Shown in pieces: positions 1 to 33,861 of a stretch of 33,861 nucleotides of DNA. The notes beneath the pieces are model-generated. The model made no database searches. It saw nothing but the letters and a program-made list of their open reading frames with translations, and had not been told where the DNA came from. This stretch comes from Deltaproteobacteria bacterium. Its GTDB lineage: Bacteria; Myxococcota; Myxococcia; Myxococcales; SZAS-1. Every line of letters begins with the position of its first letter. The stretch's first letter is position 1. The translations under genes were made by a program, and so were the position numbers. The stretch lies in the NCBI GenBank assembly GCA_018266075.1, contig JAFEBB010000078.1:1-33861 (forward strand). The letters are read 5' to 3'.

Positions 1-50
1 GGCCAACGTGCGGGCGTCGATCGCTTGCTGGCTGTTACCCGGACAGGCTC

Positions 51-1928
51 CTAGCTGCCCGGCGCCGCCACGCAGACGTTGGTGATCGAGCCCTGGCTCC
101 CGTCGAACGCGACCGTGCTGTCCTGGCCGATGCACACGTCGGTGCCGGTGGCGAGCGCGGGCAGGCTGTCGGTGAGGTTCACCGTGGTGGACGTGATGCC
201 GTCGAGCTTGCCGTCGACGTACAGCGAGATCTCATCCGGGCCGTGCTGCACGATCACCCGGTGCGGCTTTCCGTCCTGCACGTTGGTGGTGCCGTAGACG
301 TCGGCCACGTCGCCCACGCCGCTCACCACCTGCACCTCCTCCATCAGGAGCGCGCCGTTCGTGGTGCGGATGTCCCAGAACGAGCCGGTGCCGCAACCGG
401 AGCGCTGGTTGAGCAGCGCGAGGTCGCCTTGCTGCGTGGTCTGGACCGTGAAGGCGATCCGGTAGTCGAAGGTCCCCACGTTGGACATGTCGCCGGTGCA
501 GGTGAGCGCGGGCTCGGCGTACGGCAGCGGGTTCACGCCGCGCTTCACCGCGACCTGGGACAGATCGCTCGGCGAGGTGAGTGCCACGGTGCTGTCGGAA
601 CCCACGCAGACGTCGTTGGCCTGCACCAGCGGCGCGAGCGCGTTCCAGAAGGCCGTCGACACCACCGCGTTCTCCTGGACGCCGTCGACGAAGAGGTAGG
701 CCGCGCCCGCTACCCGCTGCACCACCACCGCGTGGGGGTTGCCGTCCTGCACATTGGTGGTGCTGGTGAGGTGCGCGTCGTGCGGGAGGACCTCGGCGTC
801 GACGGAGTCGGTCTCGAAGTCGATGTGGTTGCCGGCCGTCCGCGCGTCCCAGAAGTCGGCGGGGGCGCACGCGGCGCGCTGGTTGACCAGCGCGAGGTCG
901 CCGGTCTGCGTGGTCTGGAGGTCGAAGGCCACCTGGTAGTTGTCCGAGTCCACCTGCGAGAGGTCGGGCACGCAGCCCGGGTCATCGGCCGAGCCGCTGA
1001 TGCACACGCCGGTCAGCTGCGTGAGGCTCGTGTCGAGGGCCACCGTTCCATCGGCGCCATCGCAGATGTCCGTCCCCTGCTGCAGCGCGGGCAACGTGCC
1101 GCTGAGGCCCTGGGTGGAGACACCTTGCACGTCGAGGGCGCCGTCGACGAAGACGTAGAGGTGGTGGTTCAAGCGCTGGACCACCACCTGGTGCGTGTTC
1201 CCGTCCACCACGTTCTTGACGCCCTCCAGGATCTCGGCGCCCGCGTTGACGTTGCCGGCGTTCTCGATCGCCACCTCGAGGGTCCCGTTCCCGTTCACCC
1301 GGATGTCCCAGAACGTGCCCACGTTGCAGATGTCGCGCTGGTTGAGCACGGCGAAGCGGGCGCCGGTCTGGGTGCTGTGGATGGAGAAGGCGACGCGCAG
1401 GTCGCCGTTGTCCACGTTGGAGAGGTCGGTGACGCAGGCACCCGAGGCTGCCGTGCAGGCGGCGCCCGTGCTGCCCGACGAGCCGCTGGAGCTTCCCGAC
1501 CCGGTGCTGCCCGAGCCCGAGCCGCTGCCCGAGCCCGAACCGCTGCCGGTGGAGCTGCCCGAGCCCGTGCTGCCCCCGCTGGAGCTCGAGGAGCTGCCGG
1601 TGCTCGACGTCGCGCTGGACGAGGTGGTGGAGCCAGACGAGCTGGAGCCAGACGAAGCGCCCGAGCTCGACGAGCTGCTGGACGACGTCGAGCTGGACGA
1701 GGCGGTGGAGCTGCCGGAGGTCGAGCTGGCGCTGCTGGTGGTCGAGCTGGCGCTGCTGGTGGTCGAGCTGGCGCTGCTGGTGGTCGAGCTCGAGCTGGAA
1801 CCCGTGGCACCGGTGATGCTGCCCGCCGTCGAGCCACTCGAGCTGCTGTTGCTCCCGCTGCACGCGCCCAGCGCCACGACCCCCGCGATCAGGGCGAACT
1901 TCCCGATGAACTGCCGCGACACTCCCAT
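51..1928 (-). CDS. Stalked lipoprotein with three LamG-like repeats
   Basis: Predicted 625-residue lipoprotein. The N-terminus has a charged-hydrophobic signal ending in LGAC (lipidated Cys23). Residues 24-157 are an almost pure Ser/Thr/Gly stalk. Three homologous modules follow at about 165-310, 319-460 and 477-620. Each has the pattern LxNQR, FWD, a His in a DGxxH turn, then YxFVDG or YVDG, which is the signature of laminin-G/concanavalin-A-like beta-sandwiches. Such folds usually bind carbohydrate or protein ligands. Cysteines recur at matching places (before each module, in the NQR-FWD segment, in DxC), suggesting disulfides outside the cytoplasm. The ATG at 1928 was chosen because it begins a proper lipoprotein signal and has GGGAG about 9 bases upstream; the open frame continues to 2237 without a signal. 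The neighbour upstream is another stalked lipoprotein on the same strand. Ligand unknown. Confidence 0.85.
   Translation of the reverse strand: MGVSRQFIGKFALIAGVVALGACSGSNSSSSGSTAGSITGATGSSSSSTTSSASSTTSSASSTTSSASSTSGSSTASSSSTSSSSSSSSGASSGSSSSGSTTSSSATSSTGSSSSSSGGSTGSGSSTGSGSGSGSGSGSGSTGSGSSSGSSGSTGAACTAASGACVTDLSNVDNGDLRVAFSIHSTQTGARFAVLNQRDICNVGTFWDIRVNGNGTLEVAIENAGNVNAGAEILEGVKNVVDGNTHQVVVQRLNHHLYVFVDGALDVQGVSTQGLSGTLPALQQGTDICDGADGTVALDTSLTQLTGVCISGSADDPGCVPDLSQVDSDNYQVAFDLQTTQTGDLALVNQRAACAPADFWDARTAGNHIDFETDSVDAEVLPHDAHLTSTTNVQDGNPHAVVVQRVAGAAYLFVDGVQENAVVSTAFWNALAPLVQANDVCVGSDSTVALTSPSDLSQVAVKRGVNPLPYAEPALTCTGDMSNVGTFDYRIAFTVQTTQQGDLALLNQRSGCGTGSFWDIRTTNGALLMEEVQVVSGVGDVADVYGTTNVQDGKPHRVIVQHGPDEISLYVDGKLDGITSTTVNLTDSLPALATGTDVCIGQDSTVAFDGSQGSITNVCVAAPGS
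1720..1782 (-). repeat. Perfect 21-bp tandem repeat, three copies
   Basis: Three exact copies of a 21-base unit lie back to back at 1720-1740, 1741-1761 and 1762-1782. They encode three Ser/Thr/Ala heptads in the stalk of the LamG lipoprotein. The unit is a multiple of three, so copy-number change would alter stalk length without shifting the frame. Confidence 0.9.
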
Positions 1929-2098
1929 GTTGTTTGCTCCCGTTGAAGGTAACGGCAGAAGGTATCGCAAAAGCGACCAAATCGAGGAAAATAAAGATGT
2001 CCACGCGGGTCGGGCCAACGCCGCACGCGCGACGTCCAGGTGCTTCGGCCGCAGCGCTCCCTTCGCCTCCCCGAATGGGAGGCCCGAGGTGAGCGTGT

Positions 2099-3934
2099 TC
2101 AGGGGACCTGCTCGCGCAGCGCTCGATACTTGGGACAGTATTGAGTCTCGGAGCTGATGGATTCCGAACCCGTGAGCGTGGGCAGGTTGTTGCCGCAGGT
2201 GGACGTATCCACGAGCACGCCGCCGATCGAGCCCCAATATCCATATTGAAAGATGTTCTCGGGAATGCCCGGCGTGCCCGCGAGGCTGAAGTGCATGAAG
2301 AGCGCCTCGCCGAAGTGCGACTTCCAGAACGACAAGTACGTCAGGTACGTCTCGTACATGCGCTCGTCGTGCTGGGCGAGGTGCTTGAGCTGCTGGTTGG
2401 TCGTGCCGGTGAGGCTCTGGCCGCCTTCGTAGGCCGCCATCTTGATTTGATACTGCGTCGTCAGGTTCTCGAAGTCGGTAAACATAGAATCGTAGCTTTG
2501 GATGTTGCTGGTGCAGCCGGCGAAGAGCGACCCCATGTCGCCGGTCTGCGAGTCATCCGGCGCGAAGTAGGGTGCGGTGGCCACGTAGGAGACGATGGTC
2601 TTCGGATCGCCGTAGTTGGCCTGGATGAACTGCAGCGCCACGTCGGTGTACGCCGCGCCAATCGCCCAGCCCGAGAGCACCGGCGCGATGATGCTGCTCT
2701 TGCCGAGGCTGTCGAACTCCGTGCGGAAGATGGCCGCGTGGCGCGCCAGCCGATCGCCCTCGACCTGGCCCACCTTCATGAGATCCGAATTTCCGCCCAT
2801 CCAGCTCGGCGCGAAGGCGTTGTTGTACGTGCCCGTGTAGCGGCTGGTGTTCGCGTTGGCGAGCGTGAGGAACGTGTCGTACGCGGAGAAGCCCTGGTTC
2901 CAGGTCTCGTTCGCTTCTTCGAAGAGGAGCTGGAAGGGCGCGGTGTTTCCCTGCGCGGCGCGCGCGGCGTCGATGCGCGTGTAGTCGAGGTGGTCGCGGA
3001 GATAATCGGCAAACTGTGTAACGAAAGCGTCGTCTGCGTGCTCCGGGATGGTGACCCACATGTCCTTGCCGGTCTCGTTCACGAGCTCGACGATCAAGTC
3101 GTACGGCTGCCCGTTTGGCGACTGGCCGTAGCTGCTCGACTCGGGATGCTCGGACCAATTGGCAATCGTGCTGTTGTTGGTCTGCAGCCAGTCCATGAAG
3201 CGCAGCGCGCGGAACGGCGTAAGCAGGTTCAAGAAATGCGGCAGGAACACCTGCGATGTCCCCGGCGAGAATCCCGGATACAGCAGGTGCACATCGGTCA
3301 CGGTCTGTCCCGCGCCATTGCTGATGACGAGGTTAAGGAAGTTTCCGAATGCGCCAGGCGTGCCGGTGATGGTCACCTGCGCCTGGTTCACGCCGTTCAG
3401 GTTCTGGAAGCTCCCCGCGAGCTGGCCGATTCCCGAGACGCTGAGCGTGCCGTTGCCTTGATAGGTGAGTGTGTAGGTGCCGCTCGGGAGCACGAAGCCG
3501 ATGTCCGTGGAGCTCGTGCCCGAGGCGCCCGCGACGGGATAGCCGTTGGCGTCGAGCTGCGCGGCCGGGGTGTCGAACGGGCTGAGCTGGCGCGAGACGT
3601 CGACAAAGTACAAGTCCGCCGACACGTTCGTGCCGAGCCAATTTGAAACGGTCTGGCTGCCGGTCGTGCCCGTGGTCGAGGTGCCGGTGCTTCCCGTCGT
3701 GCTCGTGCTCGAGCCCGTGGAAGAGGTGCTCGTGCTCGAGGTCGAGCTTCCGCCGGTCGTGGTGGAGTTCGTCGAGGCGCCGCTGCTGCCCGTGGCGCCG
3801 TGGCTGCTGCCGCTGCTGCTGGTGCTGCCCGTGGCGCCGGTGCCGCTGGAGCTGCTCGCGGTGCTGGCCGGCGTGACCTTCGCGGTGCACCCCGCTGCCG
3901 CGAGCGAGGCGCAAATCCACAACGCGCGATTCAT
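2099..3934 (-). CDS. Stalked lipoprotein, clan GH-A-like putative glycoside hydrolase
   Basis: 611-residue predicted lipoprotein (lipobox LAAAGC, Cys16). A Ser/Thr/Gly stalk spans about 22-93, a beta-rich domain about 97-225, and a larger domain about 230-611. The large domain has features of clan GH-A TIM barrels: FRALRFMDWL at 241-250, an Asn-Glu pair at 342-343 in EEANETWN (candidate acid/base), and AYEGG with Glu503 (candidate nucleophile). I therefore infer a surface enzyme acting on a polysaccharide; the substrate cannot be read from sequence. ATG at 3934 is preferred over a TTG at 3946, because GGGGGA sits just before the ATG and the signal starts there. It ends 170 bases upstream of the LamG lipoprotein, so the two may form a carbohydrate-active pair, though that gap could hold a separate promoter. 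The hydrolase assignment is motif-based and not certain. Confidence 0.8.
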   Translation of the reverse strand: MNRALWICASLAAAGCTAKVTPASTASSSSGTGATGSTSSSGSSHGATGSSGASTNSTTTGGSSTSSTSTSSTGSSTSTTGSTGTSTTGTTGSQTVSNWLGTNVSADLYFVDVSRQLSPFDTPAAQLDANGYPVAGASGTSSTDIGFVLPSGTYTLTYQGNGTLSVSGIGQLAGSFQNLNGVNQAQVTITGTPGAFGNFLNLVISNGAGQTVTDVHLLYPGFSPGTSQVFLPHFLNLLTPFRALRFMDWLQTNNSTIANWSEHPESSSYGQSPNGQPYDLIVELVNETGKDMWVTIPEHADDAFVTQFADYLRDHLDYTRIDAARAAQGNTAPFQLLFEEANETWNQGFSAYDTFLTLANANTSRYTGTYNNAFAPSWMGGNSDLMKVGQVEGDRLARHAAIFRTEFDSLGKSSIIAPVLSGWAIGAAYTDVALQFIQANYGDPKTIVSYVATAPYFAPDDSQTGDMGSLFAGCTSNIQSYDSMFTDFENLTTQYQIKMAAYEGGQSLTGTTNQQLKHLAQHDERMYETYLTYLSFWKSHFGEALFMHFSLAGTPGIPENIFQYGYWGSIGGVLVDTSTCGNNLPTLTGSESISSETQYCPKYRALREQVP

Positions 3935-3946
3935 GAGTTCCCCCAA

Positions 3947-4720
3947 CTATGGATTATCGAGCTTGCAGTCCGGGTCCAGCAGCTCCGGGCGATATTCGAA
4001 GTGCATGGTGTCGTAGTGGTACCAGCGGCCGCCCCAGATGAAGCCCTCGGCCTCGAACGCCTCGACGATGACCGCTGGGATCTCATTTCGCCACGTCACC
4101 GGCTCCACAGGCTTGGCCCACTGCCAGTAGGCCGAGTGCGCCACGTTGATGTCGAGCGAGACGCCGAAGCTGTGCGCCGAGAGCTTGTCGCTTCCGGCGA
4201 TCACGCGCCAATTGAAAGTACCGCCGAGCTTCTCGAGGTACGGCTTCAGCGACGGCTGCTTCGCGACCATGGGCGCGAGCCGCTTCTCCACGCGCTGCAG
4301 CGGCGCCACGACCTTGGGATGCACCTTCAGGTGCTCGCCGAGAAAATCCAGCGGCACCAGTCGCGAGGCGATCTCCTTGGCGCTCGCGCCGTAGGTGGCG
4401 AAGAAGAGCGCGTCCACGCGCATGCGGCCCGGATCCGCGTCGACGGTGGTGATGGGTGCAATCGGTCCGCGCGGATACGGCTCGAGCAGGATGTCGTGCA
4501 GGTCCGGGTTCTCGAAGCGCTCGTAGGCGTTCTTCGTCCTGCCGTCGTTCCAGGGCACGCGCGCGCCGTCGGGGAGCTGACCGAACCACGCGCCGTCGAC
4601 CAGCTTGGGCTGGACCGCGTAGTACTTCGCGAGACACGCGAGCGCGCGCGGCGGCTTCGGCGGAGCATCGGCGAGCGCGAGCGCAACCAGCACGGCGAGC
4701 ATCTGCAGAGGCTCGCCCAT
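3947..4720 (-). CDS. M15-family (VanY/endolysin-like) D-Ala-D-Ala type peptidase
   Basis: 257-residue exported zinc peptidase. A short hydrophobic signal (MLAVLVALALADA, residues 7-19) is followed by a domain with the M15 metal-site motifs: SAHSFGVSLDIN at 181-192 (His183, Asp190) and WYHYDTMHFEYRPEL at 233-247 (Asp237, His240). Family members cut D-Ala-D-Ala or L-Ala-D-Glu bonds in peptidoglycan, so a role in cell-wall remodelling in the periplasm is likely. The ATG at 4720 is chosen; an ATG at 4702 would give a shorter signal and is also possible, and neither has a strong Shine-Dalgarno. It ends 12 bases before the start of the glycosidase-like lipoprotein on the same strand, so the two may be co-transcribed. 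It diverges from the exchanger gene with only 42 bases between starts. Confidence 0.85.
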   Translation of the reverse strand: MGEPLQMLAVLVALALADAPPKPPRALACLAKYYAVQPKLVDGAWFGQLPDGARVPWNDGRTKNAYERFENPDLHDILLEPYPRGPIAPITTVDADPGRMRVDALFFATYGASAKEIASRLVPLDFLGEHLKVHPKVVAPLQRVEKRLAPMVAKQPSLKPYLEKLGGTFNWRVIAGSDKLSAHSFGVSLDINVAHSAYWQWAKPVEPVTWRNEIPAVIVEAFEAEGFIWGGRWYHYDTMHFEYRPELLDPDCKLDNP

Positions 4721-4762
4721 TTTCGACGCGCATCCAAGCAGGCGTGCGGATACGTTTCGCGG

Positions 4763-6034
4763 ATGTCGTCCGGGATTCCGCCGCCGGAGAGGCCGGGTCG
4801 CATCGCCGCGCTGTACGTGGCGCTGATGGTGCTCGGCAGCGCAGGCGCAGCTGCGGTGAACGTGCTGCACCTGCCCGCGGGCCTGGCGGCGCTCTTCTGC
4901 TTCGGCGCCGTGGTGTTCGCGTCGCTGGCCATCAGCTGGGGCGCGGAGGCGGCGCAGTTCTACGTCTCGCAAGGCTTCGCGGTCGCGGGCGTGGCGCTGT
5001 TGCAGGTGATGCCCGAGTTCATGGTGGAGGCCGTGATCGCCTGGAGCGGCCAGGTGGATCTCATGTTCGCCAACGCCACCGGCTCCAACCGATTGCTCAT
5101 CGGCCTCGGCTGGCCCTTCATCTATGCGGTCGCGGCGATCTCGGCGCGCGGGCAGGACTGGCCGAGGGAGATCCGGCTGCGGCGCGAGAACATCACCGAG
5201 GTGACCGCGCTGCTCGCGTCGTCGAGCTACTACCTGGTCATCCTCGCGAAGGGCACGTTGGCCTCGTACGACGCGGTGGTGCTGTTCTCACTCTTCGTCC
5301 TCTATTTCGTCGCGCTGGGGCGCTTGCCCGCCGAAGAAGAGGACGACGCCGACGAGCTCCTCGCACCGCCGCGCTTCATCCTCACCCGACCGTCGAAGGT
5401 CGCGCGCATCGGCTGGCTCGTCGGACTCATCGCGTTCGGCGGCGGCGTTCTCGTCTCCGTGGCCGAGCCGTTCGTGCACACGCTGCAGGTCGTCGCGGTC
5501 TCTCTGGGGATCAGCGTCTTCGTGTTCGTGCAGTGGGTGGCGCCGTTCCTCTCCGAGTTCCCCGAGAAGGTGACCGCGTTCTACTGGGCGCGCACAGTGA
5601 AGCTCGCGCCGATGGCGGTGATGAACATGGTCTCTTCGACCGTGTCGCAGTTCACCCTGCTGGTCTCGATGATCCCCATCGTCTACGGGCTCTCGCCGCA
5701 CTCGAAGGGGCTGCTCGTCAGCGTTCCGATGGATCCGGATCACCGGCGCGAGCTCTTCCTCTCCTGGGCGATGACGCTCTACGGCGTGGCCTGCTTGCTC
5801 AAGCTGCGCTTCACGCGCGCGAACGCCATCGTGCTCTTCACGCTCTGGCTGGTGCAGTTCGCGTATCGCGGCGAGCTGCCGTTCTCGCTGCCGCTCATCG
5901 GCAGCCACGTGCCGGCGATCATCGCTTGGCTGCTCATCGTGCTCGCGGTGATGGAGGTCGCGTGGCACTGGCGCGAGCTCGACGTGCGCGGCGCGCTCTC
6001 GCACGCGTGGGGCTTGATGCGCCGGGGCGCGTGA
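4763..6034 (+). CDS. CaCA-superfamily sodium/calcium (cation/proton) exchanger
   Basis: 423-residue inner-membrane antiporter with roughly ten hydrophobic segments. The two inverted alpha-repeats of the CaCA superfamily are visible. The first, about 60-110, carries PEF at 84-86 and NATGSN at 104-109. The second, about 255-305, carries SEFPEK at 264-269 and a Ser/Thr-rich stretch at 291-296. An acidic cytoplasmic loop (EEEDDADELL, 191-200) lies between the halves, where many exchangers have a regulatory loop. It probably extrudes Ca2+ in exchange for Na+ or H+; the ion cannot be fixed from sequence. The start is the first ATG that gives a plausible N-terminus. A longer open frame to the left runs antisense through the M15 peptidase gene and is not believable. 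Apparently monocistronic. Confidence 0.88.
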   Translation: MSSGIPPPERPGRIAALYVALMVLGSAGAAAVNVLHLPAGLAALFCFGAVVFASLAISWGAEAAQFYVSQGFAVAGVALLQVMPEFMVEAVIAWSGQVDLMFANATGSNRLLIGLGWPFIYAVAAISARGQDWPREIRLRRENITEVTALLASSSYYLVILAKGTLASYDAVVLFSLFVLYFVALGRLPAEEEDDADELLAPPRFILTRPSKVARIGWLVGLIAFGGGVLVSVAEPFVHTLQVVAVSLGISVFVFVQWVAPFLSEFPEKVTAFYWARTVKLAPMAVMNMVSSTVSQFTLLVSMIPIVYGLSPHSKGLLVSVPMDPDHRRELFLSWAMTLYGVACLLKLRFTRANAIVLFTLWLVQFAYRGELPFSLPLIGSHVPAIIAWLLIVLAVMEVAWHWRELDVRGALSHAWGLMRRGA

Positions 6035-6127
6035 GCGTCGCGGGTGTGGCGCACGCGTGAATTTCAGGTGTCGCAGTCGGTTGTCGATTGAAGGACCTCG
6101 GAGCGGCGTCTAGAAGCCGCGCCCGAA

Positions 6128-7603
6128 ATGGGCCGCCTCGCTAAGCTCGTGGGACTCGCGCTGCTCGCTGCTTGTGGCGCGCCCGCAGACGCGCGTCGAC
6201 GCGAAGTGGTGAGCGCGATCACCGCCGCCGACGCGCCGCTGATCCGCAATCGGCCCGAGCTCGTGGCGGGCAAGTACCAGAAGATGGCGAGCGACCTCGT
6301 CGACTACTACCGAGGCGTGCTGCCGGTGTACGGGCACGATTGGCGCGAGGGCCGCTCGGAGCTCTCGCGATCGAAGTTCGCGCTCGATGGGCCGCTGGTG
6401 CTCTCGTCGTCGGATCCGCACCCGGAGAACTTTGGGACGCTGCGCGCGGCCGACGGCACTTGGGCGCTGGAGCCGAACGACTTCGATTCCGCGGATCGAC
6501 TGCCGTACCTCTGGGATGTGCGGCGGCTCTGCTCGGGCATGGTGCTGGTGGCGCGGCAGTCGAATCCGGACGTGCCCGGCGCGCGCCTGGCCGCGAGCGA
6601 CGACGCGCAGCAGATCGCGCGCGCTGCGGTCGAGGGCTACCGCGACGCGATCCTCAGCATGGCCGCCGGCGGACCTCGCGTGCGCGTGGTCGCCGGCAGC
6701 GATGGCGACCTCATCACCGCGGATCTCTTGCAGCGCTCGCTGAAGGGCTGGAACGGGCAGAGCGAGCTCACCGACGAGACCACGCTCGACGCGAATGGCG
6801 TGCGCCATGTGATCCGCGGCGTTCCGGATCCGACCACGCCCACGAGCGCGTACGCGGACCTGCCGCCCGAGGCGCTGGCCACGCTGCCCGCGGCGCTCGC
6901 GCAGTACGCGTCGAGCCTCGAAGTTCCCGTGGATCCCGCGGAGCTGACCTTGCTCGACGCCGCGCAGGAGTTCGGCTCGGGCGTGGCGAGCTGGCCGCGC
7001 GTGCGCGTGCTGGCGCTGGTGCGCGGCCCAAGCGACGACCCGAGCGACGACTTCATGCTCGAGCTGAAGGAGATGTCCGACTCGGGCGTGGGCGGCTGGC
7101 TTCCGCCGGGCGTGGTGGCGGACACGAATCCGCAGCGCGTGCTCCAGTCGATCCACGCGGGCTGGGGCGTGCCCGACGCGGATCCGCGCTGGGGTGCGAC
7201 GTCGTGGCTCGGCTTCGACATGCAGGTGAAGACGCACAGCGGTGGCTTCAAGACGTTCAAGGTGGAGAAGGCGATTGGTGCCCTGGGCACGCCCGCGTCG
7301 CTCGAGCGCTTCGCGCGCACGCTCGGCGGCCTGGTCGCGCGGGTGCACGCCTCGACGCCTGAGACGCCGGACATGGCGAAGCGCATCGCCGCGGTGATCG
7401 GCACGGATCCGGAAGGCTTCGCCGACGAACAGGCCGCGCTCGCCGTGAGCTACGAGGTGCAGGTCGAGGCGGATTGGGCGGGCTTCTCGCAGTCGCTGCA
7501 GGAGCTCGGGCCCACCCTGGGGCTCACGCCCGACGCGAGCGAGCACGCGCCGCCGGAGCTCACCCAGATGTTCGCGCCGCCGTCGTTTGGAGCCGCACCG
7601 TGA
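6128..7603 (+). CDS. DUF2252-family lipoprotein (kinase-like motifs)
   Basis: 491 residues. The N-terminus MGRLAKLVGLALLAAC is a lipoprotein signal (Cys16). The body matches the DUF2252 pattern: SSDPHPENFG at 94-103, EPNDFD at 115-120 followed by LPYLWDVRRL, a Gly/Ser strand at about 283-298, FMLELKEM at 309-316, and a C-terminal helical part with GGLVARVHAS. The first two motifs resemble the catalytic loop and metal-binding Asp of aminoglycoside-phosphotransferase-like kinases. Lys314 resembles the nucleotide-binding Lys but lies after them in the chain. The biochemical role of DUF2252 is not established. An exported copy is odd, because ATP is not expected outside the cytoplasm. Its TGA overlaps the GTG of the next gene, so the two are translationally coupled. 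Confidence 0.8.
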   Translation: MGRLAKLVGLALLAACGAPADARRREVVSAITAADAPLIRNRPELVAGKYQKMASDLVDYYRGVLPVYGHDWREGRSELSRSKFALDGPLVLSSSDPHPENFGTLRAADGTWALEPNDFDSADRLPYLWDVRRLCSGMVLVARQSNPDVPGARLAASDDAQQIARAAVEGYRDAILSMAAGGPRVRVVAGSDGDLITADLLQRSLKGWNGQSELTDETTLDANGVRHVIRGVPDPTTPTSAYADLPPEALATLPAALAQYASSLEVPVDPAELTLLDAAQEFGSGVASWPRVRVLALVRGPSDDPSDDFMLELKEMSDSGVGGWLPPGVVADTNPQRVLQSIHAGWGVPDADPRWGATSWLGFDMQVKTHSGGFKTFKVEKAIGALGTPASLERFARTLGGLVARVHASTPETPDMAKRIAAVIGTDPEGFADEQAALAVSYEVQVEADWAGFSQSLQELGPTLGLTPDASEHAPPELTQMFAPPSFGAAP

Positions 7604-8682
7604 AGACGCTCGCGATTGTAACCATTCTGTTTGGTGCCTCGGCTGCCCTCGCCGATGAGCCCGCGCCTGCGCCGGTTGAAGCGGCTGCGCCCGCGCCATC
7701 GTCGGAGCCCACGATCCTCGGCGTTAGCCTGAAGCCGGGCCTCGAGCTCTTCGGCCAGTACGACTACATCGACACCTTCAACAGCGACGGCAGCCGCAAC
7801 TGGTTCTCGCAGTTCGACGTGCCGCGCGCCTGGGGCTCCCTCGACGCCGAGAAGGGCACCGTGCGCGGCAGGATGCTCATCGAGGCCACGCGCTCCGCGA
7901 GCGATGGCGCGCTGCTCGGCGTCGCCGGTGACTCGTTCGTGATGCGCGTGCGCGAGGCGTGGGCAGGTTGGCGTCCGATTCCCGAGCTCGACGCGCAGGT
8001 CGGCGTGGTACCCACGTTCGCGATCGCCGAGCTCGACCAGGCGTGGATGACGCGCGCCGTGGCGCCGTCGCTCCTCGAGACCACCTCCCTCGCCCATGCA
8101 GCCGACCTCGGCGCCAGCGCGCGCTTCACCGCGCCGCGCGGCTACGGCTGGGCGGGCGCCGCGATTCTCAACGGCGAGGGCTACGAAGAGCGCGAGCTCA
8201 ACCGCGGCAAGAACCTCGAGCTCGCTGCCGAGCTGCGCCCGGCGCCGGATACCGTCGCGGGCCCGCTCGCGATCTTTGCGGACTTCGAGAACGGCTCGCA
8301 GGGCACCGCGCGCGTGCCCGTCACGCGGCTCACGCTGGCGCTGCTCTGGCAGGGGATCCGGATCCGCGCGGGCGGCACCTCGACGCTGGCCTGGGGCGTG
8401 GATGGCGATGGCGCGGCGCAGTCGCGGCTGTACGAGCTCTTCGTGCGCGGCGAGCCCATCCCGCGGCTCATCTTCGCGGCGCGGCTCTCGCGGTATCAGC
8501 GCGACGCCACCGTCGCCGATGACCGCCTCGACTCGGGGCTCGCGAGCGTCGGCTTCCGCGCAGCGGATCCGCTCGAGCTCTTCCTCGTGGCGCAGCGCAC
8601 CTCGCCGGGCGCGGCGGCCGCGAGCGCGCTCACCGGAAACGACACCTTCGACGTGCGCTTCGTGGCTCACGTCGTCTTTTGA
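7600..8682 (+). CDS. Outer-membrane beta-barrel (porin-like) protein, hypothetical
   Basis: 360 residues starting at GTG 7600, which overlaps the upstream stop as GTGA. The start gives a clean Sec signal (MKTLAIVTILFGASAALA, cleavage after Ala18). Choosing it removes an implausible 42-residue extension inside the DUF2252 gene. After a short Ala/Pro linker the protein is made of alternating-residue amphipathic strands (FGQYDYIDTF, RGRMLIEATRS, LYELFVRGE, LFLVAQRTS) and ends in Phe (FVAHVVF), the classic C-terminal signal of outer-membrane barrels. It resembles phosphate-selective porin O/P-like proteins in general character, but I cannot assign a substrate. It sits between two lipoproteins in one operon, suggesting an envelope complex or shared regulation. 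Confidence 0.75.
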   Translation: MKTLAIVTILFGASAALADEPAPAPVEAAAPAPSSEPTILGVSLKPGLELFGQYDYIDTFNSDGSRNWFSQFDVPRAWGSLDAEKGTVRGRMLIEATRSASDGALLGVAGDSFVMRVREAWAGWRPIPELDAQVGVVPTFAIAELDQAWMTRAVAPSLLETTSLAHAADLGASARFTAPRGYGWAGAAILNGEGYEERELNRGKNLELAAELRPAPDTVAGPLAIFADFENGSQGTARVPVTRLTLALLWQGIRIRAGGTSTLAWGVDGDGAAQSRLYELFVRGEPIPRLIFAARLSRYQRDATVADDRLDSGLASVGFRAADPLELFLVAQRTSPGAAAASALTGNDTFDVRFVAHVVF

Positions 8683-8692
8683 GGAGAACGTC

Positions 8693-9418
8693 ATGCGCAA
8701 CGCCGTCATCGCTTCGCTCGCCTTCGCGCTCGCCGCCTGCGGCGATTCGGGTCCCTCCACCACCGCAACCGCCACAGCGACGGGCACCACCACCGCCGCC
8801 TCGACCAGCGGCACCAGCGGCGCCGGCAACACCACCAGCGGTGCCACCAGCACCGGCGGCGCGACGACCACCAGCGGCGCGACGAGCAACACCGGCGCCA
8901 CCAGCATCGGCAGCACGACCGGAAACGCCACGAGCACCTCGACGGGCAGCACGGGCTCGAGCGCGGGCGCCGTGGTGCTCAACGAGGTCTGCGGCAAGGG
9001 CGCGAACTGGATCGAGCTCTTCAACCCGGGCGGCGAGGCGATGGACCTCGGCGGCCTGGGCGTGACGGACTCGAACGACGGCGGCTTGAAGCTTAGCGAT
9101 TTGGTTACATTCCCGAACGGCACGTCGCTCCCCTCGGGCGGCTTCATGTTGCTCGTGGGCACCGACGACGGCGGCTTCGGTGGCCCGTACACCGACTGCA
9201 TGGGCGCGGCGTCGAGCTGCTTCTATTTCGGCTTCGGCATCTCGAACTCGAAGGGCGAGCACCTCTACCTCGTCGATGCGAACCAGAACCCCATCGACGA
9301 TGTGGTCTACCCCGCGCACTTCGCCACCGACGCCGGAGAAACCCTGGGTCGCATTCCCGACGGCTCCGGCAGCTTCGTCATGACCGCCGCCACGCCCGCC
9401 GCGCCGAACCACCAGTAG
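8693..9418 (+). CDS. Stalked lipoprotein with lamin-tail domain
   Basis: 241 residues. The signal MRNAVIASLAFALAAC gives lipidated Cys16. A Thr/Ser/Gly/Ala stalk runs to about residue 90. The rest is a lamin-tail-like (LTD) beta-sandwich, recognisable from VVLNEVCGKGANWIELFN, then AMDLGGLGVTD and SLPSGGFMLLV, ending with a region like ETLGRIPDGSG. Extracellular bacterial LTD modules are common on surface or secreted proteins and are thought to mediate binding. A good Shine-Dalgarno (GAGGAG, 8681-8686) overlaps the stop codon of the barrel gene, and the ATG follows 6 bases later. This places it in the same operon. Function beyond surface display is unknown. Confidence 0.85.
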   Translation: MRNAVIASLAFALAACGDSGPSTTATATATGTTTAASTSGTSGAGNTTSGATSTGGATTTSGATSNTGATSIGSTTGNATSTSTGSTGSSAGAVVLNEVCGKGANWIELFNPGGEAMDLGGLGVTDSNDGGLKLSDLVTFPNGTSLPSGGFMLLVGTDDGGFGGPYTDCMGAASSCFYFGFGISNSKGEHLYLVDANQNPIDDVVYPAHFATDAGETLGRIPDGSGSFVMTAATPAAPNHQ

Positions 9419-9431
9419 CCGCGATTTGATC

Positions 9432-9466
9432 CACAGCTGCGCGCCGAACTACGGTGCGCGGCTGTG
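9432..9466 (+). promoter_or_regulatory. 15-bp hairpin covering the GTG start of the next gene
   Basis: Arms at 9432-9446 and 9452-9466 pair over 15 positions (13 Watson-Crick and 2 G-U pairs) around a 5-base AACTA loop. The right arm ends exactly on the GTG start codon 9464-9466. No poly-T follows, so it is not a standard intrinsic terminator. It may limit translation of the metallophosphoesterase or stabilise the upstream mRNA end. Confidence 0.55.
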
Positions 9467-10486
9467 CGTCGATTCCTTGCGATGTGCGGCCTCGCGCTGG
9501 CCGCGTGCAGCAACAACGTGGCCGGCTCCAGCGCGAGCTCCACCTCGGGCAGCAGCGCGGGCGCGACGGGCTCGAGCTCGAGCAGCAGCACTTCGTCGAC
9601 CGGAAGCGCATCGACCAGCTCGGGCTCTTCGAGCGGAACCGGATCGTCTTCCGGAACGAGCACCAGCTCGAGCACGGGTTCGACCGGCGCGCCGCCGCTC
9701 TTGCGCTTCGCGTTCACGGGCGACACGCGCCCGAACAACTGCGACGACCTCGCGAACTATCCCGGCCCAGTGATGGACAGCATCGTCGCGGCCATGAAGA
9801 ACCACGACGTGCAGCTCGCGCTCGACACCGGCGACCACCTCAAGGTCTGTGGCAGCGACAGCGCCACCGCCGCGCAAGCCGCCGCCGACGCGCAGCTCCA
9901 GCTCTACGCGACCTCCATCGCCGCGCTCGGCGCGCCGTTCTACCTGGCGATGGGCAACCACGAGTGCTTCGACAACAGCGCGCTCTGCAGCGTGGGCGAT
10001 CCGGTGCTCACCGTGTTCCAGCGCTACCAGGGCACCGACGGCGGCGAGCCGTACTTCACGTTCGATCGCCAGACGCCGTTGGGCACCGCGAGCTTCGTGT
10101 TCGTCGCGGACACCGCCTGGGACGCCACCGAGTCCGCGTGGCTCGATCGCACGCTCACCCGCACCGACAGCTCCGCGTACACCATCATCGCCAAGCACGT
10201 GCCCAGCTCGAACGTGACCGACTTTCCAACCAACGCCGACGAGATGGCCATCATCGGCGCGCACCGCTGCGCGCTCCTCCTCGACAGCCACACGCACACC
10301 TACGTGCACGCGGACGGGGGCCACGAGGTGACCGTCGGCCTGGGCGGCGCCCCGCTCGCGCACCCTTCGCGCGACGCGTTCGGCTTCGGCCTCGCGGAGC
10401 AGCTCTCGGACGGCGGGCTGCAGATCACCCTCTACGACGCCGCCACCGATTCTGCCGTCGACCAGTTCGTCCTGGGCGGAAATTGA
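9464..10486 (+). CDS. Stalked lipoprotein, calcineurin-like metallophosphoesterase
   Basis: 340 residues. A lipoprotein signal (MRRFLAMCGLALAAC, Cys15) leads to a Ser/Thr/Gly stalk (to about residue 75) and then a metallophosphoesterase domain. All blocks of the two-metal site are present: GDTR at 86-89, DTGDH at 121-125, GNHE at 164-167, KH at 244-245 and SHTH at 275-278. Expected activity is phosphomonoester or phosphodiester hydrolysis at the cell surface or in the periplasm; the substrate is unknown. GTG at 9464 is preferred to the ATG at 9482, because it supplies the Arg-Arg of the signal n-region. There is no clear Shine-Dalgarno, and the start lies in a strong hairpin. It follows the lamin-tail lipoprotein by 45 bases, so it may be the last gene of that operon. 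Confidence 0.85.
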   Translation: MRRFLAMCGLALAACSNNVAGSSASSTSGSSAGATGSSSSSSTSSTGSASTSSGSSSGTGSSSGTSTSSSTGSTGAPPLLRFAFTGDTRPNNCDDLANYPGPVMDSIVAAMKNHDVQLALDTGDHLKVCGSDSATAAQAAADAQLQLYATSIAALGAPFYLAMGNHECFDNSALCSVGDPVLTVFQRYQGTDGGEPYFTFDRQTPLGTASFVFVADTAWDATESAWLDRTLTRTDSSAYTIIAKHVPSSNVTDFPTNADEMAIIGAHRCALLLDSHTHTYVHADGGHEVTVGLGGAPLAHPSRDAFGFGLAEQLSDGGLQITLYDAATDSAVDQFVLGGN

Positions 10487-10533
10487 CCGTGCTACCCATG
10501 GCCTCCGGGACGCGAACGGTGTAAATCGGCGCC

Positions 10534-10776
10534 ATGAACGCGCGTGTGTACGTGACCCTCAAGTCGGGCGTCCTCGATCCGCAGGGCAAGGCGGTGGCCC
10601 GCTCGCTCGCGGGGCTCGGTTACTCCGAGGTGACCGACGTCCGCATCGGCAAGGTGATGGAGCTGCAGCTCGACGGCGCCGACCCGGTGGCCGCCAAGGC
10701 CCGCCTCGACGAGATGTGCCGCCGCATGCTCGCCAACACGGTCATCGAGGACTACCGCATCGAGATCGTGGGCTGA
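10534..10776 (+). CDS. purS: Phosphoribosylformylglycinamidine synthase subunit PurS
   Basis: 80-residue PurS. The sequence fits the family throughout: RVYVTLKSGVLDPQGKAV at the start, GLGYSEVTDVRIGK in the middle, and a C-terminal MLANTVIEDYRIE. PurS bridges PurQ and PurL in the step converting FGAR to FGAM in purine biosynthesis; it is the small separate subunit in organisms without a long fused PurL. Length is typical. purQ and purL are not in this window, so the gene is separated from its partners. The asparagine synthetase-like gene starts 12 bases downstream, so the two may share a transcript; whether that link is meaningful is unclear. Confidence 0.93.
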   Translation: MNARVYVTLKSGVLDPQGKAVARSLAGLGYSEVTDVRIGKVMELQLDGADPVAAKARLDEMCRRMLANTVIEDYRIEIVG

Positions 10777-10788
10777 GCGGGCTCGCGC

Positions 10789-12567
10789 GTGTGCGGCATC
10801 GCCGGCATCGTCGACTACGAGCGGCCGGCCGAGACCTCGCGCACGGCCATGGCGGCCATGCAGCGCGCGCTCGCTCCGCGCGGTCCCGACGGTCAGGGTG
10901 ACTTCTTCGAAGGACCACTCGCGCTCGGCCACACCCGGCTGGCCATTCAGGATCCCGAGCACGGCGCGCAGCCGGTGGTCTCTCCGGATGGGCGCCATGT
11001 CCTCGTCTACAACGGCGAGCTCGCCAACGCCGACGAGCTGCGCAAGCTGTACGCGCGCGAGTTTCCGTTCGAGGGCAAGTCGGACACCGAGGTCGTCCTC
11101 GCCGCGCTGACGCTGGATGGCGTGGGTGCGCTGCGCCGCTTCAGCGGAATGTTCGCGCTCTTCCTCTGGGACCGCGGGCAGCAGCGCGGCTTCGCGGCGC
11201 GCGACACGCTGGGCGTGAAGCCCTTCGTCTATGCGCGCGAGGGGAGCCAGCTCCGCTTTGCCTCCGAAGCCAAGGCGCTCGTGGCCGCCCGTGGGACTTC
11301 ACCCGCAGTGAACATGGACGCGCTCCTCGAGTGGGCGCTGGTGCCGCAGTTCTCGAGCGTGGATCGCGCGCCGTTCGCGGGCGTGGAGATCTTGCCGCCG
11401 GGTGGGCTGCTCGAGGTGGATCGCGCGGGCATTCGCGTGTCGCGCTGGGCGCGCTTTCGCCCCGCGAGCAAGCCGATGGACGAAGACGCGCTCCTCGACG
11501 ATGTCCTCCGCCGCGTCTACATGGGCACGAACTCGGTGGCCGCGAGCGACTGGCCCACGGGTGTGTTCCTCTCCGGCGGACTGGACTCCTCGCTCATCGC
11601 CGCCGCGTCGGGCTTCTCGGTCGACGAGCTGCGCGCGTACACCATCCGCTTCGAAGGGCAGGACCACTTCGACTACGCGCACTCGGCGATCACCCTCGAG
11701 GACGACACGCCCTTTGCCGTGCTGGTGGCCAAGGAGCTGGAGCTCGAGCACACCTTCGTCGATGTGCGCCGCGAGACGCTGCCGAAGGATCTCGAGACCC
11801 TCGCGCGCATCAACGATCTGATTCCCGCGTGGGAGCAGGAGCTCGCGCAGCACCACCTGGCGCGCGTGGCGAGCGAGAGCGTGAAGGTGGTGCTCGTCGG
11901 CGACGCGAGCGACGAGACGCACTTCGGCTACCACTTCCTGCTCGATCCCGCGGCGACCAAGTCCGTCGACGGGCTGCTCGCGCGGCTGGGGGCGCCGGCG
12001 CGCCTGCAGATGCTGAACCCCGAGCTGCGCCCTTCTGCGCTGGAGACGCTCGCGGCGCGCTATCGCGGCGTCGTCGCCGAGGCGGGGCAGACGTGGGGCA
12101 ATCGCGATCAAGACGTGCTCGCGACCACGGCGCTCATCGTCGAGCGCTGGCTGCCGCGGCTCCTGCACAACGGCGATGTGCACACCATGGCCTTCGGGCT
12201 CGAGGCGCGCGTGCCGTTCTGCTCCGAGAACCTGCTCGACCTCGCGGAGCGCGTGAAGCCTTCCACCGGCCTCAAGAATGGCATCGAGAAGTGGCACCTG
12301 CGCCAGGGCTCGGAAGGCGAGCTGCCGCACGAGATCCAATGGCGTCGCAAGAGCGCGCTGCCCAAGGATCAAGGCGCTGAAGCCGTGTACCGCGCCGAGT
12401 CCGAGCGGCTGCTCGCGGATCCGGATCAGGTGGTGAAGCGACTGCTCGACGTGGCATTTTTGCGCGGCCTCGCGCGTTCGCCGCGCACGCTGCTCGAGGT
12501 TGAGCGGAGCATGCTCTTCCAGGCCATCGTGCTCACGCACTGGGCGCGTCACCACGGGGTGCGGTGA
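10789..12567 (+). CDS. asnB: Asparagine synthetase (glutamine-hydrolysing) family amidotransferase
   Basis: 592 residues, GTG start that places the catalytic Cys at position 2 (MCGIAG). The N-terminal class II glutaminase domain has RGPDGQG (31-37), HTRLAI (48-53), YNGE (74-77) and SDTE (98-101). The C-terminal synthetase domain has the PPi-loop SGGLDSS at 262-268. In this family ammonia from glutamine is channelled to an acyl-adenylate, normally aspartate. One conserved synthetase block differs: GDASDETHFGY at 371-381, where classical AsnB has GDGADE followed by an FGGY-type stretch. Together with the neighbours (glycosyltransferase, kinase-fold protein and PIG-L deacetylase, all overlapping or abutting), this suggests a specialised amidotransferase rather than housekeeping asparagine synthesis, but that is inference. 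Its stop abuts the next ATG directly. Confidence 0.85.
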   Translation: MCGIAGIVDYERPAETSRTAMAAMQRALAPRGPDGQGDFFEGPLALGHTRLAIQDPEHGAQPVVSPDGRHVLVYNGELANADELRKLYAREFPFEGKSDTEVVLAALTLDGVGALRRFSGMFALFLWDRGQQRGFAARDTLGVKPFVYAREGSQLRFASEAKALVAARGTSPAVNMDALLEWALVPQFSSVDRAPFAGVEILPPGGLLEVDRAGIRVSRWARFRPASKPMDEDALLDDVLRRVYMGTNSVAASDWPTGVFLSGGLDSSLIAAASGFSVDELRAYTIRFEGQDHFDYAHSAITLEDDTPFAVLVAKELELEHTFVDVRRETLPKDLETLARINDLIPAWEQELAQHHLARVASESVKVVLVGDASDETHFGYHFLLDPAATKSVDGLLARLGAPARLQMLNPELRPSALETLAARYRGVVAEAGQTWGNRDQDVLATTALIVERWLPRLLHNGDVHTMAFGLEARVPFCSENLLDLAERVKPSTGLKNGIEKWHLRQGSEGELPHEIQWRRKSALPKDQGAEAVYRAESERLLADPDQVVKRLLDVAFLRGLARSPRTLLEVERSMLFQAIVLTHWARHHGVR

Positions 12568-13764
12568 ATGAAGCGCGTGCTGCTGGTCAGCTCGGGCGAG
12601 AAGGGCCACGTGAACCCGCTCGTGGGCGTGGCCCAGCACCTGCGCGAGGCCGGACACCACGTGGGCTGGCTGGTGATCCCCGAACCCGTGGAGCAGGTGA
12701 AGAAGCTCGGCGTGGAGTTGGTGCGGCTGCCGGACGCGGCGCCGCTCGAAGAGATCGTCACGCAGGGTCCGGAGATGAGCGCGCTCGCCCGCGACGCGAG
12801 GGCGCTGCGGAGCTGGATCCAGGCGCTGTTGCTCGACGCCGTGCCCGCGCAGATCGAGCCGCTTCGCAAGGCGCTGCGCGCGTTCAAGCCGGACGTCGTC
12901 GGCACGGATCCGATGCTCTACCAGGCGTACATCGCGTGCCACGAAGAGCAGATTCCCTTCGCGGGGATCTCGTCGTCGCTCAACCCCGTGACGCCGGACG
13001 AGGTCGACGTGGAGCTCACGCGCACCGTGCGCGCGCTCGCGAGCGCCCGCGCGGCGCTCTTTGCGAGCCACGGACTCGCGCCGAAGTTCGCCGTCTGCGA
13101 CGCGCTCGGACCGGCGCTCACGACGTGCTTTGCCACGCGCGAGTACGTCGGCGACGCGCCCCTTCGTCCGGCGGTGAAGCTCGTGGGGCCGACGCGGCCG
13201 CTCGCCGCGCGCGGCGACGAGGTGCCCTTTCCCTGGGAGAAGCTCGACGCCTCGCGGCCGTTCGTCTACCTCTCGTTCGGTTCGCAGATTGGTTGGCAGC
13301 CGGAGATCTTTGCGCGCGTCGCCGGCGTGCTCGCGCGGCGCGCGGTGCCGCTGGTGATCAACGCGGGCATCGAACCGCACGCGCGTGGGCTCGCGGAGCT
13401 CCCGGGTCAGGTGATCGCCGTTCGCTATGCGCCGCAGCGCGAGCTGCTCACCAAGGCCGCTGTGCTCGTGACGCACGGCGGAGCGAACTCGGTGATGGAG
13501 GCGCTCACCGCGGGCGTGCCGATGTTGATCAGCCCGGTGTGCAACGACCAGCCGATCCAGGCGCAGTTCGTGGAGCGCGCCGGTGTGGGGATTGCGCTGG
13601 ATCTGCTGCGCGCGAGCGACGATCAGGCCGACGCCGCGCTCGGTGCGCTGCTCGATCCGGACGTGAATCCCTTCAAGCGCGCGCTCGCGCCCATCTCCGC
13701 TGCGTATCGAAGCGCCGACGGCGCGGGCGAGGTGGCGCGGCTGCTCGTCGAGCTCGCGGCATGA
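12568..13764 (+). CDS. Family 1 (UGT/MGT-like) glycosyltransferase
   Basis: 398 residues, GT-B fold. The N-terminal half has the acceptor-side motif GEKGHVNP (10-17) with the catalytic His14. The C-terminal half has LSFGSQ (235-240), THGGANSVMEAL (302-313) and NDQ (326-328), matching the nucleotide-sugar pocket of GT1 macrolide-type glycosyltransferases. It should transfer a sugar from an NDP-sugar to a small hydrophobic acceptor in the cytoplasm. It starts immediately after the asnB-like stop, and its own TGA overlaps the following ATG, so expression is tightly coupled to both neighbours. UDP-sugar donors would be available; the acceptor is unknown. Confidence 0.88.
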   Translation: MKRVLLVSSGEKGHVNPLVGVAQHLREAGHHVGWLVIPEPVEQVKKLGVELVRLPDAAPLEEIVTQGPEMSALARDARALRSWIQALLLDAVPAQIEPLRKALRAFKPDVVGTDPMLYQAYIACHEEQIPFAGISSSLNPVTPDEVDVELTRTVRALASARAALFASHGLAPKFAVCDALGPALTTCFATREYVGDAPLRPAVKLVGPTRPLAARGDEVPFPWEKLDASRPFVYLSFGSQIGWQPEIFARVAGVLARRAVPLVINAGIEPHARGLAELPGQVIAVRYAPQRELLTKAAVLVTHGGANSVMEALTAGVPMLISPVCNDQPIQAQFVERAGVGIALDLLRASDDQADAALGALLDPDVNPFKRALAPISAAYRSADGAGEVARLLVELAA

Positions 13765-14597
13765 TCACCTGGCGGCTGGAGCGCTGGCGTCCGCCGCGCG
13801 TGAAGCCGCTCGAGGTGTGGAATCTCCCGTACCGCGATGGGCTGCTCTACGAGCGGCTATGCGCGGCGTTCGCGGATCAAGGCGGGCCGCGCGTCGATGC
13901 CGAGCTCGCGCAGACGCTGGCGGTGCTGTGTCAGCTCGTCGCGCCGCGGGATCCGATCTGGATCAGCGGCGGGCTCGCGGCGCGGCCTGGGCTGCAGCGT
14001 GCGTTTCGTGCGTACGGCATCGAGCGCGCGCGCTTCGCGTCCGAGCCGCTCTTTCCCGCGGAGGCCGGCGGGCGGGCTGAGCTCGCCGCGCGCGGCCTTG
14101 CCAACGGCCTCGTCGTCGATCTCGGGCAGACCTCGCTGAAGCTGTCGCGAACGGTGATTCCCCGGCCGAAGTCGCTGCCGGTGTTTCTGGTCGAGCACGC
14201 GCCGCCGCCGCAGAACGTGCGACTCGAGCAGGCCGCGCGCCTGGCGGACTTCGTGAGCGAGGCCATCGCCTCACACGTGTCGACGGACTCGTCGCCCGCG
14301 CTCGTGCTGGGCTTGCCGTGCGCGCTCGACGACCGCGGGACGCCAGGGACGTGCACGTACGCGGGTTGGTCGAGCGACGTCACCTGGGCTCCGCGGATGC
14401 TCTCGCGCCTCGACGCGCTGCTGCCGCCAGCGCACCCTTGGCATGGTCGCGAGGTGCTCGCGCTGCTCACGAACGACGCCGAGCTCGCGGCAGCGTCTGC
14501 CGCGCTCGAGCTGCCGCACGACGCGCGCGCGCTGGTGGTGACGCTCGGCTTCGGACCTGGCGCGGCGTGGCTCGAGACGGAGCTGCGCCGTGGTTGA
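13761..14597 (+). CDS. ROK/ASKHA-fold kinase-like protein with permuted motif order
   Basis: 278 residues, no close match that I recognise as a whole. Residues 117-278 read like the first half of a ROK sugar kinase: phosphate-1 loop DLGQTSLK (120-127), GLPCALDDRG (184-193), TNDAELAA (237-244, candidate base Asp239) and phosphate-2 TLGFGPG (261-267). The chain then ends. The half that normally follows seems to lie in front: DAELAQTLAVLCQLVAPRD, WISGGLAARPGL with SGG at 69-71, and EAGGRAELAARG (101-112), like the adenosine motif and last helix of ROK proteins. I infer a circular permutation; whether it is an active kinase is unknown. Start ATG overlaps the upstream stop (ATGA); the end overlaps the next gene by 8 bases. 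Confidence 0.7.
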   Translation: MITWRLERWRPPRVKPLEVWNLPYRDGLLYERLCAAFADQGGPRVDAELAQTLAVLCQLVAPRDPIWISGGLAARPGLQRAFRAYGIERARFASEPLFPAEAGGRAELAARGLANGLVVDLGQTSLKLSRTVIPRPKSLPVFLVEHAPPPQNVRLEQAARLADFVSEAIASHVSTDSSPALVLGLPCALDDRGTPGTCTYAGWSSDVTWAPRMLSRLDALLPPAHPWHGREVLALLTNDAELAAASAALELPHDARALVVTLGFGPGAAWLETELRRG

Positions 14598-15423
14598 CGT
14601 CGTCTACCTTTCGCCGCATCTGGACGACGTCGCGCTCTCCTGCTCGGCGCGGATTCGCAGCGAGCGTGGCGCCGGAGACCGCGTGCGCGTGCTCTCGTTC
14701 TTCACCCGCGGTGATGCGGGCTACGCCGAGCGCAAGGCCGAGGACGCGCGCGCGCTGAAGCTCCTGGACGTCGAAGGCGAGCACGCCGAGCTGCCGGACG
14801 CGCCGTTTCGAAGCCCGCGCTACGACCGGCTCTCGCGGCTGTGCTTGACGCGCGATGCGGCGCTCGAGGATGCGGCGTTCCCAGACGTCGAGCGTGCGCT
14901 GGAAGTGGTGCTGCAACGGGAGCAGCCGGATCGCGTGGTCGCGCCGCTGGGCGTGGGCGGGCATGTGGATCACCGGCTGGTGCACCTCGCGGCGCGCAGG
15001 CGCGTGCCGGCGGCGAAGCTCGAGCTCTACGAGGATCGTCCGTACGCGCTCGTGGCGGGCGCGGTTCACTGGCGACTGCGCGAGCTCGGCGCGAGCATCG
15101 AGCAGCTCCCGCGGAGCGAGTACCTGCGCGCGTTCCTGAACGCGGCATACGTGAAGACCTTCCTGCGTCCGCGAGACTTCGTTGCGCTCGCGCATCACAT
15201 GCGTGGGCCGGACGCGGCGGACCCGATTCGCGCGGACTCGTCGGTCGAGCGACACGGCCTCGCAGCGCGCGCGTTCGCCATCGAGGTCGCTCGCGTGTAC
15301 GGCACGCAGTGGGCGCCGCTCTTTGGCGACGCGGGCGAGCACGATCGCGCGCTTCGCGAGGCGGCCGAGTCGCTCGGGGCGCCGAACGGCCACGCCGAGC
15401 GCTACTGGCGAATCGCGACCTGA
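14590..15423 (+). CDS. PIG-L (LmbE-like) deacetylase
   Basis: 277 residues from GTG 14590. The zinc-binding motifs of PIG-L deacetylases are clear: SPHLDD at 8-13 (His10, Asp13) and GGHVDHRLVH at 123-132 (His125, His128), plus the usual LSFFTRGDAGY after the second strand and LYEDRPYA at 146-153. Relatives remove the N-acetyl group from GlcNAc-linked small molecules, as MshB does in mycothiol and BshB in bacillithiol synthesis, or from aminoglycosides and lipids. With the glycosyltransferase two genes upstream, a glycosylate-then-deacetylate sequence is plausible. It overlaps the upstream gene by 8 bases, and its 3' end overlaps the convergent acyltransferase gene by 22 bases. Confidence 0.87.
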   Translation: MVDVVYLSPHLDDVALSCSARIRSERGAGDRVRVLSFFTRGDAGYAERKAEDARALKLLDVEGEHAELPDAPFRSPRYDRLSRLCLTRDAALEDAAFPDVERALEVVLQREQPDRVVAPLGVGGHVDHRLVHLAARRRVPAAKLELYEDRPYALVAGAVHWRLRELGASIEQLPRSEYLRAFLNAAYVKTFLRPRDFVALAHHMRGPDAADPIRADSSVERHGLAARAFAIEVARVYGTQWAPLFGDAGEHDRALREAAESLGAPNGHAERYWRIAT

Positions 15424-16361
15424 TCGAGCGCTGGCGCGGGCTGCGGCGCGAGCTCTTCGGGCGGCCGCGTCTTCCAGCGGCGGTGCATCCAGACCCACTC
15501 GGTGGGCACGGCGCGAATCGCGTCTTCGATGGCGCGCGTGAACGCTTGCGTCAGCGCGACCACCGCCGCCTCGTCGTGACCCTCAGGCAGCGGCAGCTCG
15601 CGAATCTCCATGCGGTGGCCGCCATTGGGCAAGCGACGGATGAAGCCCACGAGCGGCGCGGCGCGTGCGCGCAACGCGAGATCCGCGGCCGCGCGCGGCG
15701 TGAACGCCTTCTTGCCGAAGAAGTCCACGAAGACGCCTTGCACCTTCGTGTCTTGATCGATGAGCAGCCCGAGCGCGCCGCCGTCTTTCAAGAGCCGCAG
15801 CATCTGCTTGGCCGCGCCCGGCGCGCCGCGCCAGATGGTGCGCAGGTTTCCGCTCGCGCGAACGCGGTCGATGAGCGCGGTGAGCCGCGCGTCGTTCGAC
15901 TCTTTCGCGATCGTGGCGCAGGGCAGGGCGGTGCGTGCCAGCCGCCGCGCGAGCAGCTCCCAATTTCCGACGTGACCCGTCACGAAGACCGCGCCGCTCC
16001 CGCGCGCGAGGGCGCCCTGGTACGCGCTCCACGCCTCGGGCGGAAGCTCCACGTACTGCTCCAGCACCGGATCCAGTTTCCGGATCAGCGCCAGCTCCAG
16101 CGCGCTCATCGCGAGGTGCACGAACATCGCGCGGACGAGCTGCGCGCGCTTGGCCTCGCTCTTCTCGGGGAACGCAATGGCAAGCGAGTCGAGCGCTTTG
16201 CGGACTTCGCCCGAGAAGAGCGCGTGCGCGAGCGTGCCGAAGAAGCGGCCGAGCGGCGCGATGGCGGAGCGCGGGAGCAGCCCCACGATCGCCAGCGCCA
16301 CGCGAATCGCGACGTAGCGCACGCCGCGCTTGATGCGCTTGCCGAGCCGGACCTCGCTCAC
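15402..16361 (-). CDS. LpxL/HtrB-type lipid A acyltransferase family protein
   Basis: 319 residues from GTG 16361, which overlaps the stop of the upstream MopE-like gene as GTGA. An N-terminal hydrophobic segment (about 14-32) anchors the protein to the inner membrane. GHVGNWE (129-135) supplies the His-x4-Glu catalytic pair of LPLAT-type acyltransferases, and LLIDQD (199-204) with FFGKKAFTPRAA (214-225) are the further conserved blocks of the Kdo2-lipid A lauroyl/myristoyl transferases. It probably adds a secondary acyl chain to lipid A or a related glycolipid. A frame extending to 16409 is rejected because it runs through the upstream gene with a low-complexity Arg-rich leader. It is the last gene of a three-gene operon. 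Confidence 0.87.
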   Translation of the reverse strand: MSEVRLGKRIKRGVRYVAIRVALAIVGLLPRSAIAPLGRFFGTLAHALFSGEVRKALDSLAIAFPEKSEAKRAQLVRAMFVHLAMSALELALIRKLDPVLEQYVELPPEAWSAYQGALARGSGAVFVTGHVGNWELLARRLARTALPCATIAKESNDARLTALIDRVRASGNLRTIWRGAPGAAKQMLRLLKDGGALGLLIDQDTKVQGVFVDFFGKKAFTPRAAADLALRARAAPLVGFIRRLPNGGHRMEIRELPLPEGHDEAAVVALTQAFTRAIEDAIRAVPTEWVWMHRRWKTRPPEELAPQPAPALDQVAIRQ

Positions 16362-17521
16362 GGCGCGCTGCAGCCTCCGTCGGCGAGGCAGACGCCGGCG
16401 TCGCCGCACGAGCGGCCGAGGCAGTCGGTGTCGAGGCAGTCGGTGCGGCCGTCGAGGTCGTTGTCCACGCCGTCGTTGCAGAGGAGCTCGCGCGCGACGC
16501 AGAGCGGGCCAGCATCCGTCGCGCCGGCATCGAGCGGGCCCGCATCCACGGCGCCGGCGTCGACCGGACCGGCATCGATCGAGCCTGCGTCGATGGGACC
16601 GGCGTCCACCGGGCCCGCGTCGACGGATCCAGCATCCGCGGATCCGCCGTCGAGATCGCCTGCGTCAACGGATCCAGCATCGACATCGCCCGCATCGGCG
16701 GGTCCCGCATCGACAGGACCGGCGTCGACGGGTCCCGCATCCAGTGGGCCCGCATCGACATCGCCCGCATCGACAGGTCCCGCATCGACGACGAGCGGAC
16801 CGGCATCGGTGACGGGTGTGCCTGCGAAGCCGCAGTTCCCGCCAGCGCCACAGCTCTGGCCGAGGCAGTCGGGATCGTCGCAGTCGACGAGGCCGTCGCC
16901 GTCGTTGTCCACGCCGTCGCCGCAGTCGGTCTCGACCTTCGCGCCGCCCACGCAGAGGCAGCCGTTGCCGCACGACTTGCCCGCGCAGTCGGCGTCCTCG
17001 CAGTCGATCTTGCCGTCGCCGTCGTCGTCGAGGCCGTTGCTGCAGTTCTGCTCCACCGCGCCGCCGTCGGCGCAGAGGCACTGCGGGCCGCAGGCGTGCG
17101 TGCCGTCGCAGTCCGGATCCGCGCAGCCGACGAGGCCGTCGCAGTCGAGGTCGGTGGTGCCGTCGCACGCTTCCACCGCGGGCAGCACGCTGGGCACGCA
17201 CACCAGCGCGCCGCCGTCGCCGCACGCGAGCGCACCCGCGGCGCATGCCGAGTGCAGGCCGGTGTCGCAGGCCGAGCCCGCGTCCGCCACGTCGTCGACC
17301 ACGCCGTCGCAGTCGTCATCCACGCCGTTGCAGGTCTCGACGTGGCACTCGCTGAACGGGAAGCAGACGCCGTCGCCGCTCAGCTTCTGGATCACGCACA
17401 CGTCGCCCGTGCCGCAGTCCGCGTCCTTCGAGCAGCGGAACAGGTTCGTGTCCGGATCCTTGGGGAACGAACAACCGGCGACGGTCGCCATCGCGGCGAT
17501 GAGCAGGATTCTCGCGCGCAT
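16358..17521 (-). CDS. MopE-like Cys/Asp-rich lipoprotein with DAG pentad spacer
   Basis: 387 residues; lipoprotein signal with lipobox VAGC (Cys17). Repeated Cys-Asn-Gly-x-Asp-x-Asp-Cys/Gly-Asp-Gly blocks occur at about 64-73, 160-170, 200-210 and 348-358 (for example CNGVDDDCDG, CGDGVDNDGDG), each followed by an Asp-Cys segment. These match the putative metal-binding motif of MopE-type proteins of myxobacteria, resembling calcium loops closed by disulfides. Residues 239-340 form a spacer of about twenty Asp-Ala-Gly pentads. It is probably surface-exposed and Ca2+-stabilised; the function is unknown. Its ATG overlaps the stop of the PEGA gene (ATGA), and its stop overlaps the start of the acyltransferase, so all three are translationally coupled. 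Confidence 0.85.
   Translation of the reverse strand: MRARILLIAAMATVAGCSFPKDPDTNLFRCSKDADCGTGDVCVIQKLSGDGVCFPFSECHVETCNGVDDDCDGVVDDVADAGSACDTGLHSACAAGALACGDGGALVCVPSVLPAVEACDGTTDLDCDGLVGCADPDCDGTHACGPQCLCADGGAVEQNCSNGLDDDGDGKIDCEDADCAGKSCGNGCLCVGGAKVETDCGDGVDNDGDGLVDCDDPDCLGQSCGAGGNCGFAGTPVTDAGPLVVDAGPVDAGDVDAGPLDAGPVDAGPVDAGPADAGDVDAGSVDAGDLDGGSADAGSVDAGPVDAGPIDAGSIDAGPVDAGAVDAGPLDAGATDAGPLCVARELLCNDGVDNDLDGRTDCLDTDCLGRSCGDAGVCLADGGCSAP
16502..16807 (-). repeat. 15-bp-period coding repeat (Asp-Ala-Gly pentads)
   Basis: About twenty imperfect 15-base units encode xxDAG-type pentapeptides in the MopE-like lipoprotein. The third and fourth residues stay Asp-Ala (or Asp-Gly) plus Gly while the two flanking positions vary among Pro, Ser, Asp, Val, Leu and Ile. 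There are no spacers of constant length, so this is not a CRISPR. Confidence 0.85.
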
Positions 17522-18702
17522 CAGAAGCCCACCGAGACGCTGGCCGCGCCGCCGTGCGCGATCGGAGCCACGCCGAACGCGAAGTGGTCAGGGAGCGAGG
17601 CCGTCTTCACCGACTTCGTCGGCTCGGGCTTTCCGCCGTCGTCCGCGAGCCAGAGGATGGCCCCGGCGAGCACGGCCACGCCCGCGGCACCGAAGCACAC
17701 GTCGGCCACCACCGCGTCGCGGTGGCCGTTGAGGGCCTCGGCGCGGGTGATGTCGAGGACGCCGTCGTGGTTGGCGTCGACGGCGCGGCTGGCGATGCCC
17801 TTCTCGGTGAGCCCGAGGTACGTGCCGGCCCCGCCTGCGGCCACGCCGATGCCCAGGGCGATCCAACTTCCCACAGGCACGCCGCCGGCGCGCGCAGGCT
17901 CGGGCGGCGGAGGCGGCGCGTTCGGCGAAGGCGCGGTGTGCACCTCGGGCACCGCAGCCACGGCCTCGTCCGGATCCACCTTGTTGGGCAGCAGCGTGAG
18001 CGCGAGCTCCACGGTCGTCGTGGTGCCCGGCGCGATCTCCACGAAGCGATCCGTGGGCAGGTAGTTGGCCTTCTCCGCCTTGAACTCGTGGCGCCCGGGC
18101 GAGAGCTGGATGGTCACCGGCAGCTCACCGAGCGGGCGATCGTCCACCTGACCGCGCGCGTGCTTCTGCGGGCTGCGGATGGTGACCTGGGTGGGCGCGC
18201 TGCTCTTCCCTGCGAGGAGGTCGGGCAGCATGGTGTCGAAGCTCGCCTCGAGCTGTCGCGAGGCGATGAGGATCTCGCGCTGGGCGCTGGCGATGAGCTG
18301 TCCGGAGTCGAGGTCCAGGAGCACCAAGCGGATGACGTAGTGCACGTCGTCGGTGTCGAGCGTGCCCGCGAGGAGCTTGCCGCCGCCGAGGTTCGCCGAG
18401 AGCGACTGCAGGCACGCGGGCTTCAGGTCACACTGCTTCAGCTTCTTGAGCGTGTCGTGGCCGACCTTGGCCTCGGTGTCGTCCGCGCCGGTGACCTCGT
18501 AGCCGGCGGCGCGCGCCTGGGTCACGGCGCGCTGGGTGAGCAGCCCGGAGATGCCCAGCAGCGAGAGCGGCCCGAAGAGGTTGTAGGCCGAGAGCTTGCC
18601 GGCGCTCTTCTTGGCCTCGGGCTTGGCGGCGCGCGCAAAAGCCTGCGCAGGCAGAGCGAGGGCCAGCACGGTCGCCAGGGCGGTGAGGCGGTTGCGGGAC
18701 AT
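17521..18702 (-). CDS. PEGA-domain envelope protein
   Basis: 393 residues. The start ATG at 18702 has GGAGG 5 bases upstream and opens a Sec signal (LTALATVLALALPAQAFA, cut near residue 23). Residues about 40-165 form an alpha/beta domain with two Cys (91, 97), perhaps like the periplasmic N-terminal domains that precede PEGA modules. About 184-238 is a PEGA domain (LGELPVTIQLSPGRHEF, then a TTTTVELAL strand). A Pro-rich linker (261-269) follows, with hydrophobic segments at about 278-298 and 333-353. Between these lies an EF-hand-like loop DANHDGVLD (309-317). PEGA proteins are abundant in myxobacteria and often envelope-associated. First gene of an operon with the MopE-like lipoprotein and the acyltransferase; function unknown. 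Confidence 0.8.
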   Translation of the reverse strand: MSRNRLTALATVLALALPAQAFARAAKPEAKKSAGKLSAYNLFGPLSLLGISGLLTQRAVTQARAAGYEVTGADDTEAKVGHDTLKKLKQCDLKPACLQSLSANLGGGKLLAGTLDTDDVHYVIRLVLLDLDSGQLIASAQREILIASRQLEASFDTMLPDLLAGKSSAPTQVTIRSPQKHARGQVDDRPLGELPVTIQLSPGRHEFKAEKANYLPTDRFVEIAPGTTTTVELALTLLPNKVDPDEAVAAVPEVHTAPSPNAPPPPPEPARAGGVPVGSWIALGIGVAAGGAGTYLGLTEKGIASRAVDANHDGVLDITRAEALNGHRDAVVADVCFGAAGVAVLAGAILWLADDGGKPEPTKSVKTASLPDHFAFGVAPIAHGGAASVSVGF

Positions 18703-18750
18703 CCGTCCTCCGGGCGGCCATGGTACATCGGGACTGGCGTTCGCCCCATC

Positions 18751-18790
18751 GCGGGAAACCCTGTCCCCTGGGCGCGAAACCCCGTCCCCA
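18751..18790. repeat. Imperfect 18-bp direct repeat
   Basis: Two copies of an 18-base sequence, 18751-18768 and 18773-18790, agree at 16 of 18 positions with a 22-base period. They lie between the divergent PEGA and RluA-type genes, next to the palindrome at 18792. They could be part of a mobile REP-like block or a binding site. Confidence 0.5.
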
Positions 18791-18791
18791 A

Positions 18792-18818
18792 CCCTTCCCC
18801 GTCTCACGCGGGGAAGGG
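18792..18818. repeat. REP-like palindrome
   Basis: A perfect 10-base inverted repeat, CCCTTCCCCG and CGGGGAAGGG, with a 7-base loop (18802-18808). It lies 23 bases upstream of the pseudouridine synthase start. Its CCTTCCCC composition is like the intergenic REP elements scattered in many high-GC genomes. No T-run follows on either strand, so a terminator is less likely. Confidence 0.55.
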
Positions 18819-18841
18819 AGCGCAGTGGGCAGTTGGATTCG

Positions 18842-19804
18842 ATGAGCGACGAGTTCTACGACAAGCTCTTCGTGGTCGAACCGAACTACGCCGGGTGGCG
18901 GCTCGATCGCTATCTCTGCGAGAAGATCGCGCGGCTCTCGCGTACCCGCGCGCAGTACCTCATCAAGCACAGCATCCAGAGCGAGAAGCCGCTGAAGCCG
19001 TCGACGCCGGTCTATCCCGGGCTGAAGTTCTCGCTGCGAAAAAAGGTGGTCGACGAGCCACCCACCACCGACCTGCCCGCGACCGTGCTCTATCGCGACG
19101 CCGACGTGATCGCCGTCGACAAGCCCACCGGGCTGCCGATGCATCCCACGGCCCGCTACTTCCAGAGCACGCTGGTGGCGCGGCTGCGCGAGATGACCGG
19201 CCCGGGCGAGAAGATCGATCCCGCGCATCGCATCGATCGGGAGACGAGCGGCATCGTCGTCTGCGGCGTGCGCCCCGAGGTGACCATCAAGCTCAAGGCC
19301 GCGTTCGAGAACGGCCACGTGAAGAAGGCTTACCTGGCCATCGTCGAGGGCCACCCGGATTGGGAGAAGTGCACCATCGACGCGCCGCTCTCGGTGGGTG
19401 GCGCCGTGGTGCGCATCAAGGTCGAGGTGGATCGCGTCGAGGGAAAGGAAGCCGTCACCGACGCGGAGTGCGTGGCGCGCTATCAAGGCCAGGACGGGGC
19501 GCCCTTCTCGCTCGTGCGCGCGCGCCCGCGCACGGGGCGGCAGCACCAGATCCGCGCGCACCTCTCGCACCTGGGCTTGCCGTTGGTGGGCGACAAGATC
19601 TACGGCCCCGACGAGACCTTCTTCGTGCGCTTCACCGAGCACGCCCTCGACGATGCGGCGCGCGCGCGCCTGCGCCTCCCGCGCCACGCCCTGCACGCGG
19701 CCGAGCTGGAGCTGGTGCATCCCACCACCAAGAAGATCCTCAAGATCGAGAGCGCGCTGCCGGAGGATCTGAGCGGGTTCCTGGCGACGCTGAAACAGAT
19801 ATAG
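18842..19804 (+). CDS. RluA-family pseudouridine synthase
   Basis: 320 residues. A short S4-like region (about 18-70, LDRYLCEKIARLSRTRAQYL) precedes the catalytic domain. HRIDRETSGIVV at 129-140 contains the catalytic Asp132, and the RARPRTGRQHQIRAHL block and LVGDKIYG that follow in the second half are typical of RluA/RluC/RluD enzymes. It converts specific uridines in rRNA or tRNA to pseudouridine; the target site cannot be told from sequence. The ATG at 18842 has only a weak upstream purine run. The gene ends with TAG immediately before the convergent stop of the O-antigen ligase-like gene. Confidence 0.9.
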   Translation: MSDEFYDKLFVVEPNYAGWRLDRYLCEKIARLSRTRAQYLIKHSIQSEKPLKPSTPVYPGLKFSLRKKVVDEPPTTDLPATVLYRDADVIAVDKPTGLPMHPTARYFQSTLVARLREMTGPGEKIDPAHRIDRETSGIVVCGVRPEVTIKLKAAFENGHVKKAYLAIVEGHPDWEKCTIDAPLSVGGAVVRIKVEVDRVEGKEAVTDAECVARYQGQDGAPFSLVRARPRTGRQHQIRAHLSHLGLPLVGDKIYGPDETFFVRFTEHALDDAARARLRLPRHALHAAELELVHPTTKKILKIESALPEDLSGFLATLKQI

Positions 19805-22369
19805 CTATTTGTCCTCGAGGCCCGAGCCGCGCTCGGCCTGTCGATCGAGCGACTTGAGCAGCCGCTCGCGATCCTCCGACTCCGCCTGCGCGCTCACCTT
19901 CGCACGCCAGGCCGCGCGCTCGTCGTGGCCCGCGCTGTGGTCGATGGCCAGCCCGCGATCGATCGCCGCCAGCGCCTCGCGGGTGCGCCCCAGCGAGAGC
20001 AAGAGCTGCGCGAGCGCGTACTGCCGACCCGGATCGTCGGGCACGAGGCTGGCGGCGTCGCGCAGCGCAGCGATGGCGTGGGCCTCCATGCCCTGACCGC
20101 GCCAGATGTTCGCGTCGGCGTCGAGGGCGGCCACGCGCTCCGCTGGGCGCGCAGGCGTCACCTGACGCAGCAGGCGGTGGGCTTCGTCGAACTGCTGGCG
20201 GCTCGCGAGCTGGTTCGCCAGCGCCACCGAGAGCGTGACGTCACCGGGCACCGCGCGCAGGCCGTCGCGCAGCGTGGCCTCGGCCTCGACGCCATCGCCC
20301 AGCGCCTGCTCCTCGTGAGCCACCGCGTTGAACGCCGCCGCGGAGCTGGGCGCGGCCTTGAGCGCGCGCTTCGCGTAACCGAGCGCCTTGGGGTGATCGC
20401 CCACGAGGCTGGCGTACGACGAGAGCTGGAGCAGCAGCGCCGGAACCTCCAACGTCACCTGCGACGCGACCAGCTCGCCCGCGGAGAGCGCCAGCTTCGG
20501 ATTGCTGCCCGTGAGCCGGAGCACGGCCTCTGCGCCCTCGGGCGTGGGCGGCACCAGCCGGGCGTACTCCTCCGGCGTGCGCAGGAAGCGTCGCAGGTCG
20601 GCCTCGAAGCTCGGGTCGCCGACCATGCCGTCCAGGGCCATCGCCTCTTCGCCCATGGCCTGGCTGCGCTTGCCGAGGAGGAAGAGCGACTCCGCGGCCA
20701 AGCGGTGCGGCCACGGCGAGAGCGGCGCGAGGTACATGGCGCGGTTGCTCCAGAAGAGCGCCTGTTCGGGTCGCGGCGGGCGGGCGCGCGCGGCGGAGAG
20801 CGCGGCGTCGAGCGGCACCACCCAGTCGGCCGGATGCCGCGCCACCGTCTGCCAGGCCAGGTCCGCGAGCTGCTCGGGCGTCGCGCCGCCGTGCAGCGCC
20901 TCGTCGACACCCGCGCGATCGCGCTCCACCTCGTGGCGAGTCTGGCTGATGCCCCAGCTTCCCGCGATGACCAGCGCCGCGAGGGTCACCAGGCCGAGCG
21001 AGCGCGGCAGCCGTCGTCTTGTCGCGGGCCGCGTCGAGACGACGGCGAGAGCGAGCAACGTCGGCACGGCCACGCCGAGCAGCTCCAACCCGAAGTCGGC
21101 GAACTCGTGCAGGCCCACGGCGAAGAGCGCCGCCAGGAGCCCGCCTTCGCCCGGTGAGAGATCGCTTCTGCGGGCGATCTCCGCCCACGCGCCGGCGAGC
21201 ACCACCAGCAGCCCGATTCCGGCGACGAGCCCCAGCTCCCCCGTGAGCTGGAGCACCACGTTCTCGGGGTGCGTGAACGTCATCGTCCGGTATTCGGTCT
21301 GGTAGTGCGGAAACGCGACCTTGAACGCACCTCGGCCGATGCCCGTCAGCCAGTGCTCGCGCACCAGCGGCACGCTCATCGGCCACACCTTGGCCAACGC
21401 GTGCGTGCTCTGCCAGCCGCTGAGTGACTCCATCGAGCCGAGCAGGGCGTCGGCATTGAGGAACACGGCCACGCCCACCACGCCCGCGAGGAAGCACAGC
21501 CCGAGCGCGACGCGGTGGCGCAGGAGCGCGCCTTGATCGCCGCGCCGGCCCTTCACCCAGACCAGCGCTGCAAAGACTAGCCCGCCCGCGAGGAAGGAGA
21601 TGGCGCCCGCGCGCGAGCCGGAGAGCAGCACCGCCGCGCCGGTGAAGAGGAAGCCCAGCCCCCAAGCGAAGGCGCGCCGCTTGTCGCGGGTGCGCACGGC
21701 GAGGCCGAGCTGCGCCAGCGCGCCCAGCTCCAGCACGCTCGCGAGGTGGTTGCGGTTCACGAACGGACTCACCAGCCCCGAGCGGCCGAGCTGCCGGAAG
21801 CCAAAGAGCGCGTCCATGCCGAAGAGCTGGTGCAGGAAGGCGATGGCGGCGATCGCCGCGCCGAGCAGCGCGATGCCCATGCCCAGGCGCCGGCGGGCGT
21901 CGCCGCTGCGGCACACGTGCGACGCCGCGAGAAAGAGCGCCACTTCGGTGAGCGCCTTGCCCAGCTCCACCGCGGTCGCCGGCGGGTCCAGCGACAGCGG
22001 TCGCCACGCGGGGTAGAGCTGCTTGGGCCCGAGCGCGAAGCGGAAGAGCTCGTCGGTGTGCGGCGAGAGCAGCGCCACCAGCGACGCCGGCAGCGGCAGA
22101 CATTGCACGGCGATGAACAGCGCCATGCCCGCGAGCGCCAGGGCGGCCAGGGATCCCGTGAGACGTCGGCGCGCGAGGTAGGCATCGGCCGTCGCCGAGC
22201 CCAGGGCCAGCGCCGCCAGCCCGAGCAAGCTCCAGAGCGCCCAGGGCGCGGTGGCGCCGAAGGCCGCGGGTGCGAGCACCAGGGCCGTCCAGATCGCGAC
22301 TTCGCAGACGCGCCGGGCCACGCGGGCCGCGCCTCGGAACTTGCGTCGAGACAGTCGCGCGCGGGCCAC
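19805..22369 (-). CDS. O-antigen ligase-like membrane protein with C-terminal TPR region
   Basis: 854 residues. The first about 475 residues hold some 11-12 hydrophobic segments with Wzy_C/O-antigen ligase features: FVNRNHLAS (203-211), LSGSRAG (249-255) and THPENVVLQLTGELG (366-380). The remaining about 375 residues are helical repeats of TPR type (LGYAKRALKAAPSSAAAFNA, YALAQLLLSLGRTREALAAI). Such ligase-TPR fusions transfer polymer from a polyprenyl carrier, or polymerise it, at the periplasmic face; the TPR part may bind partners. Start is GTG at 22369 with poor ribosome-site support; a slightly later GTG (codon 18) is possible. It stands apart from other polysaccharide genes except ugd and the UbiA-type gene nearby. 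Confidence 0.82.
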   Translation of the reverse strand: MARARLSRRKFRGAARVARRVCEVAIWTALVLAPAAFGATAPWALWSLLGLAALALGSATADAYLARRRLTGSLAALALAGMALFIAVQCLPLPASLVALLSPHTDELFRFALGPKQLYPAWRPLSLDPPATAVELGKALTEVALFLAASHVCRSGDARRRLGMGIALLGAAIAAIAFLHQLFGMDALFGFRQLGRSGLVSPFVNRNHLASVLELGALAQLGLAVRTRDKRRAFAWGLGFLFTGAAVLLSGSRAGAISFLAGGLVFAALVWVKGRRGDQGALLRHRVALGLCFLAGVVGVAVFLNADALLGSMESLSGWQSTHALAKVWPMSVPLVREHWLTGIGRGAFKVAFPHYQTEYRTMTFTHPENVVLQLTGELGLVAGIGLLVVLAGAWAEIARRSDLSPGEGGLLAALFAVGLHEFADFGLELLGVAVPTLLALAVVSTRPATRRRLPRSLGLVTLAALVIAGSWGISQTRHEVERDRAGVDEALHGGATPEQLADLAWQTVARHPADWVVPLDAALSAARARPPRPEQALFWSNRAMYLAPLSPWPHRLAAESLFLLGKRSQAMGEEAMALDGMVGDPSFEADLRRFLRTPEEYARLVPPTPEGAEAVLRLTGSNPKLALSAGELVASQVTLEVPALLLQLSSYASLVGDHPKALGYAKRALKAAPSSAAAFNAVAHEEQALGDGVEAEATLRDGLRAVPGDVTLSVALANQLASRQQFDEAHRLLRQVTPARPAERVAALDADANIWRGQGMEAHAIAALRDAASLVPDDPGRQYALAQLLLSLGRTREALAAIDRGLAIDHSAGHDERAAWRAKVSAQAESEDRERLLKSLDRQAERGSGLEDK

Positions 22370-22428
22370 GGCGGTGCTACCTTTCGCGCCCTTCGCGTGG
22401 GGTGGCCTGCCGCCCCGGGAACCTGGTC

Positions 22429-22698
22429 ATGAAGCGCTCTCTCTTCATCGCGGGGCTTTTGCTCGCGGCGTTGGCCTCGGGCTGCAGCTCGCCCTGCGTC
22501 AAGCTCGCCCAGAAAATCTGCGACTGCCAGTCCACCCAGACCGCTCGCGACACCTGCAACTCCAACGTCTCCGCGCGCGCCGACCAGGTGCAGTTCACCA
22601 GCCAAGACAACGACAACTGCAACGCGCTCATCGACAAGTGCGCCTGCTACGAGCTGGACACGCCCCAGGGCAAGGCGAACTGTGGCCTGGCGCGCTGA
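22429..22698 (+). CDS. Small Cys-rich lipoprotein
   Basis: 89 residues: signal with lipobox LASGC (Cys19), then a 70-residue mature part with eight further Cys (23, 31, 33, 43, 64, 71, 73, 85). The cysteines include two CxC pairs (31/33 and 71/73), arranged almost symmetrically. This suggests a compact disulfide-bonded or metal-binding periplasmic protein. I do not recognise the family. A weak GGGA element precedes the ATG. It diverges from the O-antigen ligase-like gene (59 bases between starts) and ends 6 bases before the convergent UbiA-type gene. Confidence 0.78.
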   Translation: MKRSLFIAGLLLAALASGCSSPCVKLAQKICDCQSTQTARDTCNSNVSARADQVQFTSQDNDNCNALIDKCACYELDTPQGKANCGLAR

Positions 22699-22704
22699 TC
22701 GCGT

Positions 22705-23631
22705 TCACGAGAAGTACAGCACGCCCACCGAGACCGCCGAGAACAGCGCCACCGTGGCCAGCATGGGCCGGTCGTGGAGCAGGATCTTCTCCGGCGAGCC
22801 CCCCAAGGCGCGCTTGTAGACGAGGAACAGGTAGCGGAACACCCCGTAGATCACGAACGGGATGGTGATCTTCAGGTTGTCCGTGTGGTGCACGCGCACC
22901 GTCTCCTCGCTCATGGTGTACAGCGAGTAGGAGACGAGCGTCATCGCGGTGGTGGTGCCGATGAGCTGGTCGAGCAGGGCCGGGCTGTAGTCGAGCAGGT
23001 TCGCCCGGTGGGCCGAGGCGCCGCTCTCGAGCAGGAGCAGCTCGTTGCGGCGCTTGCAGAAGCCCAGGAACAGCGCCAGGCAAAGCGTGCAGAGGTAGAG
23101 CCAGTTCGACACCGGCACCGCGATGGCATACGCGCCGGCCACCACGCGCATCACGAAGCCCACCGCGATGATCATCACGTCGAGCACGGCCACCTGCTTG
23201 AGCCGCAGCGTGTAGAACGCCTGCATCACCAGGTACGCGGTGCACGTGTAGAAGAGCAGCCGCGACAAATGGAAGGCCACCGCCAACGCGCCCGCGCCGC
23301 AGATGGCGCCCCAGACGAGCGCCACCGGTACGGGCAGCGCGCCCGACGCGATCGGCCGGTTGCGCTTCTCGGGGTGGGCGCGGTCCTTCTCCCGGTCGCC
23401 CACGTCGTTGAACACGTAGACGCAGCCCGCCAGGAAGCAGAAGGCCACCGCGGCCATCGCGGCGTGGAGGACGTCGGTGACCACGAAGAGCCGGTTGGCG
23501 AAGACCAGCGGGGCCATCAAGGCCAGGTTCTTGGTCCACTGCTTCGGACGCAGGACCTTGAGGAGCGCCACCGGCGAGAACGTCGCCTTGATGGGATCCG
23601 GGGCTGGAAGGCTGATTGCGGGTTCGCTCAC
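22705..23631 (-). CDS. UbiA-family prenyltransferase, decaprenyl-phosphate phosphoribosyltransferase-like
   Basis: 308 residues from GTG 23631. Integral membrane protein with about eight to nine hydrophobic segments. The Asp-rich motif NDVGDREKDRAHP (75-87) followed by KRNRPIASG (89-97) is the form found in 5-phosphoribosyl-1-pyrophosphate:decaprenyl-phosphate phosphoribosyltransferases (Rv3806c-like). The second conserved block, FYTLRLKQVAVLDV then GFVMRVVAG, also fits. Such enzymes make polyprenyl-phosphoryl-ribose, the precursor of arabinose donors. The GTG is chosen over a longer frame to 23799, which would overlap the DUF4336 gene; a GAGAG element lies a few bases upstream. Same strand as the DUF4336 gene, 91 bases downstream of it. 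Confidence 0.85.
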   Translation of the reverse strand: MSEPAISLPAPDPIKATFSPVALLKVLRPKQWTKNLALMAPLVFANRLFVVTDVLHAAMAAVAFCFLAGCVYVFNDVGDREKDRAHPEKRNRPIASGALPVPVALVWGAICGAGALAVAFHLSRLLFYTCTAYLVMQAFYTLRLKQVAVLDVMIIAVGFVMRVVAGAYAIAVPVSNWLYLCTLCLALFLGFCKRRNELLLLESGASAHRANLLDYSPALLDQLIGTTTAMTLVSYSLYTMSEETVRVHHTDNLKITIPFVIYGVFRYLFLVYKRALGGSPEKILLHDRPMLATVALFSAVSVGVLYFS

Positions 23632-23722
23632 GACGCAGCTCTCGCGCGGGACGCGCCGGAAGCCAACCCCGGAGCCACGCCCCACATGCCGCTGCAGGAT
23701 ACCCCAGGTCCGGGCGCTGCCT

Positions 23723-24415
23723 CTATTCCTGCACTGCGGGCAGGAACGCGAACGCCCGCTCGAGCGCCGCACGCGCGTCCGCCTCCAGCACCGCGCCATG
23801 GCAGGGGACGATCCGCGTCGGGTTCCAGGCGAGCATGCGATCGATGCTCCGCCGCAACGCCGCCCGGTCCTTCACCATCGAGCGGGCGATGCGCGACGGG
23901 CCGAAGCGCCCGTACGCGTCGTTGAGCTTCATGAACAGCCGGGCGAAGAAGCCCTCCATCTCCAGCACGTTGAACGACACATCGGCGACGAGCAGGGTGC
24001 CGCTCGCTCGGTGGAAGAAGACGGTCTCGTCGATGCCGGGCATGCCACCCACCGGCTCCTGCTCGAGCTCGCCGGCCCAGAGCGCGTCGGGCGCGTCGGT
24101 GAGCAGGCGCGTCCACGGCAGGTCCTTGCGCCGACGCTGCAGCGACTGCCGCGACAACAGCGCCGCCTGGGGCCACGCCTGGTGCGCGCCCTCCAGCCCC
24201 AGGTGGTGCAGCGTGCACGGGCCGATGAAGGCCTGCGTCGGACCGAGCGCGTCGAGCTCGGGCTTGAGCGCCGCCAGCCCCGGCAGTGGCGAGAGGATCA
24301 CCAGCCCACCCGAGCGCAGCCGCACCACCGCGCTGCGCACCGGGAAGCGCGTGCCGGGCATCGGCAGAAGATCTTCGACACCCCAGAGGTCATCGGCGAG
24401 CTTGCGGAGTTGCAT
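23723..24415 (-). CDS. DUF4336-family (metallo-beta-lactamase-like) protein
   Basis: 230 residues from ATG 24415. The N-terminal pattern DDLWGVEDLLPMPGTRFPVR (9-28) and the GGLVILSPLPG strand (37-47) match DUF4336 proteins, which resemble the metallo-beta-lactamase fold. Candidate metal or active-site residues are His70-His71 in LHHLGLEGAH, His78, Asp145 in LLVADVSFN, and His206 in PCHG. No enzymatic role is established for the family. A TTG two codons earlier gives a longer frame but no advantage. It is transcribed divergently from a MarR-type regulator with only 54 bases between starts, and the tandem operators there suggest the regulator controls it. Confidence 0.75.
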   Translation of the reverse strand: MQLRKLADDLWGVEDLLPMPGTRFPVRSAVVRLRSGGLVILSPLPGLAALKPELDALGPTQAFIGPCTLHHLGLEGAHQAWPQAALLSRQSLQRRRKDLPWTRLLTDAPDALWAGELEQEPVGGMPGIDETVFFHRASGTLLVADVSFNVLEMEGFFARLFMKLNDAYGRFGPSRIARSMVKDRAALRRSIDRMLAWNPTRIVPCHGAVLEADARAALERAFAFLPAVQE

Positions 24416-24420
24416 GGTCA

Positions 24421-24463
24421 ATTAGTAAGGTTGCCTGACCAGTTTAGTCAAGCTGCCTGACCA
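24421..24463. promoter_or_regulatory. Tandem MarR-type operator boxes
   Basis: Two 21-base boxes, 24421-24441 and 24443-24463, match at 17 of 21 positions and are spaced 22 bases apart (two helical turns). Each is itself an imperfect palindrome of the form TTAGT...TGACCA; for example, TTAGTCA at 24444-24450 faces TGACCAA at 24458-24464. They fill the 54-base gap between the divergent DUF4336 and MarR starts. This is the layout of an autoregulated MarR operator, likely repressing both genes. Confidence 0.65.
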
Positions 24464-24469
24464 AATCCC

Positions 24470-24964
24470 ATGACCGACCAACGTCCCGAGCCGGTGCTGC
24501 GCGAGCTGGGTCCGCTGCTCTTCCGGGCTGCGCGCCTGGTGAACGAGCAGGCCATCGCGCGCGTCGAATCCGAAGCGAAGGTCGGCCTTCGCGCGGCCCA
24601 CACCCAGGTGTTCCCCTACCTGCGCGAGGAAGGCGTGCGGCTCACCGAGCTGGCCGAGCGCATGGGCATCTCCAAGCAGGCGGCAGGCGAGCTGGTGGCC
24701 GATCTGGAGCGCATGGGCGTGGTCCGCCGCGCACCGGATCCGCTCGACGGCCGGGCCAAGCTCATCCTGGTCACGAAGAAGGGCTGGGCGGCGTTCCAGC
24801 ACGGCGCGGGCGTGCTGCGCGCGCTGGAGGCCGAGCTGCGTCGGGCGCTGGGCACACCGCGGCTGCACCGCTTGGTGCAGGATCTCGCGGTGCTGGTGGA
24901 TCACCTGGAGGGTGAGCCGGTGGTGAAGCCGCCGGCTACTTCCGGCCGATCGCGAAGTAGGTGA
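24470..24964 (+). CDS. MarR-family transcriptional regulator
   Basis: 164 residues. Winged-helix core with HTH RLTELAERMGISKQAAGELV (57-76), recognition helix ending in LERMGVVRR, and wing PDPLDGRAKLILVTKKG (89-105), all typical of MarR proteins. These act as dimers that bind short palindromes and release DNA on ligand binding or oxidation. The first 50 residues and last 40 would form the dimer helices. The C-terminal tail (about 150-164, Ser/Arg-rich) is extra and lies over the convergent ugd gene, with a 29-base overlap of the coding ends. The tandem boxes just upstream are its probable own operator. Confidence 0.87.
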   Translation: MTDQRPEPVLRELGPLLFRAARLVNEQAIARVESEAKVGLRAAHTQVFPYLREEGVRLTELAERMGISKQAAGELVADLERMGVVRRAPDPLDGRAKLILVTKKGWAAFQHGAGVLRALEAELRRALGTPRLHRLVQDLAVLVDHLEGEPVVKPPATSGRSRSR

Positions 24965-26237
24965 AGCCGCGGTCGCGCATGGCCTTGGGGTCGTAGATGT
25001 TGCGGCCGTCGAAGACCACCGGCGAGCGGAGCAGGCTCTTCATGCGGTCGAAGTCCGGGTGGCGGAACTCGTTCCACTCCGTGACCACGCAGAGCGCGTC
25101 CGCGCCCTCGAGCGCCGCGTACGGCGTGTCGCAGAACTTGATGCGGCTGTTGAACACGCGGCCCGCGGTGTGCGCGGCCACGGGGTCGTGGGCCTGCACC
25201 TTGGCGCCCTTGCCGATGAGCCCTTCGATCACCTCGATCGACGGCGCCTCGCGCATGTCGTCCGTGCGCGGCTTGAAGGCCAGGCCCCAGACCGCGAAGG
25301 TCTTGCCGGTGAGGTCCGGGCCGAAGTGCTTCACCGCCTTGTTCACGAGCGTCTTCTTCTGACGCTCGTTGATGCGCTCCGTGGCCCGGAGCATGTCGAA
25401 CTCGAGGCCGTTCTCGCGCGCGGTGGTGATGAGCGCCTTCACGTCCTTGGGGAAGCAGCTGCCGCCGTAGCCCACGCCGGGGAAGAGGAACGGGTAGCCG
25501 ATGCGCTTGTCGGAGCCGAGGCCCTTGCGCACCAGGTCCACGTCGGCGCCCACCCGCTCGCAGAGCGAGGCGATGTCGTTCATGAACGAGATGCGCACCG
25601 CGAGCATGGCGTTGGCGGCGTACTTGGTGAGCTCGGCGCTCGGCGTGTCCATGAAGATGATGGGGTTCTCGGTGCGCACGAACGGCGCGTAGAGCTCGCC
25701 CATCACCTTGCGCGCGCGCTCGCTGTCCACGCCCACCACCACGCGGTCCGGCTTCAGGAAGTCGTCGATGGCGGCGCCTTCCTTCAGGAACTCGGGGTTA
25801 CTGACGACGTCGAACTCGTGCTTGGCGCCCAGCGCCACGGCCTCACGAACTTTTGCAGCGGTGCCCACGGGCACGGTGCTCTTGTCCACGATGACGGTGT
25901 AGCGGCTGATGGCCTCGCCGATCTGCTTGGCGGCGCCGAGCACGTACTTGAGGTCGGCCTCGCCGGTCTCGCCCTCGGGCGTGCCCACGGCGATGAAGAC
26001 CACCTCGCTCTTGCCGACGCTGGTCTTGAGATCCGTGGAGAAGGAGAGCCGGCCCTCCTTCACGTTGCGCTTCACCAGCTCTTCGAGGCCGGGCTCGTAG
26101 ATGGGCAACTCGCCGCGCTCGAGGCCGGCGATCTTGGCCTTGTCGATGTCCACACAGATGACATCGTTGCCGGAGTCGGCAAAGCACGTCCCCGCAACGA
26201 GACCCACGTAACCCGAGCCGATGATGGCCAGCTTCAT
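24936..26237 (-). CDS. ugd: UDP-glucose 6-dehydrogenase
   Basis: 433 residues, full length. NAD-binding GSGYVG at 7-12, family motifs VGTPEGETGEADL (84-96), KSTVPVGT (119-126), NPEFLKEG (147-154), and the catalytic Cys261 in GVGYGGSCFPKD (254-265). It oxidises UDP-glucose to UDP-glucuronate with two NAD+, supplying capsule, exopolysaccharide or lipid A sugars, or UDP-xylose/arabinose pathways. Start ATG 26237 has GGGAGAA about 5 bases upstream. The SixA-type gene lies 91 bases upstream on the same strand. It may feed the nearby O-antigen ligase-like and polyprenyl-phosphate pathways, though no glucuronate-using enzyme is visible here. Confidence 0.95.
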   Translation of the reverse strand: MKLAIIGSGYVGLVAGTCFADSGNDVICVDIDKAKIAGLERGELPIYEPGLEELVKRNVKEGRLSFSTDLKTSVGKSEVVFIAVGTPEGETGEADLKYVLGAAKQIGEAISRYTVIVDKSTVPVGTAAKVREAVALGAKHEFDVVSNPEFLKEGAAIDDFLKPDRVVVGVDSERARKVMGELYAPFVRTENPIIFMDTPSAELTKYAANAMLAVRISFMNDIASLCERVGADVDLVRKGLGSDKRIGYPFLFPGVGYGGSCFPKDVKALITTARENGLEFDMLRATERINERQKKTLVNKAVKHFGPDLTGKTFAVWGLAFKPRTDDMREAPSIEVIEGLIGKGAKVQAHDPVAAHTAGRVFNSRIKFCDTPYAALEGADALCVVTEWNEFRHPDFDRMKSLLRSPVVFDGRNIYDPKAMRDRGFTYFAIGRK

Positions 26238-26328
26238 GCGTTCTCCCTGCTGAAAGCGCGGGCAAGCTAACCGAAAAGGCGAGCGCGCTCAAAGGTCGAC
26301 AGAGAGTGGCCGGCGCGGCCTCGGGCGT

Positions 26329-26856
26329 TCAGCGGGCCTTCTTGCCGATGCGGCGCAGCGCCCACGGCGAGCACAGGGCGCGGACCTCGGCGGCGCCGGG
26401 GCGTCCGCGGGCCACGCGCACGAGCGCCGCGCCCGACTTCTTCAGCGACAGGCCGCCCCGTCCGTGCCGAAGCCCGAGCAGGCCGGCGAGCACCTCGTCG
26501 AGGTGCGGCGCGTGGCCGACGGCGAGCACCTCCTTCACCTCGAGCGCTTCGATCGTCGCCAGGAAGTCCTCGGGCGACGCGTCCGGCGCGAGCGAGACCT
26601 CCTCGTGCACCTGGTTCGGCGGGATCTTCAGGACCTCGGCGGCGGCCTTGGCGGTCTGCACCGCGCGGATTGCCGGGGAGGTGAGCACCAGGTCGGGCTT
26701 CACGCCCAGGGCCGCGAGCCCGCGCGAGGCCTGGCGGACGCGGCGCTCGCCCTTCTCGGTGAGCGGGCGGGCCAGGTCGTTCTTCTTGGCCCAGTCCTCG
26801 CGGTCGACGGCGAGTCCGTGCCGCAGCAGGGTGACCCGGATGCTTCGGGTGGCCAT
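26329..26856 (-). CDS. sixA: SixA-type phosphohistidine phosphatase
   Basis: 175 residues, histidine phosphatase superfamily. LLRHGLA at 10-16 supplies the phospho-accepting His13, TSPAIRAVQTA (59-69) the conserved Arg, and VGHAPHLDE (113-121) the second His115. The short length and lack of a cofactor-independent mutase insert fit SixA, which in Escherichia coli dephosphorylates phosphohistidine proteins (ArcB HPt domain, PtsO/NPr). The ATG has GAGGA about 5 bases upstream. It sits between the VOC gene (114 bases upstream) and ugd on the same strand. Partner histidine proteins are not in the window. Confidence 0.85.
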   Translation of the reverse strand: MATRSIRVTLLRHGLAVDREDWAKKNDLARPLTEKGERRVRQASRGLAALGVKPDLVLTSPAIRAVQTAKAAAEVLKIPPNQVHEEVSLAPDASPEDFLATIEALEVKEVLAVGHAPHLDEVLAGLLGLRHGRGGLSLKKSGAALVRVARGRPGAAEVRALCSPWALRRIGKKAR

Positions 26857-26921
26857 GGTGTCCTCGCGCGTGGCAGCGCGCTTCTACAGCTGCTTGCGGC
26901 CGCGATGGGTGACGAAGTTGT

Positions 26922-26966
26922 TTCCTGGTTCGGTTCCTGGCGAGCACCCAACCAGGAACCAGGAAC
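26922..26966 (-). terminator. Nested inverted repeat after the VOC gene
   Basis: GGTTCCTGG at 26932-26940 and CCAGGAACC at 26952-26960 form a perfect 9-bp stem with an 11-base loop. A second copy of the same arms (TTCCTGG at 26922-26928 and CCAGGAA at 26959-26965) allows alternative pairing. It begins 5 bases past the VOC stop. No T-run follows, so it is a terminator-like or RNA-stabilising hairpin at best. Confidence 0.4.
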
Positions 26967-26970
26967 TGAA

Positions 26971-27423
26971 TCAGCGCTTCTGCGACTTCGCGAACTCCTC
27001 GCCGGCCTTCTTCATCTCGGCAGGGGTCATGTCCTTCACGCGCTGGGCGAGGTTCCACTGGTTGCCCCACTTGTCGGTGAGGGAGCCCATGCGGTCGCCC
27101 CAGAACATGTCTCCGAGCGGCATGGCCACCTTGCAGCCGGCGTCGACGGCGCGCTTGAACCGGGCATCCACGTTCTCGCCGTAGACCCACAGGCTCACCT
27201 GGCCGGGCTTGCTGCCCATCTCCGGGAAGACGTCGTTGATGAAGACCTGCGAGTCGCCGATGCGGAGGGCGGCGTGCCAGACCTTCTTTCCCGAGGGATC
27301 CAGCGCGCGGCTGACCTCCTCGGCACCGAACGCCTTCTTGTAGAGCTCGATCGCCTCCGCGGCGCCGTCGACGTTCATCTGCGGCGTGACACTGCGCATC
27401 CCATCCGGAATTGCCTTGGTCAT
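26971..27423 (-). CDS. VOC-superfamily (PhnB/glyoxalase-like) protein
   Basis: 150 residues. PhnB-like glyoxalase fold: SVTPQMNVDGAAEAIELYKK at 11-30, FGAEEVSRALDPSGK (32-46), HAALRIGDSQVFIND (50-64) and the C-terminal GDRMGSLTDKWGNQWNLA (109-126). The beta-alpha-beta-beta-beta units pair to form a metal pocket. Relatives include PhnB-like proteins of unknown role and resistance or isomerase enzymes, so no substrate is proposed. An excellent Shine-Dalgarno (GGAGGGGA) lies just before ATG 27423. A long open frame extending left of this start runs antisense to the region's kinase gene and is discarded. Confidence 0.88.
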   Translation of the reverse strand: MTKAIPDGMRSVTPQMNVDGAAEAIELYKKAFGAEEVSRALDPSGKKVWHAALRIGDSQVFINDVFPEMGSKPGQVSLWVYGENVDARFKRAVDAGCKVAMPLGDMFWGDRMGSLTDKWGNQWNLAQRVKDMTPAEMKKAGEEFAKSQKR

Positions 27424-27567
27424 ATTCCCCTCCGAGTGGAGGCGCGATCTTGCGCGGCGGGTGCGCGCGATCAAGCAGGTGGCGTGTCGAGCGCCCGGAT
27501 CTTCACGTTGCTGCGGCGAACCTGGCCGGTGCACCGGTGCTAGCTTGGGCATCCTCAGGAGGCACGC

Positions 27568-27807
27568 ATGGGCACGCTCCCGTTGATGGCGATGATGGGC
27601 TTGATGGGCACGGCGCCCGCGCAGAAGCCGGCGGCGCTGAAGTGGGTGGATCCCGACGTGGTCGCGGTCCAGACGCGCGTGGGCACCTTCCTGTGCCGAG
27701 AGAAGACGCGTCCCCTGATTGAGAAGGTGATGGCCGGCGGCGACGACGCCGAGTCCAAGAGCGCCTTCGCCCAGCACCTCGACGCCTCGTACAGCGCCGA
27801 TCGTTAA
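27568..27807 (+). CDS. Small secreted or membrane-anchored hypothetical protein
   Basis: 79 residues. A strong Shine-Dalgarno AGGAGG at 27557-27562 precedes ATG 27568. The first 15-18 residues (MGTLPLMAMMGLMGTAPA) are hydrophobic and Met-rich and may be a short signal or anchor, although there is no basic n-region. The mature part is mixed charged with a single Cys (near residue 43, TFLCREK). I do not recognise a family. It ends 8 bases before the stop of the convergent kinase gene and diverges from the VOC gene. The ribosome site and clean fit between neighbours are the main support that it is real. Confidence 0.6.
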   Translation: MGTLPLMAMMGLMGTAPAQKPAALKWVDPDVVAVQTRVGTFLCREKTRPLIEKVMAGGDDAESKSAFAQHLDASYSADR

Positions 27808-27815
27808 CAGATCGG

Positions 27816-30604
<2,789 letters not shown>

Positions 30605-30608
<4 letters not shown>

Positions 30609-31210
30609 GCCGACTCCTGGAGCTCGCGGTGCAGGAAGGCGCGCGCCTTGCGCCAGTCGCGGCGCACGGTGCGGTCGGTGACCCCGAGCAGGCTCGCGAC
30701 CTCCGCTTCGTTGAGGCCCGCGAAGTAGCGGTAGAGCACCACCTGCGCGAGCCGCGCGTCGAGGTTCTCCAGGTGCTTCAAGGCCTCGTCCAGGCGCAGC
30801 ACGTCCGCTTCGTGGGTCAGTGCCGCCTCGACGTCGGTGAGGGTGACGTGCACCGCCTCGCCGCCGCGCTTCTCGCTCGAGGCCGCGCGCGCCGCGTCCA
30901 CCACGATCTGGCGCATCGCCCGGCTGGCCAGGGCCACGTAGTGCTCGCGGTCGCGGATCTCGAAGTTGGCCGAGGCGAGCTTGAGCCAGGCCTCGTTGAC
31001 CAGCGCCGTGGGCGTGAGCAGGCCGCGCCCTGATCGGTGGCTGAGCTGCTTGCGGGCTGCCTCGTGGAGCCGGCGGTAGATGAGCTCGTAGGCCCGGTTC
31101 GACGCGCCCGTGTCGCCCTCGCGCGCTTCGCGGAGGAGCTGCGTCAACGCCTCGGTTCCCTCGTCGTTCGAGGCGTTTGCGGGCTCGCCCACTTTTTTTC
31201 CCGAGGCCAT
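30605..31210 (-). CDS. ECF-type RNA polymerase sigma factor (kinase-linked subfamily)
   Basis: 201 residues. Region 2 spans about 37-110 (AYELIYRRLHEAARKQL, then EAWLKL and HYVALASRAMRQIVVD). Region 4 spans about 140-195 with HTH LNEAEVASLLGVTDRTVRRD (166-185). The sequence type (LTPTALVNEAWLKL, ASRAMRQIVVDAAR) is that of the ECF-like sigma factors found beside Ser/Thr kinases rather than anti-sigma factors. No anti-sigma gene is seen. Its stop overlaps the kinase start by 4 bases. The ATG at 31210 has no strong Shine-Dalgarno. It diverges from the Asp-box lipoprotein across 178 bases. Confidence 0.9.
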
Positions 31211-31388
31211 GTCCGGTTTCTGGATCGGTTTCCGAGTCTTTGGGTGGAAGACGATTTTTGCCCAACTGGGGATGTGTCTGAAGGTATTTGTAGAGGTTTA
31301 GCTCGGGGCCGGGAGCGCGGGAAGGCGGGGGGCCCGCGCTCGCAACCGACGCTGGAACGCAGCTTTCTCACGAAAAGAGGGACCACAC

Positions 31389-32882
31389 ATGCGTACGAAG
31401 ATCTTCCTCGCGGCGATGGCGGCTGCGTCGCTCGCCGCGTGCAGCGGCAGCACCGACAGCAGCAGCAGCACGTCCGGCTCGACGGCGGCGGGCGCCACCT
31501 CGGGCAGCACGGGCAGCACCGCGTCGAGCACGGCGGGAACAACCGCCTCGACGGCCTCGGGCACGACCGGGTCCACCACCGCGGGCACGACTGCAGGCAC
31601 GACCGCGTCCACCACTGCGGGCACGACCGCGTCGACGACTTCGGGCACCACCGCGGGCACCACCGGCGGCCAGGGCTGGCACGCGTTCGACATGCCGCTC
31701 GCCCAGCAGGACTCCGACATCCGCGGCGTGTACTGCTCCGCGGCCGACAAGTGCGTGATCGCCACCGTCCCCGGCGTCAGCAGCGATCCGGGTGGCCGGG
31801 TGTTCGCGCTCAGCCCCTCGGGCATCGGCGCCACGCTGCTCGACGGCACGTACCACAGCGCGGGCGGCGACCTGCCGGCGCTCGCGTACCAGCTCGGCGA
31901 CATCGCGTTCATCGGCTTCGAGTCCACGCACGCCGGCCTGATCGTCCACGCCGACAACGACAACCTCTACCTGGTGAACTCGGGCGACATCACCAGCGAG
32001 GCGGCCTGGCAGTCCTCGAGCGCCGCGCCGAACGGCACGCTCGACAACACGCAGCTCGCCGCCGAAGAGGGCGACGCGAACAACCACTTCCTGATGGGCG
32101 GCAACTTCGGCTACCTGTTCTCCTCGACGCAGGCGCCCAGCGCCTCGACCTCGTGGACCAAGGTCTGGGCCCCCAACGCCGTGCCGCCGGTGCCCGCCGA
32201 CTTCGACACCCAGTACGCAAGCGATCCCACGCTCTGCAACAGCGACCTCACCGCCGGCGGCATCCCCGAGCCGGGCCACATGCTCTACATCGCGGGTGAC
32301 CTCTCGGTGGTGGTCGGCCCGTCCGGCGGCCTGAACCAGAACTACACCGACATGCAGAGCGCGGCTCCGCGGCCGGGCGTGTGCATCTCCACGGATCAGG
32401 GCCAGCACTTCTACTACTCGGCCTTCACCAACCTGCCGTTCGATCCGAGCGGCTCGAGCAGCCCTGGCCCGAGCGGAATCACCTGCACCGACAAGGACCA
32501 CTGCTACGCCTTCAGCGGCAGCCAGGGCGGCATGAACGGCTCGGCGTACATCTACTCCTCGTCGAACGCCTCGGCGAACAAGACGTCGACCTGGACTGGG
32601 GCCACCCTGCCGGCTTCCTTGACCGCCACGGACAGCGCCGACATCCACGACGTGTTCTTCGCGCCGGACGGGACGCACGGCTGGGCGGTGGGCAACATCA
32701 ACCACGCCGCGCTGCTGCTGCGCACCACCGACAGCGGCCACACCTGGACCGACGTGAGCTCCTCGGTCGTCGGCCTCAACGGGAGCGCGGACCTGTACTC
32801 GGGCTTCGCGCTCGACGCCGACCACATCTGGGTCGGCGGCCGCTACGGGTTCCTCGCGGCCACGGACACGGCGCAGCAGTAG
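31389..32882 (+). CDS. Stalked lipoprotein with Asp-box beta-propeller
   Basis: 497 residues. Signal MRTKIFLAAMAAASLAAC (Cys18), a Thr/Ser/Gly/Ala stalk to about residue 95, then a beta-propeller-like domain. Asp-box (BNR-like) motifs are visible: STDQGQHFYYSAF and TTDSGHTWTDVSS, plus related blade pieces such as GWAVGNINHAALLLRTT and IWVGGRYGFLAA at the end, as in Ycf48/sialidase-type propellers. Asp-box propellers bind proteins or glycans, or hydrolyse sialic acids. I see no catalytic set, so binding is more likely. AGAGGGA lies about 7 bases before the ATG. It diverges from the ECF sigma gene, so it might belong to that regulon. A strong terminator follows. Confidence 0.85.
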   Translation: MRTKIFLAAMAAASLAACSGSTDSSSSTSGSTAAGATSGSTGSTASSTAGTTASTASGTTGSTTAGTTAGTTASTTAGTTASTTSGTTAGTTGGQGWHAFDMPLAQQDSDIRGVYCSAADKCVIATVPGVSSDPGGRVFALSPSGIGATLLDGTYHSAGGDLPALAYQLGDIAFIGFESTHAGLIVHADNDNLYLVNSGDITSEAAWQSSSAAPNGTLDNTQLAAEEGDANNHFLMGGNFGYLFSSTQAPSASTSWTKVWAPNAVPPVPADFDTQYASDPTLCNSDLTAGGIPEPGHMLYIAGDLSVVVGPSGGLNQNYTDMQSAAPRPGVCISTDQGQHFYYSAFTNLPFDPSGSSSPGPSGITCTDKDHCYAFSGSQGGMNGSAYIYSSSNASANKTSTWTGATLPASLTATDSADIHDVFFAPDGTHGWAVGNINHAALLLRTTDSGHTWTDVSSSVVGLNGSADLYSGFALDADHIWVGGRYGFLAATDTAQQ

Positions 32883-32902
32883 TTCGCTGCACGCCGTGAA
32901 CG

Positions 32903-32941
32903 GAGGCGGGATCCTTCGGGGTCCCGCCTCTTCATCTTTTT
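32903..32941 (+). terminator. Intrinsic terminator with UUCG tetraloop
   Basis: A 12-bp stem (32903-32914 with 32919-32930, one G-U pair) closes on a C-UUCG-G tetraloop at 32915-32918 and is followed by a T-rich run ending in TTTTT (32937-32941). It lies 20 bases past the stop of the Asp-box lipoprotein and 3 bases before the end of the convergent ppk gene, so it may serve both directions. Confidence 0.88.
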
Positions 32942-32944
32942 CGG

Positions 32945-33861
32945 CTACCGACCGCCAGCGGCCACGAAGCGCACGGGCGAGAGCGGCGCGGGCGTGGTGC
33001 CGGTGCCGCGCGCGAGCTCGAGCAGCGCCTGCTGGCTGCGCAGCGGCTCGGCGCTCGCGGGCACGCGCACGTAGGTGCCGTCGGGCTGCAGGTGCGAGCC
33101 GCGGACGTTGTCGCGCAGGCCGAGGGCGAGCACCTCGTCGAGCAGCCGCGCGCGCAGCGCCGGATCTTCCACGGGCGCCATCACCTCCACGCGGCGGACG
33201 AAGTTGCGCGGCATCCAGTCCGCGCTGGAGAGGAAGACCTCGGTCGCATCGCCCACGCCGAACGCGAACACGCGGCTGTGCTCCAGGAAGCGGTCCACCA
33301 CGCTCACCACGCGGATGCGCTCGGAGACGTTCGGCAAGCCCGGCCGCAGGCAGCAGATGCCGCGCACGAGCAGATCGATGTCCACGCCGGCCTGGCTGGC
33401 GCGGTAGAGCGCGCGGATGATCTGCTCGTCCACCAGCGAGTTCATCTTGGCGATGATGCGCGCGGGCTGGCCGGCCTTGGCGCGCTCCGCCTCGCGCTCG
33501 ATGAGGGCCAGCACCCGGTCGCGCAGGTCCACCGGCGCCACCGCGAGCCGCTTCCACTGCGGGGCCACGGAGTTGCCGGTGAGCATGTTGAAGAGCGCGG
33601 ACACGTCGTCCGCCATCTCCTTGCGCGCCGTGAACAGCGAGAGGTCGGTGTACTGCTTGGCGGTGGTGCCGTTGTAGTTGCCGGTGCCGAGGTGCACGTA
33701 GCGGCGAATGCCCGAGCCCTCGCGGCGGACGACCAGCGCCACCTTGCAGTGCGTCTTCAAACCGATGAGGCCGTACACCACGTGCACGCCCGACTCCTCG
33801 AGCCGGCGCGCCCAGGCGATGTTGTTGGCCTCGTCGAAGCGGGCCTTGATCTCCACGAGCA
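32945..33861 (-). CDS. ppk1: Polyphosphate kinase 1, C-terminal part (cut by window edge)
   Basis: About 305 C-terminal residues of Ppk1; the gene continues past position 33861, so the start is not in the window. The first residues VEIKARFDE continue from upstream, and the GTG there is an internal Val codon. Diagnostic motifs: GLKTHCKVALVVRRE with the catalytic-site His (equivalent to the autophosphorylated His of E. coli PPK), YVHLGTGNYN, IIAKMNSLVD, VDIDLLVRGICCLRPG, and EHSRVFAFG with the second conserved His. The enzyme makes long-chain polyphosphate from ATP reversibly and is linked to stress and motility. It ends 3 bases from the terminator of the convergent lipoprotein gene. Confidence 0.95.
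   Translation of the reverse strand, partial: LVEIKARFDEANNIAWARRLEESGVHVVYGLIGLKTHCKVALVVRREGSGIRRYVHLGTGNYNGTTAKQYTDLSLFTARKEMADDVSALFNMLTGNSVAPQWKRLAVAPVDLRDRVLALIEREAERAKAGQPARIIAKMNSLVDEQIIRALYRASQAGVDIDLLVRGICCLRPGLPNVSERIRVVSVVDRFLEHSRVFAFGVGDATEVFLSSADWMPRNFVRRVEVMAPVEDPALRARLLDEVLALGLRDNVRGSHLQPDGTYVRVPASAEPLRSQQALLELARGTGTTPAPLSPVRFVAAGGR

Follow-up and report, generated by a model that had tools for sequence, protein, structure and literature searches.

A 278-residue protein (P0001), encoded at positions 13761-14597 (+ strand, ORF translation) of the window, the whole 33,861-nucleotide stretch of contig JAFEBB010000078.1 analysed here, very probably has a circularly permuted ASKHA architecture. 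Few ATP-using superfamilies are larger than that of the ASKHA fold, whose two lobes are commonly accounted for by an ancient duplication and a hinge motion. Along the P0001 chain, the adenosine motif (SGG) comes first, followed by phosphate-1 (DxGQT), NDAEL and phosphate-2 (LGFGPGG), an order that corresponds to the normal ASKHA one after cyclic rotation; as judged from sequence, these motifs lie far above chance expectation. We know of no permuted ASKHA or ROK protein, and the displaced subdomain of FtsA is a change different from circular permutation. The initial annotation, which had proposed a permuted ROK/ASKHA kinase here, also knew of no described permuted ROK protein, and a search of openly licensed papers for permuted forms of ASKHA or ROK proteins, hexokinases or the actin-like fold found no described case, an absence that is no proof of novelty. 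In PMC1079889, circular permutation comes up solely as a general criterion for that paper's kinase fold groups.

Gene context and motif map of P0001

The P0001 gene is the third in a tight operon, after genes for an AsnB-type ligase and a GT1 and before a PIG-L gene, with starts and stops that overlap or touch:

10789-12567, + strand: AsnB-type asparagine synthase-like ligase, operon gene 1
12568-13764, + strand: MGT-type glycosyltransferase (GT1), upstream of the P0001 family in nearly all genomes checked
13761-14597, + strand: P0001 gene, a conserved family with identical boundaries
14590-15423, + strand: PIG-L-type de-N-acetylase, its start overlapping the end of the P0001 gene

Since the gene start overlaps the GT1 stop and the gene end overlaps the PIG-L start (14590), the ends of P0001 are not a truncation artefact. 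A longer + strand ORF (12564-14597) and antisense ORFs were set aside as out-of-frame or GC-rich read-through. In single-sequence searches P0001 had no match in Pfam, NCBIfam or PDB, and the PIG-L protein gave a sub-threshold match to BshB1. Elsewhere in the window, a lipoprotein-like ORF (16358-17521, - strand) carries Cys-rich repeats and, after them, an extended DAGxVDAG-type repeat tract.

The following features were assigned within P0001:

13761-14108, + strand: residues 1-116, counterpart of the ASKHA C-terminal half-lobe (lobe II from strand 3' on)
13809-13829, + strand: LEVWNLP family signature, residues 17-23, which from the rotated order would lie at the position of the ROK GExGH substrate region
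13965-13976, + strand: SGGL 69-72, adenosine motif, flanked by strand 66-69 and helix 76-84
14055-14090, + strand: helix 99-110 (PAEAGGRAELAA), last lobe II helix, directly joined to lobe I strand 1
14109-14594, + strand: residues 117-278, counterpart of the ROK N-terminal lobe and phosphate-2 hairpin
14118-14141, + strand: DLGQTSLK 120-127, phosphate-1 loop
14307-14330, + strand: LGLPCALD 183-190, counterpart of the strand/loop with the VPGPVD motif in ROK
14472-14486, + strand: NDAEL 238-242, equivalent of ROK NDAN, with D239 as the proposed catalytic base
14544-14561, + strand: LGFGPG 262-267, phosphate-2 loop, 11 residues before the C-terminus

On the translation of 13761-14597, the residue positions given in the initial annotation proved exact, both for the first part (SGG at 69-71, EAGGRAELAARG at 101-112) and for the second (DLGQTSLK at 120-127, NDAEL at 238-242, TLGFGPG at 261-267). 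Its reading of a chain that stops after the phosphate-2 loop was likewise borne out, with the end falling 11 residues past G267 in a gene that overlaps both neighbours. The SGGL motif aligns with LTGGGALLRGL of MreB and with LSGGCFQNARLL of HypF.

The two parts match ASKHA proteins in reversed order

A profile of residues 1-115 alone was searched against 193 Myxococcota genomes in six frames, with E-values per genome. Eight outside matches, fetched from among the best, were all ASKHA proteins, identified from their own sequences: one HypF (Kae1-like domain, E 2.4e-6), six MreB (5.7e-6 to 6.4e-5) and one BcrA-type activator (6.3e-5). In every case the match fell on the C-terminal adenosine-motif region. 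PDB matches of this part also lay on C-lobes, namely residues 252-327 of MreB, 226-270 of 330 in Kae1, 225-279 of 325 in MK0840 and 305-389 of Hsp70. Single PDB values are not decisive, as the unrelated HisA was also matched, at 0.008; what is decisive is the consistent C-lobe position. These profile comparisons show the first ~116 residues to be homologous, at the level of sequence, to the ASKHA C-terminal half-lobe with its adenosine motif.

Residues 117-278 match ROK N-lobes by profile, as the initial annotation had predicted. With the full profile in native order, residues 16-158 of the PDB entry 1woq aligned to profile positions 133-282 (E 5.1e-5), followed by a run of ROK proteins comprising beta-glucoside kinase, GlcNAc kinase and glucokinases; in beta-glucoside kinase 4htl and GlcNAc kinase 7p7i both halves of P0001 were matched, in reversed order. 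A search of 56 genomes with the C-terminal part gave only three weak outside matches, one of which was a ROK protein (G052); the other two were rejected as chance, antisense-looking matches. The last ~160 residues are shown by these profile matches to be homologous to the ROK N-terminal lobe plus phosphate-2 hairpin.

The order of the halves was assessed on the ROK, BcrA/BadF-type and MreB proteins of these genomes, with target strand chosen by motif, shuffled copies as the null and the 99th percentile as the cut-off. Matches of the N-terminal part above this cut-off (3 ROK, 9 BcrA/BadF, 20 MreB) fell in the C-terminal half of the target in 32 of 32 cases, and those of the C-terminal part (19 of the 27 myxobacterial ROK proteins, 1 BcrA/BadF) in the N-terminal half in 20 of 20. 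The counts are not independent, given kinship within families, but the three families agree; the halves are thus reversed relative to ordinary ROK/ASKHA proteins, as had been claimed. Six PF02685-type glucokinases in the same test gave no match above the shuffle threshold. When the profile was rotated before the PDB search, ROK scores rose by only about 1 bit and that of MreB fell, a small shift because HMMER already sums both halves. No single search returned a strong full-length match to P0001.

Predicted structure and position of the cut

AlphaFold prediction from 30 sequences gave a best model with pLDDT 82 and pTM 0.81, the other four of five models being poorer (75 to 43 pLDDT) and the last residues of P0001 of low confidence. 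The predicted order of strands (E) and helices (H) is E3-8 E14-17 H29-38 H43-60 E66-69 H76-84 E90-92 H99-110 in the first half, then E117-121 E125-128 E131-134 H151-172 E180-185, and then H209-220 E231-238 H239-250 E257-262 E266-271; in this model, the order of the whole chain, when read starting at residue 117, is the usual ASKHA one. The top 50 VIA entries for the whole model were ASKHA proteins (best Z 9.3), and residues 113-274 superposed on 1woq 11-161 with an rmsd of 2.4 Å over 130 residues at 22% identity, by far the lowest rmsd among those 50. Foldseek on the whole model returned ASKHA proteins mixed with FabH-like ones, with no match at E 0.001 or better.

When residues 1-115 were modelled by themselves (pLDDT 75), they aligned mostly on ASKHA C-lobes, for example 3lm2 83-222, 4ehu 69-258 and EutJ 102-269, at Z 2-4, below an unrelated row at Z 5.4, and Foldseek found no match below E 1 for this fragment; these structural matches are weak, supporting evidence. 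The outcome against which the initial annotation had warned, a first part unrelated to the C-lobe, did not materialise: residues 1-116 match ASKHA C-lobes by profile and, weakly, in predicted structure.

In the arrangement that these data suggest, the cut would lie just past the phosphate-2 loop. The former C-terminal helix (99-110) would have been joined to the former first strand (117-121), the new termini would have opened between lobe II strands 2' and 3', beside the phosphate-2 loop, and the folded protein would retain the usual two-lobed ATP cleft. In homologues at two loci (L103 and L061), the new junction, just after helix 99-110, accommodates insertions of up to ~65 residues, as expected of a surface linker.

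Two other readings of the same data were weighed. The chain might not be permuted at all, with residues 1-116 forming lobe I minus the phosphate-1 hairpin, residues 117-278 forming lobe II and DxGQT serving as phosphate-2. Sequential alignments on whole ASKHA chains do exist (e.g. 12-255 on 19-291, Z 8-9, rmsd about 4 Å), as the two ASKHA lobes are pseudo-symmetric, and MreB gives a 3-bit secondary match of the non-permuted kind. However, these whole-chain VIA fits reach about 4 Å or more at 8-16% identity, against 2.4 Å and 22% for 113-274 on the ROK N-lobe; none of the 32 significant N-part profile matches lies in an N-lobe; and DxGQT is followed by NDAEL and then LGFGPGG exactly as in ROK lobe I, all of which makes an unpermuted chain very unlikely. 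That P0001 belongs to another fold and resembles ASKHA motifs by chance is more improbable still: the PDB E-values are individually modest (5e-5 to 0.1), and values in a similar range come from a few unrelated proteins such as HisA and argonaute, yet independent halves, independent databases and the fold prediction agree on ASKHA, with consistent positions.

Distribution and conservation of the family

Whole-genome searches at E 0.01 found matches to the P0001 family in 51 of 195 Myxococcota genomes. Of these, the two weakest proved to be a BcrA-type activator and an MreB, both ordinary ASKHA proteins, leaving 49, and a contig scan added a Polyangiaceae MAG (L065), so that the family occurs in 49 to 50 Myxococcota genomes. 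Most members are from Myxococcaceae (Myxococcus, Corallococcus and relatives), with distant single members outside that family at L042, L065 and L099.

Conservation was read from 31 aligned homologues, which are 34-39% identical to P0001. Invariant positions include G70, G71, D120, G122, Q123, T124 and K127, as well as N238, D239, A240, E241, L242, G263, G265 and G267; L17, E18 and W20 of the family signature are also invariant. Motif order and chain ends are identical throughout: aligned members start shortly upstream of LEVW and end just past the phosphate-2 loop, and these shared positions indicate that the ends are genuine.

Several individual homologues stood out. At L103 (7918-8976), about 65 residues of imperfect repeats (LNEPPPSASxVERTxGxAG) are inserted at the permutation junction, and the L061 homologue also has an insertion there. 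The homologue in G089 (contig C1:10088014-10088931) was matched as two separate pieces, possibly reflecting an insertion or disruption within the ROK-like half. A record labelled Comamonas sp. KCTC 72670 (L064) contains a myxobacterial radical SAM-Asn-GT1-kinase cluster at high identity, and this assembly is probably mislabelled or contaminated.

P0001 is an ASKHA protein rather than a ROK protein

From the AlphaFold model and its VIA matches, P0001 is predicted to form the two RNase H-like lobes that enclose an ATP cleft, and it carries the phosphate-1 (D120xG122QT124), phosphate-2 (LG263xG265xG267) and adenosine (G70G71) motifs, aligned with those of known members. The linear order phosphate-1, phosphate-2, adenosine is absent, with the adenosine region coming first and the cyclic order kept; linear order is usual in ASKHA proteins and is no criterion of homology. 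A ROK-type N-lobe is also present, its NDAN-type and LGTGxGG-type motifs aligning with NDAEL and LGFGPGG. The ROK Pfam profile PF00480, on the other hand, gave no P0001 match at E 1, and its best value among the homologues was 0.067 (0.05 after rotation); neither half of P0001 or of the family consensus contains the CxCGxxGC zinc motif or the GExGH substrate motif. On the strength of its motifs and predicted fold, P0001 is therefore to be filed as ASKHA, not as ROK. Of the permuted ROK kinase first proposed, the permuted ASKHA part stands and residues 117-278 are specifically ROK-like; the ROK assignment itself does not hold, residues 1-116 being at least as close to MreB, BcrA-type and HypF/Kae1 proteins.

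Among known systems, the ROK sugar kinases (polyphosphate/ATP-glucomannokinase 1woq, 7p7i, 4htl) resemble residues 117-278 in strand order, NDA(E/N) and the LGxGxG phosphate-2 loop. They differ in having the halves in the opposite order and in carrying DxGGT, CxCGxxGC and GExGH, whereas P0001 has DxGQT and lacks the other two motifs. The C-lobes of MreB, HypF/Kae1 and BcrA/BadF-type proteins, with their helix-strand-GG-helix adenosine region, resemble residues 40-125; unlike in P0001, this region is C-terminal, after phosphate-1 and phosphate-2, and these proteins gave only one significant match to the ROK-like half. The archaeal ASKHA kinase-like protein MK0840 (4bg8/4bga), which carries the annotation of a putative sugar kinase, matches the N-terminal part with its C-terminal lobe (E 0.075), and thus, unlike P0001, has the canonical half order.

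A conserved biosynthetic cluster and the putative function of P0001

In Myxococcaceae, the P0001 homologue is clustered with genes for a radical SAM protein, an asparagine synthase-like protein and a GT1, with an AMP ligase nearby in most. The clusters at L065 (1581-9652) and L042 (1782-9536) are compact, encoding a radical SAM protein, a degenerate and a full AsnB, GT1, a GT2-like protein, the permuted kinase and PIG-L, and seem to form a so far undescribed natural-product pathway to a glycoside or amide; the L099 cluster has a radical SAM protein, a GT2 and the P0001 homologue. On a separate contig of the window genome (C34, locus L214), an AMP ligase gene (DVU_1553/PaaK-like, 4948-6702, + strand) adjoins a radical SAM gene (6703-7866, - strand) whose product is 48% identical to the radical SAM protein beside the P0001 family gene in Myxococcus, and this pair is probably the missing piece of the P0001 pathway.

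The combination of a glycosyltransferase and PIG-L is familiar from mycothiol and bacillithiol synthesis, and the GT, PIG-L and AsnB-type neighbours suggest that they make a glycosylated or amino-sugar intermediate. By that analogy, P0001 may phosphorylate a glycosylated small molecule, on a sugar or another hydroxyl. ATP would sit between G70-G71 (adenosine), D120/T124 with Mg (phosphate-1) and G263-G267 (phosphate-2), and D239 would deprotonate a hydroxyl of the sugar or other small molecule, which would then be phosphorylated. Catalysis is plausible, as the invariant Asn-Asp of NDAEL matches the ROK catalytic pair. We lean towards a putative small-molecule kinase activity, and regard a sugar as a possible, more tentative substrate.

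The main functional rival is that P0001 has the permuted ASKHA fold without being a metabolic kinase, acting instead as an ATP-binding regulator or scaffold, or as a partner-activating ATPase like the BcrA/BadF-type activators. Its N-terminal part indeed resembles MreB and BcrA-type proteins as closely as it does kinases, most clusters contain a radical SAM gene, and the ROK substrate motif GExGH is lost. We nevertheless consider such a role rather unlikely, given that neither the proposed catalytic ND nor any phosphate motif varies, that the C-terminal part is specifically closest to the sugar-kinase ROK proteins, and that the glycosyltransferase, PIG-L and AsnB neighbours indicate small-molecule chemistry.

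Taken in full, the proposal is that P0001 is the first case of a complete ASKHA fold circularly permuted in nature, with its ends beside the phosphate-2 loop, and is an active small-molecule kinase in a conserved myxobacterial, radical SAM-containing glycoside pathway; we judge the case for this combined claim to be evenly balanced. The permutation explains how such proteins, with no Pfam or NCBIfam match, have escaped profile annotation, and the P0001 family points to a so far undescribed biosynthetic cluster conserved among myxobacteria. If the proposal is true, the canonical chain order would be dispensable for lobe closure and ATP binding, and a natural permutant would tell which chain connections are dispensable.
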